Shown piece after piece: positions 1 through 64,000 of a stretch of DNA of 64,000 nucleotides; position 1 is the first letter of the stretch; every line of letters begins with the position of its first letter. A program made the position numbers and the translations under genes. Origin of the DNA: Methylobacterium sp. SyP6R (GTDB lineage: Bacteria > Pseudomonadota > Alphaproteobacteria > Rhizobiales > Beijerinckiaceae); assembly GCF_019216885.1 (NCBI RefSeq), contig NZ_JAAQRC020000001.1, positions 806,001 to 870,000 on the forward strand, given 5' to 3'. The notes below the pieces were generated by a model that worked only from the letters and a program-made list of their open reading frames with translations, was not told the origin of the DNA and did no database searches.

Positions 1-205
1 CAGCCGCGACGCAGAGAGCCGGCTCGTCTTCGGCGACGGCTTCCTGGTCGCTGTGCTGGTCCGCCTCTCCGAGGATCACGGGGTGGATGAGGGAAGGTGG
101 TTTCTCGAGGCGGGCTTCGGCCGGGTGGATGACCAGGGCCAGCCCACCTTCGCCGATCTTGATGAAGCGCAGGCGTGGATCCAGCATCGCCTCGACGGGC
201 AATGA
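1..205 (+). CDS. Partial conserved hypothetical protein (3' end only)
   Basis: The left window edge cuts this gene; the frame starts at base 2 and runs 67 codons to the TGA at 203-205. The peptide contains WFLEAGFGR followed by FADLDEAQAWI, which matches, at nearly the same spacing, the complete 86-residue protein at 58225-58485 (WFLEAGFGR, FADLDAAEDWI). The two are therefore paralogues, and the N-terminal part of this copy lies outside the window. The function of the family is unknown to me; no signal peptide or membrane segment is seen in the visible part. Confidence 0.75.
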   Translation, partial: SRDAESRLVFGDGFLVAVLVRLSEDHGVDEGRWFLEAGFGRVDDQGQPTFADLDEAQAWIQHRLDGQ

Positions 206-406
206 GCCGGTCGCCGGCCCTCGCGCTTCGGGCGACACGACGGAAAAAGGCGTGCGCTATCCGTGAGAAATGCCAGGCCGCGCACGGGTTTCGCTGTCCT
301 CGAGCGACATGGCTCTGCCTCGCGCCGGACACTCGGCCGTCTCGGCCCGATGTCGCGCGAGCCTCGGCCCCGAGGCATGGCAGAACGGAAACACGGGAAG
401 TAGCGC

Positions 407-790
407 ATGCCGATCCGCCGGGAGCACCAGATCACCCGCCAGATGCTCCGAGATGAGCCCGACACGCTCTGGGTGTTCGGCGACACGCTGATCGGCAAGA
501 GCCTGGGCGGCCAGGCGGCAGAGATGCGTGGCGAACCGAACGCCGTCGGCATCGCGACCAAGCCGTTGCCGGCCATGGACCCGGCCGCCTACTTCACGGA
601 CGCTGATATTGAGACGTTCCGCAGGGCTGCTGAAACCCCGTGTCGCCGACTCGCCGATCACCTCCGGTCCGGCGGCATCGTCGTCTGGCCGGCAGCAGGA
701 ATCGGGACGGGTCTTGCAGATCTGGAGCGACGCTCGCCGCGGATCTGGGCGAGCCTGGAGCGGACTCGTGAGACCCTTGAGAGGCTGTGA
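407..790 (+). CDS. Phage-type conserved hypothetical protein (DUF7831-like)
   Basis: A 127-residue protein starting at ATG 407, preceded by a GGAAG-like ribosome site. It carries the run VFGDTLIGKSLGGQAAEMRG (residues about 23-42), then PNAVGIATK, a FTDADI segment and a PAAGIGTGLADL segment. I recall this pattern from a small family of phage and plasmid proteins (I believe Pfam DUF7831) with no assigned biochemistry. The glycine-rich G-D-x-L...GGQA stretch and the late GIGTGLA loop recall nucleotide- or ADP-ribose-binding loops of macro domains, but that is only an impression. It stands alone between non-coding stretches; an ADP-ribosylglycohydrolase lies 4.1 kb downstream on the other strand. 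Confidence 0.7.
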   Translation: MPIRREHQITRQMLRDEPDTLWVFGDTLIGKSLGGQAAEMRGEPNAVGIATKPLPAMDPAAYFTDADIETFRRAAETPCRRLADHLRSGGIVVWPAAGIGTGLADLERRSPRIWASLERTRETLERL

Positions 791-923
791 ACTGCCCGTT
801 TGCCTACGGAGAGGGAGCAGCGCTCCCAGCGGCACGGCCGTTTCGGTGGAGGGGTCCATCTCCTCGACGTCGATCGCCAGCCGAACTTTGCCGGATCGGC
901 TCTCCTCCGCCGGATCATGAGAA

Positions 924-943
924 GGCCGCCCCATCGGGCGGCC
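924..943 (-). terminator. Hairpin terminator for the minus-strand genes at 958-1346
   Basis: A perfect 8-bp inverted repeat (924-931 against 936-943) with a 4-base loop sits just past the stop codon at 958. The trailing T-run on the minus strand is weak (TTCTCAT), so termination strength is uncertain. Confidence 0.5.
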
Positions 944-957
944 CCTCCCTGCCGTCG

Positions 958-1056
958 TTACAGGCCCAACAGGGCACCGGTGGTACCGGCGACCGTCATG
1001 GCGAGTCCTCCGACCAGTACCCCGATCATCGCGTAGGAGACGGCCCGCAAGAGCAT
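958..1056 (-). CDS. Possible 32-residue hydrophobic peptide
   Basis: A short frame from ATG 1056 to the stop at 958 encodes MLLRAVSYAMIGVLVGG followed by a further hydrophobic, glycine- and alanine-rich tail ending in GALLGL. Nearly the whole peptide could form one membrane helix. It follows the exported-protein gene at 1080-1346 by 23 bases and precedes a hairpin, so it fits as the last gene of a two-gene unit. No strong ribosome site is visible. Hypothetical; it could be chance. Confidence 0.35.
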   Translation of the reverse strand: MLLRAVSYAMIGVLVGGLAMTVAGTTGALLGL

Positions 1057-1079
1057 GGCCTGGATTCCATCCGACCCGA

Positions 1080-1346
1080 TCAACAGCGATACCCGCCAGA
1101 GGTCTGACCATACTGCTTGACCGGGAAGTTCTGCTGGTTGGCGTTGCCCTCCGAAGCCGAGCTCATCGGGCAGGCGCCGTAGAAGGGCACGCTGGTATTG
1201 GCACGGCCGCCGATCGAACCCGTCGTCTCGACGTCGTCGCTCCAGAATGGGTCCGAGGGGGAGCTCGACTCGAACGCCATGGCGGATGAGAGCGAGGCAA
1301 TGCCGAGGACGAGCGCCACGGCGAATGAAGCGATAGTGATTTTCAT
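1080..1346 (-). CDS. Small exported hypothetical protein
   Basis: An 88-residue protein from ATG 1346. The first 24 residues (MKITIASFAVALVLGIASLS, then SAMA) are a clear Sec signal peptide with cleavage expected after AMA. The mature part is polar, rich in Ser, Gly and Asn, and has two cysteines (GACPM and the C-terminal YRC) that could form a disulfide in the periplasm. An AGGA sequence lies about 12 bases before the ATG. A longer frame with start at 1370 exists, but it adds non-signal residues ahead of the signal peptide, so 1346 is preferred. The function is unknown. Confidence 0.6.
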   Translation of the reverse strand: MKITIASFAVALVLGIASLSSAMAFESSSPSDPFWSDDVETTGSIGGRANTSVPFYGACPMSSASEGNANQQNFPVKQYGQTSGGYRC

Positions 1347-1734
1347 GTCTTGTGATGTTCCTTGGTCCAAAGCGCGGACGATCCAGTAAATTGTCGTCCA
1401 CGTCGATAAGATTAACTTACAGAAAATGTCTATGATGCGATGTGTCTATGCGCACTCACGATATCGGAATAAAGCCAGATTGGGCGGAAATCGAACTGAA
1501 ATGATGAGAAATTTTTGCTGAAATCGCGAATTTGGCAAAATTATGCGAGATCAAATCAAAAATATCCTCATGGCGACTGCCCAAGATGCCGACGTGCTGA
1601 ATCGTCTCGACCCCGGTGAGCCGAACCTTGATTGACGGCCTGGCCGGCGACAGCGCGCATCACGACGCCGAAGAGCGAAGGAGTTGGCGTTCTCCCAGGG
1701 CGAACTCCGCACCGCCCGGCATGGGCTGCTGTAT
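1347..1734. other. Gene-poor stretch upstream of 1346
   Basis: From 1385 to 1570 the sequence is visibly more AT-rich than its surroundings and probably holds the promoter of the exported protein at 1346. No gene, RNA or repeat was recognised. A 21-codon frame at 1571-1636 is too short to support. Confidence 0.4.
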
Positions 1735-1764
1735 CAAAAGAAGGGCCGCTGTCCGGCGGCCCTT
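1735..1764 (-). terminator. Rho-independent terminator of the phasin gene
   Basis: A 9-bp perfect stem (1741-1749 with 1756-1764) and a 6-base loop are followed on the minus strand by CTTTTGATA. It lies about 50 bases past the phasin stop at 1814. Confidence 0.75.
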
Positions 1765-1813
1765 CGCTGGATCGGCAGGATCCCGGGGTGTCTCGCCCGG
1801 GCTCCGGCACCCC

Positions 1814-2413
1814 TCAGCGGACGACCGGAGGGGTCTGGTCCACGCCGGAGAACGCCTTACCGGCCTCCTCGATCGCCCGGACCGAGCCCTCGGCGATGAC
1901 CCGGCTGTCCTGGACCATATGCTGCAACCCCTCGCGGACCAGCTCGCTCTGGATCGCCGTGAAATCCTGCACCGACGACGCGCGCGTCAGACGGGTCAGG
2001 CCGTCGATATTGCGCTGCCACTGCTTCTGGCCCAGCTCGAACCAGTTGCGGGACGCGTCCTGCACCGCTTGCGCCAGGACCGTGCCGCACCGCGTGACCG
2101 CCTCGATGTTCTGCTGGGACTGACGGGCAAGGCGCTCGCTGTCCTGCCCGGTGAAGCCGAGGACGCGCGTGAACCGATCGGCAGCCTCCCGGGCCTGCTG
2201 GGATGCGGTGTCGACGTTCTTCTGCACGATCTGCTTGGCATCGTTGGACGCTTTTGCGCCGAGATCGGCCATCTTGCTCATGCCGTCCCGAGCCGCCTCG
2301 GTGAATTGAGTGCCCTGCTCGCTGGTCTTGCTCATGCTTGCCTTGACGGCGTCGGTCAGCTTGTCGGTCTGCTCGGCGTGCTTGTTCGACGTGGCGCTCT
2401 GATTGATGCCCAT
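1814..2413 (-). CDS. phaP: Phasin (polyhydroxyalkanoate granule-associated protein)
   Basis: A 199-residue protein starting at ATG 2413, with a good GAGGAAA ribosome site just upstream (2417-2423). The body is a long amphipathic helical region without membrane segments, rich in Ala, Gln and Lys, followed by the phasin-type segment NIEAVTRCGTVLAQAVQDAS and WFELGQKQWQRN. Phasins coat intracellular polyhydroxybutyrate granules and control their size and number. A longer frame reaches 2605, but its extra residues are of different composition and lack a ribosome site. The gene is monocistronic with its own terminator. Upstream bases 2414-2620 are AT-rich and probably contain the promoter. Confidence 0.85.
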   Translation of the reverse strand: MGINQSATSNKHAEQTDKLTDAVKASMSKTSEQGTQFTEAARDGMSKMADLGAKASNDAKQIVQKNVDTASQQAREAADRFTRVLGFTGQDSERLARQSQQNIEAVTRCGTVLAQAVQDASRNWFELGQKQWQRNIDGLTRLTRASSVQDFTAIQSELVREGLQHMVQDSRVIAEGSVRAIEEAGKAFSGVDQTPPVVR

Positions 2414-2646
2414 GGGAATTTCCTCGTTGTTTCGTGGAGGTGCACCGGAAGAACCACCGCACCCGCCCGGCGCATCGGCCGGGGGCTGCGAACTTCGATG
2501 GTTTTTTGCTGCACCGCATCCATATCGGTGCGAATTGGCCAGCTTCAAGTGCGGCGCATCATAATTAAACTGCCGTTTTCGTCCGTAAAAAGCATCAAGA
2601 TCCATAGTTTAGGTGTAAGTGCATGGTTGCGTTGCACAATCTCGTA

Positions 2647-4002
2647 TCAGCCGCGACGATCCCGGAGCTGATGGTCCTGGTCCGTCTCATTCGTCACGAA
2701 TACCTTCGATCGATCGGCCTGCGCCGGCCTGGAAGCGGCGGGATCGGCCTGGGAGGGGAGCCCGGCCGGGCGTCCCATCTTCCGGTCGAGGGCGAGCAGG
2801 ACCGGGGTGACCATGATGCCGTGCATCAGGATGGAGATCAGCACGGTCAGGCCGGCCGTCGCCCAGAGCAGGTCCGTTTGCTCGAACGGGGCATGGCCGA
2901 TGGCGAAGCACAGGTAGTAGACCGTGCCCAGCCCGCGGATTCCGAAGAAGCTGACGACCGCCCGCTCCTCGCTGCGTCGGGCGCTGCCCAGCAGGCTGAT
3001 CCAGCCGCTCAGCGGACGGACGACCAGGAGCGCCAGCAGGGCGAACGCGACGGCCGGCCAGGTCAGGGCGTGCAGGAGCCCCCCGCCGACGAGGACGGCG
3101 CCGAACCCGACCAGCAGCACCATCATCAGGATGCGCTCAAGTTCCTCGGCATAGTCGTGCATCGTGCGGTGGTAGTCGTGCCCCCGGTTCGAGGCACGCA
3201 GGGCGAGGGCGGCGGCGAACACGCCGATGAAGCCGTAGCCGTCGACTGCCTGGACGCCGCCATAGGCGATGCAGGTGACGCCGAGCGCCACGAAGCCGTC
3301 GCCGGTGCGGGACAGCTTCGAGACGTTCGGAAGATGGAAGGTCAGCCAGCCGAGCCCCCGGCCGATGACCGCGCCGAGCACGAAGCCGACGACGATCTTC
3401 CACACCACGTCGACCGCCAGCCAATGCGACCAGGACAGGCCGGCGAGGCCTCCGGTTCCCGCCATGGCGATGGCGAGGTTCACGAACGGAAAGGCAAGCC
3501 CGTCGTTGAGGCCCGCCTCGGAGGTCAGTGCGAAGCGCGGCTCGTCCTCGTGCTCTTCGGCCGGGTGACCCACCTGAACGTCCGAGGCGAGCACCGGATC
3601 GGTCGGGGCCAGCGACGAGGCGAGGAGCAGGGCCGCGGCGCCTCCGAGCCCGAGCAGGGCCGATCCCAGGAGAGCGAGCGCCAGGATGGTGAGAGGCATG
3701 CCGACCGCGAGCAGGCGCCATGTCACGGCCCAGCGCTTCCAGCCGATCATGCGGTCGATCTTCAGGCCGGCGCCCATCAGCGAGATGACCACCACGGCCT
3801 CGGTGGCGTGCTCAATGAGCTTGAGGTGCAGGCTCGGATGGGGCATCAGGTCGTAGAGCGTCGGAACGGCCGACAGGGCGGCACCGATGCCGACACAGCA
3901 GATGGGGAGCGAGAGAGGCAACCGGCGCAACACCATCGGCAGCCACGCCGTCAGCAGCACCATGACGCCGAACCCGGCGACGACGACGATGTATATGTCC
4001 AT
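2647..4002 (-). CDS. Na+(K+)/H+ antiporter, CPA1 (NhaP-type) family
   Basis: A 451-residue integral membrane protein from ATG 4002 with about twelve hydrophobic segments. Family hallmarks are LAPTDPVLASDV near residue 130, the ion-binding Asn-Asp pair in EAGLNDGLAFPF (about residue 165), the acidic DYAEELERI loop, and FFGIRGLGTVYYL near residue 380. The Asn-Asp pair points to electroneutral exchange of CPA1 type. A short soluble tail ends near 2647. The same frame remains open upstream of 4002 into IS66 remnant DNA as far as 4647, so the annotated start matters; residues before MDIYIVVVAGFG are transposon-derived. The gene may be expressed from sequences supplied by the remnant, since no separate promoter is obvious. 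Confidence 0.88.
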   Translation of the reverse strand: MDIYIVVVAGFGVMVLLTAWLPMVLRRLPLSLPICCVGIGAALSAVPTLYDLMPHPSLHLKLIEHATEAVVVISLMGAGLKIDRMIGWKRWAVTWRLLAVGMPLTILALALLGSALLGLGGAAALLLASSLAPTDPVLASDVQVGHPAEEHEDEPRFALTSEAGLNDGLAFPFVNLAIAMAGTGGLAGLSWSHWLAVDVVWKIVVGFVLGAVIGRGLGWLTFHLPNVSKLSRTGDGFVALGVTCIAYGGVQAVDGYGFIGVFAAALALRASNRGHDYHRTMHDYAEELERILMMVLLVGFGAVLVGGGLLHALTWPAVAFALLALLVVRPLSGWISLLGSARRSEERAVVSFFGIRGLGTVYYLCFAIGHAPFEQTDLLWATAGLTVLISILMHGIMVTPVLLALDRKMGRPAGLPSQADPAASRPAQADRSKVFVTNETDQDHQLRDRRG

Positions 4003-4065
4003 TGGTAGCCGAACGACGTCCTCTGTCGCCTCGTTCCTGGTCGCGTCGTCTCTGCGACTTTGAGA

Positions 4066-4232
4066 GCATCGGTGATCAGGTGGCCCTGCCGGCCGCGGAA
4101 CAAGGCCTGGCCCTAGAAGGGATCGCGCGCCAGATGGTCCTGAACGAGGGCGGCCAGCCCGTCGAAGCCCTTGCGCATGTCGGTGTGCCCGGTGGCCAGC
4201 CAGACGCCCGAGCCGGACGGAACGGGGATCAT
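4066..4232 (-). pseudogene. IS66 TnpB (Orf2) fragment with in-frame stop
   Basis: From ATG 4232 the frame reads [20 protein letters not shown], then [10 protein letters not shown], the conserved N-terminal signature of IS66 Orf2 proteins. A TAG stop interrupts it at 4113-4115 directly after HLARDPF, yet the same frame continues with family-like residues (LFRGRQGHLI) before similarity ends near 4066. The gene is therefore broken by a nonsense codon and truncated at its 3' end. Its ATG overlaps the native tnpA stop, as in intact IS66 elements. Confidence 0.75.
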
Positions 4233-4602
4233 CGACCGAGCAGCGCGGCGATCGCGCCCTGAGGAGCGTCAGGTCCGCCCCGGTTGCGGCCCGCACCCGA
4301 TGCCCGCCGGCCAGCTCGATCTCGACCAGACCCGACCCGGCCGGCACGTCGGCTGTCGCCGTAGCTGGAGGTGGCAGGGCGAGCGGGATGTAGTTCGATG
4401 GGGCAGCCGCAGCCGAGGTCCGGTGCTCGGCCAGCGCGACGCGCCGCCATCGGAACAGCAAGCTGGAGTGCAGACCGTGCCGGCGGGCTACCTCCGAGGC
4501 TGTCGTGCCCGGATCGTCCGCCTCAGCCAGGATGGCGCGCTTCTGCTCGGGCGACCCGACTTGGCGCGTGCCCGCAACAACGACACGAGGAGAGTTAGTC
4601 AT
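4229..4602 (-). pseudogene. IS66 TnpA (Orf1) with frameshift
   Basis: From ATG 4602 the frame encodes a TnpA-type helix-turn-helix region (SPEQKRAILAEAD, TASEVARRHGLHSSLLFRWR) followed by the usual Pro/Ala-rich linker and IELAGGHRVRA. Near 4262 the reading frame slips: the native C-terminus IAALLGR and its TGA (4229-4231) lie in a different frame. The interval is 374 bases, one short of a multiple of three, consistent with a single-base deletion. The slipped frame stays open and runs into the antiporter gene. Confidence 0.7.
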
Positions 4603-4912
4603 AGGTCCAGACGCAAGGCCGATACAACGCCATCTGACGTCAGACACTTATCCAAAACAAATTACTACAAGCACAAGGCGGCTGCCACCGAGATCTTACC
4701 TTGAAGGATATCGTCAGCTTCTGGATATGCGGTGCCTTCAATCGCGACTGCCAAGTTGCCGCATGAGAGACGTAAATGGGGTCAAGCAAACATCGCTCAA
4801 TGAAAACGCACTAGTCCGCAGTCACCGCGCCTATGTCCGTTCTCGAAATTGCATCCGACCTTCGAAGTGCGCGAGATTGATGTCGGCATGCGGCGCATTT
4901 CGGTCCTTCACA
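4603..4912. other. Intergenic stretch without recognised genes
   Basis: Apart from the possible IS66 end near 4671-4699, nothing coding or structured was recognised between the transposon remnant and the glycohydrolase stop codon at 4913. Confidence 0.4.
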
Positions 4913-5881
4913 TCAGGTCGGAGGTGTCACTCTGGCCGACAAGAGCGTCATGGCTGACTCTTCGACCTGGGCGCGCCAAGCCAGAGGACGAAGCCAGCGC
5001 TCCGGGATGGCAGCGGCACCGTAGAGAGCGCCGGCGAGCTGGCCGGTGACGGCGCCGACCGTGTCAGCATCCTCCCCGAGGTTCACCGTAAGGACGAGTG
5101 CGTCCTCGAAGCTGGAGGTGGTGCCGACTGCCCAGAGAGCGGCTTCCAGCGTGTCGATGACGTAGCCAGACGAACGAATTTCGTCGCGCGACTTCTGCCG
5201 CCAGGAACCCCCACCGATCGCAGCGATAACGGGGTCGCCGGACCACGTGCGGGTATGGAGAACGTCGGGCTGACCCAGCACGGCTTCGCGTAGGAGCTGG
5301 ACGAAGAAGGCGCAGGCTTCGATCGCCTGCGGGGCGGCGTGGGTCACCCGGCTCTGGTCGCGGGCAAGTTGGTCGGCGCGGGCGGCGTCATGAACGGCGA
5401 AGAGGGCAACGGGGGCCAGGCGCATGAGGGAGCCGTTGCCGGCGCTGCGTGGATCCGTGGAGCCGGCATAGGGCTTCTGGGTCTGGATAAAGCTGGCGAG
5501 CGCTTCACGAGTGGTGATGCCGATGTCGAAGCAGGTGCCGGTGCAGCTGTAGACACCTTGTTGCCACCAAGAGACGAAGCGGGTGGCGAGATCGTGCGGA
5601 TCGAACCCATTGCAGGTGACGAGACTGTCGGCGAGCGCCAGAGTCATCGCGGTGTCATCGGTCCAGTGCCCGGCTTTGAGATCGAAGGGGCCACCCCCGG
5701 TCATCTCGGTATGAAGAGGCTGGCTGTCTCGTTCAGTGAACTCCAGGGTGGTGCCGAGGGCGTCGCCGACGGCAAGACCGAGGAGGGCACCGCGGGCGTG
5801 GTCGAGGATGGCGGGGGAGGGGGACTGAGCAATGATCAGAGGGGATCTCCTGCGGGTACTCGATGGAATGAAGGTGCCCAT
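4913..5881 (-). CDS. ADP-ribosylglycohydrolase family protein (DraG/ARH type)
   Basis: A 322-residue protein from ATG 5881. Hallmarks are GALLGLAVGDALGTTLEF near residue 30, GHWTDDTAMTLALADSLV near residue 70 (the Thr-Asp-Asp that binds one metal), the GNGSLMRLAPVALF segment near residue 150, and GEDADTVGAVTGQLAGALYG near residue 270 (the second metal-binding Asp pair). These match the two-metal active site of DraG/ARH hydrolases, which remove ADP-ribose from proteins or small molecules. The substrate cannot be told from sequence, and no dinitrogenase-reductase or DraT gene is nearby. The first 25 residues are not part of the fold, and an internal start is possible. It is monocistronic within accessory DNA. 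Confidence 0.85.
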   Translation of the reverse strand: MGTFIPSSTRRRSPLIIAQSPSPAILDHARGALLGLAVGDALGTTLEFTERDSQPLHTEMTGGGPFDLKAGHWTDDTAMTLALADSLVTCNGFDPHDLATRFVSWWQQGVYSCTGTCFDIGITTREALASFIQTQKPYAGSTDPRSAGNGSLMRLAPVALFAVHDAARADQLARDQSRVTHAAPQAIEACAFFVQLLREAVLGQPDVLHTRTWSGDPVIAAIGGGSWRQKSRDEIRSSGYVIDTLEAALWAVGTTSSFEDALVLTVNLGEDADTVGAVTGQLAGALYGAAAIPERWLRPLAWRAQVEESAMTLLSARVTPPT

Positions 5882-6683
5882 CTCGCCGTCGGCAGTAATC
5901 CTAGGCGTGAGACCGGGGCAGAAACGGAACCGAGAAAGGGAGAAGCGGAAACTGGTGCCTCTAAGCTGCTGATTTTATGAAAGGACCGAACAAGGGCGCG
6001 GACTGCGCTTTCCAAGGTGGGTGAGCGGCTGACCAGATGCGATCGGTTGGCCTCCGCGGGGGAGGTTGCGGGGGAGCCAAAAGGCGCCTGAGTGGATGAA
6101 GTTCGGGTGCGGGGCGCATGAGCCATTCAGCGCCGAAGCAGATCGCTATGGCAGACATGATGCGGGATCGGGTGGGAAGGTGTGTGCAGCTGTCCTGCGG
6201 CATGCAGCTTTCGGGATAGACGAACGAAGGGTGCTGTTTCGTGGCGACTGGGCCGTGAGGCCGGGGGTGGCAGCGGCAACCATCCAGGGGGCAGATATTG
6301 ATGCCGGCAGCGTACCATAGGGAGTTGCTGACGGACTGTCGGGGCTGATCAGAGGTGCAGGCGCATCCGCCGGCGTGTTGTCGTCCCTGGCCTATCCCTC
6401 GGCTGGAGCGAGAGGTAGCTACGGGATCAGGATCATCAGTTCAGGTCACTCTCCCCACCCATCCGCATCCGGACTGCTCGGGGATGATGGAGAGAGGGAC
6501 AGCAGAGAGCTGCAGACTACTGGAGCTGTGGGACGGATCTGTGAAGCTGGGGTATTTGATATAGTGTCGGCTGTGAATTCCTAGAAATGGCAAATGCGCG
6601 CTGACACTACAGCGTTTCCGAGCCTGCCGCCGACTTTGATTTTTTTCGTACGCGGGCCCCTTGCTTCCGCACCAGCCCGGGGA
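5882..6683. other. 800-base stretch without a supported gene
   Basis: Several short overlapping frames occur on both strands (for example 5961-6203 minus and 6066-6320 plus), but none has a ribosome site, a recognisable motif or protein-like composition. Possible degraded DNA; no repeat or RNA recognised. Confidence 0.4.
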
Positions 6684-7346
6684 TCAGCGCTCCAGACGAA
6701 GTTGGTCTAGATCGGAGAGGAGGAGATGGAGTTCGCGCCACGGCGAGCTGTCACAGAATGCGTCGCCCGGCTCCTGAGTTGCCAGCAGCGTTAGGAGTTT
6801 GAGGCGCAGGTCTGATAACGTTCGGGCTGGCGTGGCAATCAGTCTAGCAGCTGTAGCACGAACCGCTGCATCAAACGCGGCCTCACGTTCACGTGCACGA
6901 GCGAGACCGGAGGCTTGGACGCCCCGGTTCCAAGCATCTTGTCGCCGAATCAGGACCTGCTGCAAGCGGTACCGCTGCCGCCCAGGTGGGACATGCAAAG
7001 CAATGGTTTCCAGGTCTGCCGCGTACTGTACAGGCCCGTCGGGGCGGAGCGGCAGCTTGACTCGGGGATAGTCGAGTTCGGCGAGCAGCCAAGCTTCCCG
7101 CCGATCGCACCGCGTCAAAGCCGCCTCATGCTGCGCAAGCAGCCCTTCAAATTCGGCAAAAAGGCTTGGGATGAGATCAGATGCCGAGGGCTGATTGATG
7201 TCCGTAGCGAAAGTCGTCCTACTTGCAGAGCCTCGGGATGTGGCAATCAGCAACCCTGGCATGAGAGTTAGAAGGCGTCGCCGTGTTGGCGAGCGAGTGG
7301 CCTGCAACGCACGGCTACAGGCATTGCGATCGTCACAGCTGTCCAC
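6684..7346 (-). CDS. Hypothetical protein with possible Tat-like N-terminus
   Basis: A 220-residue frame from GTG 7346; an alternative ATG lies at 7262. Residues 20-40 (SPTRRRLLTLMPGLLIATS) look like a twin-arginine or short Sec signal, which favours the longer start. The rest is predicted mostly helical, rich in Arg, Leu and Ala (for example LRLKLLTLLATQEPGD and RELHLLLSDLDQLRLER), with no membrane helix and no motif I recognise. Composition is protein-like over the full length, supporting a real gene. It lies alone between a non-coding stretch and the membrane-anchored protein at 7470. Confidence 0.5.
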   Translation of the reverse strand: MDSCDDRNACSRALQATRSPTRRRLLTLMPGLLIATSRGSASRTTFATDINQPSASDLIPSLFAEFEGLLAQHEAALTRCDRREAWLLAELDYPRVKLPLRPDGPVQYAADLETIALHVPPGRQRYRLQQVLIRRQDAWNRGVQASGLARAREREAAFDAAVRATAARLIATPARTLSDLRLKLLTLLATQEPGDAFCDSSPWRELHLLLSDLDQLRLER

Positions 7347-7469
7347 GATATTGCCTCATCCTTGTTGGACGAAGCTTCACAGAGGGTCTGGATTTCTTTC
7401 TGGTCGAACGACACAAATCTGACAAAATGAAAAGTCGGGCCAGAATCATATCGCCAATGAATGCTGATA

Positions 7470-8021
7470 TCATTCGCCCAATTCGGCTTGCAGAAATATC
7501 TCATCATTGGCATCAGATGTCCAGACGATACTGTAATTGTAGGTATGTAGGCCCTTTGATGTGAATAGCTGCGCGGCACAGCTGCGCCTTTTGTTCAGGT
7601 TAGCCCGAACTGCGAGCATGTTGGCATCAGGGTTTGGATCCAATTTTGCTCCAGATGCGCTGGCTAAATTCAGAACCATAGCCAGGTAATCGGTGACAGC
7701 ACCGACTTTATGAACCTTCACCGGACCAAGGAGCGGCGAAGGGTTGGTCTCTACGGCTTGCTTGAGCAAATCCCGGGCGATCGGAGCATCGCAGGCGGGA
7801 AGCTGGCCTTGGACGAAGCTTGCTTCAGCGGCAGTGGCCGCGGGTCCGGCTTCGGTGCCGCTGGCCCTGTGAACGAGACGATAGCCGCCCAGAAGGACGA
7901 CGCCGATGATGGTGCCCACGGCGGCAGCTCGCCGGGTACGGGCACCGTCAGGGCTGGCAGCATTGTTGGCGTACCGAGCCTTGAGTCGGGTGATGATGTT
8001 CTCGGGACGGTTCTCGGGCAT
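7470..8021 (-). CDS. Membrane-anchored hypothetical protein
   Basis: A 183-residue protein from ATG 8021 with a GAGGGAAA ribosome site a few bases upstream. After a short basic N-terminus there is one membrane helix (AAAVGTIIGVVLLGGYRLV, residues about 32-50), then a roughly 130-residue presumably periplasmic domain with three cysteines. Phrases such as GAVTDYLAMVLNLASASGAK and SYNYSI-like endings near YNYSIVWTSDAND give no family assignment. It is divergent from the XRE regulator at 8141, so the 120 bases between them may serve both promoters. Confidence 0.6.
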   Translation of the reverse strand: MPENRPENIITRLKARYANNAASPDGARTRRAAAVGTIIGVVLLGGYRLVHRASGTEAGPAATAAEASFVQGQLPACDAPIARDLLKQAVETNPSPLLGPVKVHKVGAVTDYLAMVLNLASASGAKLDPNPDANMLAVRANLNKRRSCAAQLFTSKGLHTYNYSIVWTSDANDEIFLQAELGE

Positions 8022-8140
8022 GGCTTTTCCCTCAACGTGCTGGCTTGAGATTCACGCGAACCAGCCCGCAGTTGCTGAAGCGTAGCCCTAAGGTGTGGCT
8101 ATAGCCAGTGGTTTGATAGCCCTCACAGTGGTGCCTGTTC

Positions 8141-8407
8141 GTGATGATGAACGGGCGAGCCCTGGTGGCATGGAATCTGCGGCGAGTGCGCGTGGCGGCT
8201 GGCATAAGCCAGGAGCGCCTGGCGGCCGACGCCGGTGTGGATCGAGCCTACCTCGGCGGCTTGGAACGAGAGACCGAGAACCCTAGCGTCGACCTTCTGG
8301 ATCGGGTGGCAGCCGCGTTGAGTGTGCCCCTGTGCGAACTATTTGTGCTGCCGCAAGAAGGGGCAGAACCACCACGGCCGCTGCGAGGCGGACGGAAGAA
8401 GGGCTGA
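8141..8407 (+). CDS. XRE-family helix-turn-helix regulator
   Basis: An 88-residue protein made almost entirely of one HTH_3 domain: AWNLRRVRVAAGISQERLAA, then GVDRAYLGGLERE (recognition helix) and NPSVDLLDRVAAALSVPLCE. The start could be GTG 8141 or ATG 8144 or 8147; the domain is complete from any of them. Proteins of this size and layout are DNA-binding repressors common in phages, plasmids and chromosomal islands. It is divergent from the membrane protein at 8021 and may regulate it. A basic tail (RPLRGGRKKG) closes the protein. Confidence 0.85.
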   Translation: MMMNGRALVAWNLRRVRVAAGISQERLAADAGVDRAYLGGLERETENPSVDLLDRVAAALSVPLCELFVLPQEGAEPPRPLRGGRKKG

Positions 8408-8529
8408 GGTTAACGCCTCAGCGAAATCTGCGCTTCGGCGTGCTTGAATCGCAAGGCCGCAATTGCGGCGGCGCGGACTGCGCTACCACCTTGTATAAGG
8501 CATCTATACGCAGCCAGCAGACGGGGGCG

Positions 8530-8805
8530 CTACCGGTCGACTGGTTGGGTTTTGCTCTGAGCGACCCGAGCCGCCCTAAGCTGCCGATCGCGCTCGCCGT
8601 CCCTGGGTGAGCCGGGCGCGGGCAGGCCGAGAGCGTTCGTGAAGGCGGCCAAGCCCCGCTCGGGTAGACACACTGGATCATTGTCGCGATGGATGCGCCC
8701 CGTCGTCGGATAGAAGTTGTAGAGCCCGACCTTGATGTGGACAGCCCCAGGGCGGTGAAAGTAGGTCGGGCTGTTGCGCACGAGATAGCGCAGCGCTTTG
8801 GTCAT
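8530..8805 (-). CDS. Small hypothetical protein
   Basis: A 91-residue frame from ATG 8805. The central part (KVGLYNFYPTTGRIHRDNDP followed by ERGLAAFTNALG) has a protein-like mix of aromatic and charged residues, and the N-terminus (MTKALRYLVRNSPTYFHRPG) is basic. I do not recognise the family. It converges with the XRE gene and ends about 120 bases from it. No clear ribosome site. It may be a conserved small accessory protein or a chance frame. Confidence 0.4.
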   Translation of the reverse strand: MTKALRYLVRNSPTYFHRPGAVHIKVGLYNFYPTTGRIHRDNDPVCLPERGLAAFTNALGLPAPGSPRDGERDRQLRAARVAQSKTQPVDR

Positions 8806-9111
8806 GCTGGAGACGTCGTCGAGGCGAAGGGGCTCGTGCTTGTGTTGCGCATGGATCGACCGTAGCCGTTAGTTTTGCAACCTGCCTGTCTGGATGGCGC
8901 AGGCATATGGCAGCGTATGATTAGCCAAAATTATCCGCACGTCGCCTTCCACTCCGAGGGTTTCCCGTCGCTGCTGATGCCGTGGCTGGTCCGGCACATG
9001 ACCTGCTGGCCTGCCGTCCTATCTCAGCGCTCGTTGTAGCGAGGTACCGACCGGCTCGCAGTCGATGCGCCGGCGCAGCAACAATACAACACAGCAACGA
9101 GGCCCCGCTGC
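8806..9111. other. Intergenic stretch, nothing recognised
   Basis: About 300 bases with no supported frame, hairpin or repeat. It separates the small hypothetical gene from the module beginning at 9112. Confidence 0.4.
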
Positions 9112-9762
9112 TCAGCCTCCTCCCGCGTCCAAGCGCACATAGGTTTTGCGCACGCCATCCGCCGTCCAGTGGCGTCCCGTGGCCGTCGTGACCCCGCGCG
9201 CGTTCAGCTCGTCTGCCGCAGCCTTCCAGCGTCCAGATCCTTCGGGCAACTGCGACAGAACTGCAGCAACCTCCTGCTTGGCCTGCGATCGCGTCGCCTG
9301 TGCCTCCGACGATTGCCGGCGCTGCCAGCGCCGGAAGTGTTTCACCGGATCGAAGACGCCCCCCTCGATCGGCGCCGGATCGGGGCGCAGGTCCTGCACT
9401 TGGATGCCGCGGTTCTCACTCGCGTCTTCGAGAATGGTTCGCATGACGCCATGGGGGCGCCAGTGATGGACGAGGGAGAAGTCGACGTACACGAGCGTCG
9501 CAGCATTGGCCGCGCACAGCGCAAGGGGGCGAGCCAGCGCCTCAGCCACGGCGTCCGTCCCGCGATCGACCGCCAACTCGAGGAAGGCCGCCTCGTCGAG
9601 AAGATGGCCCCTCTGCTCGGTCACGTAGCGTCGCACCAGCGTGAGTTGATAACGGATTGTACGACTGAGCCGGGCGACCGCCTCGACGTCGCGAGGCCAC
9701 GACCGCACAGGCCGACGCGGTACCGGGAGCGTCCAGTAGAACCCGACGAACTCTTGCCCCAC
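9112..9762 (-). CDS. Hypothetical protein with recombinase-like C-terminal segment
   Basis: A 216-residue protein starting at GTG 9762, which is preceded by a strong GGAGGGAG ribosome site. The first 130 residues (PRRPVRSWPRDVEAVARLSR, then TIRYQLTLVRRYVTEQRGHL) show no known motif. The C-terminal 35 residues (AADELNARGVTTATGRHWTA, then DGVRKTYVRL) resemble the segment of large serine recombinases that reads LN-x-RG-x-x-T-x-x-G-x-x-W. The N-terminal catalytic serine domain of a recombinase is absent, so this is not a complete recombinase; it may be a DNA-binding accessory protein or a decayed fragment. It is divergent from the helicase-like gene at 9933, and the 170-base gap could hold control sites for both. 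Confidence 0.6.
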   Translation of the reverse strand: MGQEFVGFYWTLPVPRRPVRSWPRDVEAVARLSRTIRYQLTLVRRYVTEQRGHLLDEAAFLELAVDRGTDAVAEALARPLALCAANAATLVYVDFSLVHHWRPHGVMRTILEDASENRGIQVQDLRPDPAPIEGGVFDPVKHFRRWQRRQSSEAQATRSQAKQEVAAVLSQLPEGSGRWKAAADELNARGVTTATGRHWTADGVRKTYVRLDAGGG

Positions 9763-9932
9763 AATACTCCCTCCGCTGCCGTGCCTACGACGCCCGCTGC
9801 GTTGCGACGATCCCGGACAATTCGGCCGTTTCCGCAGCCACCGGCCCTACCCGGCTACTCCTGGTCCATCGCCTCGCAGGCCGGAGCGAACATCCCGTTC
9901 CTCCCAGCAGGTTCTCTAGGACTGAGGGTACC

Positions 9933-11414
9933 ATGACTCCCAATGAAGCCTACCACGTGCTCGGGCTCGAGCCGAGCGCCACCATTGAGGCGATCAAGGC
10001 TGCCTTTCGGGCGGGCGCCAAGACCAATCTCTCCGACCTTAACAGCGGTGGCAGCGACACGAAGTTTCACCGCGTTCAGGAGGCCTACGATGTCCTCGCC
10101 AAGAGCCGCGTAGACGGCGGCCTCGAAGAGGCTGACGCGGCCGATGACGCGGACGACGATCGTGGTCAGAAACACAGACAGCCGCCCACCGATGCCGCCG
10201 TTGATTTCGTTCAGGCCTTCCTCGCTGAGCGCGGCATCGAAATCCTGTTCGACGGCTCTCTCACCAAATCCGGCGCCATGCTCAAGGCTGAGAGCTTGGA
10301 CGCGATCGTCGCCTTCCTCAATCAGGAAGAGGTCAACAGGGAGTGGCTCATCGATGAACTCGTCAGTCTGGCCCAGAGCCGTGGCATCGCCTTCAAGAAG
10401 AGCGACCTTACGCGCGCGGTGCGCGTCGTGATGCGCGTGGCGCAGAGGATGCGCCGCAACGCGGTCGTCTTACCCTTGCTGATGCCGCCCACTGATGCGG
10501 AGCGGGTGATCGCCCCCCAGGCGTGGTCGCAACTGACCGAGGCCGTCTTCGAGACCGATCCGGTGCTCGCCGCTGCCTGCCTGCAGCACTTTATCTGGCA
10601 GGTGAAGCGCAAGCTCCTAAACTTGAGCGTCGAGCACCACCTGATGCCCGTCATCTGGAGTCCGGTGCAGGGCGGCGGCAAGACCACGTTCGTGCGCGCC
10701 TTCCTTGAACCGGTGCGCGAACTCTCCGGCCCGGTTCTGCTTTCGGATTTCGCCGATAAACGCTCGGGCGACATTTACCACTTCCCCGTCCTGTTCGCCG
10801 ACGACCTCGAGCAGATCGAGCCGCGTCTGGTCCAACCGCTCAAAGGCCTGGTGTCGGGCGATCGCATCCGGCGGCGCAAGCTTGGCACCTCGTCAAGCGA
10901 CGGCTATGAGCAGCGCACTACGCTGATCGGCACGGCCAACCACCCCATCGACGCGCTCGTGGCCGATGCCACCGGAAACCGACGCTTCGCCAGCCTTGCC
11001 TTCCGGAATGGCAAGAAGGAGACGGGCGGTGACGAGAGCGTCTGGGACGCGGTCAAGGCTGCCGATTACGCCCTGCTCTGGCGCTCTGTGGACGTCTATG
11101 GGGCGGCGCCGATCGCCGCGCATCTGCCCGCCCTCGTCGAGCTGCAGAAGATGCACTGCCAGCCGGATCCCATACTGGCGTGGCTGCTCGCGCTCGACTT
11201 CTCCACAGAGCGGGTCAAGCGCGTCAACAGTACCTATGGGCCGCGCGCCTCCGACCTGCACGATCTGTTTTGCGAGCAGATGAACAGCGTGATGACGGGC
11301 ACGCGGTTCGGGATCGGCATGACGCGACACGTCCGCAACCCTAAAGTGCCCTACGGCCCGCGGATCAAGAAGGTGTCGGGCTGGTATTACCCGATCAAGG
11401 ATGTCGCGCCTTGA
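9933..11414 (+). CDS. J-domain / VapE (SF3)-like ATPase fusion
   Basis: A 493-residue protein. Residues 1-55 look like a DnaJ J domain (EAYHVLGLEPSATIEAIKAA, then FHRVQEAYDVLAK), but the HPD tripeptide that stimulates Hsp70 is replaced by NLS. A charged linker (about 60-85) leads to an ATPase region: Walker A GGGKTT at about 247-252, Walker B LFADDLEQ at about 287-294, and LIGTANHPIDALVADATGNR (about 331-350), the sensor-1 and arginine region of virulence-associated E and related superfamily-3 phage or plasmid helicases. No primase motif is visible. It heads a four-gene plus-strand cluster and is likely a replication helicase of the element. The stop codon overlaps the repeat-encoded small frame at 11401. 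Confidence 0.75.
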   Translation: MTPNEAYHVLGLEPSATIEAIKAAFRAGAKTNLSDLNSGGSDTKFHRVQEAYDVLAKSRVDGGLEEADAADDADDDRGQKHRQPPTDAAVDFVQAFLAERGIEILFDGSLTKSGAMLKAESLDAIVAFLNQEEVNREWLIDELVSLAQSRGIAFKKSDLTRAVRVVMRVAQRMRRNAVVLPLLMPPTDAERVIAPQAWSQLTEAVFETDPVLAAACLQHFIWQVKRKLLNLSVEHHLMPVIWSPVQGGGKTTFVRAFLEPVRELSGPVLLSDFADKRSGDIYHFPVLFADDLEQIEPRLVQPLKGLVSGDRIRRRKLGTSSSDGYEQRTTLIGTANHPIDALVADATGNRRFASLAFRNGKKETGGDESVWDAVKAADYALLWRSVDVYGAAPIAAHLPALVELQKMHCQPDPILAWLLALDFSTERVKRVNSTYGPRASDLHDLFCEQMNSVMTGTRFGIGMTRHVRNPKVPYGPRIKKVSGWYYPIKDVAP

Positions 11415-11529
11415 CCCGGCAGACCCGGCAGACCCGGCAGACCCGGCAGACCCGGCAGACCCGGCAGACCCGGCAGTGTTTGCGGACGCCGGTGCGCCGT
11501 CAAGCCCCGATCTCGACCAGGTCGCGTGA
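11401..11529 (+). CDS. Putative 42-residue DPA-repeat peptide
   Basis: From ATG 11401 (AAGG directly upstream) the frame encodes MSRL, seven consecutive Asp-Pro-Ala triplets, and the acidic tail VFADAGAPSSPDLDQVA. The start lies inside the end of the helicase gene, and the TGA at 11527-11529 shares its A with the ATG of the clamp-loader gene at 11529. It thus bridges the two genes with overlaps at both sides, as in translationally coupled operons. Because the repeat unit is 9 bases, copy-number changes would keep the frame. It could instead be non-coding spacer; the same DNA is open in another frame, from TTG 11411, as Thr-Arg-Gln repeats. Confidence 0.45.
   Translation: MSRLDPADPADPADPADPADPADPAVFADAGAPSSPDLDQVA
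11413..11475 (+). repeat. Seven perfect tandem copies of GACCCGGCA
   Basis: The 9-base unit GACCCGGCA is repeated seven times without a mismatch, then stops at GTGTTTGCGG. It sits precisely between the stop of the helicase-like gene and the clamp-loader gene. Perfect short tandem repeats of this kind change length by polymerase slippage. Confidence 0.95.
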
Positions 11530-13685
11530 TGACATCCGCTCACATCACAGTCCCCGCACCCGGGATCAGACTCATGACGCCCATGAACCTCGCCCAGAAG
11601 TATCGCCCCGCCACTTTCGAGGCTGTGCTGGGCCAATCCCACCCTGTCCGGTTCCTCTCGGGCTTGATCCAGCATGGCCAAGCCGCCCGGTCGCTGCTGC
11701 TGCACGGGGCGATCGGGTCGGGCAAGACCTCGCTCGTGCGGATCTACGCGCAGGCGCTTAACTGCGAGACCCCGACTGCGGAGGGCTCTCCTTGTCGGAC
11801 CTGCAGGTTCTGCCGCGAGGGAGCCGGCTTCCACGAGTACGACACGAGCGGCCGCGGCGGTGAGCGCGACGCCGTCCTCGAATGGGTCGCCCCACTCTAC
11901 CGGACTCCAACCGAGCACCGCTGGACGGTGCTGTTCCTCGACGAGGCACAGGCGCTCGAGGCCAGGGCCGCCGACGCCCTCTTGAAGATGGTCGAGGAGC
12001 CGGAGCCGCGGGTAGCCTTCTGCTTCGCCACGACGGAGTTCGCCAAAATCAGACCGGCGCTGCGCTCGCGCCTGATCAGCTTCGAGATCAAGCCGTTGTC
12101 GGCAATTGATGCGATCGCGCTCATAAAAAAGTGCGCTCAACATGAAGGCATTAACTACGAGCCCGGCGCGCTCGAGCTCCTCGCCGGCCTGCGCCAGGGC
12201 TACGCCCGCGACCTGCTCACCGGGCTCGAGCAGGTGCGCGACCCCAACGGCCGCCCGGTCACGATCGCTCGGGTGCGCGAGGTCTTCGACATCGACCACA
12301 CCGAGCGCCTTCTCACCTACGTGCACGCGCTCGCCGAGGGCGATCCGGCGGCACAGAACGCGGCGTGGTTGTCCTGGCAGGAGGTTGCCGCAACGAAGCT
12401 CGGATGGCTGCAGGCACTGCTCACTGGCCTATACTACAACGACGTGCTGGGTCAGGCGATCACCGTCGACGCGCTGATTGCCTCGATCCTGCCGGCGGAA
12501 CGCGCGCCGATCCTGACCACCTTCCGCGAACGCCTCGGCGTAGCGTCGGCCGAAGGCCTCGCCCCTTACTGGCGGGCGATGATGTCGCACTGGACGGTCG
12601 CGTCGCTTGAGCGCGACGAGACGGCGCTGCAGCTACGGGTCGCGCTGTTCCATTACTTTGTGAACAACGAACTTCCAGCGCTCGAGCGTGGACCGCAGCC
12701 GAAGGCCCACCGACGCTCCACGACGCGCACGGACGTGCCCAACGAACCCATCGTAGCCGACGAGCCCGAGCTCTCACACCTGCCAGTCGGCGGGCCGGAT
12801 CGCTCCCTGACGGTCGACGACGCGCGTGGCATGATCGCATCCGCCTCCTACCTGATGCAGGAACACGGTCGGTTATTCAACGCGCGCTTGCGGATCGAGC
12901 CAGCGCTGCTCGGCATCGAAGAGGAGGCGGAGGCCGTCGCTCTCATCGCGGAGTTCTGCCGGGATCTGGACGCGCAGGTCCGCCTTTGGAGCCGGGCACC
13001 CTTCGCACGCCTCAGTCTCATCGAGCGCGACATCGGGCGCGGGGGCCATGTTACCGGGTGCATCCTCGTCCATCTGCCGGAGGCAACCGAAGCCGGCCGC
13101 TCGGTCGAGACGATGGCTCGGATCGTGTCGTGGGCGAGCCTCTGGCGGCGCGAGGTGTGGCTTCCGGGCTGCAACGCGGTGGCCGTCGAGACCCCGGCCA
13201 CGGCTAGGGCGAAGCCCGTGACCTTCCATTGGGACGGAGTCCTTAACCTATGCGCCGGGATCGGCGAGGACGCGATGGAATGGGATTCGGCCTGCGGTAC
13301 GCCGGCCCCGCTGTTGGACTTGCTCGAGATCCCCCAGTCGCGTCGGCGGATCGTCGGCCGGATCGCCGCGCCGCTCGTCGGTCGTTCCGACCTCCTCGGC
13401 CCGCGCGCAGTCGAGGAGGCGTGCGCTAACGGCATGCTGCTCCTGTCGGCTCTTGAGGCAGGGCAATGGGGCCACATTCGCTCGGGCTGGGAACTGCAGG
13501 AGCACACCGACCGACGGCGGACGAAGACAGAGCGTGCCGCGGCGCTCGCGCATGTGGCGGAGGTATATGGCGACACGGCGGAAGCCCGAACACGCCGCGC
13601 GAACCTCGAAGCGAGCTGGCAGGGGCTGCCGGAGAAGCGATTACGGCGGGAATGGCGGGGCTGGTGGCTTCCGGAGGAGGTCTAA
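11529..13685 (+). CDS. DnaX (gamma/tau)-like clamp-loader AAA+ protein, divergent
   Basis: A 718-residue protein from ATG 11529 (a later ATG at 11583 is possible). It starts like DnaX with LAQKYRPATFEAVLGQSHPV, then Walker A GAIGSGKTS (about 59-67), a four-cysteine zinc module of C-x9-C-x2-C-x2-C type (about 79-95), Walker B VLFLDEAQAL (about 135-144), LLKMVEEPEPR, sensor-1 FCFATTEF, and SRLISFEIKPL where housekeeping DnaX has the SRC motif. The C-terminal 350 residues match nothing I know. The chromosomal dnaX would be expected elsewhere, so this is probably an element-encoded second clamp-loader subunit. It is coupled upstream to the DPA frame and is followed after 3 bases by the next gene. 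Confidence 0.8.
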   Translation: MTSAHITVPAPGIRLMTPMNLAQKYRPATFEAVLGQSHPVRFLSGLIQHGQAARSLLLHGAIGSGKTSLVRIYAQALNCETPTAEGSPCRTCRFCREGAGFHEYDTSGRGGERDAVLEWVAPLYRTPTEHRWTVLFLDEAQALEARAADALLKMVEEPEPRVAFCFATTEFAKIRPALRSRLISFEIKPLSAIDAIALIKKCAQHEGINYEPGALELLAGLRQGYARDLLTGLEQVRDPNGRPVTIARVREVFDIDHTERLLTYVHALAEGDPAAQNAAWLSWQEVAATKLGWLQALLTGLYYNDVLGQAITVDALIASILPAERAPILTTFRERLGVASAEGLAPYWRAMMSHWTVASLERDETALQLRVALFHYFVNNELPALERGPQPKAHRRSTTRTDVPNEPIVADEPELSHLPVGGPDRSLTVDDARGMIASASYLMQEHGRLFNARLRIEPALLGIEEEAEAVALIAEFCRDLDAQVRLWSRAPFARLSLIERDIGRGGHVTGCILVHLPEATEAGRSVETMARIVSWASLWRREVWLPGCNAVAVETPATARAKPVTFHWDGVLNLCAGIGEDAMEWDSACGTPAPLLDLLEIPQSRRRIVGRIAAPLVGRSDLLGPRAVEEACANGMLLLSALEAGQWGHIRSGWELQEHTDRRRTKTERAAALAHVAEVYGDTAEARTRRANLEASWQGLPEKRLRREWRGWWLPEEV

Positions 13686-13688
13686 GCC

Positions 13689-15041
13689 ATGATGCGCGAC
13701 ATCGACTTCCTCACGGATCGGCCCGCTTTCGCCGGCACGCTGATTTACCGGTACCATTCCGGGATCCTGCGCCCGCAGGTGCGCGCGGCGTTGGCCGAGA
13801 TCGCGGGCTGGGAGGGACGTGCCCTCTCCCGCTGCGAACGAGATGACCTGCTCGGCACCGTAGGTGTGAGCTTGGTCTCCGACGCCTATTTGTGCGACTG
13901 GACGGCACTCACTCCATCGAGCGCGCTAGCATCCAAGCTCGACGCGATCCTCACGCGCATTGTCGCAATGGCCGGCCAATGCTTCGCGCTCTTCATCCCG
14001 TTTGAGAGCTCCCTTTCGGCGCGACCGCTCTGGGACGAGGTCGAGCGGACGGCGGGTCTCGTGCTCGTCGAAGACCATGTCACGAGCGATACGCTGCTGC
14101 CGGCGCTGAGCCTGTTTCAGGCGATGAGCGACCTTGCGACAGGTGCCGATTGGCTCGCCGACCCCGCCTTCGTCGCGAGCTTCGATCGATTCAGGGCGCG
14201 CGGGAGACGCACGCTGCTCGAGCTGCGCCATGCCTTCGACGAGCGCGTTGCCGCCTGCACGGATCCAGTCACCCACGCGTTCCGGCCGGAGGTCTATCGC
14301 GATCTTCATCCAGACGAGGAACGTTCGCACACGGCCTCGGCACGGCGCGACCTGCGCCGGCTTTTGGCGCGTCATCGTGGTTGGGACCGCTTCGCTCTTG
14401 TTCGGACACTCGACGATCGCCTTGCGCGGGACGGCTGGACGGCGCTCGCCGTGATCGCTGAGCTTCACCGTGCCACCGCTTCCATCCTCGAGCAGCCCAA
14501 TTACTCGGCGGAACACGGCGTGATGAAGAGCGTCGGGATCATCGATCTCGTCCTGTGGGCGGCCCTCCTTCTGTCCTGGGATGGACGGTTTCGCGCGGTC
14601 GCGGCCACCGACGCGGACGGATACCGGCGCCGGCCAAGCTGCCTCGTCATCACGCTCGACGAACTCGGTCGGGACTTCCTCGCGCGGGCAGACCTCACGG
14701 TCGACGTCGACCCGTTGGCGGGCGTCTGGGCTGGGCTGGACGACGCGTTGATGCGCATCGCTACGAGTCCAACCGACGCGCTGGGGTCAGTCCGGATGGC
14801 GACGCTCGACGCGCTACATCAGCGCCTGTGCTGCGCGACGACAGATATCGCGTGGATGCTACGCCTGCGTCGGCGCGTCCGGCGGGCGATCGGCGAGGCA
14901 GAGGCAGCAGAGACCGAGCGTCGCGCCGACGAGATCGGGAGGGAGCGCGCGGTGCAGGACGCCGCGGTAGAGACGGCCCGGGCGAAGGCCGGAGCAGCCG
15001 CGATCGCACGAGCTCTCGATGAACCGAAGACAGGGCGCTGA
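13689..15041 (+). CDS. Unknown protein in clamp-loader cluster
   Basis: A 450-residue protein from ATG 13689 (or 13692); a GGAGGAGG sequence inside the end of the upstream gene serves as ribosome site. It is largely alpha-helical with Arg- and Asp-rich surfaces and no membrane segment. Phrases include YHSGILRPQVRAALAEIAGW, ELRHAFDERVAACTDPVTHA and LLLSWDGRF. The last 60 residues (IGEAEAAETERRADEIGRER and following) form a likely coiled coil. No catalytic motif or family was recognised. It sits between a gamma/tau-like and a delta'-like gene, so it may be a third subunit of the same complex, perhaps in the place of delta; this is inference only. Confidence 0.65.
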   Translation: MMRDIDFLTDRPAFAGTLIYRYHSGILRPQVRAALAEIAGWEGRALSRCERDDLLGTVGVSLVSDAYLCDWTALTPSSALASKLDAILTRIVAMAGQCFALFIPFESSLSARPLWDEVERTAGLVLVEDHVTSDTLLPALSLFQAMSDLATGADWLADPAFVASFDRFRARGRRTLLELRHAFDERVAACTDPVTHAFRPEVYRDLHPDEERSHTASARRDLRRLLARHRGWDRFALVRTLDDRLARDGWTALAVIAELHRATASILEQPNYSAEHGVMKSVGIIDLVLWAALLLSWDGRFRAVAATDADGYRRRPSCLVITLDELGRDFLARADLTVDVDPLAGVWAGLDDALMRIATSPTDALGSVRMATLDALHQRLCCATTDIAWMLRLRRRVRRAIGEAEAAETERRADEIGRERAVQDAAVETARAKAGAAAIARALDEPKTGR

Positions 15042-15042
15042 G

Positions 15043-16173
15043 ATGAGGGATCCTGACGAAACGACGCCGGACGACATCGAGGACCGGAGATGGCTTGGTT
15101 TGAGCCAAGCAACGGTGCTCGGACACGCCAGGACGGCGAACGCACTGCGCGAACGTGTTCGCGCTCGCCGGCACGACACCGGGATCATACTCCACGGGCC
15201 GAAGAGCGTCGGCAAGCGGACGCTCGCCCGGCTCTACGCCCGGGCTGTGCTGTGCGAGACACCGGACGAGGCGGGCGAGGCCTGTGGAGGCTGTAACGAA
15301 TGCAGGTCGTTCATTGCGAGTCGTCCGCTCGGCTACAAGTGGCTCGATGCGGTGAAGCACGGCGATGAGAAGACGGCCCGCAAGCTCGTTTCGGAACTGG
15401 CTACCGGATCGCTGGCGGCCCGTCGGGTCATCGTCATCGCGAACGCGGATCGGTGTGCGAACAGGGTGTTCGATAGGCTCCTGAAGACTCTGGAGGAGCC
15501 TAAGAGCCCAACTACGTTCATTCTGCTGGCCCGTGCGCTCAGTGATGTGCGGTTGGCCGGGCAGTCGCGATGCGAACTCTACCGCTTGCGTCCCCTGATG
15601 CGGGAGGACGCGCGGGTACACTTGGTCAATTTGCTCTCCGTAACTGGAAGGAGGGTCGAGGAACGTGTGCTAGACGTGGTTGTCGCCGAGTCCGGCGGAC
15701 GGGTTGGCGCGATGCACGCCGTCCTGCAGCGGCTCGGCACGCTGCCCGCCATAACGCTGGCCAGCGTGCGGACGACCCTGGGTCACGACTGGGTCGAGGG
15801 TGTCACAGCTTTCTGGCGAGCGGCACTGTCCGGGGAAACATCACCATCGGCGGCGTTGACGCCGCCTCTGGCGGATGACGCCCGCGAGACGGGGCGGCGC
15901 CTGCGGGCGGTCCTGCTGCAGCTGCGACCGTCCGATCTCGATGGCGTGCCGGCGACGGCATCAAGTCACGAAGCCGCGCTCGTGCACCGCACCCCGGTGA
16001 TCCGTGGGCTGACCGCGGCGCTGGAAAGCCGGGCAGCGTCACTCGGTCGGCGGCCATCCGATCTCTGGTCCGCGCTTGCCTGCCTCTGGCTCTCGGACGA
16101 TCACAGCGATGTCGAGGGGCTATCTGAAGGGGTCCGCGCGACGTGCCGCCTCCTTGCTCCAGAATATGTGTGA
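15043..16173 (+). CDS. HolB (delta')-like clamp-loader protein
   Basis: A 376-residue protein from ATG 15043, just past the upstream TGA (15039-15041); an ATG at 15019 would overlap the previous gene. It has a P-loop GPKSVGKRT (about 52-60), a cysteine module CETPDEAGEACGGCNEC (about 73-89), the segment VIVIANADRCANRVFDRLLK followed by TLEEPKSP, and AGQSRCELYRLRPL containing the SRC arginine motif. The usual Walker B DEA is replaced by NAD, as expected for a non-hydrolysing delta'-like subunit, although the P-loop is retained. Together with the DnaX-like protein it could form a minimal clamp loader for the integrated element. The C-terminal half is divergent. Confidence 0.75.
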   Translation: MRDPDETTPDDIEDRRWLGLSQATVLGHARTANALRERVRARRHDTGIILHGPKSVGKRTLARLYARAVLCETPDEAGEACGGCNECRSFIASRPLGYKWLDAVKHGDEKTARKLVSELATGSLAARRVIVIANADRCANRVFDRLLKTLEEPKSPTTFILLARALSDVRLAGQSRCELYRLRPLMREDARVHLVNLLSVTGRRVEERVLDVVVAESGGRVGAMHAVLQRLGTLPAITLASVRTTLGHDWVEGVTAFWRAALSGETSPSAALTPPLADDARETGRRLRAVLLQLRPSDLDGVPATASSHEAALVHRTPVIRGLTAALESRAASLGRRPSDLWSALACLWLSDDHSDVEGLSEGVRATCRLLAPEYV

Positions 16174-16990
16174 TGGTGGCTCTGTTGAGCAAAAGTTCCA
16201 GCAATCGATCGATTTCAATTGAGCATACGAACAAGTCATAAGTCGTTGGAGGGGTTCATCAGCGATTTTGGTGGATCCGGCAGGCTGAGGGCGAGCGCCT
16301 GGTCGATGCCGGTGCTGATCCGCAGATCAGGACAGGACCCTGTTCCGCCATCTTCCCGGTTGCCGCCTTCTCCGTGTGGCACGTGCCAGCCGCAATGCTC
16401 TTGTCGTTGCCGCATAGGCCCAGCGTCACGATGTGACCGAGGCTCAGCAGATTGGCAGGATGGCGATCGTAGCGGCTGTGCACCGCGTGACTGGGTGTGC
16501 CACAATCAGTAGAGGGAGAGGCCCGAGTGGGCTGTTGGGCCCGCAGGGCACAGCTTCGCCGGTGACCCGGCAGAAGCTGGCGCTCGCTTCAGTCTCCACA
16601 TTGGAGGCCGTCGGAGCCGGGGCCGGAAGTGAAACCTTGTGATAGGCAGGCCGGGGTTGGGCTGTCGGCCTTTACTCACCGCTTCCCGCCATCCAGGCGG
16701 CCAACGCGGACGGATGCCTACTCTCCGGACCCTTGGAGTAGGCGGTCGTCTGGAGGCTCGGGGCTACCCGGTCCTCGCTCCTGATCAACTCGGAAGTCCG
16801 AGTCGCCCTTGTATGCCGATGCCCTTCGGCGTTTGGTCCGGAGGCCCCATGTTCACCTGGTTAGCGTCATAGGCGCGGAGCCCGTAAGGGGCATGGCGTG
16901 TCATATATATTATTGCCACAAACCGACACTGTCTGTCAAGATAAAATAAGTAAAAATGCTGTCCAAAATGACATTTCCGTCTTTTAGAAT
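16174..16990. other. Gene-poor stretch between clamp-loader cluster and integrase
   Basis: About 800 bases without a supported intact gene. The left half contains a probable IS5-family remnant; the right half (16520-16990) shows no convincing frame. The last 100 bases before the integrase stop are AT-rich. Confidence 0.45.
16178..16510 (-). mobile_element. Possible IS5-family remnant
   Basis: The sequence GGCTCTGTTGAGCAAAA at about 16182-16198 resembles the terminal repeats of some IS5-group elements. The minus-strand frame near 16480-16410 reads SRYDRHPANLLSLGHIVTLG, similar to the RYD-x4-NFL-x-x-v-x-x-A ending of IS5 transposases. Only this C-terminal scrap would remain. Both signs are weak on their own. 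Confidence 0.35.
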
Positions 16991-18547
16991 TCAAGGTATC
17001 CGCGATATTTGTTCTAGAAGCATTGGTAAGCCATAGCCACCGTATGCGCCACTGACCGATTTCTGTCTACCCAGCATGTAGATTGTCACGTCCTCGCGCA
17101 AACCTTTATCGCGAGAGAGAGTTGAGAAGCGATGGCGCCAACCGTGATTCGGTTGCATGCGCGGATCGACCATTCCTAGTGAGCGGATCCAACGTCCCAG
17201 CACTTTGCTGCCGTTTCCTCCTCGACTGCCAAATCGATCAGGTGGAAGTTCGGCGAACAGAGGTCCCGATTTGGCTGAAGCTACGAACTCCAGGAAGCCT
17301 TGCGCAATCAAGTTCGGGTGGACTGGGATAGTACGCTCAGAATTTGCATTCTTGAGTGAGCCCGCTTCAGGGCGAATGGCAATAACATGGATCTTACTGT
17401 CTGCGTAGACATCTTCCTTGCGCAACTGACAGATCTCAGCCACTCGTGCGCCGGTATAAGCGCAAAGCCAGGGGACCCATCGCCGCACGCTGTCATGCGC
17501 CTCCGTGGCTGCCGCTAAGATTTGCTTGACCTCATCCTCTGTTGGATCCCGCTTACGGTCGACGCTACGAGCTTTGGTTGTGACCTTAATGCCGCGCGCT
17601 ACATTGTTTGTGATCTTCTTATTATCAACGCCCCACTGAAGAATTGTTCTTAGTGGCCCAATTTTACCATTGCGAATTGTTGTGCCTCTCAAACCCTGTT
17701 GAAGCAGAGAATTTTTCCAGCGCACTACGTCGTCTTCTGTCACTGCTGTAGCATCGCCGCGCCCATTAAAGGCGATGAACTCCCGAACCACTCGTGGGAA
17801 GACGTAGGCAGTTTTGGCGGCAGGCTGGCGCTCGCGCAGCCAGCCTTCGATCAGTGCTTCTAATTGAACAACCTCTCCGCTGGCGCGCGATAAATCAGGA
17901 GCGTGAGCCTTGAGAGTCTTAGAGGTGGCCGATATTGCCGACGAGACCTTCCCGTCAGCAACTGGCGTCCAACGCCCCTGACTCATATCGCGGAGTTGCA
18001 GAGCGCCTATCTGCATCGCCTTAGCAATGGCACGCACAAGTTCCCGGCGGCTATCGAAATCAACGCGGAGTCCGTCCCGCGCGAGCTTCCAATCAGCCGT
18101 TCGTTCGCACCAGGCCCGCATATCCTCACGAACCATTATGAGAGGATCAAGCGGTCTATTAAAAAAGTCGAGGGCTGACTCTCCGGGTTTGAGAATGATA
18201 GACGCTGGCGAGAAGAGATCTCCGCCTGCTTCGATATTCCAAAGATCCTGACGGCTCGGATAGTCGTGATATTTGGCGACAAATTCCTCGCCGATGCTGG
18301 CGGCAAGAATATGCGCATCTTTCTCGGTGAGGGTACGTGCGCCGCCCCGGAGGTTCGCCCATTGTGCCTCAAGCTCGGCGAGCGCCAAAGCGAACAAGCG
18401 CTTCGCTTCTTTAGGATCGCGTGTGCCGAGGCTGCGGCGGACCTCGTTACGGCCGAGCACCGCCTTCAGATCGTCCGGGACGCGCCGGCGCAGGTAGTAG
18501 ACCCGCGTGCGCGGATGAAGCCAGGGAGTCGCCATTGCAAGGGCCAT
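16991..18547 (-). CDS. Tyrosine recombinase (integrase) of the tRNA-Ser island
   Basis: About 518 residues from ATG 18547; ATG 18535 and a longer frame to 18601 are alternatives, and MATPWLHPRTRVYYLRRRVP marks the usual N-terminal domain. The catalytic domain is complete: the first arginine in YTGARVAEICQLRKEDV, His-x-x-Arg in NHGWRHRFSTLSRD, and the nucleophilic tyrosine in GAYGGYGLP near the C-terminus, following LGRQKSV. The gene ends near the AT-rich stretch and starts only 86 bases from the tRNA-Ser 3' end, the arrangement of integrases that target that tRNA. It looks intact and potentially active. Confidence 0.9.
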   Translation of the reverse strand: MALAMATPWLHPRTRVYYLRRRVPDDLKAVLGRNEVRRSLGTRDPKEAKRLFALALAELEAQWANLRGGARTLTEKDAHILAASIGEEFVAKYHDYPSRQDLWNIEAGGDLFSPASIILKPGESALDFFNRPLDPLIMVREDMRAWCERTADWKLARDGLRVDFDSRRELVRAIAKAMQIGALQLRDMSQGRWTPVADGKVSSAISATSKTLKAHAPDLSRASGEVVQLEALIEGWLRERQPAAKTAYVFPRVVREFIAFNGRGDATAVTEDDVVRWKNSLLQQGLRGTTIRNGKIGPLRTILQWGVDNKKITNNVARGIKVTTKARSVDRKRDPTEDEVKQILAAATEAHDSVRRWVPWLCAYTGARVAEICQLRKEDVYADSKIHVIAIRPEAGSLKNANSERTIPVHPNLIAQGFLEFVASAKSGPLFAELPPDRFGSRGGNGSKVLGRWIRSLGMVDPRMQPNHGWRHRFSTLSRDKGLREDVTIYMLGRQKSVSGAYGGYGLPMLLEQISRIP

Positions 18548-18632
18548 GTGTACCACCCGTGTGTACCACCGGGCGCCCAAAAAGCCATTGTTAGACAGCA
18601 AGCTACGGCAGGATCACCACATATTTACGTGG

Positions 18633-18724
18633 TGGCGGAGACGGAGGGATTCGAACCCTCGAAGCCCTTTTAGGGGCTTGCTCATTTAGCAAACGAGTGC
18701 CTTCAGCCGCTCGGCCACGTCTCC
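18633..18724 (-). tRNA. tRNA-Ser (anticodon GCU)
   Basis: On the minus strand the acceptor stem GGAGACG (18718-18724) pairs with CGTCTCC (18637-18643). A D-arm, a 5-bp anticodon stem with loop TTGCTAA (anticodon GCT, reading AGC and AGU), a long variable arm typical of class II tRNAs, and the T-arm GGTTCGAATCC follow. Discriminator G (18636) and an encoded CCA (18633-18635) complete it. The 3' end faces the integrase gene, so it is the probable attachment site of the island. Confidence 0.97.
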
Positions 18725-18852
18725 GGTGGCCAACGCTCTAGGGAATCGGCGGGGCGCGGTCAACCGGTTTTCCGCGAGGCTTGCCCTTCGGAGGCGACTT
18801 GACCCCCTGGCGCTGCCGGTTGTCAGATGGCTCCGCAGGCGGGGAGACCGGA

Positions 18853-19752
18853 ATGGCGAAAGAGATCTTCGTGTCCTACGGCGTCGACGTCGACGCGGTG
18901 GCGGGCTGGCTCGGATCCTATGGCGGCGAGGACAGCCCCTGCGACATCTCCCGCGGCGTGTTCGCCGGCAAGGTCGGGGCGCCGCGGCTCCTGCGGATGT
19001 TCGCTCGCTGGGGCATCCAGACCACCTGGTTCATTCCCGGCCACTCGATCGAGACCTTTCCCGAGGAGATGAAGGCCGTGGCGGCGGCCGGCCACGAGAT
19101 CGGGATGCACGGCTACAGCCACGAGAACCCGATCGCGATGACGCCCGAGCAGGAGGAGGCGATCTTCGACAAATGCGTCGGGCTCATCACCGATCTCGCC
19201 GGGAAACCGCCGCGGGGCTACGTCGCGCCCTGGTGGGAGTTCGGGCAGAAGACCAACGAGCTCCTGCAGAAGAAGGGCATCCGCTACGACCACTCGCTGA
19301 TGCACAACGACCACCACCCCTATTACGTGCGGGTGGATGAGGCCTGGACCAAGATCGATTACGCCCAGCATCCCTCGACCTGGATGCGGCCGTTCGAGCA
19401 CGGCACCGAGACCCGGCTGATCGAGATCCCGGCCTCCTGGACCCTCGACGACCTGCCGCCGATGATGTTCGTCAAGGCGGCGCCCAACAGCCACGGCTTC
19501 GTCAACCCGCGCGACATCGAGCAGATGTGGCGCGACCAGTTCGACTGGGTCTACGCCAATTACGATTACGCCGTCTTCCCGATCACCATCCACCCGGACG
19601 TCTCGGGCAAGCCGCACGTGCTCCAGATGCACGAGCGCCTGTTCCAGCATTTCAAGGCCCATGACGGCGTGCGGTTCGTGACGATGGAGACGATCGCCGA
19701 GGATTTTTCGACGCGCTTCCCGTTCGAGGGCACGGCGCGGCCGGAATCCTGA
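18853..19752 (+). CDS. Polysaccharide deacetylase family protein (PgdA/PuuE-like)
   Basis: A 299-residue protein from ATG 18853, preceded by GGGGAG; the longer frame from 18781 adds unrelated residues. NodB-type features are the Asp motif in [32 protein letters not shown], the metal-binding [22 protein letters not shown], and the C-terminal TIHPDVSG histidine. It has no signal peptide, so it acts in the cytoplasm, like Helicobacter PgdA-type and allantoinase PuuE-type members rather than secreted chitin deacetylases. The substrate is unknown. It leads a probable operon with the MCGLCG protein and the CobW GTPase, which suggests metal loading or amide hydrolysis. Confidence 0.85.
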
Positions 19753-19770
19753 GCCCGGTAAGCCAAGGCG

Positions 19771-20064
19771 ATGTGCGGCCTGTGCGGCGCCTTCGGGGCG
19801 CCCGATCACTGGAGCGACGGCGTGCGGCGCGGGACCCCGCAGGCCGAGCGCCGGGCCCGGGCGTCGGCCGCCAACCGGGTGCTCGGCCTCTACGGCTTGC
19901 GCCTCGCCGCCTGGGCCGACCGCTACACCCTGTCGGGCCGCACCGGGCGGAGCGCGGTGGTCGACCATCTCGGTGCGCTGTGGCCGGCGGCGGAGCGCCT
20001 GTCCGGGCGCGCCTGCGATCCCCTCGACCCGGCGGTGATCGCGGCGCTCGAGGAGACGGCGTGA
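19771..20064 (+). CDS. Small conserved protein with MCGLCG amino terminus
   Basis: A 97-residue protein from ATG 19771. It starts MCGLCGAFGAPDHWSDGV; after removal of Met an N-terminal cysteine followed by Gly-Leu would be exposed, as in class II glutamine amidotransferases and asparagine synthetases, but the protein is far too short for that fold. The remainder (AANRVLGLYGLRLAAWADRY, LSGRTGRSAVVDHLG) is helical and basic. The stop TGA overlaps the GTG start of the CobW gene (GTGA), which implies coupled translation. Function unknown; a small partner or substrate of the CobW protein or deacetylase is possible. Confidence 0.75.
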   Translation: MCGLCGAFGAPDHWSDGVRRGTPQAERRARASAANRVLGLYGLRLAAWADRYTLSGRTGRSAVVDHLGALWPAAERLSGRACDPLDPAVIAALEETA

Positions 20065-21086
20065 CCCCCGTCACCCTGCTCACCGGCTTCCTCGGTGCCG
20101 GCAAGACCGCTCTGCTCGCCCGCCTGCTGCGCTGGCCGGCCCTGCGCGACACCGCCGTGTTGATCAACGAGTTCGGCGAGGTCGCGCTCGATCACCTGCT
20201 GGTCGAGCCGCTGCAGGGCGAGGTCGCGCTGCTGCGCGGCGGCTGCGTCTGCTGCAGCATCCGCGGCGACCTGAAGGCGGCGCTGATCGACCTGCACGAC
20301 CGCCGCCGGCGCGGGCTGGTGCCGGACTTCCGCCGGGTGGTGATCGAGACCACCGGCCTCGCCGATCCGGGCCCCGCCATCGCCACCCTGGTGGCCGATC
20401 CGGTCCTGCGCCACGCCTTTTCGGTCGGGAGCATCGTCACCGTGGTCGATGCGGTGAACGGCGCCCGCACACTCGACACCCACCAGGAGGCCGTGCGGCA
20501 GGCGGCCTGCGCCGACCGGCTGGTCCTGTCGAAGACCGACCTGGTGGAGCCCGAATGCGTCGCGTCGCTGCGCACGCGGCTCGCCGCCCTCAATCCCGTC
20601 GCGCCGGTCACGGATCTCACCCTGGAGGACGAACCGGAATCCGCCCTTCTCACCGACGATCCGACGGGTGAGGGCAGCGCCCGGCGCTGGCTCTGCGCCG
20701 AGGTTCCGGCGGTCCCGCACGGCCCGGTCGGTGCGGTGACGATCGAGAGCGGGCCGGTGGACTGGACCCGGTTCGGGCTCTGGCTCGGCATGCTGCTCAA
20801 CCGGCACGGCGCGCGGATCCTGCGCCTCAAGGGCCTGGTGGCGGTCGAGGGCGTCGGCACGCCGGTGGTGATCCAGGGCGTGCAGCACCTTGTCCATCCG
20901 CCCCGGCACCTGCCCGCCTGGCCCGACGGCATCGCCTGCACCCGCCTCGTGCTGATCGGCCACGACCTCGACGGCGACCTCCTGCGCCGCTCCTACGGCG
21001 CCTTCACGGGCGCACCAGCCTTGACCGGCGCATCGACCGTCCCGGGACCACACGCCGCTCCGCTCCCGGCGGCAGCCGATCGTTAA
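20061..21086 (+). CDS. CobW/COG0523-family GTPase (putative metallochaperone)
   Basis: A 341-residue protein from GTG 20061. It has the G1 P-loop GFLGAGKT at the N-terminus, the family metal-binding motif CVCC in RGGCVCCSIRGDL (about residue 65), ETTGLADPGP (G3 region), SKTDLVEP (G4, NKxD-like), and a C-terminal CobW_C domain with ILRLKGLVAVEG. Such GTPases deliver zinc, cobalt or other metals to client enzymes. The direct neighbour is a metal-dependent deacetylase, a plausible client. Members are often zinc-responsive, but no Zur operator was recognised here. Confidence 0.88.
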   Translation: MTPVTLLTGFLGAGKTALLARLLRWPALRDTAVLINEFGEVALDHLLVEPLQGEVALLRGGCVCCSIRGDLKAALIDLHDRRRRGLVPDFRRVVIETTGLADPGPAIATLVADPVLRHAFSVGSIVTVVDAVNGARTLDTHQEAVRQAACADRLVLSKTDLVEPECVASLRTRLAALNPVAPVTDLTLEDEPESALLTDDPTGEGSARRWLCAEVPAVPHGPVGAVTIESGPVDWTRFGLWLGMLLNRHGARILRLKGLVAVEGVGTPVVIQGVQHLVHPPRHLPAWPDGIACTRLVLIGHDLDGDLLRRSYGAFTGAPALTGASTVPGPHAAPLPAAADR

Positions 21087-21136
21087 CCCTGCGGGTCCTA
21101 CATCTCCCCCCTGTCCGGCCGACGGGAGGGTGAGGC

Positions 21137-21436
21137 GTGAACGCACTGGTGCCGAAGGAACTCGCCGCGAAGCTGAGCACCCTGCCGCGCCGCCCCTGCG
21201 CGCTCGGCGAGGCCGGGCACGAGCCGCACAAGCCCGTCTTCGCCGAGATCCTCGACCGGTCCGGCCACGGCACCGGCCATTTCGTCCGCCTGCCGCAGAG
21301 CATGGTGGAGATGATCACCCGCGAGGCGCGCGGGCCCGAGCCGATGCGCGAGCCGGAGCCCGCCCCCGACCCGGAGCCGGCCGCCAAGCCCCGCCGCAAG
21401 CCGGCTGCCAAGCGCGGTGCAGCCAAGGCGGAGTGA
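21137..21436 (+). CDS. Hypothetical protein with Lys/Ala/Pro-rich tail
   Basis: A 99-residue protein from GTG 21137 with a strong GGGAGGGTGAGG ribosome site. Residues 1-65 form a compact-looking region (CALGEAGHEPHKPVFAEILD, GTGHFVRLPQSMVEMITREA); the tail (EPAPDPEPAAKPRRKPAAKR and following) is low-complexity and basic, like DNA- or RNA-binding tails. No family is recognised. It lies 50 bases after the CobW gene on the same strand and may be part of the same transcript. Confidence 0.6.
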   Translation: MNALVPKELAAKLSTLPRRPCALGEAGHEPHKPVFAEILDRSGHGTGHFVRLPQSMVEMITREARGPEPMREPEPAPDPEPAAKPRRKPAAKRGAAKAE

Positions 21437-21481
21437 CGCGCGGGCTTCTCGTGCGTCCGGCCGATCGGCTAGGATCGCCGC

Positions 21482-21892
21482 ATGACGATGTCGGCGTCCC
21501 CCGGTCCCATCATCCTGTTCGATGCCGAATGCGTGCTGTGTTCGGCCAATGCCCGGTTCGTCCTCGAGCGCGATCGCGCCGCGACCTTTCGCCTGGCCTC
21601 GATGCAGAGCGAGGTCGGCCGATCGCTCTACCGGCGGCACGGCATGGACCCGGACGATCCGGCGAGCCTGCTCGTCGTCGAGGGCGACCGGATGCGCCGA
21701 GACAGCGACGCCGTCCTCGCCATCTACGAGGGCCTCGGCTTTCCCTGGAGCCTGGCCCGGATGTTCCGGATCGTCCCGGCCGCCCTGCGCGATCCCGTCT
21801 ACCGCGCGATCGCGCGCAACCGCTACCGCCTGTTCGGCCGGCGGGACACGTGCTGGATGGCGCCCGAGCGCTTCCGGGACCGGATTCTGTGA
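21482..21892 (+). CDS. DCC-family (DUF393, YuxK-like) thiol oxidoreductase-like protein
   Basis: A 136-residue protein from ATG 21482. The DCC signature appears as FDAECVLCSANARFVL (the Asp and CxxC pair), followed by the typical RLASMQSEVGRSLYRRHG, LLVVEGDRM and the C-terminal NRYRLFGRRDTCWMAPERF. The fold is thioredoxin-like and the CxxC could be redox-active, but the physiological role of the family is poorly known. It follows the 99-residue protein by 45 bases on the same strand. Confidence 0.88.
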   Translation: MTMSASPGPIILFDAECVLCSANARFVLERDRAATFRLASMQSEVGRSLYRRHGMDPDDPASLLVVEGDRMRRDSDAVLAIYEGLGFPWSLARMFRIVPAALRDPVYRAIARNRYRLFGRRDTCWMAPERFRDRIL

Positions 21893-21985
21893 GGCGAATG
21901 GCGGCTCCCGGCGCCGTCACGGACCGCCGATTCCGCCTCTCACCGCGACGGCGCTCGCGTCCGACGCGACAGAGGAGCGAAGCCC

Positions 21986-22963
21986 CTACCTCCCGCCCCG
22001 CCCGCCTTCCGGCCCGCCCAGGCTCCAGCGCTCCAGAAGCGCCTCGGCGACGAAGCTCAGCACCGTCGCGGAGGTCCGCACCAGGCGGCTCATGGTCAGG
22101 ATGCCGTGGGTCTGGTCGGAGAGGTGGAGCGCCGTGACCGGCACGCCCTCGCGCTCCAGGCGGTGGGCGTAGGCTTTGCCCTCCTCGCAGAGCGGGTCGT
22201 GGCCGCAGGTCAGCACCAGGGCGGGCGCCGTACCGGCAAGGCTCGCGGCGCGGGCCGGGGAGGCGCGCCAGTCGGACCGGTCGCGCGGCTCGGGGGCGTA
22301 ATGGTCGACGAAGTAGCGCATCGTGCCGGCGGTGAGGGGCTGGCCGTCCGTGATGCGCTCGAAGCCCTCGCTGGTCAGGCCGAGATCGACGGAGGGATAG
22401 AGCAGCACCTGCATCGCCGTCCGCGGCAGGGTGCCGTCCCGGCCCATCAGGGCCAGCACAGCCGCGAGGTTGCCGCCGGCACTGTCGCCGCCGACCGCGA
22501 GACGGTTCGGATCGATTCCCAACCCCTCCGCCCGCTCGGCCACGAAGGCCAGGGCAACGGCAGCATCCTCGACTGCCGCCGGGAAGGGATGCTCGGGGGC
22601 GAGCCGGTAATCGACCGAGATGATGCAGGCGCGGGTCAGGTTGGCCAGCCGCCGGCAGATCCAGTCATGCGACTCGATGTTGCCGAGCACCCAGCCGCCG
22701 CCATGCAGGTAGAGGAGGCAGGACAGCGCCTCGCCCGGCACCGTGCCCTCGCCGCGATAGAGCCGCAGCGGTACCGGCCCGGCCGGGGAAGGCGCGGCGA
22801 GGTCGCGGATCTCGGCGACCGGGTCCGGCGGCGGTTGCAGGGCCCGGCGCCCGGCCAGGTAGCCGCGCCGTGCCGCCTCGGGCGGCAGCGCCTCGAGGGG
22901 CTGCGCGTTGGCGGCGCGTAGCATCGCCAGCAGGGCCTGGACATCGGGATGGAGGGCGGGCAT
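21986..22963 (-). CDS. Alpha/beta hydrolase, hormone-sensitive lipase family
   Basis: A 325-residue cytoplasmic enzyme from ATG 22963. Family IV esterase marks are the oxyanion motif LYLHGGGWVLGN (about residue 85), DYRLAPEHPFPA, the nucleophile elbow GGDSAGGNLA (about residue 160), the acid in LTCGHDPLCEEG and the catalytic histidine in SDQTHGILTM. It probably hydrolyses short- or medium-chain esters. The acyl-CoA dehydrogenase gene on the same strand ends at 23041, about 80 bases upstream, so the two may be co-transcribed. Confidence 0.88.
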   Translation of the reverse strand: MPALHPDVQALLAMLRAANAQPLEALPPEAARRGYLAGRRALQPPPDPVAEIRDLAAPSPAGPVPLRLYRGEGTVPGEALSCLLYLHGGGWVLGNIESHDWICRRLANLTRACIISVDYRLAPEHPFPAAVEDAAVALAFVAERAEGLGIDPNRLAVGGDSAGGNLAAVLALMGRDGTLPRTAMQVLLYPSVDLGLTSEGFERITDGQPLTAGTMRYFVDHYAPEPRDRSDWRASPARAASLAGTAPALVLTCGHDPLCEEGKAYAHRLEREGVPVTALHLSDQTHGILTMSRLVRTSATVLSFVAEALLERWSLGGPEGGRGGR

Positions 22964-23040
22964 CGGGCGGCTCGGACGAGGACAAAGGAGCGGAGAGCCT
23001 TAGCAGGTCCCCGCTTCATATGTGCCTCGGACCTTCGGCC

Positions 23041-24252
23041 TCACGCCTCGGCGGTCGGCCAGGCGAAGAAGCCGCGGCCTTCCGATTCGAGGTGCCGGTT
23101 GAGCACCATGCGGTGGACCTCGTCGGCGCCGTCGACCAGCCGCGCCTGGCGGGCGTAGCGGTAGATCCATTCCAGCACCGTGTCCTTGGAATAGCCGCGG
23201 GCGCCGTTGATCTGGATGCCGATATCGGCCGCCCGGTGCAGGGTGTTGGCGACGTGGACCTTCGCCATCGACACCTCCTTGCGGGCAAACCGGCCCTGGT
23301 CGAGCTCCCAGGCGGCGCGCATCACCAGCAACCGGCCGATCTCGATATCCATCGCGAGGCCGCCGAGCATCAGCTGCACGCTCTCACGATCGGCGAGGCG
23401 AATGCCGAACCCCTCGCGAACCGCCGCATACTCTTGCGCGATCTCGACGCAGCGGCCGGCGAGGCCGAGCCAGCGCATGCAATGGGTGAGGCGGGCCGGG
23501 CCGAGGCGCACCTGCGTCACCTTCAGGCCCTTGCCCTCGCCGCCGAGCACGTCCTCCGGCTTGATGGTGAGCCCGTCGAAGGCGAGTTCGCAATGGCCGC
23601 CATGCTCCTCCGGCCCCATGATCGGGATGCGGCGCACGATCTCCCAGCCCGGCTGGTCGCGGTGGAACAGGAAGGCGGTCAGCCCGTAGCGCGGATCGTC
23701 CGAGGTGCGGGCGATCAGGATGAAATGGGCCGCGTCCTCGGCGCCGGTGATGTACCATTTGCGCCCGGTGATCCGCCACGAGCCGTCCGGCTGGCGCTCG
23801 GCGCGGGTCCTGATCATCGACGGGTCGGAGCCGCCGCCGGGATGCGGCTCGGTCATGGCGAAGGCCGAGCGCACCTTCCCCGAGACGATGGGCTCGAGCC
23901 AGCGCGCCTTCTGGTCGGGCGTGCCGAGGGCCTCCAGCACCATCATGTTGCCGTCGTCGGGGGCGGCGGAGTTGAACACCACCGGCCCGAAGATCGAGCG
24001 GTTCATCTCGGTGTAGCAGGCCGCCATGCCGACCTTGCCGAGGCCCTGGCCGCCGGTCTCGGGCTTGAGCTGGAGGCACCACAGGCCGGCGGCCTTGGCC
24101 TTGGCGCGTAAGGCCGCCAGGGCCTCGGAGCCGATATTCTCGTGCTCGTCCCAGGTGCTGCGGTCGGCCTCGACGGGCAGGATCTCGCTCTCGACGAAGG
24201 CCGCGATGCGGGCGCGATACTCCTCGATGCGGGGGGAGAGCGTGAAGTCCAT
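23041..24252 (-). CDS. Acyl-CoA dehydrogenase
   Basis: A 403-residue flavoprotein from ATG 24252. The N-terminal helical domain ([20 protein letters not shown]) is followed by the FAD/substrate region [20 protein letters not shown] and [12 protein letters not shown], and by the C-terminal helical domain with [20 protein letters not shown]. It would dehydrogenate an acyl-CoA at C2-C3 in fatty- or organic-acid breakdown; chain specificity cannot be told. The order on the minus strand (dehydrogenase, then esterase) suggests a shared unit. Upstream bases 24253-24480 separate it from the divergent chemoreceptor. Confidence 0.9.
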
Positions 24253-24630
24253 CGGCGAATCCTCCGGCGTGGAACTATATTTCCATACGCTTGCGCCGTC
24301 CGGAGGCCCGTGGTCAAGCGCGACCGTGCCGAGGCACCTCGCATTCGGTACCGCTCCGCCCCAATCGGAGGGATGGAAACGGCCGCGACGGCCTCCCGCC
24401 GCTTGCGCCGGTCGCTGCGCCGATCGCGCCGGAGCGAGGCAAACGTTCTTATGGTTGAACCGCTCGGGAGGACAGTCAGTAACGTTTCAGAGTGTCCGGA
24501 TGCCGTGCATGGTCGATTTCGATCACAATTGTCATACGGTTGGGTAGTATATTACGATTTACCTTACGTTAATTTGCGTCAAATATATTTCGTAAAATAC
24601 CGACTATTCCCATTTTCCGGATCTTCCGCG
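24253..24630. other. Divergent intergenic region
   Basis: Shared upstream region of the acyl-CoA dehydrogenase and the chemoreceptor. Bases 24540-24610 are strikingly AT-rich for this genome and probably contain the chemoreceptor promoter. No operator motif recognised. Confidence 0.45.
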
Positions 24631-26304
24631 ATGTCTTCGATTCGCGCGCGCCTCCTGGCCGCACTGGCATCGTTGTTCGCCTCCATCGTGACGATCGCCG
24701 GGATTGGCTGGTACGCGTCGAGCCTCGCCAATCGCGACATGAACGGCATGTACCGGGACCGCGTCGTGCCCTTGCGCGATCTCAAGATCATCGCCGACTT
24801 GTATGCGGTCGACATCGTCGACACGGCGCACAAGGTGCGCAACGGCAACATCTCCTGGCCGGCCGGGACCGCCTCGGTCCGGAAGGCGCAGACGCGCGTC
24901 GCCGAGATCTGGCAGGCCTACATGCTCACCAACATGGACGAGGCCGAGCGACGCCTCGCCGGCGCGGCCCGGCTCAGCATGGAGGCGGCCGACGGCAGCG
25001 TCTCCGATCTCCAGGCGATCCTGCGCGCGAACGACCAGGCGGCACTCGATGCCTTCGTCCGGACCCGCCTGTACCAGGCGATCGACCCGGTCAGCGAGCA
25101 GGTCGCGAAGCTCATCGATCTCCAGATCGCCGAGGCGGGCGAGCTCTACGACGGCTTCGCCGCGGCGTACCGGCTGAACCAGACGATCGGCGCCGGCATC
25201 GTCCTCGGCGGGCTGGCGGCGGGGATCTTCGCCCTCGCGACCACCTTGCGCGGCGTGCTGGCGCCACTCGCGGCGATCACGTCGGCGATGCGGCACCTGG
25301 CCTCCGGCGACGCGGCCCGCCCGGTTCCCGGTCTCGGCCGGAAGGACGAGGTGGGCTCGATGGCGGCGTCGGTCCAGGTCTTCAAGGACAACCTGATCCG
25401 CTCCCGGCAGATCGAGGAGGAGAGCGCCCTTGCCCGTGCCTCGGCCGAGGAGCAGCGCCGGGCGACGATGCGGGAGATGGCCGGGCGTTTCGAGGAGGCG
25501 GTCGGCGGCGTCGTCGACCGGGTGTCGTCCTCCGCCGCCCAGTTGCAGGCGACCGCCCAGGCCATGGCGGCGGCGGCGGCACAGACCTCCGGACGCTCCA
25601 CCGCGGCGGCGGCTGCCGCCGCGCAGGCCTCCGACAATGTCGGCACCGTGTCGGTCGCCGCCGAGGAACTCGGGGCCTCGATCCAGGAGATCGGCCGCCA
25701 GGTCCACAACGCGGCGGGCCTGGCGCAGGGGGCCGTGCACGAGGCCGACCAGACCGGCCGCCTCGTCGAGGCCCTGGGTACGACCTCGGTGCGGATCGGC
25801 GACATGGTCGGGCTGATCTCCTCGATCGCCAGCCAGACCAACCTGCTCGCCCTCAACGCCACCATCGAGGCGGCACGGGCCGGCGAGGCCGGCCGCGGTT
25901 TCGCCGTGGTGGCGGCCGAGGTGAAGGAACTCGCGACCCAGACCGCGCGGGCGGCGCAGGAGATCGTCGGCCAGATCGGCGAGATCCGGGGTGTGACCGC
26001 CCAGGCGGCGAGTGCCATCGGCACGATCGGGGACCGTATCCGGGAGGTCGATGCCGGCGCCACCGCCATCGCTGCCGCGGTCGAGGAACAGAGCGCGGCG
26101 ACCCAGGAGATCGTCCGCAACGTGGTCGAGGCCTCGGCCGGTGCCGGGGTGGTCACCAGCAACGTCGTGGAGCTGGCCCACGCCTCGGAGGAGAGCGGCG
26201 CCGCCGCCGCCCAGCTCCTCGCCTCCGCCTCCGACCTGTCGCGCCAGTCGAGCCAACTCTCGGCGGAGGTCGGCCGCTTCCTCGCCACCGTCCGGGCGGC
26301 CTGA
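24631..26304 (+). CDS. Methyl-accepting chemotaxis protein
   Basis: A 557-residue receptor from ATG 24631; the much longer open frame upstream is not coding. Layout: transmembrane helix about 8-30 ([20 protein letters not shown]), a small periplasmic helical-bundle sensor of about 155 residues, a second helix about 187-207 ([20 protein letters not shown]), HAMP about 208-262, and a cytoplasmic signalling domain about 290-557. The kinase-contact tip is the conserved [20 protein letters not shown] (about 396-415). There is no C-terminal CheR-tethering pentapeptide. The ligand is unknown. It stands alone without che genes nearby. Confidence 0.92.
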
Positions 26305-26365
26305 CGGCCCCCCGGATCCCGCCGTCACTGACCCACCGTCACTGACCCGCCATCACTTGCCTGCA

Positions 26366-26875
26366 TCACTTGCTCTTCGGCGGCCCGGTCGGGACCAGGA
26401 GGGCGATGCGGTAGGTGCCGCCCTCCCGGCCGATCAGGAACACGCTGGTGGGCGGCGCGTCGCCCTCCACCGGCGGTTCGTCGAACACCACCCGCAGTCG
26501 CTCCGTCACCGGCATGTTGGCCTTGAGGGTGCCGCGCGAGGTCGCTTCCGCCAGGCCGTCCTCCGGCATCGGCTCCAGGGAGGCCGCCTTGATCGGCCGG
26601 CCGAAGCCGGCGCGGATCTGGTAGAGCGTCAGCCGCTTGCGGTGCGCCCGGGTGCCGGTCCAGTTCACCAGCCGCTCGAAGGCGGAGGCGTCGTGGTCGG
26701 TCATGGCCTTCGTCACGTAGGCGACGAGGGCGTCGGCTTGCGCGGGGAGGGGGCTTACGGCCCCCTGCTTCGCGGCGCTCTCCTGGGCCGGCTCGGAGTT
26801 CTGTGCCCGCGCCGCTCCGGTCAGGCTCGCCGCCGCGAGGGCGGCGAACCCGAGGGCCGTCAGGCGGCGCCTCAT
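26366..26875 (-). CDS. Exported hypothetical protein of the PQQ-dehydrogenase unit
   Basis: A 169-residue protein from ATG 26875. An N-terminal Sec signal (MRRRLTALGFAALAAASLTG, then AARA) is followed by a mature domain with no known motif (VAYVTKAMTDHDASAFERLV, SVFLIGREGGTYRIALLVPT). Its ATG overlaps the TGA of the PQQ dehydrogenase (ATGA, 26872-26875), so the two are translationally coupled. A periplasmic accessory protein of the dehydrogenase is the natural guess; no cytochrome c motif (CxxCH) is present. Confidence 0.75.
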   Translation of the reverse strand: MRRRLTALGFAALAAASLTGAARAQNSEPAQESAAKQGAVSPLPAQADALVAYVTKAMTDHDASAFERLVNWTGTRAHRKRLTLYQIRAGFGRPIKAASLEPMPEDGLAEATSRGTLKANMPVTERLRVVFDEPPVEGDAPPTSVFLIGREGGTYRIALLVPTGPPKSK

Positions 26876-28674
26876 CGGGCCGCCGCCTCCTCGCCCATCA
26901 CCCGGAAGACCCAGATCACCCCGCCCTGCGGCAGGACGCTGACCCGGCGCTCCTCGGGAATGAGCGCGTTGATGCCGGTCAGCATGCGCTCGGCATCGAC
27001 GCCCCAGCCGGCCTGGACCGCGACGTACTGGATCCCGTCGACCATGTAGCTCGACGGCACGCCGGTGACGCCGGAATTGAGACGGGTCTCCCACAGCACC
27101 TTGCCGGTGGTGCCGTCCAGCGCCCGGAACTTGCGGTCGCTGGTGCCGCCGGCGAAGATCAGCCCGCTGCCGGTGGTGAGGAGCGGCCCCCAGTTCGCCG
27201 AATCCTGGAAGTCGTGCTGCCAGGCCTTCTTGCCGGTCTTCGGATCCCAGGCCTGGATCGCCCCGATGGCGAAGGGCTTCGACTTGTCGACGCCGTCACG
27301 CAAGCGCAGCGAGTTCAGCACCTCGTCGATCGGGATGCCGATATAGAGCTCGCCGGGCTTGCGCGTGCCGGCCTGGGCGCCGGCCAGCTCCGAGCACAGG
27401 TTGTCGTTACTGGGGATGTAGAACAGCCCGGTCTTCGGGTTGTAGGCCTCCGGCGGCCAGTCCTTGCCGCCCCACAGGCCGGGGCAGAAGGCGGCGCGGC
27501 GGTTGATGCCGGGGATCTTGGACTGGTCGTAGGTCGGGCGGCCGGTCTTCGGATCGAGGGAGGAGAACACGTTCTGGTACACGAAGGGCTTACCGTCGAC
27601 GAAGCTCAGCGGCCCGTCCTTGCTGCGCTCGAGCGTCCAGAGATAGCCGTTGCGGCCGGCATGGATCGCGGCCGGAATCGTCTTGCCGTCGCGCTCGATG
27701 TCGATCAGCACCGGCGCCGAGACCTCGTCCCAGTCCCAGGCGTCGTTCCAGTGATACTGGTGGTGGCCCTTGATCTTGCCGCTGTCGAGGTCGAGCGCCA
27801 CGACCGACGAGGTGTAGAGGTTGTCGCCCGGCCGCGCATCCGGCGTCCAGGGACCGCCATTGCCGGTGCCGAAATAGGCGAGGTTGGCCGCCGGATCGTA
27901 GCTGCCCTGGATCCAGACCGAGCCGCCGCCGGTCTTCCAGGAATCGCCCTTCCAGGTATCGGCCGCCGGGTCGCCGGGGCCGGCCACCGTGTAGGTCTTC
28001 CAGGCCTCGTTGCCGGTCTCGGCATCGAGCGCCGTGATGAAGCCGCGCACGCCGTACTCGCCGCCCGAGACGCCGACCACCACCTTGCCCTTCGCCACGA
28101 GCGGCGAGAGCGTCATGTAGTAGCCGTCCTGCCAGGGGGCGACGCATTTCTCCCACTTCACCTTGCCGGTGGTGGCGCCGAGCGCGACCACGCAGGAATC
28201 GGTGGTGGTCATGTAGACGCTGTCGCCGTAGAGGCCGACGCCGCGATTGGTCGGGTGCAGCTGCGACAGCTCCGGCGGCAATTCCTTCTGGTAGCGCCAC
28301 AGGATCTCGCCGGTGCGGGCGTTGATCGCCATCACCTGGGCCTGCGGGGTGGTGACGAACATCACCCCGTTATTGACGATCGGCGGGGCCTGGTGGCCCT
28401 CGCTCACGCCGGTCGACAGGCTCCAGGCCGGGACGAGCTTGGTGACGTTCTTCGCGGTGATCTGGTCGAGGGGGGAATAGCCCCAGCTCTGGTAGTTGCC
28501 CCGGTATTGCAGCCAGTTCTCCGGCTCCGGGTTGGCCAGCCGCTGATCGGTGACCGGCTTGTACTCGACCTTGCCGGCCGGGTCGGCCTTCAGCGGTGCG
28601 GCGGCGAGCGCGAGGGCCACGGCACAGGGCGCGACCGCGGCGAGCCAGCCCCTGGCTCGAACGAGACGTGACAT
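26872..28674 (-). CDS. PQQ-dependent alcohol dehydrogenase-like quinoprotein
   Basis: A 600-residue protein from ATG 28674 with a GAGGAGAG ribosome site and a Sec signal (to about residue 30, ending LKADPA). The eight-bladed propeller repeats (ALDAETGNEAWK, DPKTGKKAWQ and others) are typical of methanol/ethanol quinoproteins. Active-site residues are present: Glu in SGGEYGVRGF, Asn in FGTGNGG, catalytic Asp in DAWDWDEVSAP, and Arg in AGRNGYLW. Two residues after the catalytic Asp is another Asp, the position that marks lanthanide-using enzymes such as XoxF. The vicinal Cys-Cys of MxaF, expected near residue 120, is absent (QLHPTNRG stands there). The Rieske gene is directly upstream. Confidence 0.88.
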   Translation of the reverse strand: MSRLVRARGWLAAVAPCAVALALAAAPLKADPAGKVEYKPVTDQRLANPEPENWLQYRGNYQSWGYSPLDQITAKNVTKLVPAWSLSTGVSEGHQAPPIVNNGVMFVTTPQAQVMAINARTGEILWRYQKELPPELSQLHPTNRGVGLYGDSVYMTTTDSCVVALGATTGKVKWEKCVAPWQDGYYMTLSPLVAKGKVVVGVSGGEYGVRGFITALDAETGNEAWKTYTVAGPGDPAADTWKGDSWKTGGGSVWIQGSYDPAANLAYFGTGNGGPWTPDARPGDNLYTSSVVALDLDSGKIKGHHQYHWNDAWDWDEVSAPVLIDIERDGKTIPAAIHAGRNGYLWTLERSKDGPLSFVDGKPFVYQNVFSSLDPKTGRPTYDQSKIPGINRRAAFCPGLWGGKDWPPEAYNPKTGLFYIPSNDNLCSELAGAQAGTRKPGELYIGIPIDEVLNSLRLRDGVDKSKPFAIGAIQAWDPKTGKKAWQHDFQDSANWGPLLTTGSGLIFAGGTSDRKFRALDGTTGKVLWETRLNSGVTGVPSSYMVDGIQYVAVQAGWGVDAERMLTGINALIPEERRVSVLPQGGVIWVFRVMGEEAAAR

Positions 28675-28793
28675 GCTGCTCTCCTCAAAACAGGGGCAGG
28701 CACGGGCCGGCCCGGCGTTTCCTCGATCCCGATTCCTTGTTCCGGACCCGCGTCGTTGCTGCGTGGGTCTCGGTCTTTCTCTTGGAAGACCAA

Positions 28794-28811
28794 GGCGGCG
28801 CGTGCGCCGCC
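28794..28811 (-). terminator. Possible hairpin between Rieske and dehydrogenase genes
   Basis: A 7-bp GC stem (28794-28800 with 28805-28811) and 4-base loop lie just past the Rieske stop codon on the minus strand, followed by a weak T-rich stretch. It may attenuate rather than end transcription into the dehydrogenase gene. Confidence 0.4.
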
Positions 28812-28822
28812 TCACCTCCCGC

Positions 28823-29404
28823 TCAGGCGGGCCCCGGCCCCGGCTTGCCGATGAAGCCGCCGGCCACCATCAGCGTGCCGCCCTCGCCCTTGGCGAGCGG
28901 CAGCATCGGCAGGCGCTTGCGCGCCGGCCCCTTGGCCACCCGGCCGCCCTGGGCCGGCAGGAACTCGGAATGGTGGCAGAAGCAGCTCAGGCGCTGCGTC
29001 TCGTGGCTCCAGCCGGAGATGGTGCAGCCCTGGTGGGTGCAGATGGCCGAGAGCGCCACGACCCCGTCGACCGCGTGGGCGCGCTGGTCCTCCGCGACCT
29101 GGTCGGGCGCGACCCGCACCAGGAGGATCTTGGCGAAGCGCGAGCCCTCGCGCCTGACCCCCTGCGGATCGACCGCCACCGCCTCGACGAGGTCGCCACC
29201 GACCGGCAGCGCGTCGAGGGTGATCGGCTCGCCGGCCTTCGCGCCGTCGCCGAGCACCAGCCGGTCGCCCTTCTGCGGCAGCGCCTCCTCCGGTCCCGCC
29301 CAGGCGGCGCCCCCCGCCGCACAGCAGGCCACGGCCCCCATCACCACGCTGCGCCGGTCGAGCCCAGGCTCGTGCCGCTGCGCGCGTCGTCTTGCGCGAT
29401 CCAT
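28823..29404 (-). CDS. Exported Rieske [2Fe-2S] protein
   Basis: A 193-residue protein from ATG 29404 with a GGGAGGAACG ribosome site. A twin-arginine signal (RRSVVMGAVACCAAGGAAWA) points to Tat export of a folded cluster protein. The Rieske box is CTHQGC (about residue 126) and CFCHHSEF (about 146), with the two Cys and two His ligands plus the disulfide cysteines of high-potential bc1-type proteins. No cytochrome b or c1 gene is near. It lies 148 bases upstream of the PQQ dehydrogenase on the same strand, so it may be the electron acceptor of that enzyme; this is inference. Confidence 0.88.
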   Translation of the reverse strand: MDRARRRAQRHEPGLDRRSVVMGAVACCAAGGAAWAGPEEALPQKGDRLVLGDGAKAGEPITLDALPVGGDLVEAVAVDPQGVRREGSRFAKILLVRVAPDQVAEDQRAHAVDGVVALSAICTHQGCTISGWSHETQRLSCFCHHSEFLPAQGGRVAKGPARKRLPMLPLAKGEGGTLMVAGGFIGKPGPGPA

Positions 29405-29574
29405 CGTTCCTCCCGGTGGAATCGTTCTTTGTTCTTATGATTTTCTATATGAGTAGCCGAGCCGGCGGTCGCGTCAACCCGCTTCATGCCAATTCACGGG
29501 TTCCTGATGTTTCGTATGCTTGGTGCGGCGCACCCAAATCCTGTGCGGTGCAGCGCGGCCGCGGCATCGGAGGC

Positions 29575-30183
29575 TCAGCGAGCGAGGTCTTGACGGGCCA
29601 GATCCTGACGGACGAGCGCGGATCGCAGGGTCTCGGCCAGCGCATCCGGCGCGATCGTGGTCGGGATCCGCGCCATCACGGCTCCCGTCGGGCCGACAAG
29701 GAAGAACTCGGCCGGGTGATCGACCACGCCGTCGTGGCGCCGGATCGGCGGTGCGGCGTAGGAAGCGGCGAGGCCGTCGATGACCGCGAGCGGGCCGGTC
29801 ACCGCCACGATGGCGGGGTGGAACGTGTCGAGATAGGCCGCGAGCACGGCCGGGCCGTCGCGCTCGGGATCGGCGGCGACCAGCACCGGCACCAGCCGGG
29901 CGAGCAGGGCCGGGGCCAAATCGTCGAGGGCCTGCGTCACCGTCATCAGGGCGGTCGGGCAGAGGTCGGGACAGCGCGTATAGCCGAAATAGACCAGGCG
30001 CAGCCGGCCGGCGAACCGGGCCTCGTCCACGGCCGCACCGGTCTGGTCGACGAGGCCGCGCCCGGCGGGCCAGGCCAGGGAACCGGCTCCCGCGGGCGGG
30101 ACGACGCCTGCACCGACCGACAGCAGGGCCGCGACGAGCGGTCCCCGGCCGAGGCGCCGCACCCATGACGAGACCGCACCCAT
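29575..30183 (-). CDS. SCO1/SenC-family copper chaperone-like protein
   Basis: A 202-residue exported protein from ATG 30183. After a signal or anchor segment (GRGPLVAALLSVGAGVVPPA) comes a thioredoxin-like domain with the copper-binding FGYTRCPDLCPTALM (CxxxC, about residue 75) and the distal histidine in VVDHPAEFFLVG. SCO proteins deliver copper to the CuA centre of cytochrome oxidase or act as thiol reductants. It is 170 bases upstream of the Rieske gene on the same strand. The C-terminal residues contain a short duplicated VRQDLARQDLAR. A longer open frame upstream is not coding. Confidence 0.88.
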   Translation of the reverse strand: MGAVSSWVRRLGRGPLVAALLSVGAGVVPPAGAGSLAWPAGRGLVDQTGAAVDEARFAGRLRLVYFGYTRCPDLCPTALMTVTQALDDLAPALLARLVPVLVAADPERDGPAVLAAYLDTFHPAIVAVTGPLAVIDGLAASYAAPPIRRHDGVVDHPAEFFLVGPTGAVMARIPTTIAPDALAETLRSALVRQDLARQDLAR

Positions 30184-30477
30184 GGCCAAAACCTCACACC
30201 ACTTGGCGATGTAAGCGTCTTCGCCACGAAGCGCCATCGGACGGCGCCGATGATCCCCACATCTCGCAGGCTTTTGACCGATAACCTCGCGCCCCGGCGG
30301 CCTTTTACAAAAGGTTGCCCTGTCGCGGCGAGGGCTGCTTAACCGTCTTCTGCCGGCATTGCCGCATGCGGGCACATTCGAGCCTTCGCCGCAGCCCTCC
30401 GTTAACGGCGGTCGGTTGGTATGGCGCCACGAGGGAACGGTTCGTGACGGCCGGCGACGGTCACCGCGGGGGGCATC

Positions 30478-30957
30478 ATGGGAATCATCAAGCAGCTCAT
30501 CACATCGTCCGGGCCGCTCCTGGCCTATATGGGCGTCGTTCCCCTGCTGCGCATGGTGCCGTTCCTGCAGCGCCCGGCGCCGCCGTTCCGCGATGGACCG
30601 CTCCAGGCCACCGTCGACTTTCCGGCTTTGCAGCCCCCGGCCGAGCCCTACGCGTGGCCGCGCTCCCACATCCTGTCGGGCAATCCGGTCCAGACCGCGA
30701 CCTACATCTATACCAGCCCCGACAACCTGTTCGCCGCCGGCATCTGGACCTGCGAGATCGGCAAGTTCCGCATCGATTTCGGCCGGGCCGAGTTCATCCA
30801 GATTCTCGCGGGCGTGGTGATCGTCACCGATGCCGAGGGTGTCTCGAAGACCTACCGGGCCGGCGACGCCTTCGTGACGCCCAAGGGGTTCTCCGGCACC
30901 TGGGACGTGATCGAGCCGATCAAGAAGCACTTCACCTGGTACGGCTCGGGGGAGTGA
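30478..30957 (+). CDS. Cupin-domain protein (EutQ/DUF861-like)
   Basis: A 159-residue protein from ATG 30478. The N-terminus has a short hydrophobic stretch (PLLAYMGVVPLLRMVPFLQ) that could attach it to the membrane. The C-terminal 80 residues form a single cupin (DUF861) domain: FRIDFGRAEFIQILAGVVIV, EGVSKTYRAGDAFVTPKGFS, GTWDVIEPIKKHF. The metal-binding histidines of classical cupins are mostly missing, so a binding or structural role is as likely as catalysis. It is divergent from the SCO gene across 294 bases without other genes. Confidence 0.8.
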   Translation: MGIIKQLITSSGPLLAYMGVVPLLRMVPFLQRPAPPFRDGPLQATVDFPALQPPAEPYAWPRSHILSGNPVQTATYIYTSPDNLFAAGIWTCEIGKFRIDFGRAEFIQILAGVVIVTDAEGVSKTYRAGDAFVTPKGFSGTWDVIEPIKKHFTWYGSGE

Positions 30958-31018
30958 GCGGGCGGACGGCTCCGTCTGTATCCTTCGACCGAGCTATCAC
31001 GCCCATTGCCAACTCGCA

Positions 31019-31055
31019 GGGTCATTCCGGGGCCGCGGAAGCGGAGCCCGGGATG
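31019..31055. repeat. Intergenic repeat type B, copy 1
   Basis: The stretch GGTCATTCCGGGGCCGCGGA and following (to GAGCCCGGGAT) matches, with few changes, the sequences at 49333-49370 and, inverted, 49434-49471. Such elements are common between genes in Rhizobiales. Confidence 0.8.
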
Positions 31056-31096
31056 GCAGCCTGTTTCACTTAGCTTGCATCTTTGTCCAACCCACG

Positions 31097-31217
31097 ACCT
31101 CATCCTGAGGTGCGACCGAAGGGAGCCTCGAAGGAGGGCTCCAGATACCACTACGACTCCTGGAGCCCTCCTTCGAGGTCAGTCGATCTCCGATCGACTA
31201 ACACCTCAGGATGAGGT
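31097..31217. repeat. Intergenic palindromic repeat type A, copy 1
   Basis: A long imperfect palindrome: CCTCATCCTGAGGT near the left end pairs with ACCTCAGGATGAGG at the right end, and the inner GCCTCGAAGGAGGGCTCCAG pairs with CTGGAGCCCTCCTTCGAGG. An extra CGATCTCCGATCG hairpin sits on the right arm. Related copies lie at 36621-36750 and 36867-36940. It would form a strong RNA or DNA cruciform between convergent genes. Confidence 0.9.
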
Positions 31218-31375
31218 GAAGATTAGGATGTTCTAGGGATTTCCCTAAATTTTAGCAGCTCGATCCGCCCAAACAGACTCTCAGAATGAGATTGCGGGGC
31301 AGGAGGGAATACGTTGATCGGTCAAACAAGCTCTCGACGGCATGGAGCAAATCGATCCGATATCGCAGAAAACCA

Positions 31376-32104
31376 TTACAGATCGAAGTTCGTCGGCATC
31401 ATCACCACGTCGCGGATGGTCATGCCCCGCGGCCGGGTCAGCATGAACATCACCACGTTCGCCACCTCCTCGGGTTCGAGCAGGCTGCCGGAGGCGCGGG
31501 CCTCCTCCAGCTTCTCGGCCGGCCAGTCGGCCAGCAGCGCGGTGACGACCGGGCCGGGCGAGATCGCGCCGACGCGGATGCCGTGCTTGAACACCTGCCG
31601 CCGCACCGTCTGGACGAAGCAGTTGATCGCCCATTTCGACGAGGCGTAGACCGGCTCCCACGGCGTCGGGTAATGCGCGGCGAGCGAGCTCGTCACGATG
31701 ATGTCGCCGGAGCCCCGCGCGATCATGTGCGGCAGCACGTCGTGCACGTTCTTCATCACGACGTTGACGTTGAGGTTCAGCATCCGGTCGATCGCGGTGC
31801 TGTCCGCATCGACGAGGTCGCCGCCGACGTAAGATCCCGCATTGGCATGCAGGATGTCGAGGCGGCCCGCCGCCTCGAGGATCCGCGGCAGTAGGCCGGC
31901 GCAGGCGGCCGGATCGAGGAGATCGAGGGAGAGCGGGATCGCCGCCCCGCCATGCCTGGCGCATAGTCTGGCAAGCGCCGCCTCGTCCCGGTCGACCAGC
32001 ACCACGCGGGCGCCCGCCGCCAGCATCGCCTCGGCGCTGGCGAGCCCGATCCCCGAGGCCGCGCCGGTGACCGCCGCGACCTTGCCTTGCAGTTCTCCCG
32101 CCAC
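31376..32104 (-). CDS. Short-chain dehydrogenase/reductase
   Basis: A 242-residue SDR from GTG 32104 with an AAGGAAA ribosome site. Features are the cofactor motif TGAASGIG (about residue 14), a DRDE acid at the end of beta-2 (favouring NAD+), NAGSYVGG, the catalytic Ser in IVTSSLAAHY and the YASSK motif (about residue 150), and the closing segment TIRDVVMMPTNFDL. The substrate is unknown; this subgroup contains polyol and ketone reductases. It lies 22 bases after the patatin gene on the same strand and may be co-transcribed with it. Confidence 0.9.
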   Translation of the reverse strand: MAGELQGKVAAVTGAASGIGLASAEAMLAAGARVVLVDRDEAALARLCARHGGAAIPLSLDLLDPAACAGLLPRILEAAGRLDILHANAGSYVGGDLVDADSTAIDRMLNLNVNVVMKNVHDVLPHMIARGSGDIIVTSSLAAHYPTPWEPVYASSKWAINCFVQTVRRQVFKHGIRVGAISPGPVVTALLADWPAEKLEEARASGSLLEPEEVANVVMFMLTRPRGMTIRDVVMMPTNFDL

Positions 32105-32126
32105 GGCGTTTCCTTCTCTGCCGATG

Positions 32127-33323
32127 TCAGCGCAGGGCCAGCGTCGGCACCGCCGGCTCGCCGTCCCGTGGCAGGCTCGTCTGCCACACCGTGCCGCTGC
32201 TGCCCTTCTGGTAGCCGTCGTCGTAGAGGCGGCGCATATAGGCGGTGTCGAACCCCTGCGAGGCCGGGACCTCGGGGATGCGCCGGTCGATATAGGTCAG
32301 GTTGAAGCCCATCCCGTTGCGGCGGGCGAAGGCCTGGGTGCTGGCGAGCGTCGCCCGGGCGCGGGATCGCCCGACCGTCGAGAGCGAGCGGACGGCGATC
32401 GGCAGGGTGCCGTTCTGCACCACGTCGAAGCTCGGCTCGATGCGGCCGTTGATGACGACGTAGATGTTGGGCTTGCCGCGGCTCGCGGCGATGCGCCCGT
32501 CCTGGGTCAGGAAGGCCTCGGGCAGGGTGAAGACCGGCGTCACCACCGAGCCGTCGACATGCATCTCCTGGAAGGCGTGGTTGCCGGCCTGGGCGTCGAT
32601 CAGCATCGGCGGGAAGACCGCGGGCACGCTGGCCGAGGCGGTCAGCACGTCGCGGAAGAGTTCGACGGCATTGGGCTGGCCGCTCGCCGCGATGGCGCCC
32701 ATGTCCCAGATCACCGCGCGCTGCGAATCGAGGTTGGTGGTGACGACGAGGAGCCGCCGGCCCTTGCGGTGCTCCTCGGCCACCGCCGCCAGCAGGTCCG
32801 GCGTCACGTAGCGCCCGACGAGGTCGCGCAGGCGTGCATCGCCGAACAGGCCGTCACCGGTCAGCACGTTGAGGGGGTTGGGCGAGCGCACCAGGGTCGC
32901 GGCCTCGCCGCTGGTGTAGATCTGGCGCAGGTAGCCGTCATAGGCCGGGCCCAGGAACGCGAACGGGGCGATCAGCGCACCCGTCGAGACGCCCGAGACC
33001 ATGGTGAAGGTCGGGCGCTTGCCGGTCTCGCTCCAGCCGTTGAGCACGCCGGCGCCGTAGGCCCCGTCGCCGCCGCCGCCCGAGAGGGCGAGGTAGCTGA
33101 ACGGCTCGCGCGAGGCCTTCACCTGGTCGGCCACCGCCGCGAAGCTGCGGGCCGAGCCGTCGGCCCAGAAGCGGATGTCGGGCTGCTGGCCCGGCACCGT
33201 GGCGGTTGCGGCTTCCGCCGCCGTGTAGGGCATGCGCGGCAGCGAGGCGCAGGCGGCCGCTTGCGCTCCGATCAGGGCCACCGCGAGGCCGCGCTTCCAG
33301 GTCGATCGAAGGGACACGATCAT
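32127..33323 (-). CDS. Patatin-like phospholipase, lipoprotein
   Basis: A 398-residue protein from ATG 33323. The N-terminus (MIVSLRSTWKRGLAVALIGA then QAAACASLP) has a lipobox with the acylated cysteine near residue 25. The patatin catalytic set is visible: oxyanion loop ALSGGGGDGAYGAG (about residue 82), nucleophile in VSGVSTGALIAPF, and the dyad aspartate in HVDGSVV. It is expected to hydrolyse phospholipid acyl esters at the cell envelope. The SDR gene follows directly, and tyrA lies upstream on the same strand after about 110 bases. Confidence 0.9.
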   Translation of the reverse strand: MIVSLRSTWKRGLAVALIGAQAAACASLPRMPYTAAEAATATVPGQQPDIRFWADGSARSFAAVADQVKASREPFSYLALSGGGGDGAYGAGVLNGWSETGKRPTFTMVSGVSTGALIAPFAFLGPAYDGYLRQIYTSGEAATLVRSPNPLNVLTGDGLFGDARLRDLVGRYVTPDLLAAVAEEHRKGRRLLVVTTNLDSQRAVIWDMGAIAASGQPNAVELFRDVLTASASVPAVFPPMLIDAQAGNHAFQEMHVDGSVVTPVFTLPEAFLTQDGRIAASRGKPNIYVVINGRIEPSFDVVQNGTLPIAVRSLSTVGRSRARATLASTQAFARRNGMGFNLTYIDRRIPEVPASQGFDTAYMRRLYDDGYQKGSSGTVWQTSLPRDGEPAVPTLALR

Positions 33324-33431
33324 CACACCACGAGTTTCGCCACGCCGCCTCGCCGGGGAGTATCCGACGAACACGACGAAACGGCAACGCTTATGGCAAA
33401 GCTCGAGAGGCCGAACGGTTCCGCGCGAGGC

Positions 33432-34364
33432 TCACTCCGCCGCCTTGGAGCCGGCGCGGCGGCCGAAATCCGGCTCGGCGGTCTCCTGGCCCACGGCGAC
33501 GATGCCGCGGCGGATCGCCCGGGTGCGGGTGAAGAGCGCGTGCAGGGCCTCGCCGTCGTCCCAGCGGATGGCGCGGGCCAAGGCCGCCAGATCCTCGTTG
33601 AAGCGGCCCAGCATCTCCAGCACCGCCTCCTTGTTGGTGAGGAAGATGTCGCGCCACATCGTCGGGTCGGAGGCGGCGATGCGGGTGAAATCGCGAAACC
33701 CGCCGGCCGAGAACTTGATCACCTCGGACTGGGTCACGGTCTCGAGATCGGCGGCGGTGCCCACGATGTTGTAGGCGATGAGGTGCGGCACGTGGCTGGT
33801 GATCGCCAGCACGAGGTCGTGGTGGGCCGGCGTCATCGTCTCGACGACCGACCCCAGTCCCTCCCAGAACGCCCGCACCCGCGCCACCGCCGCCGGATCC
33901 GTGCCCTCCGGCGGGGTCAGGATGCACCAGCGGCCGTGGAACAGGCTGGCGAATCCCGCATCCGGCCCCGAATGCTCGGTGCCGGCGACCGGGTGGGCGG
34001 GCACGAAGCCGACGCCTTCGGGCAGGTGCGGCTCGGCCGCCGCCACCACCGCGGCCTTGACCGAGCCGACGTCGGACAGGATCGCGCCGGGCGCGAGCGA
34101 GCCGGCGATCTCCGCCGCCACCGCCCCGATGGCGCCGACCGGCACGCACAGGATCACGAGATCCGCCCCCACGACGCCCGCCGCGAGGTCGGTGGTGGCC
34201 TCGTCGGCGATCCCGAGCGCTCGCACCCGCTCGATCACGCCCGCGTCGCGGTCGACCGCGACGATCGCCTGAGCGAGCCCGCCCGCCCGGGCACCGCGGG
34301 CGATCGACGAGCCGATCAGCCCGAGGCCGATGATGGCGAGGCGCCGGAACGGGGCCTCAGCCAC
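33432..34364 (-). CDS. tyrA: Prephenate/arogenate dehydrogenase family protein
   Basis: A 310-residue protein from GTG 34364. It starts with the NAD(P) fold [17 protein letters not shown], then [22 protein letters not shown], the catalytic histidine region [17 protein letters not shown], and a helical C-terminal dimerisation domain. It oxidatively decarboxylates prephenate (or arogenate) on the path to tyrosine. There is no chorismate mutase domain. Its start overlaps the stop of the upstream aminotransferase by 8 bases, so both are one translational unit, which supports a joint role in tyrosine/phenylalanine synthesis. Confidence 0.9.
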
Positions 34365-35472
34365 GCGGGGGAGCCTTCACGAACTCGGTCAGCGCCGCCA
34401 CCACGGCCTCGTTGGCCTCGGCGGTACCGATCGTCATGCGTAAGCCGTTCGGCAGCCCGTAGGCCCCGACCCGGCGCAGGATCATCCCGCGGGCGGTGAG
34501 GTAGGCGTCGGCGTCGGCCGCGGTCCGGCCGGCTGTTTCAGGGAAGTGGATCAGCACGAAGTTGCCGACGCTCGGCGTCACCACGAGGCCGAGGCCCTCC
34601 AGCGCCTTCGTCACCTTCGGCAGCCACGCGTCGTTGTGGGCCACGGCCTTGGCGATGTGGGCGTCGTCGGCCATCGCGGCGGCGCCCGCCGTGATGGCGG
34701 CGGCCCCGAGGTTGAACGGCCCGCGGATGCGGTTGACCGCGTCGGCGATCGCGGCGGGCGCGACCATCCAGCCGATCCGCAGCGCGGCAAGCCCGTACAC
34801 CTTCGAGAAGGTGCGGGTCATCACCACGTTCTCGGATTCGGCCACCAGCTCCAGGCCGGCGGCGTAGTCGTTGCGCCGGACATATTCGGCATAGGCCGCG
34901 TCGAGCACCAGGAGGGTGGATTTGGGCAGGCCGGCATGCAGGCGCCGCACCTCGTCGAAGGGCAGGTAGGTGCCGGTCGGGTTGTTGGGATTGGCGAGGT
35001 AGACGATGCGGGTCTTGTCCGTCACCGCCGCCAGCAGCGCGTCGACGTCGGTGGTGCAGTCGCGCTCCGGCGCCACCACCGGCGTGCCGCCCGCCGCCAG
35101 GATGGCGATGCGGTAGACCAGGAAGCCGTATTGCGAGTACAGCCCCTCGTCGCCCGGGCCCATATAGGCGTAGGTCAGGAGCGACAGCAGCTCGTCCGAG
35201 CCGGCGCCGCAGACGATGCGCTCGGGATCGAGGCCGTATTTCTGCGCGATGGCCTGGCGGAGCTTGGTGGCGCTGCCGTCCGGGTAGAGCTCCAGATGCG
35301 CCGCCGTCTCCTGCATCGCCGCGATCGCCGCCGGGCTCGGGCCCATCGGCGTCTCGTTCGAGGAGAGCTTGTGCAGCGTCACGCCGGCCGGCGCCGCGCT
35401 CTTGCCCGGAACGTAGGCCTCGATCGCGAGGACACCGGGGCGCGGGACGGGGCGAAGGGCGGCGGCGGACAT
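34357..35472 (-). CDS. hisC: HisC-type aminotransferase (histidinol-phosphate/aromatic)
   Basis: A 371-residue class I/II PLP enzyme from ATG 35472; the open frame reaches 35595 but the family starts near [16 protein letters not shown]. Key segments are [55 protein letters not shown] (PLP-binding Asp and Tyr) and [16 protein letters not shown] with the Schiff-base lysine. Because it is fused in one unit with tyrA, it may act mainly as an aromatic aminotransferase rather than, or as well as, in histidine synthesis. Confidence 0.88.
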
Positions 35473-35711
35473 GGGCGAACCTTGGAATCGGCGTCGAACA
35501 ACGTCACGCCGTCTAGAGCAAGTCGCGGCCTTTGGGAAACGGCGCGAAAAGCGCGGGAGCCCTGCGCCGGGCACGGCGGCGATTCGCCGGTTCAACGCGG
35601 CGGGCGCCCGGTAGCGCCGGCGGTCGCGGGGCGATACACCGGGGCTTCAAGGCCGCCCGTTCCGGCGCGGTCCTCGCCCCGCCGGATCATGCAGCCGAGT
35701 CGTCCTTCTTC

Positions 35712-36491
35712 ATGCGCCGCCTGATCGTCGAGGAACCCGTCACCCGGGCGGCGCCCTGGGCGTTGCGCCTCGCCTGGCTCTCCCTCGCGGTGGTCGGCCT
35801 GTCGCTGCTCCTCGTGCGCGACCCGCGGGCGCAGACCGAGGCGGCGCTGGCGGCCCTCGGCTCCGGGGTGGGGCTCGCGCTCCTGGCGGTCCTGCTCGCC
35901 CTGGCGGCCTTCGTGCGGATCTGGCGCGAGGGCGCGCGCGGCCTCGGCATCGCGGTGGGCGGCCTCCTGCTCGCCGTCGTGGTCCTGGCCTATCCGGCCT
36001 ACATGGTGGCCCGCGGCGCGATGCTGCCGCCGCTCACCGACGTCTCGACCGACATCGAGACCCCGCCGGCCTTCTCGCGCTCCCGCGCCGCCTGGGAGGC
36101 GCGGGGCTGGCGCCTGCCGCGCGATTCCAGCCCCGCCGCCCGCGCGCTCCAGCGCGAGGCCTATCCGCAGATCGCCCCGATCACCCTCGATCTCGGCCCC
36201 GACGAGGCCTTCGCGCTGGCCATGAAGGCGGCGCAGAACCGCAAGTGGCAGGTGGTCGAATCCTACAAGCCCGGCGGCCGGGTGGGCAACGGCCGCATCG
36301 AGGCGGTGGTGCGCTCGCGCCTGCTCGGGCTGCCCTACGACGTCACGGTCCGCCTGCACCCGCGGGCCGACGGCACCCGCATCGACGTGCGCTCCGCGAC
36401 CCGCTTCGGGGATCGGGATTTCGGGCAGAATGCGGATCACATCCGGGCGTACTTGGATGAAATCGGGAATCTGGCGCTAGCGGTGAAGTAG
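35712..36491 (+). CDS. DUF1499 membrane protein
   Basis: A 259-residue protein from ATG 35712, chosen because upstream residues of the frame are low-complexity and no ribosome site precedes them. The N-terminal half has three hydrophobic segments (LAWLSLAVVGLSLLLV, ALAALGSGVGLALLAVLLAL, GLGIAVGGLLLAVVVLAYPA). The C-terminal half is a DUF1499 domain: FALAMKAAQNRKWQVVESYK, GNGRIEAVVRSRLLGLPYDV, RIDVRSATRFGDRDFGQNAD. The function of DUF1499 is unknown. It is divergent from hisC. Confidence 0.85.
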   Translation: MRRLIVEEPVTRAAPWALRLAWLSLAVVGLSLLLVRDPRAQTEAALAALGSGVGLALLAVLLALAAFVRIWREGARGLGIAVGGLLLAVVVLAYPAYMVARGAMLPPLTDVSTDIETPPAFSRSRAAWEARGWRLPRDSSPAARALQREAYPQIAPITLDLGPDEAFALAMKAAQNRKWQVVESYKPGGRVGNGRIEAVVRSRLLGLPYDVTVRLHPRADGTRIDVRSATRFGDRDFGQNADHIRAYLDEIGNLALAVK

Positions 36492-36620
36492 GCGGGCGCT
36501 TTGTCGAGGTTGCTTGACTGAGCGACCCCGACATCTCACCCACGACCTCATCCTGAGTTCCTGTTTGAACGGGATCGTCTTTCATGAAGCCGGACACGGC
36601 AGGGCATATCTTGCCCGCGA

Positions 36621-36750
36621 CCTCATCCTGAAGTGTCAGTTCATCGGAGATGGACTGACCTCGAAGGAGGGTTCCAGGGATCGCTGAGGTTTCTGGAGCC
36701 CTCCTTCGAGGTCAGTCGATCTTTGATCGACTAACGCCTCAGGATGAGGG
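36621..36750. repeat. Intergenic palindromic repeat type A, copy 2
   Basis: The same architecture as the copy at 31097-31217: CCTCATCCTGAAG at the left pairs with CCTCAGGATGAGG at the right, and ACCTCGAAGGAGGGTTCCAG pairs with CTGGAGCCCTCCTTCGAGGT. A CGATCTTTGATCG hairpin is on the right arm. Compensating differences between arms indicate selection for pairing or recent spread. Confidence 0.88.
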
Positions 36751-36866
36751 GGAGGGTAGGATATCCTTGATCATCTGAATTTCAGCGATGGAAACACCAC
36801 TCAAACAGGCTCTGAGGTGCGAGTGAACCTAGCGTCGACGGATGGCTCCAGACAACTCGGCGATCC

Positions 36867-36940
36867 CTGGAGCCCCCCTTCGAGGTCAGTCGATCTGCGA
36901 TCGCGTGCGATCTCTGATCGACTGACACTCAGGATGAGGT
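36867..36940. repeat. Intergenic palindromic repeat type A, partial copy 3
   Basis: Only the right arm is present: CTGGAGCCCCCCTTCGAGGT, then CAGTCGATC and CTCAGGATGAGGT at the end, with an enlarged CGATC hairpin. The left arm is missing or degenerate. Confidence 0.8.
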
Positions 36941-36997
36941 TGCGGACGGGATCGCGATGGTCGAACGCATGCGCAGGGAACGGGCCGAGCCGACGTC

Positions 36998-37924
36998 TCA
37001 TCCCGGCCGATACTCCGAATCCAACGTCGGCATCCCCTCCGTCACCACCCGCCCGCGCTCCACCAGATCCTCCAGATGGGCGAAGACCGAGAGCGCCGCC
37101 GCAGGGCGCAACGTCGGATCGAGGCCGGAATAGAGCGCGGCGACGAGGCCCGGGATGGTGCGCTCGCCGGAGGCCAGCCGTTCGACGATGCCGGTCTCGC
37201 GGGCGCGGCGGTGGCTCAGCAGACCGCGCACGAAGCGCTGCGGCTCCCGCACCGGGCCGCCATGGCCGGGCCAGTAGATGCTTTCCGACCGGCCGCGCAG
37301 TTTGTCGAGGGAGGCCATGTAGGCCCCCATCGCGCCGTCCGGCGGCGCCACGATGCTCGTCGACCAGGCCATGACGTGGTCGCCCGAGAACAGCGTCTCC
37401 TCCTCGGGGAACGAGAAGGCGAGGTGGTTCATGGTATGGCCGGGGGTGGCGAGCGCCGTCAGGGTCCAGCCCGGCCCCGAAACGCTCTCGCCGTCGGCCA
37501 ACTCGCGGTCCGGCCGGTGGTCGGCATCGCCCGCCGCGTCGAGCCGTCCCCGCTCCGCGCCGCGCACGGCGCGCGCCGGCCGGTGCGGGCCGCAGCCGAG
37601 GATCGGGGCGCCGGTCGCGGCGGCGAGCGGCCGGGCGCCGGGCGAGTGGTCGCGGTGGGTGTGGGTGACGAGGATCGCGTCGACCGTTTCGCCGTCGAGG
37701 GCGGCGAGGAGGGCCGCCCGGTGCTCCGGATGGTCCGGGCCGGGATCGATCACCGCCACGCGGCCGTGACCGACGATGTAGGTGCAGGTGCCGCTCTGGG
37801 TGAAGGGCCCGGAATTCGGGCAGACCAGCCGCCGGACCAGCGGCGACACCGCCTCGACCCGGCCGCTCACCGGCGCTTCGCGCAGGAAGGAGGGCGCCGC
37901 CTCGGGCGCCTCGGACTCGCTCAT
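36998..37924 (-). CDS. MBL-fold metallohydrolase (LACTB2-like)
   Basis: A 308-residue protein from ATG 37924. The metallo-beta-lactamase motif is complete: VTHTHRDHSPG (about residue 87), the histidine in LATPGHTMNHLAF, the aspartate in LFSGDHVMAW, and the last histidine in YWPGHGGPVREP. A winged-helix-like C-terminal tail (ERTIPGLVAALYSGLDPTLR, AALSVFAHLEDLVERG) follows, as in LACTB2-type hydrolases and nucleases. The substrate is unknown. It converges with the DUF1499 gene across the repeat region. Confidence 0.88.
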   Translation of the reverse strand: MSESEAPEAAPSFLREAPVSGRVEAVSPLVRRLVCPNSGPFTQSGTCTYIVGHGRVAVIDPGPDHPEHRAALLAALDGETVDAILVTHTHRDHSPGARPLAAATGAPILGCGPHRPARAVRGAERGRLDAAGDADHRPDRELADGESVSGPGWTLTALATPGHTMNHLAFSFPEEETLFSGDHVMAWSTSIVAPPDGAMGAYMASLDKLRGRSESIYWPGHGGPVREPQRFVRGLLSHRRARETGIVERLASGERTIPGLVAALYSGLDPTLRPAAALSVFAHLEDLVERGRVVTEGMPTLDSEYRPG

Positions 37925-38015
37925 CGGACGGGCTCCCGCGGCGTTGACGACGGGTCCGGGTTAGCCGGCGCGCTGCCCCCTGTCGAGGGGCCGGTCCGGG
38001 CGCCTCCCCCCGACG

Positions 38016-38129
38016 TCAGCCGGCCATCCACGCCCAGCACAGGAGGCCTGCGAAGAACAGGCCGGAACTCACGAAAACGGCCGCGACTTCGCGGAACGAC
38101 GACAGACGATTCTCGAGCGCGGGCGACAT
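38016..38129 (-). CDS. Possible 37-residue single-pass membrane protein
   Basis: From ATG 38129 the frame reads MSPALENRLSSFREVAAVFV, then SSGLFFAGLLCWAWMAG. A short polar N-terminus followed by one hydrophobic helix is typical of small membrane proteins. It lies upstream of the MBL-fold gene on the same strand. The ribosome site is poor, so this is tentative. Confidence 0.35.
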   Translation of the reverse strand: MSPALENRLSSFREVAAVFVSSGLFFAGLLCWAWMAG

Positions 38130-38280
38130 GGCGGACGACGATGCGGGAGGGAGCCGGGCGGAGGCCTCGGCGGGAATGAGTTTCGTCACGAGCCCCTGTG
38201 AATCGCAAGCGCCGCGAGGGCGTCCTGCCCCGGAAGACGGTCCCTGTCTCCGGCCCGCAACAGAATCCCGCGGGCGCCGA

Positions 38281-39282
38281 TCAGCGGAACGGGGAGGGCA
38301 CCACGATCCGGATCGGGCCGGCGGTCGCGTCGCTGACGACGTCGGTAAAGCCGAGATTGCCGGAGGCGTAGCGCAGGCGGCCGAACCCGCCGGTCTTCTC
38401 CTCGGCGAGCGAGCGGCGGAACTCCGCCCGCGCCCGCTCCAGGCGGCTCACGTCGAGGGTGCGGTCGAGGTCGCGCCGCTCGGCGCGGGAGAGCATTCCG
38501 GCGCGGCGGAAATCGACGAAGCGGGCTTCCCCGCGCCGGTCGCGCCCCGCGAAGACCTGACCTCCCGTCCCGCCGGCCACCGCGTCGCCGGGCCGGAGGG
38601 TCGCGTCCTGCAGGAGCAGCCGGGCATAGCCGCCCGGGCCCGGGCTGCACGTGCAGTTCTGAACCCGCCGGCTGCGATAGGCGAAGGCGGCGGCGAGGCT
38701 GCGATAGGGCTTGCCCGTGCGGCTGACGGCCTGGTCCAGTTCCTCGCCGGCCCGCACCGTGTAGAGGGCGGTCTCCGCCCCCGGGCAGGCTGCGGCGCAA
38801 GCCTGTTCCTGCGCCGGCGCCGCGGTTCGTCCGTCGAGGTTGGCGAGCGGAAACAGGTAGCCGTCGCAGGTACGCACGCAGACGGTGCGGGCATGGTTGC
38901 CCGCGCCGGTGTGGTGGCTCGCGGCGGCGTCATCGGTCCGGCGCAGGGAGGCGGATTGCGCGACCGCGGCCCGCGGCCGCGGCGCCGGATCGGTCCAGCG
39001 CGGCCGCTCGACCGTCGCCTTGGCCGGCCGGCTCGTCCAGCGCACCCGCCGCTCGCCCAAGGAGGCCTCCGGTCGCGGCGCCCGCGCCGGCAGGCCGAGG
39101 CTGCGCGGCACGTCGCCGAGCAGGAAATCGAGCACGCCGGCATCGTCCGCCGCGTGCACCAGGGTGGTACCGGCGCCCACGCCCCCGATGCCGAGGAGCG
39201 CGCCGAGGGCCAGCGTGCGGACGAGGGCACGCGTCCGGGCGCCGCCGGACGGAGTCGAGGGGAAGTTCACGGGATGCCTCAC
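38281..39282 (-). CDS. DUF2865 exported protein
   Basis: A 333-residue protein from ATG 39282. A signal-like segment (LVRTLALGALLGIGGVGAGT then TLVHA) precedes a Pro/Arg-rich spacer and the DUF2865 domain: RTVCVRTCDGYLFPLANLDG, a further cysteine-rich CAAACPGAETALYTVRAGEE, and AFAYRSRRVQNCTC. The paired cysteines suggest disulfides in the periplasm. DUF2865 is largely confined to Rhizobiales and its role is unknown. The C-terminal 80 residues (ARAEFRRSLAEEKTGGFGRL) are variable. It stands alone. Confidence 0.85.
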   Translation of the reverse strand: MRHPVNFPSTPSGGARTRALVRTLALGALLGIGGVGAGTTLVHAADDAGVLDFLLGDVPRSLGLPARAPRPEASLGERRVRWTSRPAKATVERPRWTDPAPRPRAAVAQSASLRRTDDAAASHHTGAGNHARTVCVRTCDGYLFPLANLDGRTAAPAQEQACAAACPGAETALYTVRAGEELDQAVSRTGKPYRSLAAAFAYRSRRVQNCTCSPGPGGYARLLLQDATLRPGDAVAGGTGGQVFAGRDRRGEARFVDFRRAGMLSRAERRDLDRTLDVSRLERARAEFRRSLAEEKTGGFGRLRYASGNLGFTDVVSDATAGPIRIVVPSPFR

Positions 39283-39527
39283 CGAAGGTTAAGGTCAATT
39301 AACGATTCGCCCGGGACTCGCGCAACTGCGGAAAAGCGCTGAGATAACAATTTCATGACTCGACGCCGGCGGCGGGGTGATTCGGCTTGCCGCCGCCTCG
39401 GGCGGGAGCCCTGCGCCCGGCGATTCAAGAGGGTGAGCGCCGGTCCGCGCCACCGTTTGGCGCCTTGATGCGTTGAGGAGGGGAGCGGCGGCCCTGCGCG
39501 GACCGCCGACAGTCAAGGAGACTCGCG

Positions 39528-39881
39528 ATGGATTCCGACCGGATCATCGGCGCCGGCAAGGAGCTCGGCGGCAAGGTGCAGCAGCGCGTCGGCGAGTGGA
39601 CGGGCGATGCCGGCACCCAGGCGCAAGGCCTCGCCGACCAGGCGGCGGGGGCGGCCCGCAACGTCTACGGCCAGGCCAGGGACGGGGTGAGGGACGCGGT
39701 GCGCGGCCTTGCGGATACCGCACCGGACTATGCCGACCAGGCCCGCGAGACCGGGCGCCATTATTACCGGCGCGCCGACCGGGCGGTGGCCCGCCAGATC
39801 GGCGACCACCACCTCGCCGCCCTGCTGGTGGCGGGCGGGATCGGCTACGTCTTCGGTTGGCTGCTCCACAACCGCCACTGA
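39528..39881 (+). CDS. CsbD-family stress protein with membrane anchor
   Basis: A 117-residue protein from ATG 39528 with a CAAGGAGA ribosome site. Residues 1-60 follow the CsbD pattern (GAGKELGGKVQQRVGEWTGD, then AQGLADQAAGAARNVYGQAR), with amphipathic helical repeats. The C-terminus has a membrane segment (HLAALLVAGGIGYVFGWLLH). CsbD-like proteins are general-stress proteins of unclear mechanism; the anchored version is common in alphaproteobacteria. Confidence 0.85.
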   Translation: MDSDRIIGAGKELGGKVQQRVGEWTGDAGTQAQGLADQAAGAARNVYGQARDGVRDAVRGLADTAPDYADQARETGRHYYRRADRAVARQIGDHHLAALLVAGGIGYVFGWLLHNRH

Positions 39882-40047
39882 GCACCGCTCCCTCGGGATC
39901 GGTGACGCTCGCTTGCGTCGCCGATCCTGTGCCCCCGCCGCCACGCCGCGCGAAATCCCTGTGCAGCACCCCCCGATCCCGCTTGAGGCAACGCCCCGTT
40001 GAGTGCGACCGCGGCAGGATGGCCGTCTGGCCTCGGCAGGAGTGCGG

Positions 40048-43000
40048 ATGGGTATCGAGGGGTTCGTCGTCGACGGGCTGACGCAGGATGCGCAACGGCG
40101 GGCCGCGGATCCGCGCGCTTCGGCCTGGGTGTCGGCCAATGCCGGGGCGGGCAAGACCAAGGTGCTCACCGACCGGGTGGTGCGCCTGCTGCTGCACGGC
40201 GCGGCCCCGGCCAAGATCCTCTGCCTCACCTTCACCAAGGCCGCCGCCGCCAACATGGCGATCCGGGTGTTCGAGCGCCTCGGCCGCTGGGTCACCCTCG
40301 ACGAGGCGTCCTTGCGCGCCGAGCTGACCGCGCTGGAGGGCGAGGCGCCGGACGGCGCGACCCTGCGCCGCGCGCGGCGCCTGTTCGCCCGGGCGGTCGA
40401 GACGCCGGGCGGTCTCAAGATCGAGACCCTGCACGCTTTGTGCGAGCGCCTGCTGCACCTCGTGCCGTTCGAGGCCAACGTGCCGGCCCGCTTCGTGGTG
40501 CTGGACGAGGCCCAGACCCGCGAGGCGATCGACCGCACCATCGACAACGTGCTGGCCGACGCGGTCGATACCCGCCATCCCGGCCTTGCGGCGGCTTTGA
40601 GCCTCGTCGCCCCCGAGGCGGCGGGTGAGGCCCTGCGCCGGGCGATGACGGCGGCGGTTCAGAATCGCGGCCTGATCGGCCATTCCGACGGGCTGCCGGC
40701 GCGCCTGGCCGCCCTGCGGGGCGCGCTGGGGCTTGCCCCCGACGAGACGCTAGCAGTGATCGAGGCGCGGATGCTCGACGGCGGGCCCGACCTCGCCGGG
40801 CTGATCGCGGCCCTGCGCACCGGCAAGGCCAACGACGAGAAGCGCGCCGACGCCCTGGCGCTCGCTCTCTCCGCCACCGGCCCGGCCCGGCTGACGCTGA
40901 CCCTCGCCGCGTTCTTCAAGGACGAGGGCGAGGGCGACGCTTACGCCGCCTCGTCGCTCGGCACCAAGTCGGTCGCGGCCGACGCCAAGGAGGCGTTGCT
41001 CGCCGAGCAGGCCCGGCTCGCCTCGCTTCGCGACCGCCTCAAGGCCGCCCGGGCCTTCGCCCGGACCGAGGCCCTGTTCACGCTCGCCGCCGAGATCCAC
41101 CGCCGGATGGAGGCGCAGAAGGCGCGCCTCGGCGCCCTCGATTTCGACGACCTGATCCACAAGACCCTCGACCTGCTGACCCGGGTCGATTCGGCCTGGG
41201 TGCTGTACAAGCTCGACCGCGGCGTCGACCACGTGCTGATCGACGAGGCGCAGGACACCAACCCGCAGCAATGGGAGATCCTGCGCCGGATCACCGAGGA
41301 TTTCTGCGCCGGCGAGGGGGCCCGCGAGGCGGGCAACGGGCTCGCCCGCACCCGCTTCGCGGTCGGCGATCCGAAGCAGTCGATCTACAGCTTTCAAGGA
41401 GCCGCGCCGGAGGAGTTCGAGACAACGCGGCGGGCCTGGCGCAAGGACTCGGAAGGGGCCGGGCTGCCCTTCGCCGATGTCGGCCTGACCCTGTCGTTCC
41501 GCTCGGCGATCGGCGTCTTGCAGGCGGTCGACGCGACTTTCGCGTTGGCGGATCACTATCGCGGCCTGTCCTTCGGCGACGCGGCCATCGGCACCGTGCA
41601 TTCCACCGCCCGGGTGCGGGCGCCGGGCCAGATCGAGTTGTGGCCGGTCGAGCGGCCGAGCGCCGAGGAGGAGCCCGACGCCTGGACCCATCCGGTCGAT
41701 GCGATCGAGGCCGGCGCGCCGGCGCTCGTCACCGCCCGCCGGGTCGCCAGGGCGGTGCGGCTCTGGACCACCTCGGGCGACGAATCCGGCCGGGTCTGGC
41801 GGCCCGGCGAGGTCCTGATCCTGGTGCGCAAGCGCTCGGCCGCCTTCGAGGGCGTGATCCGGGCGCTGAAGGCCGAGGGCGTGCCGGTGGCCGGCCAGGA
41901 CCGCCTCGACATCGCCGCCCACATCGCGGTCCTCGATCTCGTCGCCGCCGGCCGCGCCGCACTGCTGCCGCAGGACGACCTGACGCTGGCGACCGCGTTG
42001 AAGACGCCGCTCGTCGCCCTCACCGACGACGACCTCGTCGGCATCGCGGCCGGGCGCGATCCGGCCGAGTCCCTCGTCGCGGCGTTGCGCCGCCGGGCCG
42101 AGGCCGGAAACCCGGCCGCTCTCCGCGGCGTCTCCGCCCTCGACGGCTGGGCGGCGCTTGCCCGCGAGCACGGGCCGTTCGGCTTCTATGCCGAGCTGCT
42201 CGGGCCGCGGGGAGGCCGGGCGCTGCTGGTCCAGCGCCTCGGCGGCGAGGCGGGGGATGCCATCGACGTCTTCCTCACCGCCGCCGCCCAGGCCGAGGCC
42301 GGCCCGGACGCGCCCTCGCTCACCGGGTTCCTCGCTCGCTACGCTCCGAGCGGCGGGCGCGACGCCGGCGGCCACACGGTGAAGCGCGACCTCGATTCCG
42401 CCCGCGACGAGGTGCGGGTGATGACGGTGCACGGCGCCAAGGGCCTGGAGGCACCGTTGGTCCTGGTGCTCGACGGCTGCGATGCGCTGGGCCGCGATCC
42501 GCCGCTCATCCCGATGCGTCTCAAGGACGGCAGCACCGTGCCGGTCTGGTCGAGCGCCAAGGCGCATGACAGCCCGGCGATCACCCGCGCCCGCGACGCG
42601 CTCCATGCCAAGGCCGGGGAGGAGCACAACCGGCTGCTCTACGTCGCGATGACCCGGGCCAAGGACCGGCTGGTCATCGCGCCGTATTCCGGCAACGACA
42701 AGGAGACGCCGGCCGAGGCCTGGTGCGAGATGATCCGCCGCGGCCTGGTGCACCGGCTCGGCGGCGTCGAGGCGGCGGAGATGCCCTACGGCCCGGCGGA
42801 GAGTTGGCGCGAGGGCGCCGCCCTGCCGGAGGCGGCACCTAAGCCCGAGGGGGTCGAGGAGCCCGCCCTGGTGCCGGATTGGCTGCATCGCGCGGTGAGG
42901 CCGGAGGCCGAGCCGCTGCCGCCGCTGCGCCCCTCAGGGTTGGGCGCCGCCGACGAGCCGCGCCGCTCGGACGCCCGCTCCAGCGATCCGGCGGCCCGCC

Positions 43001-43503
43001 GTCGCGGCGTGCTGGTCCATGCCCTCTTGGAGCACCTGCCCGGTCTCGCGCCCGAGCGCCGGCCGGCGGCGGCCGCGGCCTTCGTCGCCGCCCGTGCCCC
43101 GGGTCTCGATTCGGACAAGCGCGGGACAATCGCCGCGGAAGCCCTGCGCCTTCTCGACGATCCCGACCTCGCGGTGCTGTTCGGGCCCGCGGCCCGGGCC
43201 GAGGTGACGCTTGCCGGCAGCATCGATGTCGGGGGAGCCTCGCGCCCGGTGCATGGCCGGGTCGACCGCATCGCCGTGACGGGGGAGGCGGTCTGGCTCG
43301 TCGACTTCAAGACCGGCCGCCCCCCGGCGGACGGCGCGCCGACGCCGCGGGGCCAGGCGGCTCAGGTCGCGCTCTATGCGCGCCTGCTCGCGACGATCTA
43401 TCCGGGCCGGGCCCTGCACCCGCTCCTCGTTTGGACCGCCGGCCCGGTCGTGCGCCGCCTGACGCCGGAGGAATGCGACGCCGCCTTGGACACGCTGGCG
43501 TGA
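40048..43503 (+). CDS. addA: Double-strand break repair helicase-nuclease AddA
   Basis: A 1151-residue protein from ATG 40048 with CAGGAG 8 bases upstream. UvrD-type helicase motifs are Walker A SANAGAGKTKVLTDRV (about 29-44), LCLTFTKAAAANMA, Walker B HVLIDEAQDTNPQQWEIL (about 394), VGDPKQSIYSFQGA, and VMTVHGAKGLEAPLV. The C-terminal RecB-type nuclease domain carries GRVDRIAV and LVDFKTGRPP (about 1070-1090). With AddB it forms the AddAB complex, which processes broken ends for RecA. addB is not present upstream, where the CsbD gene sits instead. The trxA gene follows after about 140 bases. Confidence 0.93.
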   Translation: MGIEGFVVDGLTQDAQRRAADPRASAWVSANAGAGKTKVLTDRVVRLLLHGAAPAKILCLTFTKAAAANMAIRVFERLGRWVTLDEASLRAELTALEGEAPDGATLRRARRLFARAVETPGGLKIETLHALCERLLHLVPFEANVPARFVVLDEAQTREAIDRTIDNVLADAVDTRHPGLAAALSLVAPEAAGEALRRAMTAAVQNRGLIGHSDGLPARLAALRGALGLAPDETLAVIEARMLDGGPDLAGLIAALRTGKANDEKRADALALALSATGPARLTLTLAAFFKDEGEGDAYAASSLGTKSVAADAKEALLAEQARLASLRDRLKAARAFARTEALFTLAAEIHRRMEAQKARLGALDFDDLIHKTLDLLTRVDSAWVLYKLDRGVDHVLIDEAQDTNPQQWEILRRITEDFCAGEGAREAGNGLARTRFAVGDPKQSIYSFQGAAPEEFETTRRAWRKDSEGAGLPFADVGLTLSFRSAIGVLQAVDATFALADHYRGLSFGDAAIGTVHSTARVRAPGQIELWPVERPSAEEEPDAWTHPVDAIEAGAPALVTARRVARAVRLWTTSGDESGRVWRPGEVLILVRKRSAAFEGVIRALKAEGVPVAGQDRLDIAAHIAVLDLVAAGRAALLPQDDLTLATALKTPLVALTDDDLVGIAAGRDPAESLVAALRRRAEAGNPAALRGVSALDGWAALAREHGPFGFYAELLGPRGGRALLVQRLGGEAGDAIDVFLTAAAQAEAGPDAPSLTGFLARYAPSGGRDAGGHTVKRDLDSARDEVRVMTVHGAKGLEAPLVLVLDGCDALGRDPPLIPMRLKDGSTVPVWSSAKAHDSPAITRARDALHAKAGEEHNRLLYVAMTRAKDRLVIAPYSGNDKETPAEAWCEMIRRGLVHRLGGVEAAEMPYGPAESWREGAALPEAAPKPEGVEEPALVPDWLHRAVRPEAEPLPPLRPSGLGAADEPRRSDARSSDPAARRRGVLVHALLEHLPGLAPERRPAAAAAFVAARAPGLDSDKRGTIAAEALRLLDDPDLAVLFGPAARAEVTLAGSIDVGGASRPVHGRVDRIAVTGEAVWLVDFKTGRPPADGAPTPRGQAAQVALYARLLATIYPGRALHPLLVWTAGPVVRRLTPEECDAALDTLA

Positions 43504-43645
43504 CCGAAGGTGCGCCACCGCACGATCGGAGCGGGGACGGCTTGGCCGTCACGCTTGATCGGACCCGAAGCGGTTCTTAACTTCCCTCCCACGCGGGCCG
43601 GTCCGCGCCGTCGGCCGGCTTCATGACGAAAAGGATTTTCAAGCG

Positions 43646-43966
43646 ATGGCAACCGTGAAGGTGACCGACGCGAGCTTCGAGCAGGACGTGCTGCAATCGG
43701 CCGAGCCCGTGGTCGTCGATTTCTGGGCGGAGTGGTGCGGCCCGTGCCGCGCGATCGGCCCGGCGCTCGAGGAAATTTCCAGCGAGATGAACGGCCGGGT
43801 CAAGATCGCCAAGGTCAATGTCGACGAGAATCCCGGCATCTCGGCCAAGTACGGCATCCGCTCGATCCCGACCCTGATGATCTTCAAGGGCGGCGAACTC
43901 GCCGATCAGGTCGTCGGCGCCAAGCCCAAGGGTGAGCTGTCGCGCTGGATTCAGGCCAAGGCCTGA
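43646..43966 (+). CDS. trxA: Thioredoxin
   Basis: A 106-residue classical thioredoxin from ATG 43646, with active site [13 protein letters not shown] (WCGPC at about 29-33), the cis-proline region [13 protein letters not shown] and the C-terminal SRWIQAKA. It is the general disulfide reductant, kept reduced by thioredoxin reductase. A strong terminator follows. The next gene is a diverged tandem copy. Confidence 0.95.
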
Positions 43967-43991
43967 GCGGCGCGGCCGCCGAACGACGAGG

Positions 43992-44017
43992 AGCCCGGCC
44001 GAGAGGCCGGGCTTTTT
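43992..44017 (+). terminator. Rho-independent terminator of trxA
   Basis: A 9-bp GC-rich perfect stem (43992-44000 with 44005-44013) with a GAGA loop is followed by five T residues. Confidence 0.9.
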
Positions 44018-44191
44018 CGTATCCAAGGCCCGTCGTCGTCATGCATTGCCGACACGATGCAATTCCGACCCTGATCGGGAGCCCTGGAAAGTCGATATTG
44101 GTGTAAAATTAACGTACGCATGTCGATCATTCGCTCTCGGGCTGGTCTGGGACGCTCATCCGCCACCCTTGAGAGTGAGGAAGACGTGACG

Positions 44192-44512
44192 ATGACGATC
44201 ATGGCCGTGAGCGACGACAGCTTCGAGCAGGACGTGCTGCAGGCGGCAGAGCCGGTCGTAGTGGATTTCTGGGCCGAGTGGTGCGGACCCTGTCGGATGC
44301 TCCATCCGATTCTGGAGGATGTTTCGGTCAAGATGTCGGGAAGGGTAAGGATCGTCAAAATCAACATCGATCAAAACCCGTCGGTGCCGATGAGATACAA
44401 TGTACGTGCGGTTCCGGCCTTGTTGCTTTTCAGGAACGGCAACGTCGTTGCGAGCAAGGTTGGACTGCTGCCGGCCAGCAAACTGATCGAATGGATCACG
44501 AGCAACAGCTGA
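44192..44512 (+). CDS. Second thioredoxin (tandem paralogue)
   Basis: A 106-residue protein from ATG 44192, preceded by GAGGAAG; the frame opens at 44120 but the extra residues are not family-like. Its N-terminal third is nearly identical to TrxA ([20 protein letters not shown], then EWCGPCR), while the second half differs clearly (RMLHPILEDVSVKMSGRVRI, RAVPALLLFRNGN, SKLIEWITSNS) and is more AT-rich. The active site WCGPC and cis-proline are intact, so it is likely functional. It lies 225 bases after trxA, behind its terminator, with an AT-rich upstream region that may hold its own promoter. Confidence 0.9.
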   Translation: MTIMAVSDDSFEQDVLQAAEPVVVDFWAEWCGPCRMLHPILEDVSVKMSGRVRIVKINIDQNPSVPMRYNVRAVPALLLFRNGNVVASKVGLLPASKLIEWITSNS

Positions 44513-44622
44513 ATTTTTGCTGGACTGCGACGAACCGATGAAGGCGTCGTCCTCGCGCTCGCCGGCCGAGGGAAGGGGGCGGACTGCGCCGGCCCGACCG
44601 GGTGCTGGTGACGGTTGGTGCC

Positions 44623-44988
44623 TCACCCCCGCCGCAGCAAGGGCCGCGCGCTCCCCGGACCATAGGCTACCCAGATCGCCTCGCAGGCCGCCTGCCGGTC
44701 GCGCCGCAGCCGGGTGTCGAGGTCGTCGAGGGCTGCCTGGAGACGGACCGAGCGCGTCTTCTGGAAGAAGTCGGCGTGGTTGAGGCGCGTCTGCGACGAG
44801 AAGGCCCGGAAATGGTCGGCATCGATCCGGACGCCGTCGCATTTCCGGCTGGCGAGGTCGGCCTCGATGCCGGACAGCAGCACCGGGTCCTGCGGCGTCG
44901 CCTGTTCCCGATGCGGCTGGGCCGTGAAGCCGAAGGCGATCCAGGACGCCACGGCGAGAGCGGATCCGAGGGAGGAGCGCAGAATCAT
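44623..44988 (-). CDS. Exported hypothetical protein
   Basis: A 121-residue protein from ATG 44988. A signal or anchor segment (MILRSSLGSALAVASWIAFG) is followed by a charged domain with DPVLLSGIEADLASRKCDGV, FRAFSSQTRLNHADFFQKTR and RRDRQAACEAIWVAYG. Two cysteines could pair in the periplasm. I do not recognise the family. The longer frame to 45123 contains Arg-rich shadow sequence and is rejected. Confidence 0.6.
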   Translation of the reverse strand: MILRSSLGSALAVASWIAFGFTAQPHREQATPQDPVLLSGIEADLASRKCDGVRIDADHFRAFSSQTRLNHADFFQKTRSVRLQAALDDLDTRLRRDRQAACEAIWVAYGPGSARPLLRRG

Positions 44989-45119
44989 GGATGGGCTCGC
45001 GATGCGTCGATGACGAATCTGCGCCGAGAACGAGCGAGGACCATCCCTGTTCCTGCGCGCGCGGCCCGACATGTGCGCGGGCGCACGCCCGTAACGAGGG
45101 TCCGCGCCTCCGCTCGCTT

Positions 45120-45446
45120 TCATGCCGGGTCGCGGTCGATCCAGGCCGGGTCCATCGCCGCGACATCCTCCGCCGGGGCGACCCCGTCGAAGGGCGCCGC
45201 TGCCGGGGTCTCGCCGCGGATCAGGCTCTCGGCCTCGTCGTGGTCGACCTCGCGCATCTGCTCGGCCAGCAGCGCGAGGTAGCTCGCCGCCGCGGCCGTG
45301 CCGAACAATTCGGCGAACCGCGCATGGGCGACCGCCGTCATCGTCTCGACCAAGGCCTCGGGCGGGCTGCCGGCCTCGACGGCGTTGTCGAACACCGCCC
45401 GCCAGGCGCGGGACAGGCGCTCACGTAAGTCGAACGTATCGTCCAC
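45120..45446 (-). CDS. Conserved hypothetical cytoplasmic protein
   Basis: A 108-residue protein from GTG 45446 with a GAGG sequence upstream; the frame stays open far beyond, but composition changes there. It is mostly helical: DTFDLRERLSRAWRAVFDNA, PPEALVETMTAVAHARFAEL, YLALLAEQMREVDHDEAESL. No known domain. It is divergent from the glutathione S-transferase gene, with 150 bases between the starts. Confidence 0.6.
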   Translation of the reverse strand: MDDTFDLRERLSRAWRAVFDNAVEAGSPPEALVETMTAVAHARFAELFGTAAAASYLALLAEQMREVDHDEAESLIRGETPAAAPFDGVAPAEDVAAMDPAWIDRDPA

Positions 45447-45596
45447 GGGTCGGCCTCTTTCGGGCCGGGAAAGGCCGGCCCTGATTATGGGCGTGCGGAC
45501 CGGCGGTTTCCAGGCGGGGGAGGGGGTTCCCACCGGCCGGTCGGGTGCGATATCCGCCGCGGCGGTCGCTGCGCGGCCGCAAGGGAGAAAGACGCG

Positions 45597-46220
45597 ATGA
45601 AACTCTACGGCACCAGCCTGTCGCCCTTCGTCCGCAAGGTCCTCGTCGTCCTCGCCGAGAAGGGCGTCGAGGTCCAGCACGTGCCGCTGCGCTTCCACGA
45701 TCCCGATCCGCGCTTCCGGGCGGCGAGCCCGTTCGGCAAGATTCCGGCCCTGGAGGACGAGGACTTCCGGCTCGCCGATTCCTCGGCGATCATCCATTAC
45801 CTGGAGCGCCAATATCCGGAGCCGGCCCTGCTGCCGCGCGGGGCGCGCGATCTCGGCCGGGCGACCTGGTTCGACGAGCTCGGCGATACCGAGCTGTTCC
45901 CGGTGCTGATCAAGCCCTTCGTCCAGCGGGTGTTGCGGCCCAAGATGATGAACCAGCCCTGCGACGAGGCGGTGGTCGCCAAGTGCATGACCGAGGAGCT
46001 GCCGCGGCTGTTCGATTATCTCGAAGGGGTGATCGACGGGCCGTATCTGGTCGGCGGCGCCTTCGGTCTGGCCGACATCTCGGTCGCGACGACGTTCCAC
46101 AACCTGCATCTGGCCGGCGAGGCGGTCGATGCGGGGCGCTGGCCGAAGCTGGCGTCCTACGTCAAGGGCATCCTGGAGCGCCCGTCGTTCCAGACGGCGA
46201 TCGCGGCCCGGCAAGGCTGA
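45597..46220 (+). CDS. Glutathione S-transferase family protein
   Basis: A 207-residue protein from ATG 45597. The N-terminal thioredoxin-like domain begins MKLYGTSLSPFVRKVLVVLA (Ser in SPF is the likely catalytic position), continues with ASPFGKIPALEDEDF and LADSSAIIHYLERQYP (glutathione-binding Ser). The C-terminal helical domain contains DYLEGVIDGPYLVGGAFGLA DISVATTF as usual. Its role may be detoxification or thiol chemistry; the substrate is not deducible. Confidence 0.9.
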   Translation: MKLYGTSLSPFVRKVLVVLAEKGVEVQHVPLRFHDPDPRFRAASPFGKIPALEDEDFRLADSSAIIHYLERQYPEPALLPRGARDLGRATWFDELGDTELFPVLIKPFVQRVLRPKMMNQPCDEAVVAKCMTEELPRLFDYLEGVIDGPYLVGGAFGLADISVATTFHNLHLAGEAVDAGRWPKLASYVKGILERPSFQTAIAARQG

Positions 46221-46272
46221 ACGAGGACGGCGAGGAAAGGGAGGGAGAGGGGGCTTTTCCGCGTCCCCTCTC

Positions 46273-47124
46273 TCAGCGTCCCTTGGCGCTGCGGCGGTAG
46301 AAGCCGTCGACCTGGGCCTGGGCCTCGGCCCGGTCCCGCTCGTTGGCCGCCGCCATCGCCTGCTCCTGCAGGGTGACGATCCACTGGTCCTTCGGCCCCT
46401 CCGCGGCGTCGCGGGCGAGCGTCAGCCAGGCCAGGCCCCGGGCGCGCTGCACCGTGACGCCCTGGCCGTTGATCAGGAGCTGGCCGAGCAGCGCCTGGGC
46501 CGCCGGGTGCCCCTTCTCGGCGGCGAGGTTGAACCAGCGCGCCGCCTGGCGCGGGTCCTGGCCCACGCCGGTGCCGTCGAGGTACAGCCGGGCGAGGTTG
46601 TACTGCGCGTTCGGGTCCCCGTAATAGGTCGCCGCGTAGTTGAACATGTCGTAGGCGCGCTCGACGTTCGCGCGGACGTAGGAGCCCTTGATCCCGTCGA
46701 GGAAGTAGCGCCCGAGCGCCGTGAAGGCGCTCGCCACCACCCCGGCATTCGGCGCCTCCGGGCCCTCGTCGGCGTTCTCGTCGGCGATCTTCGAGAAGAA
46801 CTCGAACGCCTTGAGGTCGTCGTGCGGGACGCCGTCGCCCTCCGCATACATGCGGCCGAGCTTCCACAGGGCGAGCGCGTGGCCCTGGCCGGCGGCGTAT
46901 TCGAGGGCACGCGCTGCGCCCTCCTTGTCGCCGGCATTGTAGTCGCGCATGCCCGTCCGCATCGCCTCGCGGGCGTTGCGGTAGCCCACGGCTGCAGGCA
47001 CCGGAGTCCGCACCGCGGCGTCGAGCGCCGCAGCGGGACCCGCCCCGGCCATGGTCAGGCCGAGCAGCGCGAGGAGGAACCGGCGACCCGCCCGCTGGGG
47101 CAGGCCGGCCTCAGATATCCGCAT
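46273..47124 (-). CDS. Sel1-repeat periplasmic protein (ExoR-like)
   Basis: A 283-residue protein from ATG 47124. A signal peptide (RFLLALLGLTMAGAGPAAAL) precedes at least four Sel1/TPR-like repeats, visible as ALEYAAGQGHALALWKLGRM with YAEGDGVPHDD, YNLARLYLDGTGVGQDPRQA and NLAAEKGHPAAQALLGQLLI. Length, signal and repeat layout resemble ExoR, the periplasmic inhibitor of the ChvG/ExoS sensor kinase in rhizobia, but other Sel1 proteins look alike. Its start overlaps the end of ilvD by 14 bases, so the two are co-transcribed. Confidence 0.8.
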   Translation of the reverse strand: MRISEAGLPQRAGRRFLLALLGLTMAGAGPAAALDAAVRTPVPAAVGYRNAREAMRTGMRDYNAGDKEGAARALEYAAGQGHALALWKLGRMYAEGDGVPHDDLKAFEFFSKIADENADEGPEAPNAGVVASAFTALGRYFLDGIKGSYVRANVERAYDMFNYAATYYGDPNAQYNLARLYLDGTGVGQDPRQAARWFNLAAEKGHPAAQALLGQLLINGQGVTVQRARGLAWLTLARDAAEGPKDQWIVTLQEQAMAAANERDRAEAQAQVDGFYRRSAKGR

Positions 47125-48844
47125 AGGAGAGCGTCTCCTGGGCCCCGCCCGGATGCGTCACCGCGCCCGTCACCGCCGGGCCGACGGTCTGCGCGTATTT
47201 CCACAGGTAGCCCGAGGTCGAATCGTTGGCCCGCGGCTGCCAGGCCGCGCGGCGCCGGGCCAGCTCGTCGTCCGAGAGGTCGACCGAGAGCGTCCCCTGG
47301 ATCGCGTCGATGCGGATCATGTCGCCGTCTTGCAGGAGGCCGATCGGGCCGCCCACCGCGGCTTCGGGCCCGACATGGCCGATGCAGAAGCCGCGGGTGG
47401 CGCCCGAGAAGCGCCCGTCGGTGATGAGCGCCACCTTGTCGCCCATGCCCTGGCCGTAGAGGGCGGCGGTGGTCGCCAGCATCTCGCGCATGCCGGGGCC
47501 GCCGCGCGGGCCCTCGTAGCGGATCACCAGGACCTCGCCCTCCTTGTAGCTGCGGTTCTTCACCGCCTCGAAGCAGAGTTCCTCGTTGTCGAAGACCCGG
47601 GCCGGGCCGGCGAAGGTCTGCTTCTCCGGCGGCATGCCGGCGACCTTCACGATCGCGCCTTCCGGCGCCAGGTTGCCCTTGAGGCCGACCACGCCGCCGG
47701 TCGCGGTGATCGGCTGGCTGGAGGGGCGCACCACGTCCTGGTTGACGTTCCAGGCCACCTTGGCGAGATTCTCGGCGATGGTGCGGCCGGTGACGGTGAT
47801 GCAGTCGCCGTGCAGGAAGCCGCCGTCGAGCAGCGTCTTCATCAGGAGCGGGATGCCGCCGACCTCGAACAGGTCCTTGGCGACGTAGCGCCCGCCGGGC
47901 TTCAGGTCGGCGATGTAGGGCGTGCGCTTGAAGATCTCGGCGACGTCGAACAGGTCGAATGCGATGCCGCATTCATGCGCGATCGCCGGGAGGTGGAGCG
48001 CCGCATTGGTCGAGCCGCCCGACGCCGCCACCACGGTCGCGGCGTTCTCGAGCGCCTTGCGGGTGACGATGTCGCGCGGGCGGATGTTCTTGGCGAGCAG
48101 CTCCATCACCATCTCGCCGGCGGTGGCGCAGAACCGGTCGCGGATCTCGTAAGGAGCGGGCGCGCCGGCCGAGTAGGGCAGGGCGAGGCCGATCGCTTCG
48201 GAGACGGTCGCCATGGTGTTGGCGGTGAACTGCGCGCCGCAGGCGCCGGCCGACGGGCAGGCGACCTGCTCCAGCTCCTCGAGGTCGTCGTCGCTCATCG
48301 CGCCGACCGAGTGCTTGCCGACCGCCTCGAACAGGTCCTGGATGGTGACCGGCTGGCCGCGGAAGGTGCCGGGCAGGATCGAGCCGCCATAGATGAAGAC
48401 GGAGGGCACGTTGAGGCGCACCATCGCCATCATCATGCCGGGCAGGGACTTGTCGCAGCCGGCAAGCCCCACCAGCGCGTCGTAGGCGTGGCCGCGCATG
48501 GTGAGCTCGACCGAATCGGCGATCACCTCGCGGGACGGCAGCGAGGCGCGCATGCCGCGATGCCCCATGGCGATGCCGTCGGTGACCGTGATGGTGCAGA
48601 ATTCCCGCGGCGTGCCGCCGGCCGCCGCCACGCCCTTCTTCACGGCCTGGGCCTGGCGCATCAGCGAGATGTTGCAGGGCGCCGCCTCGTTCCAGCAGGA
48701 CGCCACGCCGATCAGCGGCTGGTGGATCTGCTCGCGGGTCAGACCCATGGCGTAGAGGTACGACCGGTGCGGCGCGCGCTCGGGACCCTCGGTCACGTAG
48801 CGGCTGGGCAGCTTCGATTTGTCGGTGGTGTGACGCGCGTCCAT
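47111..48844 (-). CDS. ilvD: Dihydroxy-acid dehydratase
   Basis: A 577-residue enzyme from ATG 48844 (family start [20 protein letters not shown]). Iron-sulfur and Mg-binding segments are visible: [34 protein letters not shown], and [20 protein letters not shown]; later [16 protein letters not shown] and [20 protein letters not shown]. It dehydrates dihydroxy-isovalerate and dihydroxy-methylvalerate in valine, isoleucine and pantothenate synthesis. The ExoR-like gene downstream overlaps it. No leader peptide or T-box was recognised upstream. Confidence 0.95.
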
Positions 48845-49514
48845 GGCCCTGTCCCGTACCCGTAGTTTCTTGAAAGGCCGGTTTTTCCCCGGTCCCGCTC
48901 CCTGCACCGCCCTGGGACGGCTCGCGCGAACGGACCCGTCGCCTCAGTCAATCCGCCAGCGCCGCCCGCGATCCCCGGGAGGCCCGGAACACCACGATAA
49001 ATCACTGTAGGGACAGTCGTTTAACGTGGCCGTTGAGGTGCCGCCGGTTTATGGCGGGAACGCGGCGGTGCGGGGGGCGGTCTGGGGCAAAGCTGGGATG
49101 CTTTCGCGGTGTTGCGGCCTCGCCACAGCTAAGCTTGTGGAGAAGCTCTGACAGGCGAGGCGGTCGGTCGTCGGCATGGGGGGAGAGTGCCGGTTGTTTG
49201 TGCCCGGCGTGAGGCATGAGCCGTGCGGGAATATGGCTCGCGCGGGACGGTTTGGGGCAGCCATCCGATGATCGGCGCGATGCGTCGCATCGCTCCGGGA
49301 AAGCTGTTTTCCAGTAAAGCTTCCACCGCACAGGGTCATCCCGGGGCCGCGCAAGCGGAGCCCGGGATCCAGAACCGCCGGAGGACCAGGATCAAGCGGT
49401 GCGCGATCCGCCTTGTTCTGAATGGTCGGCAGTTCTGGCTTCCGGGCTCCGCTTGCGCGGCCCCGGAATGACGAGGAGGGTATCAAGACGGTCGGTACGA
49501 ACCTCGAGTCGTAC
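48845..49514. other. Long intergenic region with inverted repeat type B
   Basis: About 670 bases between ilvD and the convergent metallopeptidase stop. 48845-49020 is the ilvD upstream region; 49020-49320 has only chance frames; 49333-49471 holds the inverted pair of repeat type B. Confidence 0.6.
49333..49471. repeat. Inverted pair of intergenic repeat type B
   Basis: The left arm GGTCATCCCGGGGCCGCGCA, continued by AGCGGAGCCCGGGAT (49333-49370), is repeated in inverse orientation at 49434-49471 (TTCCGGGCTCCGCTTGCGCG then GCCCCGGAATGAC). About 60 bases separate the arms. A single related copy is at 31019-31055. Confidence 0.88.
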
Positions 49515-50675
49515 TCACGCCGAGCGCGGCGCCGCCACCCGGTGCCGCAACCCCGCGATCACCGCCCGGAGCGTCCCGGCCTCGGTCTCCGCCGCGTCGG
49601 TGCGGGCGTAGATGCGGTCGTGCACGAAGGACAGCTTGCCGATCGTCGCCGGCGTCATCCGGAACGGGTACAGGTCGGGCTGGCCCATGCTGCGGTTGAG
49701 CGAGTTCATGGCGAAGGTCAGCGGCAGCCAGGCCTCGATCAGCCGGCCGAAATCCGGGCTGCGATAGGGGTCGAAATCCACTTTCGCGGCCAGCGTGATC
49801 GGCGCGTGGAGCGCCGGCCCGGCCTGGAGCTTGGGCTGCACCCGCACGCCGAACTGGCTCGCCGTCTCCAGCGTGTCGACGATGTGCATGTAGTGGGCCC
49901 AGGTCTCGGCAAAGTCCTCCCAGGGGTGGGAGGTGGCGTAGGCCGACACGAAGGTCTCTTGCCAGCCCTCGGCCGGGCCGTGGGCGTAGTGGCGCTGGAG
50001 CGCCGCGCCGTAATCGGCCCGCTCGTCGCCGAACGCCGTCCGGAACGCGTCGAGGCAGGGATCGGCCCGCACCAGCACGTTCCAGAAGTAATGCCCGATC
50101 TCGTGGCGGAAGTGCCCGAGCAATGTGCGGTAATGCTCGCCGAACTGCGTGCGCCGCCGCTCGCGCTCGACGTCGTCGGCCTCCGCGATGTTGAGGGTGA
50201 TGAGGCCGTTGTCGTGCCCGGTCAGCACCGGCGGGCCGGTGAGGTAGGATTCCGCCGGATCGACCAGGAAGTCGAAGGCGAGGCCGGTGGGGTCGTCGCG
50301 CCGGGAGGCGAGCGGCAGGCGCAGACGCAGCATGGCGTAGAACAGCCGGCGCTTGGCCGCCTCGACCTCGCGCCAGCGGGTCTTGTTCCAGGGAATCGAC
50401 AGGTCCGGCACCACCCGGTTGTGCCGGCAGGCGAGGCAGTAGGTCTCGCCCGAGCCCGCGGGAACGAGCCAGTTGCAGCCGCCCGACTCACGGTTGGCGC
50501 AAGCGCGGTACTTCCGGCGCGGATCGGCGAGGCCGCGCCAGCGCGAGCCGGCCCGCAGCATCGCGGTCATGTCGGTCAGTTCGGGATCGTAGCCGAGGCG
50601 GCATTCGCAGCTCTCGCAGGAATCGGCCTCGAAATGGGCCGGCTGCGCGCAGGACTGGCACTGGAAGATCTTCAT
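49515..50675 (-). CDS. Zinc-ribbon putative metallopeptidase (Peptidase_Mx type)
   Basis: A 386-residue protein from ATG 50675. The N-terminal zinc ribbon has CQSCAQPAHF and CESCECRLG, with a second set CANRESGGCNWLV and YCLACRHNRVV. The catalytic domain carries HEIGHYFWNVLV (HExxH, about residue 192), and WEDFAETWAHYMHIVDTLE supplies further candidate ligands. There is no signal peptide. Families of this kind are often found beside transglutaminase and ATP-grasp/alpha-E genes, as here, where they are divergently placed across 324 bases. The peptidase may cut or mature the product of that system; this is inference. Confidence 0.85.
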   Translation of the reverse strand: MKIFQCQSCAQPAHFEADSCESCECRLGYDPELTDMTAMLRAGSRWRGLADPRRKYRACANRESGGCNWLVPAGSGETYCLACRHNRVVPDLSIPWNKTRWREVEAAKRRLFYAMLRLRLPLASRRDDPTGLAFDFLVDPAESYLTGPPVLTGHDNGLITLNIAEADDVERERRRTQFGEHYRTLLGHFRHEIGHYFWNVLVRADPCLDAFRTAFGDERADYGAALQRHYAHGPAEGWQETFVSAYATSHPWEDFAETWAHYMHIVDTLETASQFGVRVQPKLQAGPALHAPITLAAKVDFDPYRSPDFGRLIEAWLPLTFAMNSLNRSMGQPDLYPFRMTPATIGKLSFVHDRIYARTDAAETEAGTLRAVIAGLRHRVAAPRSA

Positions 50676-50999
50676 CGCGGCGTCCGGACGGGCCCCGCGG
50701 GATGCGGGGGTGGAAACCCGACGGGGCGAAACCTCAAGGAGCTATCCCGCCCGGAGGTTCCGTGGCGGACGGCACGGGACTTGCCTCAATTTTTTGCCCT
50801 GCCGCCTCAGGACCGGTTTCGCGATGACGTAGAGAGACGCGAGACCGGTGCCGAGACCGGTGCAAGGAAGCGTCCGTCACGCGATGCGGCGGCTGACGCG
50901 GGCCCTGCCACGGTGTAGAAGCCCAAGCTTGGAAGCCACGGAACGCGCGAACAGGCCGGCGGGCTCATCCCTCACGAGAGCAGAAGGTTCGGATTCGTC
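50676..50999. other. Divergent intergenic region
   Basis: Shared upstream region of the metallopeptidase and the DUF2126 transglutaminase gene. No operator, hairpin or gene recognised. Confidence 0.45.
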
Positions 51000-53900
51000 G
51001 TGTCGATCAAGGCCGCACTGCACCACGTCACGTCCTACACCTACGATCGGCCGATCTCCCTCGGCCCGCAGGTGATCCGCCTGCGGCCGGCGCCGCATAC
51101 GCGCTCGCGGATCGAGAGCTATGCCCTCAAGGTCACGCCGGCCAACCACTTCGTGAATTGGCAGCAGGATCCCAACGGCAACTGGCTCGCCCGCCTCGTC
51201 TTCCCCGAGAAGACGACGCAGTTCCGGATCGAGGTCGACCTCGTCGCCGACATGTCGGTGATCAATCCGTTCGACTTCTTCGTCGAGGAGTATGCCCAGA
51301 CCCGGCCCTTCGCCTATCCGGACGAATTGAAGGCCGAGCTCGGCCCCTACCTCGCCGTCGAGGAGGGCGGCCCGGAGATCGACGCCCTGATGGCGCGGCT
51401 GCCCGCCGAGCCCAACACCGTGCTGTTCCTGGTGGCGCTGAACGCGCTCGTGCGCGACTCGGTGAAGTACGTCGTGCGGATGGAGCCGGGGGTGCAGACC
51501 CCGGCCGAGACTCTCGTCAAGGGCAGCGGCTCGTGCCGCGATTCGGCCTGGCTGCTGGTGCAGGTGCTGCGCCGCCTCGGGATGGCCGCCCGCTTCGTCT
51601 CCGGCTACCTGCTCCAGCTCGTGCCCGACACCACCGCGGTCGACGGGCCGGCCGGTACCACCACCGACTTCACCGATCTCCACGCCTGGGCCGAGGTCTA
51701 CGTGCCGGGCGCCGGCTGGATCGGGCTCGACGCGACCTCGGGGCTGCTCTGCGGCGAGGGCCACATCCCGCTCGCCGCGACCCCGCATTACCGCTCGGCG
51801 GCGCCGATCGCGGGCCTGGCCGACCACGCCGAGGTCACCTTCGACTTCGAGATGACCGTCACCCGCGTCGCCGAGGCGCCGCGGGTGACGAAGCCGTTCT
51901 CGGACGATGCGTGGAATGCCCTCGACGCGCTGGGCGAGCGCATCGACCGCGACCTCGCCGACCAGGACGTGCGCCTGACCATGGGCGGCGAGCCGACCTT
52001 CGTGTCGGTCGACGATTTCGAGGCGCCCGAGTGGAACGCCGCCGCGGTCGGGCCGACCAAGCGTGGCCTGGCCGACCAGCTGATCCGCCGCTTGCGCGAC
52101 CGCTTCGGCCCCGGCGGCTTCCTGCATTACGGCCAGGGCAAGTGGTATCCGGGCGAGAGCCTGCCGCGCTGGGCCTTCGGCCTGTACTGGCGCAAGGACG
52201 GCGAGCCGGTCTGGCGCGACCCTGCGCTCATTGCCTCCGAGACGGGCAAGCGGGATGCCGGCATCGAGGAAGCCGAGGCGCTGATCCACGGCCTCGCCCG
52301 GCGGCTCGGCCTCGACGCCTATATCCAGCCGGTCTTCGAGGACCCGGAATACTGGGACCGCAAGGTCGCCGACCTGCCGGTCAACGTCACGCCCCTCGAC
52401 CCGAAGGTCGGCGACGAGGAATCGCAGCGGCGGATGGTCCGGGTCTATACCCGCGGGCTCGAGAACGCGGTCGGCTTCGTGCTGCCGCTCGCCAACGTGG
52501 CGGTCGGGGCCGACCGGCACTGGGTCTCGGAACTGTGGCAACTCAAGCGCGGGGCGATCTACCTCGCGCCGGGCGATTCCCCGGCGGGCTTCCGCCTGCC
52601 GCTCGCCTCGCTGCCCTACGTGCCGCCGGGTGAGTACCCGTATTACGTGCCGCAGGATCCGGTCGAGCAGCGCGGGCCGTTCCAGCCCGGCGCCGCCGCC
52701 GCGCCGCCGCGCAAGCCCGTCCCGGTCGGCGTGGCGGTGCGCACGGCACTCGCGGTCGAACCGCGCGACGGCGTGCTCTGCGTGTTCATGCCGCCGGTCG
52801 AGCGGGTGGACGAGTACCTGAACCTGATCTCCGTCCTGGAGGAGGCCGCCGCCGAGATCGGCCAGCCGCTCCACGTCGAGGGCTACGAGCCGCCCTACGA
52901 TCCGCGCCTCTCGGTGATCAAGGTCACGCCCGATCCCGGCGTGATCGAGGTCAACGTCCAGCCGGCCAAGACCTGGCGCGAGGCGGTCGAGATCACCACC
53001 GGCCTCTACCACGATGCCCGCCAGACCCGGCTCGGCGCGCAGAAATTCATGACCGACGGGCGCCATACCGGGACGGGGGGCGGCAACCACGTCGTGCTCG
53101 GCGGCGCGACCCCGGCCGATTCGCCGTTCCTGCGCCGGCCCGACCTGCTCAAGAGCCTGGTGCTGTACTGGCAGCGCCACCCGTCCCTGTCCTACCTGTT
53201 CTCGGGCCTCTATGTCGGCCCGACCAGCCAGGCGCCGCGCATGGACGAGGCGCGCCACGACGGGCTCTACGAACTGGAGATCGCGCTCGCCCAGGTGCCG
53301 CCGCCGGGCGGGCCGGACGTGCCGCTCTGGCTCGTCGACCGTTTGTTCCGCAACATCCTCACCGACGTGACCGGCAACACCCACCGGTCCGAGATCTGCA
53401 TCGACAAGCTCTACTCGCCCGACGGCCCGACCGGGCGGCTCGGCCTGCTGGAGTTCCGCTCCTTCGAGATGCCGCCCGAGGCGCGGATGAGCCTCGCCCA
53501 GCAGGTGCTCTTACGCGCCCTCGTCGCCTGGCTGTGGCGAGAGCCGCAGGAAGGCAGCTTCGTGCGCTGGGGCACGACGCTCCACGACCGCTTCATGCTG
53601 CCCCACTTCCTGTGGGAGGATTTTTCCTCGGTGCTGAGCGACCTCAACCGCGCCGGCTACGCCTTCGATCCGGCCTGGTACGAGGCACAAGCCGAGTTCC
53701 GCTTCCCGCGCTACGGCGAGGTCGAGCGCGGCGGGGTCAAGCTCGAGCTGCGCCAGGCCCTGGAGCCCTGGCACGTGCTCGGCGAGGAGGGCGCGATCGG
53801 CGGCACGGTGCGCTACGTCGATTCGTCGGTGGAGCGGCTGCAGGTCAAGGTGTCGGGCTACGTGCCGAGCCGGCACGTCGTGACCTGCAACGGCCGGCGC

Positions 53901-54251
53901 CTGCCGATGACCGATACCGGCCGCTCCGGCGAGGCGGTGGCGGGCCTGCGCTTCAAGGCCTGGCAGCCGGCCTCCTCCCTGCACCCGACGATCCCGGTCC
54001 ACGCGCCGCTGACCTTCGACGTGCTCGACACCTGGAGCGGCCGGTCCCTCGGCGGCTGCGTCTACCACGTCGCCCATCCGGGCGGGCGCAACTACGAGAC
54101 CTTCCCGGTCAACACCTACGAGGCGGAAGGCCGCCGCCTCGCCCGCTTCCAGGAGAACGGCCACACCCCGGGCCGGGTGAGCGCGCCGCCGGAGGAAATC
54201 CGGCGCGAGTTCCCCCTGACCCTCGACCTGCGCACGCTTGGCGGCCGATGA
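51000..54251 (+). CDS. DUF2126 transglutaminase-like protein
   Basis: A 1083-residue protein from GTG 51000 (AGAAGG about 12 bases upstream). Residues 1-85 are the bacterial transglutaminase-like N-terminal domain; the core follows with Cys in [12 protein letters not shown] (about 178), His in [12 protein letters not shown] (about 229) and Asp in [10 protein letters not shown] (about 244). The remaining 800 residues are DUF2126 (VDLRL-type [39 protein letters not shown]). A protease or amidase-like role on isopeptide bonds is predicted for this family. It overlaps the next gene by ATGA, so production is coupled. Confidence 0.92.
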
Positions 54252-56803
54252 GCGAGGCGCTGGCGAAGGCGGGTCTCCCGGCGCCGGCTCCTCCGCAGGA
54301 CGGGCCGGGCGGGGAGGCGGTGCGCGAGGACGGGCCCGAGGAGCGGCTGGCACGCTGGACGGCGGGTTACGCCGCTCTGCCGGGCCTGCCCGATGAGCTG
54401 GTCGCCCCGGACGGGTCCCTGCGCCCGGCCTGGGAAAAGTTCCTGCGCCACCTCGCCGACCTGCCCGATTGCGAGATCGCCGCCCGCCTCGCCGCGGCCG
54501 GGCGGCATATCCACGAGACCGGCATCGCCTACCGGGCCTATGGCGAGGCGACCGAGCGCGATTGGCCGATCGGCGCCCTGCCGCTCCTGATCGAGGGGGC
54601 GGAGTGGCAGGCGATCGCCGCCGGGGTGGCGCAGCGCGCCGAGTTGCTGGAAGCGGTGCTGACCGACCTCTACGGCGACGGGGCGCTGGCCCGGGCGGGC
54701 CAGCTGCCGGCCGCCGCCGCTGCGGGCGATCCGGAATTCCTGCGTCCGCTCGTGGGCGTCGCGCCCCCGGGCGGGCGTCACCTGCATTTCTACGCCGCCG
54801 ACCTCGCCCGTGGGCCCGACGGCGCCTGGCGGGTACTCGCGGACCGGACCCAGGCGCCGTCGGGGGCCGGCCACGCCCTCGAGAACCGCCTCGTCATGGC
54901 CCGGGCCCTGCCGGAGGTCTATGGCGCCCTCGACGTCGAGCGCGTCGCCTCGTTCTTCCAGGCGTTTCGCGACGGCCTCGCCGCGGCGGCGACCCGGGCC
55001 GAACCGCGCATCGGCCTGATGACCTCGGGCCCCTACAGCGATACCTACGTCGAACAGGCGGTGCTCGCCCGCTATCTCGGCTTCTCCCTCGTCGAGGGCG
55101 ACGACCTCCTGGTGCGCGACGGGATGGTGTCGATCCGCACCGTCGCCGGCCTGAAGCGGGTCGACGTGCTGTGGCGGCGCATCGACGGCGACTTCGTCGA
55201 TCCCCTCGAGCTGAACCCCGCCTCCCGCCTCGGCGCCCCCGGCCTGGTCGAGGCCCTGCGCGCCGGCGCCGTGGCGATGGGCAACATGCCGGGCACCGGC
55301 CTCGTCGAGAGCGCCTGGCTCGCCGCCTCCCTGCCGGCCCTGTGCGAGCGGCTGCTCGGCGAGAGGTTGCGCCTGCCCGGCCTGCCGACCTGGTGGTGCG
55401 GCGATCCCGAGCAGCGCGACGCCGTGATGGCGCGGTTCGACGACCTCGCTTTCCGGCCGGCGGCCGCGGCGGCGCAGGGTGCCTTCACCAGCCGGGCCTT
55501 CGGCGAGGGGCGCGACGCGGCCGAGACCGCGCGCCTGCGCGCCATCCTGCGCGACCGGCCCGGCGACCTCGTCGCCCACGAACCGGTGCGGCTCTCCACC
55601 GCCCCGGTCTGGGACGGCACCCGGCTGGTGCCCCGGCCCTTCGTGCTCCGGGTCTTCGCCGCCGCGACGCCGGAGGGCTGGCGGGTGATGCCCGGCGGCT
55701 TCTGCCGCATCTCCGAGACGCCGGACGTGCGCCCGGTGGCGATGGGCGCCGGGGTCCGCGCCGCCGACGTCTGGATCCTGTCCTCCGATTCCACCGCCGC
55801 CCAGGCGAGCCTGCTGCCGCCGACCGACCGGGTCGCGGTGCGCCGGGTGCCCGGCCTCCTGCCGAGCCGCGCCGCCGACAACCTGTTCTGGCTCGGCCGC
55901 CACCTGGAGCGTACCGAGGCGGTGATCCGCCTCACCGCCTGCCTGCTCGACGGGGCCGGCAGCATCTCGACGGCCGAGGAGGACCGCGCGACCTCGGCCC
56001 GCATCCGCGCCCTGCTCCATCGCTTGGGCGCCGTGCCGGCAGTCGAGGGGCCGGCGGTGCTTCTCGCCCACCACGCCCTGTCGGATGGGGCGCAATGGGG
56101 CTCCGGCCTCGCCCATGCCCTCTCGGCAAGGCGCAACGCCGCGTCGTTGCGCGAGCGCCTGTCCGGCGAGACCTGGCGCGCCCTCTCGGCCCTGCACGCC
56201 GCCCTGGAGGCGCCGGCCGAGAGCCCGGATTCGGAGGCCGCCCTCCTCGACCGGGCCGAGCGCGCCCTCTCGCTCACGGCGGCGCTGGCCGGCCTCGCCC
56301 AGGAGAACATGAACCGGGCCGGGGGCTTCGCCTTCGTCGACATGGGCCGGCGGGTCGAGCGGGCGGTCAACGCCTGCCGCTTCGCCCTCGAATTCGGCGC
56401 GGCGGGGGCGAGCACCGACGATCTCGGCGTGCTGCTCGAACTCGTCGATTCGCGCATCTCCTACGGCGCCCGCTACATCCTCGGCGTGGCGCTCGCGCCG
56501 GTGCGCGACATGGTGCTGCTCGATCCCTACAATCCCCGCTCGCTGGCCTTCCAGGTCGCGTGCCTCGCCGAGCGCCTTGCGGTGCTGCCGTCCTTGCGCC
56601 AGGACGGGGTGGCGGAATTGCCGGTGCGGCTCGTCGCCGGCTTATCCGGCGAGATCGCCGCCGCGGAAGCCGCCACCCTGCCGCTCGACACCGTGGCGGC
56701 CTGGGAGACGCGGCTGTGGGAGATCGCCGAGGCGATCGGTGCGCGCTACTTTCCGGGCGGGTCGGACGCCGCGCGGCCCGAACCCCTCACCACCCTGGCG
56801 TGA
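54248..56803 (+). CDS. Circularly permuted ATP-grasp / alpha-E fusion protein
   Basis: An 851-residue protein from ATG 54248, overlapping the DUF2126 stop by four bases. Residues 75-530 are a circularly permuted ATP-grasp (DUF404/DUF407) domain: [75 protein letters not shown]. Residues from about 536 are the alpha-E (DUF403) helical domain: [40 protein letters not shown]. In many genomes these are separate genes. Comparative-genomic work on ATP-grasp amidoligases predicts peptide-bond formation. A transglutaminase gene follows after 129 bases. Confidence 0.92.
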
Positions 56804-56932
56804 GTCGAAGCCCCCTGGAGCGGCGTCCGATCGCGCGACACGCGGATGGCGCTCTAGGTCTTTGATTTTGCCGCATTTTCTTTCGACGAACCGGTATCCA
56901 CTTCGTCGGACAAGGCTCTATCTCCCCCCACG

Positions 56933-57826
56933 ATGCTCTACCGCCTTCGCCATCTCACGGCCTATGCCTACCGCAACCCGGTCGGCTTCGCCCGCTGCAC
57001 CTTGCGCCTCGCGCCCGCGGCGGGGGATGGGCAGGCGCTCCTGTCGCACGAGGTGGTGGTCGAGCCCGCACCGCAGACCGCGACCGAGCGCACCGACTTC
57101 TTCGGCAACCGCGCGGTCTCGCTCATCGTCGAGACGCCGCACCGGGACTTCCGGATCGATGCGCATTCCCGCATCCGGGTCGAGCGGCCGCCATTGCCCG
57201 ACCCCGCGGCGGGACCGGCCTGGGAGGAGGTGCGGGCGCAGGTGCTGACCTGGCCCGGACTCGGGTCCGACGCGCCCCTGCATTTCGCGGCGCCGAGCCG
57301 GCGGGTGCCGCTCCTGCCCGAGATCACCGATTACGCGCGGGCGAGCTTTCCTCCCGGCGGCGGCGCCTATGCGGGCGCCTTCGACCTGATGCGCCGCATC
57401 CGGGCCGATTTCGCCTTCGATGCGGAGGCGACCGAGGTCGGCACGCCGCTCGCCGAGTCGTTTTCCGGGCGCCGCGGCGTGTGCCAGGATTTCTCCCACA
57501 TCATGATCGCGGCCCTGCGCGGCCTCGGCCTGCCGGCGGCCTATGTCAGCGGATACCTGCGTACCCTGCCGCCGCCGGGCCAGCCCCGGCTGGAGGGCGC
57601 GGATGCGAGCCACGCCTGGGTCTCGGTCTGGTGCGGGGAGGGGTGGATCGGCCTCGATCCCACCAACGGCATCGGCGTGCAGGACGACCACATCGTCGTC
57701 GCCCGCGGCCGCGACTATGCCGACGTCGCGCCGGTCGCCGGCATCATCGCCGGATCGGGCGCGCAGAGCCTGCAGGTCGCGGTGGACGTGGTGCCGGAGG
57801 ACGAAGAGGCGGGCGGGCCGGGCTGA
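56933..57826 (+). CDS. Transglutaminase-like cysteine peptidase family protein
   Basis: A 297-residue protein from ATG 56933. The N-terminal beta domain (MLYRLRHLTAYAYRNPVGFA) precedes a transglutaminase core with Cys in GRRGVCQDFSHIMIAALR (about 184), His in ADASHAWVSVWCG (about 227) and Asp in WIGLDPTNGIG (about 242). It is a single-domain relative of the N-terminal part of the DUF2126 protein. It probably acts with the ATP-grasp/alpha-E protein in the same predicted peptide-modification pathway. No export signal is present. Confidence 0.92.
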   Translation: MLYRLRHLTAYAYRNPVGFARCTLRLAPAAGDGQALLSHEVVVEPAPQTATERTDFFGNRAVSLIVETPHRDFRIDAHSRIRVERPPLPDPAAGPAWEEVRAQVLTWPGLGSDAPLHFAAPSRRVPLLPEITDYARASFPPGGGAYAGAFDLMRRIRADFAFDAEATEVGTPLAESFSGRRGVCQDFSHIMIAALRGLGLPAAYVSGYLRTLPPPGQPRLEGADASHAWVSVWCGEGWIGLDPTNGIGVQDDHIVVARGRDYADVAPVAGIIAGSGAQSLQVAVDVVPEDEEAGGPG

Positions 57827-57950
57827 TGCGCTGAACTCGGGGAGACGAGTGGCCCGGCCCGCGGGTGCGACACCAGCCGAGTGCCGTCGTTCGGACGGGA
57901 CAGGGCCGGCGTGGCGAGGGGCACACTGGGCCTGTTTCGGGGGGGCGTCC

Positions 57951-58133
57951 TCAACCTGGATCAATCTTCGGCGATTTCGGGGGGCGGGTAGAGATCGCTG
58001 ACGTCATCGCGCTTGCCGAAGCGAGGGTTCGATAGCCGGTGCCGACGACGAGTGCGGCGGCGATCAGGGCGTGGGTGATCCCGGTCGTCTTGCGCCGTTC
58101 CCTGGTGAGGTCGGCCCGCTCCGCGGCAAGCAT
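57951..58133 (-). CDS. Doubtful small protein with hydrophobic segment
   Basis: From ATG 58133 a 60-residue frame reads MLAAERADLTRERRKTTGIT, then HALIAAALVVGTGYRTLASA, which could be one membrane helix. The frame also stays open upstream to 58235. There is no ribosome site and no family match, so it may be chance. Confidence 0.25.
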   Translation of the reverse strand: MLAAERADLTRERRKTTGITHALIAAALVVGTGYRTLASASAMTSAISTRPPKSPKIDPG

Positions 58134-58224
58134 CCCGGTCAAGCGCACCTGCCGGACCCGTTCCGCGACGCAGCCATGCTGGGCCCGCACCAGAACCAAG
58201 CTAGCGGCGCCTCGTTGCCCCGGC

Positions 58225-58485
58225 ATGGATCTCACGCTTCAGCCCGTGCGCGTCAGGACCGGAGGCGAGGCCGAGCACGGATTGCTCGTCTTCGTCGACG
58301 GCCATCTTGCGGCGGTGCTGGTGCGTCTCTCCGACGAGTACGGCGACGAGGCGGGCCTATGGTTCCTCGAGGCGGGCTTCGGCCGCCTGGCCTCGCCGCA
58401 GCCGATCACCTTCGCCGATCTCGACGCGGCGGAGGACTGGATCGCCCGGCGACTCGCCGACGTCATTTCCCGTCCTCCTCCGTGA
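58225..58485 (+). CDS. Conserved hypothetical protein (paralogue of 1-205)
   Basis: An 86-residue protein from ATG 58225: MDLTLQPVRVRTGGEAEHGL, then LVFVDGHLAAVLVRLSDEYG, WFLEAGFGRLASP and FADLDAAEDWIARRLADV. It matches the truncated gene at the left window edge across its visible length. Composition suggests a small alpha/beta domain; the function is unknown. Its last 23 bases overlap the end of the convergent DUF6894 gene. Confidence 0.7.
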   Translation: MDLTLQPVRVRTGGEAEHGLLVFVDGHLAAVLVRLSDEYGDEAGLWFLEAGFGRLASPQPITFADLDAAEDWIARRLADVISRPPP

Positions 58486-58720
58486 CGGTGTCGGAGAACG
58501 GCACGGTCATCACCGGGCGGCCGTCCTCGTCCGTCACCTCGAAGGAGCAGGCGAACCAGTCCCGCACCGCATGGAGCCGCACCCGGGTGATCAGGTCCCG
58601 GGCGACCATCAGCGCGTGGGCGCGCGCCGCCTCCGGCCCGGCCAACTCGTCCCCCTCCGGGTCCAACGCCAGGCCGTCGGACCCGGTACCGTGCCGCACG
58701 TGGAAGAAATAGCGCGGCAT
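58463..58720 (-). CDS. DUF6894 family protein
   Basis: An 85-residue protein from ATG 58720. It begins with the family signature MPRYFFHVRHGTGSDGLALD, followed by PEGDELAGPEAARAHALMVA and SFEVTDEDGRPVMTVPFSDT. Function unknown; such proteins are abundant in Methylobacterium and Bradyrhizobium. Its ATG overlaps the former stop of the broken Crp/Fnr gene (TGATG), so it was once translationally coupled to a regulator that is now disrupted. Confidence 0.8.
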   Translation of the reverse strand: MPRYFFHVRHGTGSDGLALDPEGDELAGPEAARAHALMVARDLITRVRLHAVRDWFACSFEVTDEDGRPVMTVPFSDTVTEEDGK

Positions 58721-59476
58721 CAGGCGCCGTCGATCAGGCGGGCATACTCGGCTTCCGGCGTGCCGTAGCTGCCGTTCGTCAGCGCCAGGAGCTTGTCGCG
58801 GTCGAGCACCTGGATGCGCCGCCGCTTGGCCCGGATGCGGCCGGCGCCCTCCAGGTCCTGGATCGCCAGCGTGACCCCCGCCCGTTGCACGCCCAGCATC
58901 ATCGACAGGAACTCGTGCGTGAGGACCAGTTCGTCGCCCTCCGTCCGGTCGTGGCACATCGGCAGCCAGCGCGCGAGGCGCCCCTCCAGGCTCGGCGACG
59001 CGTGGGCGTAGGCGGTCCGGGGTGATTCGGACGTTCAGGGTGTGGATTTAGCGCAGCAGCAGCCGGCGCAAGCGCGGACTGTCGCGCAGCGCGGCGCAGA
59101 AGGCCTCCCGGCCGATGTTCAACCCCTCGCCCGACAGGGGGACGAAGTCGACATGCGGCGTGGTCACGCCGTCGAGCGCGACCGGTACCGCGCCGACCAG
59201 TCCTTCGGGGCCGACCAGGCCGATCTCGATCCGGCGCCCGTCATGCGCGGTCGAGACCGAGACCATGCCGGTCTCGAGGAAGAACAGCTCGTCCACCGGT
59301 GCGTCCGCGGCGATCACCACCTCGCGCAGCTGCCGCGTGATCGGCTCGAGATGCGGCGGCAGCCGCGCGAAATCCTCGGGCGCCATGGCCCGCAGGAGAC
59401 GGTTGCGCAGGGTCGATTGCCGAGGTTGCGGCACGGCTCCCTCCTCGCGGATCGGCGGCTGGGACTTCTGTCCCAA
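58720..59476 (-). pseudogene. Crp/Fnr-family regulator broken by nonsense codon and frameshift
   Basis: The 5' part (from ATG 59476) encodes the cyclic-nucleotide-binding-like domain, with ELFFLETGMVSVSTAHDGRR and IEIGLVGPEGLVGAVPVAL, and stops at TAA 59048-59050 after DSPRLRRLLLR. The same frame continues as IHTLNV, as expected for the family, where a tyrosine codon usually stands at the stop. Then the frame slips by one, and the new frame gives YAHASPSLEGRLARWLPMCH, LTHEFLSMMLGVQRAGVTLA and GSYGTPEAEYARLIDG, the DNA-binding end of the same family. The total length (757 bases) is one over a multiple of three. So one gene carries two lesions. Confidence 0.85.
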
Positions 59477-59745
59477 CGGGACGGCATGTCGTTGGTTCGC
59501 GCTCGGCTCGAATCGTTCAACCTACCTGGAAAATAATCCATAATCATAACAATTGTTATATGGATTGTCATTTGGTACGAGTCGACATCGTTTTCGATTT
59601 ATTACGTCAAATCGGGAACCGGCACCGCGTGATGTCATTGTACGATACAACACCGAACCGTGCGATCTCTTACGGGTGCGGCGACATGCGCCTATAATTC
59701 TTCGCAACGGCACGCATCCGCGCGCCGAAGACGGGAGAATCGCGT
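59477..59745. other. AT-rich divergent intergenic region
   Basis: Between the broken regulator and the receiver gene. 59525-59640 is unusually AT-rich for the genome and likely contains promoters in both directions. An imperfect palindrome around AACAATTGTT (59550-59559) could be a regulator site, but this is speculative. Confidence 0.4.
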
Positions 59746-60111
59746 GTGCGCCAGGATGTTCGCCGTCCGACCGTCTTGCTGATCGAGGGAGAGCCGCTGG
59801 TCGGCGACGTGCTGGTGGAGGTCGGCTACCGGGTCGCCGGGCCGGTGACGAGCCAGGCGGAGGCCCTGGCCTGGATGGCCGGCGCCGCGCCCGACCTCGC
59901 CATTCTCGACCTCCCGCTCCGGAACGGCGACGGCAGCCGCCTCGCCGAGGTCTCGCGGGCGAGGGGCGTGCCGTTCCTGGTCCATGCCGACGACGCGTGC
60001 GGCGCCACGGCTTGCCCGGAGCTTCGCGCCGCGCCCCGATTGACCAAGCCGGCCTGGCACCGCGACCTCGTCCTGGTGCTCGGCCAGCTCGCCCGCGAGG
60101 CGCGATCATGA
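59746..60111 (+). CDS. Single-domain response-regulator receiver protein (degenerate)
   Basis: A 121-residue protein from GTG 59746 with GGGAG upstream. It follows the receiver pattern: TVLLIEGEPLVGDVLVEVGY (the usual acidic pair appears as EGE), the phospho-accepting Asp in PDLAILDLPLRNGDGSRLAE, GVPFLVHADD and the conserved lysine in RLTKPAWHRDLV. There is no output domain. The altered acidic pocket suggests weak or phosphorylation-independent function. Its TGA overlaps the ATG of the following Crp/Fnr gene, so it probably modulates that regulator. Confidence 0.75.
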   Translation: MRQDVRRPTVLLIEGEPLVGDVLVEVGYRVAGPVTSQAEALAWMAGAAPDLAILDLPLRNGDGSRLAEVSRARGVPFLVHADDACGATACPELRAAPRLTKPAWHRDLVLVLGQLAREARS

Positions 60112-60878
60112 CTTCGACATCGACGATGCCCCATCCCGCCAGCGTGTCGGGCCCGTGCGAGCCCCTGTTCCATCCCATCGTGCGCAAGCTCACGTCCTAC
60201 GGGGGCCTCGACCACGCGGAGCAATCCGCGCTCGCGACCTTGAGCGCCGGCGGGCAGCGGGTGGACGGGCGCCTCGACCTCCTGGTCGAGGGAACCGTGC
60301 CCGACAACGCCGTGCTGATCCTGGAGGGGGTGGCCTGCCGCTACCGCCACCGCCCGAGCGGGGCGCGCCAGATCACCGCCTATCTCCTGCCCGGGGACCT
60401 CTGCGACCCCGATCTCATGTACCTGAGCCGGATGACCCACAGCGTCGGCACCCTCTGCCCCTGCCGGATCGCCCGCATCCCCCGGGAGGCGATGGCCGGT
60501 CTCACCGAGCGGCATCCCGGCATCGCCCGGGCCCTGCGCCATGCCAAGCTCGCCGAGGAGGAGACGACCCGCGAGTGGGTGATGAACATCGGCTGCCGCT
60601 CGGCGATCGAACGGGTGTCGCACCTCCTGTGCGAGTTGCACGAGCGGCTGCGCATCGTCGGCTGGGCGACGAAGGGCGGCTACGACTTGGCGCTGACGCA
60701 GCAGGACATCGCCGACACGACCGGCCTGTCGAACGTGCACGTCAACCGGGTGCTGCGGCAGTTGCGCCTGATGCGGCTGGTCGAGGTCGGCGGCAGGCGG
60801 GTCGACATCCTCGACCATCCCGGCTTGCAGGCCGTCGCCGAGTTCCAGCCCGGCTACCTGCGGCCGACCTCCGGCTGA
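60108..60878 (+). CDS. Crp/Fnr-family transcription regulator
   Basis: A 256-residue protein from ATG 60108, coupled to the receiver gene by an ATGA overlap. The N-terminal cupin-like sensor (FHPIVRKLTSYGGLDHAEQS, RQITAYLLPGDLCDPDLMYL) is followed by the long dimer helix and a winged helix-turn-helix (LALTQQDIADTTGLSNVHVN, RVLRQLRLMRLVEVGG). The FNR-type iron-sulfur cysteine set is absent, although CPCR occurs near residue 122. The effector is unknown. It ends head-to-head with xthA with no bases between the stop codons. Confidence 0.9.
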   Translation: MTSTSTMPHPASVSGPCEPLFHPIVRKLTSYGGLDHAEQSALATLSAGGQRVDGRLDLLVEGTVPDNAVLILEGVACRYRHRPSGARQITAYLLPGDLCDPDLMYLSRMTHSVGTLCPCRIARIPREAMAGLTERHPGIARALRHAKLAEEETTREWVMNIGCRSAIERVSHLLCELHERLRIVGWATKGGYDLALTQQDIADTTGLSNVHVNRVLRQLRLMRLVEVGGRRVDILDHPGLQAVAEFQPGYLRPTSG

Positions 60879-61670
60879 TCAGCCCAGATCCAGCTCCACC
60901 GTCACCGGCACATGGTCGGAGGGTTTTTCGAGGCCGCGCAGGTGTTTCTGCACCGAGGCCGAGACCAGGCGGTCGAGAGCCTGCGGCGAGAGCAGCAGGT
61001 GGTCGATCCGGATGCCCTGGTTGCGCGGCCAGCAGCCGGCCTGGTAGTCCCAGAAGCTGTAGACGCCCGGCCGCCCGTCGCAGGCGCGAAGCCCGTCGGT
61101 GAAGCCCTCGTTGACGAGGCTGCGGAACGCCGCCCGGGTCTGGGGCAGGAACAGCGCGTCGCTCACCCATTCCGCGGGGTTGGCCGCATCCTCGGGCTCG
61201 GGGATCACGTTGTAGTCGCCGGCGAGCACCAGCACCTCTTCCCGTGCCCGCAAGGCCACGGCATGGGCCTGGAGGCGGCGTAGGAAGGCGAGCTTGTAGT
61301 CGTATTTCGGCGTGCCGACGGGATTGCCGTTCGGCAGGTAGATCGAGGCCACCCGCACCGGCACGGTCGGGGTCGGGATCAGCGCCTCGATGTAGCGCGC
61401 CTGCTCGTCGGTCGCGTCGCCCGGCAGGCCGCGGCGGATCTCCTGGAGCGGCAGCGGCCGGCGGGCCAAGAGCGCCACGCCGTTGAACGCCTTCTGGCCG
61501 TGGGTCGCCACCACGTAGCCGGCTTCCTCGATCTCGGTGCGGGGAAACGCGTCGTCGACGCATTTCAGCTCCTGGAGGCAGACCACGTCGGGTTGCGCCT
61601 CGGCCAGGAAGCCCAGGAGATGCGGCAGACGCTGCTTGACCGAGTTGACGTTCCAGGTGGTGATCCGCAT
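60879..61670 (-). CDS. xthA: Exodeoxyribonuclease III
   Basis: A 263-residue protein from ATG 61670; the upstream part of the long frame is not coding. Endonuclease/exonuclease/phosphatase motifs are complete: MRITTWNVNSVKQRLPHLLG, VVCLQELKCVDD (metal-binding Glu), VLVLAGDYNVIPEPEDA (Asp-Tyr-Asn), RIDHLLLSP and the catalytic SDHVPV near the C-terminus. It acts as AP endonuclease and 3' exonuclease in base-excision repair. It is convergent with the Crp/Fnr gene. Confidence 0.93.
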   Translation of the reverse strand: MRITTWNVNSVKQRLPHLLGFLAEAQPDVVCLQELKCVDDAFPRTEIEEAGYVVATHGQKAFNGVALLARRPLPLQEIRRGLPGDATDEQARYIEALIPTPTVPVRVASIYLPNGNPVGTPKYDYKLAFLRRLQAHAVALRAREEVLVLAGDYNVIPEPEDAANPAEWVSDALFLPQTRAAFRSLVNEGFTDGLRACDGRPGVYSFWDYQAGCWPRNQGIRIDHLLLSPQALDRLVSASVQKHLRGLEKPSDHVPVTVELDLG

Positions 61671-61772
61671 CGCGTCCCGCGCCGCTCGCAACCAAGCTCT
61701 CGCCGAAGGCCCCGTCATCGGGGTTTCGCGCCGCCCTGGCAAGCCGCGGGGAGCGGCGAGGTGGGGACGGGC

Positions 61773-62438
61773 ATGGCGTCGGGATGGTGGGAGCCGGTGC
61801 GCGACTATTGCGAGCGCACCGGGCCGGGGCTGTGGGCCGAGCCGCTGAACGCGGTCTCGAACGCCGCCTTCGTGGTCGCGGCTGCCCTGCTCCTGCGGCG
61901 CGGCCGGGCGCCGGACCGGGTCGCCGACGGCTTTGCCTGGCTGATCGGGGTGATCGGCCTCGGGAGCGCGCTGTTCCATACGCTCGCCGTGCAATGGTCG
62001 ATGCTCGCCGACGTGATCCCGATCGCGCTGTTCATCCACGCTTATTTCTTCGTGGCGCTCAGGCGCTTCCTCGGTCTCTCCGTCATCGTCGCGCTCGCCG
62101 GCACCCTGGCCTTCGCGGTGGCCGCCGCGTTCTTCGAGCCCGCCCTGTCGCGGATCGCCGGGCAGCCGCTCTCGCCCCTCACCAACGGTTCGATCGGCTA
62201 TGCGCCCGCGGCTCTGGCCCTGTTCGGCGTCGGGGCGGCGTCCTGGGCGCGGGGCAGGCGGGAGGGCGCGGCTCTGGTCGGGATCGGGGCGCTGTTCCTG
62301 GCCTCGCTGGCGGCGCGCACGCTCGACGCCTCCTTTTGCCCGGTCGTGCCCTTCGGCACCCACTGGCTCTGGCACCTGCTGAATGCCTGCGTGCTCTACG
62401 CGCTGGTGCGGGCGACCCGCCGCGCGGGGCCGGCCTGA
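61773..62438 (+). CDS. Ceramidase-like integral membrane hydrolase
   Basis: A 221-residue protein from ATG 61773 with about seven hydrophobic segments. It fits the alkaline ceramidase (CREST superfamily) pattern: WWEPVRDYCERTGPGLWAEP and NAVSNAAFVVAAAL at the start, GSALFHTLAVQWSMLADVIP with His and Asp zinc ligands, and THWLWHLLNACVLYALVRAT with the last two histidines. It may hydrolyse a membrane amide lipid; bacterial substrates are mostly undefined. It is divergent from xthA and upstream of hom. Confidence 0.85.
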   Translation: MASGWWEPVRDYCERTGPGLWAEPLNAVSNAAFVVAAALLLRRGRAPDRVADGFAWLIGVIGLGSALFHTLAVQWSMLADVIPIALFIHAYFFVALRRFLGLSVIVALAGTLAFAVAAAFFEPALSRIAGQPLSPLTNGSIGYAPAALALFGVGAASWARGRREGAALVGIGALFLASLAARTLDASFCPVVPFGTHWLWHLLNACVLYALVRATRRAGPA

Positions 62439-62548
62439 CGCCGCGGGAGCCGCCTTCCTTGCACGGGTCCGGAAACCGTTGCAGAAGGACCCCGCTTGCG
62501 GGGCTGCGACATGTCGGCCCCGGCGCCTGCCTGCCCGGATTGTTCGCC

Positions 62549-63871
62549 ATGACTCAAGCCCTCCGCCTCGGCATCGCCGGTCTCGGCACCGTCGGAGCCT
62601 CCGTCGTCCGCATGGTCGCGCGCCGCGCCGAGGCGATCGGCGCCACCGCCGGGCGGCCGGTCCGGGTCACCGCCGTCGCCGCCCGCGACCGCACCCGCGA
62701 CCGCGGCCTCGACCTCGCGGGCGTGACCTGGTTCGACGATCCGGTGGCGCTCGCCCGCTCTGCGGATGTCGATTGCGTCGTCGAGCTGATCGGCGGCGCG
62801 GAGGGCAAGGCGCGCGAGACCGTCGAGGCGGCGCTCGCTTCGGCCAAGCACGTCGTGACCGCCAACAAGGCGCTTCTCGCCAAGCATGGCCCGGCGCTGG
62901 CCCGCGCGGCGGAAGGCGCCGGCGTCGCCCTCGCCTTCGAGGCCTCGGCGGCGGGCGGCATCCCGGTGGTCAAGGCCCTGCGCGAGGCGCTGACCGGCAA
63001 CCGGATCTCCCGCGTCTACGGAATCCTCAACGGCACCTGCAACTACATCCTCAGCCGGATGGAGCTGGAGGGCCTGACCTTCGAGGCCTGCCTCAAGGAC
63101 GCCCAGGCGCTCGGCTACGCCGAGGCCGACCCGACCTTCGACGTCGAGGGTTTCGACACCGCCCACAAGCTCGCGATCCTGACCAGCCTCGCCTTCGGCA
63201 CCGAGCTCGACGCCGAGGGCGTCTCGGTCGAGGGCATCTCGGCGATCACCCCCCTCGACCTGCGCATGGCCGACGAGCTCGGCTACCGGATCAAGCTGCT
63301 CGGCGTCGCCGAGGCGACCGAGGCCGGCATCGAGCAGCGGGTCCACCCGACGATGGTGCCGAAATCCTCGGCCATCGCCCAGGTGATGGGCGTGACGAAC
63401 GCCGTCACCATCGACACCGATGCCCTGCGCGAGCTGACCCTGATCGGCCCCGGCGCCGGCGGCGAGGCCACCGCCTCCGCGGTGGTCGCCGACATCGCCG
63501 ACGTGGCCGCCGGCCGGGTGCCGCCAGCCTTCGGCCGTCCGGTGGCGGGTCTGAACCCCCCGGTGCGGGCCGAGATGCAGCGCCACGAGGGCGGCTACTA
63601 CATCCGGCTCACCGTGCACGACCGCCCCGGCGTCGCCGCCGGCGTCGCCGCCAAGATGGCCGAGCGCGAGATCTCCCTCGAGAGCATCCTCCAGCACCGC
63701 TCCGAAAGCGCCGCCGCCCGCGACCGCCACGGGCGCTCGGGCCTGCCCGTGCCGCTGGTGCTGATCACCTACGCGGCGACCGAAGCGGCGATCCGCGCAA
63801 GCCTCGACGCCATGGCGGCGGACGGTCTCCTCTCGGAGCCGCCGCAGCTCATCCGCATCGAGCGCGAGTGA
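62549..63871 (+). CDS. hom: Homoserine dehydrogenase
   Basis: A 440-residue enzyme from ATG 62549. It has the NAD(P) fold RLGIAGLGTVGASVVRMVAR, the conserved KHVVTANKALLAKHG, AFEASAAGGIPVVKALREAL, YGILNGTCNYILSRM and EADPTFDVEGFDTAHKLAIL with catalytic Asp and Lys residues. A C-terminal ACT domain (about 350-435, YYIRLTVHDRPGVAAGVAAK) implies feedback control by an amino acid, usually threonine. It commits aspartate semialdehyde to methionine, threonine and isoleucine. A GC-rich hairpin (63880-63901) without T-run follows. Confidence 0.95.
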   Translation: MTQALRLGIAGLGTVGASVVRMVARRAEAIGATAGRPVRVTAVAARDRTRDRGLDLAGVTWFDDPVALARSADVDCVVELIGGAEGKARETVEAALASAKHVVTANKALLAKHGPALARAAEGAGVALAFEASAAGGIPVVKALREALTGNRISRVYGILNGTCNYILSRMELEGLTFEACLKDAQALGYAEADPTFDVEGFDTAHKLAILTSLAFGTELDAEGVSVEGISAITPLDLRMADELGYRIKLLGVAEATEAGIEQRVHPTMVPKSSAIAQVMGVTNAVTIDTDALRELTLIGPGAGGEATASAVVADIADVAAGRVPPAFGRPVAGLNPPVRAEMQRHEGGYYIRLTVHDRPGVAAGVAAKMAEREISLESILQHRSESAAARDRHGRSGLPVPLVLITYAATEAAIRASLDAMAADGLLSEPPQLIRIERE

Positions 63872-64000
63872 GCATGGGTGGGCGGCGCCAAGTCGCCGCC
63901 CGCTCCGGCCACGGATTGAACGGAAAACGATCCCGCACAATCGACTCTCGACCCCTGGCCGATTGACAAAATTCAGTTCAGCGCCGCCGGATTCTCCTTT

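Follow-up and report, generated by a model that had tools for sequence, protein, structure and literature searches.

Clamp loaders are usually viewed as general machines whose targets are primed ends, and phage T4 encodes a clamp and a polymerase as well as its gp44/62 clamp loader. Polyomavirus large T antigen combines a J domain, an HUH-fold origin-binding domain that does not nick and an SF3 helicase. The RK2 initiator TrfA binds the host beta clamp via a motif and relies on the clamp loader of the host; for TrfA, the excerpted text of the same report asks how plasmid initiators act together with clamp loaders in placing the clamp (PMC4980987). We compared these systems with a cassette in a window of 64,000 nt from Methylobacterium sp. 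SyP6R (NZ_JAAQRC020000001.1, 806,001 to 870,000), to which all coordinates refer. As originally predicted, its four genes lie in a row on the forward strand (9933-16173), all as intact ORFs. They encode, in this order, a VapE-type helicase-like protein, a DnaX-like protein, a protein that we call X and a delta'-like protein.

The cassette belongs to an element integrated at a tRNA gene. A tyrosine integrase with DUF6538 and Phage_integrase domains in Pfam (16991-18601, reverse strand) adjoins tRNA-Ser(GCT) (18633-18724, reverse strand), the insertion site, and the 3' end of this tRNA forms the right border: homology to G020 and G015 ends at 18633, and the tRNA and the right flank are conserved in both. 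Their left flanks were found neither in the 40 kb to the left of the window nor in its left part; in that comparison, a 71% stretch at 25792-26305 was the sole match apart from the tRNA and the integrase. A search for a second copy of the tRNA end (21 nt, at most one mismatch) returned only C1:3216006, within another tRNA-like match. In L095, an integrase adjoining the same tRNA is 75% identical to that of the window. A divergent 216-aa gene (9112-9762, reverse strand), with no Pfam family over cut-off, also adjoins the cassette in L022, where it has 58% identity. The integrase and the tRNA border, together with the Pfam and profile matches described below, support the prediction that the element is integrated and encodes both an SF3-type ATPase and a set of clamp-loader-like proteins.

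The DnaX-like protein (719 aa; 11526-13685, forward strand) consists, by profiles and motifs, of an active-looking AAA+ ATPase with a zinc module followed by an apparently dead HUH/Rep domain. It matches Pfam DNA_pol3_delta2 (E = 7e-20), the E. coli gamma/tau profile (E = 2.5e-51) and the clamp loader family phrog_5846 (E = 4.7e-44). Walker A, Walker B and the zinc module are present in all ten DnaX-like proteins, and S181 and R182 are nearly invariant in a 17-row alignment. With both Walker motifs, the zinc module and the SR arginine finger, the protein has the sequence features of a DnaX-type AAA+ ATPase. The delta'-like protein (384 aa; 15019-16173, forward strand) is likewise an AAA+ protein with a zinc module (PF13177 DNA_pol3_delta2, E = 1.4e-21). 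It has an SRC motif, as had been claimed, and no Walker B, which had been called degenerate; its Walker A is altered too (GKR instead of GK[ST]). The Walker B box (DE-[AVH]-[HQ]) is absent by pattern from all ten delta'-like proteins, nine of which carry SRC and one, from L029, SRS. An SRC motif kept without an active ATPase site is the pattern of a delta' stator, although its profile is nearer to E. coli gamma/tau (E = 5.7e-38) than to delta' (E = 6.7e-15). Thus, one active-looking ATPase remains of the proposed two-ATPase set, with a partner that has no Walker B box, plus X. The zinc module described for the DnaX-like protein is indeed there but is not limited to it, as a C followed by C..C..C occurs in both ATPases.

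Like the bacterial clamp loader (DnaX/gamma-tau, delta and delta'), the cassette thus pairs a gamma-like, active-looking ATPase carrying a zinc module with an SRC partner devoid of Walker B. Unlike it, the DnaX-like protein ends in a dead Rep domain where the bacterial protein has the tau tail, and the third partner, X, has no detectable relation to HolA and shares a chain with the delta'-like protein at most loci. Since Pfam and NCBIfam name the cassette proteins dnaX/holB-like, they could be the host's housekeeping genes or old decayed copies of them. However, a genome search located housekeeping dnaX at C1:2907128 and holB at C1:1491669, as the original prediction needed, as well as holA at C1:345266 and a single dnaN at C1:2071. 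The cassette genes are therefore extra copies, and the housekeeping reading is rejected. Decay also fits poorly with four intact ORFs under dN/dS values below 0.3 (0.12-0.27 relative to L022 across the four genes), and of 111 congeneric genomes, its own included, only 7 had the complete set. Both forms of this explanation are extremely improbable.

The C-terminal domain of the DnaX-like protein (about residues 420-719; 12783-13682, forward strand) has homology to HUH Rep proteins, as seen from two-way matches and motif columns. It matches the L021 Rep with an E-value of 9.1e-12, and a back-search with that Rep finds three cassette proteins (E = 2.2e-15, 2.2e-14 and 1.3e-11), the window protein being the last. 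These matches place the C-terminus among the homologues of HUH rolling-circle Reps. The HxH pair is absent from all nine aligned cassette members, window included, and so is the catalytic Tyr, which L095 also lacks. The first His of the pair is kept in L029 and the second in L022 and L027, while L099 and L100 retain the Tyr as their only HUH catalytic residue. Standalone Reps kept both HxH and YxxK in five of five cases, and match PF23343, all below its cut-off. The relatives display stages in the loss of Rep catalytic residues, a series that traces how a Rep nuclease decayed and was put to new use. While homologous to HUH rolling-circle Reps (PF23343-type, ORF2/G2P), the cassette domain differs from them in having neither the HxH pair nor the catalytic Tyr and in being fused to a clamp-loader ATPase. 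A Rep-domain profile had no match among solved structures. The cassette resembles T4 gp44/62 and the phrog_5846 phage clamp loaders in that a mobile element carries clamp-loader ATPases. The Rep fusion, in contrast, was not found in the phage collection, where neither the C-terminal part nor X had a match.

The helicase-like protein (493 aa; 9933-11414, forward strand) combines a J domain with a VapE/SF3-type ATPase. Pfam places DnaJ at residues 6-57 (E = 4.6e-7, over cut-off) and VapE-like (PF05272) at residues 204-369 (E = 3e-7, 30.6 bits against a cut-off of 25), and Walker A, DD.E and TG.RRF are conserved in an alignment of nine loci. This VapE-like domain and its Walker A indicate a VapE/SF3-type helicase, which is predicted to unwind DNA. 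The HPD motif of the J domain is present in L022, L023, L025, L027 and L095 and reads LSD in the window; the window copy therefore has the domain but has lost the motif expected of a J-domain protein. A phage 'DNA primase' family matched the ATPase part weakly, and no polymerase, clamp or primase family scored over cut-off in the four cassette proteins. The cassette holds the same three ingredients as large T antigen, a likeness of parts. Unlike in large T antigen, these are split over two proteins, are bacterial and come with a clamp-loader ATPase. The original prediction did not include this J domain, nor the Rep homology of the DnaX-like C-terminus, nor the joining of X and the delta'-like protein in relatives.

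Between the helicase and DnaX-like genes lies a tandem array of a 9-bp repeat (GACCCGGCA; 11413-11476, forward strand) in 7.1 perfect copies (TRF score 128). These repeats are candidate iterons. Arrays of period 9 or 18 occur at this junction in five of the eight loci scanned, that of L023 being weak, and are absent from three; they lie partly within coding sequence and differ in sequence.

Protein X (450 aa; 13689-15041, forward strand) matched no known family in Pfam or in other family searches, which agrees with its earlier description as unknown. Its dN/dS relative to L022 is 0.27, and profiles built without the X of L029, L018 or L026 still find each one left out. X and the delta'-like protein form one chain in seven of ten loci (794 aa in L023), so X belongs to the set. 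Delta (HolA) was considered as a candidate for X and found no support: hhalign gave P 0.61-0.88 against HolA rows, with no significant profile match. In a HolA ranking scored over 329 called genes, X-bearing proteins stood 17th to 140th in a list of 239, with DnaX-like proteins on top. The HolA sets comprised 9 rows and then 39, after the addition of 30 rows taken from among 79 matching genomes; a few rows are over-long ORFs. A 99.9% hhalign match of X to the delta' alignment is an artefact, because row P0019 of that alignment carries an X part. Among solved structures, the X profile matched only a designed-looking 'CTLA-4 binder' (E = 0.044). X had no match in plasmids or viral contigs, nor did the delta' alignment in viral contigs. 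By eye, some stretches of X resemble HolA and follow one another as they do there (IYRYRSG.LR, GGLF....LCDW, W..VE), which we did not count as evidence.

That one island encodes a helicase-like protein together with clamp-loader-like ones, among them a fusion to a dead Rep domain, suggests a new way to call the host replication machine to the start site of an element. We put at about even the chance that the four genes are the replication module of the tRNA-integrated element, in which a private clamp loader, guided to the element's origin by the dead Rep domain, loads the host clamp there. In such a module, DnaX-like subunits, the delta'-like protein and X, in place of delta, would form a clamp-loader-like ring. 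The Rep domain would no longer nick but would still recognise the origin, at a hairpin or at the 9-bp repeats (11413-11476), and so position the loader there. A VapE hexamer would melt and unwind the origin, with the J domain calling DnaK in those relatives that have HPD, and the loader, by placing host beta on the primed origin, would draw in host Pol III. A nicking initiator would therefore have been swapped for an origin-directed clamp loader. More tentatively, this may be a new class of initiator, in which an origin-addressed private loader (an ATPase fused to a non-nicking Rep) works alongside a J-domain SF3 helicase and loads the host clamp at the origin, X-delta' being a fused wrench and stator. 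It would resemble RK2 TrfA as an element initiator directing clamp placement at its own origin, and would differ in that the element itself encodes loader-like ATPases, the loader of TrfA being the host's according to the excerpted text (PMC4980987). If this holds, the fusion of a clamp loader with a domain that once nicked and recognised origins would link origin recognition directly to clamp loading, and the cooperation of initiator and loader could be tested directly in a naturally fused system.

The cassette order is kept at 10 distinct loci in Methylobacterium, Bradyrhizobium and one other family of the same order, bearing out the gene linkage set as a test of the prediction. The tRNA genes near the cassette (5 of 10 loci) are of four kinds, and integrases were found near it at four. 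Thirteen loci were collected initially; L030, L031, L032 and L034 were left out, as matches there were confined to clamp-loader ATPases, with none to X or VapE, and L028 and L033 were counted as remnants. Few candidates were scored per genome in the sample searches, and the counts are therefore lower bounds. The DnaX-like protein of L023 matched 125 plasmid records, none with a place covering 80% of that protein.

In the stretches fetched, six congeners (L096-L101) retain the DnaX-like/Rep-like pair but, even by six-frame search, have neither X nor VapE nor a second delta'-like frame. Loader partners are therefore not always needed, which argues against a loader role as a general rule. It agrees better with an origin-bound AAA+ remodeller, which would load or regulate VapE with delta' and X, in the manner of DnaC/DnaI, or would act alone with host delta and delta'. 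Such a remodeller would also account for an X with no detectable relation to delta and for the lack of a clamp-binding motif: five QLxLF-type patterns found no instance in the four cassette proteins, where X has just an SLF, although this does not decide whether a clamp is bound. Nevertheless, both ATPases fall in the clamp-loader branch by their gamma/tau matches, an active ATPase beside an SRC partner lacking Walker B is the layout of a clamp loader, and all parts are kept at 10 loci. We consider the remodeller rather unlikely and host clamp loading on element DNA the best reading. In L096-L098, a 565-708-aa protein adjoining the DnaX-like/Rep-like genes looked DnaN-like by eye and was considered as a clamp. 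This was unsupported: hhalign gave P 0.46 against DnaN with three rows only, none of the three proteins was among the 206 listed of 329 in the profile ranking, and solved structures gave no match.

The original prediction also allowed for a defence role, in which the cassette would sense replication by mimicking a clamp loader. Related islands do carry CBASS (L018) and Zorya (L028) genes near the cassette or its remnant. However, PADLOC gave no convincing match for any of the four proteins, the best being IetA at an E-value of 0.03 over a 30-residue P-loop stretch of the DnaX-like protein, and no effector-type domain is among their over-cut-off families. The helicase, the Rep-derived domain, the integrase and the tRNA site point instead toward replication of the element. 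An anti-phage function is therefore less likely, and we hold it improbable. The cassette is likely the replication core of these islands, including the two with CBASS or Zorya genes.

The cassette consists of four intact ORFs on one strand of the window (contig 1, bases 806001-870000, of a 7.5-Mb genome). The first (9933-11414) encodes a J domain (Pfam E-value 4.6e-7) joined to a VapE-like SF3-type ATPase (3e-7). Head to tail with their neighbours follow the DnaX-like gene (11526-13685), the gene for a 450-residue protein that we call X (13689-15041) and the delta'-like gene (15019-16173). The DnaX-like protein matched the dnaX_nterm model with an E-value of 1.3e-51, yet under that model's cut-off, and PHROGs family phrog_5846, 'clamp loader of DNA polymerase', with 4.7e-44; its family profile matched E. 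coli gamma/tau with 2.5e-51. Its 300-residue C-terminal domain had no Pfam family match, and X had no match in any of the four family collections searched (Pfam, PHROGs, NCBIfam and PADLOC) at the limits applied. The delta'-like protein is a clamp-loader AAA+ protein that carries an SRC motif, has a changed Walker A and lacks Walker B. Because its profile is closer to gamma/tau (E-value 5.7e-38) than to delta' (6.7e-15), sequence comparison suggests that it may descend from a DnaX, as a delta'-like derivative, and not be a HolB. Compared with the related locus L022, dN/dS was 0.12, 0.24, 0.27 and 0.26 for the genes in cassette order. The original prediction assigned the clamp-loader-like genes to the element and not to host housekeeping. 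In agreement with this, dnaX and holB were found elsewhere in the genome, as were holA and one dnaN, and the island copies are therefore extra.

The expected linkage of these genes in other genomes was also borne out. All cassette parts occur in identical order in 10 distinct loci: the window, L022 (one element with L094, counted once), L023, L024, L025, L026, L027, L029, L018 and L095. The named holders belong to Methylobacterium (M. mesophilicum and M. oryzihabitans among them) and Bradyrhizobium; L018 comes from a different family of the same taxonomic order. Microvirga aerophila (L028) and M. soli (L033) hold remnants of the cassette. When X was searched against 5.8 billion proteins, 7,997 candidates were scored and six relatives other than X itself were recovered. 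X and delta' form a single chain in seven of the 10 loci (L023, L024, L025, L026, L027, L029 and L018) and are separate proteins in the window, L022 and L095. Leave-one-out profiles of X still matched the most divergent fused members, L029, L018 and L026, with E-values of 1.7e-37, 3.8e-49 and 2.5e-75 for a nominal database of 1000.

If X is a delta, the set would make up a full clamp loader. X is the main uncertainty of this proposed mechanism, and sequence profiles show no delta relation between X and HolA, the housekeeping delta subunit. Of the 111 genomes of the genus, counting the own genome, 13 were positive for a profile of the DnaX C-terminal domain, and seven of these have the full cassette. 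The other six argue against a loader role as the general one: the stretches fetched from them carry a pair of DnaX-like and Rep-like genes without X or VapE, and no second delta'-like frame. Searches with the window's own C-terminal part were positive in five of 397 genomes sampled from the order, own included, with one match being a standalone Rep, and only in the own genome among 385 sampled from the class. At the level of titles and abstract openings, no description of such an element was found among the literature matches listed.

The same C-terminal part matched a 349-residue protein in genome G383 (locus L021; E-value 9.1e-12). Used as a query, the L021 protein found three DnaX-like proteins (2.2e-15, 2.2e-14 and 1.3e-11) and four more standalone relatives, in L047, L048, L050 and L049 (2.5e-10 to 6.9e-4). 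All five standalone proteins matched PF23343 (Replication-associated protein ORF2/G2P) under its cut-off of 27.8 bits, with E-values of 1.7e-5 (L021), 0.0034 (L047), 0.00014 (L048), 0.0002 (L049) and 0.00026 (L050). Each has an HxH (HTH, HSH, HSH, HLH, HTH) and a YxxK, which we take to be the two motifs of rolling-circle initiators, HUH and tyrosine. The HxH pair is broken in all nine aligned cassette members, the window among them: six have neither histidine, L029 only the first, and L022 and L027 only the second. The tyrosine is absent from all nine, which have N, D, A, E or L at its position, directly before LC, and the L095 domain resembles them at the motif positions. Fusions in L099 and L100 retain the tyrosine and lack both histidines, and the L101 fusion has lost histidines and tyrosine alike. 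In L096 and L098, whose islands also have an integrase and tRNA-Gln, two adjacent genes encode the ATPase (367 residues) and, separately, a dead Rep of 372 and 368 residues. Judged by these motifs, present-day loci appear to hold stages in the loss of Rep catalysis, which does not imply one line of descent.

The own genome also encodes one of the standalone Reps with HxH and YxxK (L050; G000:C1:1366029-1366634), perhaps belonging to another element capable of rolling-circle replication. Separately, a protein of 565-708 residues adjoins the pairs of DnaX-like and dead-Rep genes in tRNA-Gln islands (L097:3391-5517, L098:9994-11892, L096:7264-8961). It looked clamp-like by eye; profiles gave no support for a clamp.

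A J domain is present on the VapE-like protein in six of the 10 loci, by Pfam in the window and L095 and by alignment in L022, L023, L025 and L027. Five of the six retain HPD, and the window has LSD. None was seen in L024 (upstream frames checked), L026, L029 or L018. Polyomavirus large T antigen has a J domain, a non-nicking HUH fold and an SF3 helicase together, a combination that the cassette proteins may parallel.

Between the helicase and DnaX-like genes of the window lies a perfect 9-bp tandem array of 7.1 copies (11413-11476). Arrays with a period of 9 or 18 occur at this junction in five of the eight loci scanned (the window, L022, L024, L023, with 2.0 copies only, and L026) and not in L025, L027 or L018. 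That they are iterons of a candidate origin is only a guess, because their unit sequences differ between loci and some lie within coding sequence.

The integrase gene (16991-18601) adjoins tRNA-Ser(GCT) (18633-18724), both on the minus strand. Genomes G015 and G020 conserve the tRNA and right flank (94% and 91%), and homology stops at 18633, the tRNA 3' end; G989 has a closely related integrase at the corresponding site (87% DNA identity). A search for 21 nt from the tRNA end gave no further copy except one inside another tRNA-like match. Across the 10 loci, tRNA genes lie close to the cassette in five (Ser(GCT) twice, Ser(TGA), Glu and Arg) and integrases occur in four (the window, L095, L025 and L029). 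Elsewhere in the window, a single frame (2647-4647) combines a transposase-type HTH (HTH_Tnp_1) with a sodium/hydrogen exchanger, perhaps a join made by insertion.

Immediately after the cassette, L018 carries a CBASS set of patatin-like phospholipase effector, cyclase, E1-E2 and JAB (12257-16793). Zorya-type ZorA, ZorB and ZorD lie close to the Microvirga aerophila remnant (L028:9639-17382), and ArdC-type anti-restriction genes follow the cassette in L023 (11756-12733) and L027 (11136-12533). These genes appear to be cargo carried by islands with the cassette as a putative core. A PDDEXK_13 nuclease gene recurs on seven of the loci fetched, assigned by Pfam in L022 (2043-3686, with a fused DUF2958) and L026 (1337-2788), and by BLAST similarity in L018 (3991-5250), L095 (14985-16328), L101 (15646-16992), L099 (1247-2581) and L021 (10018-11073).
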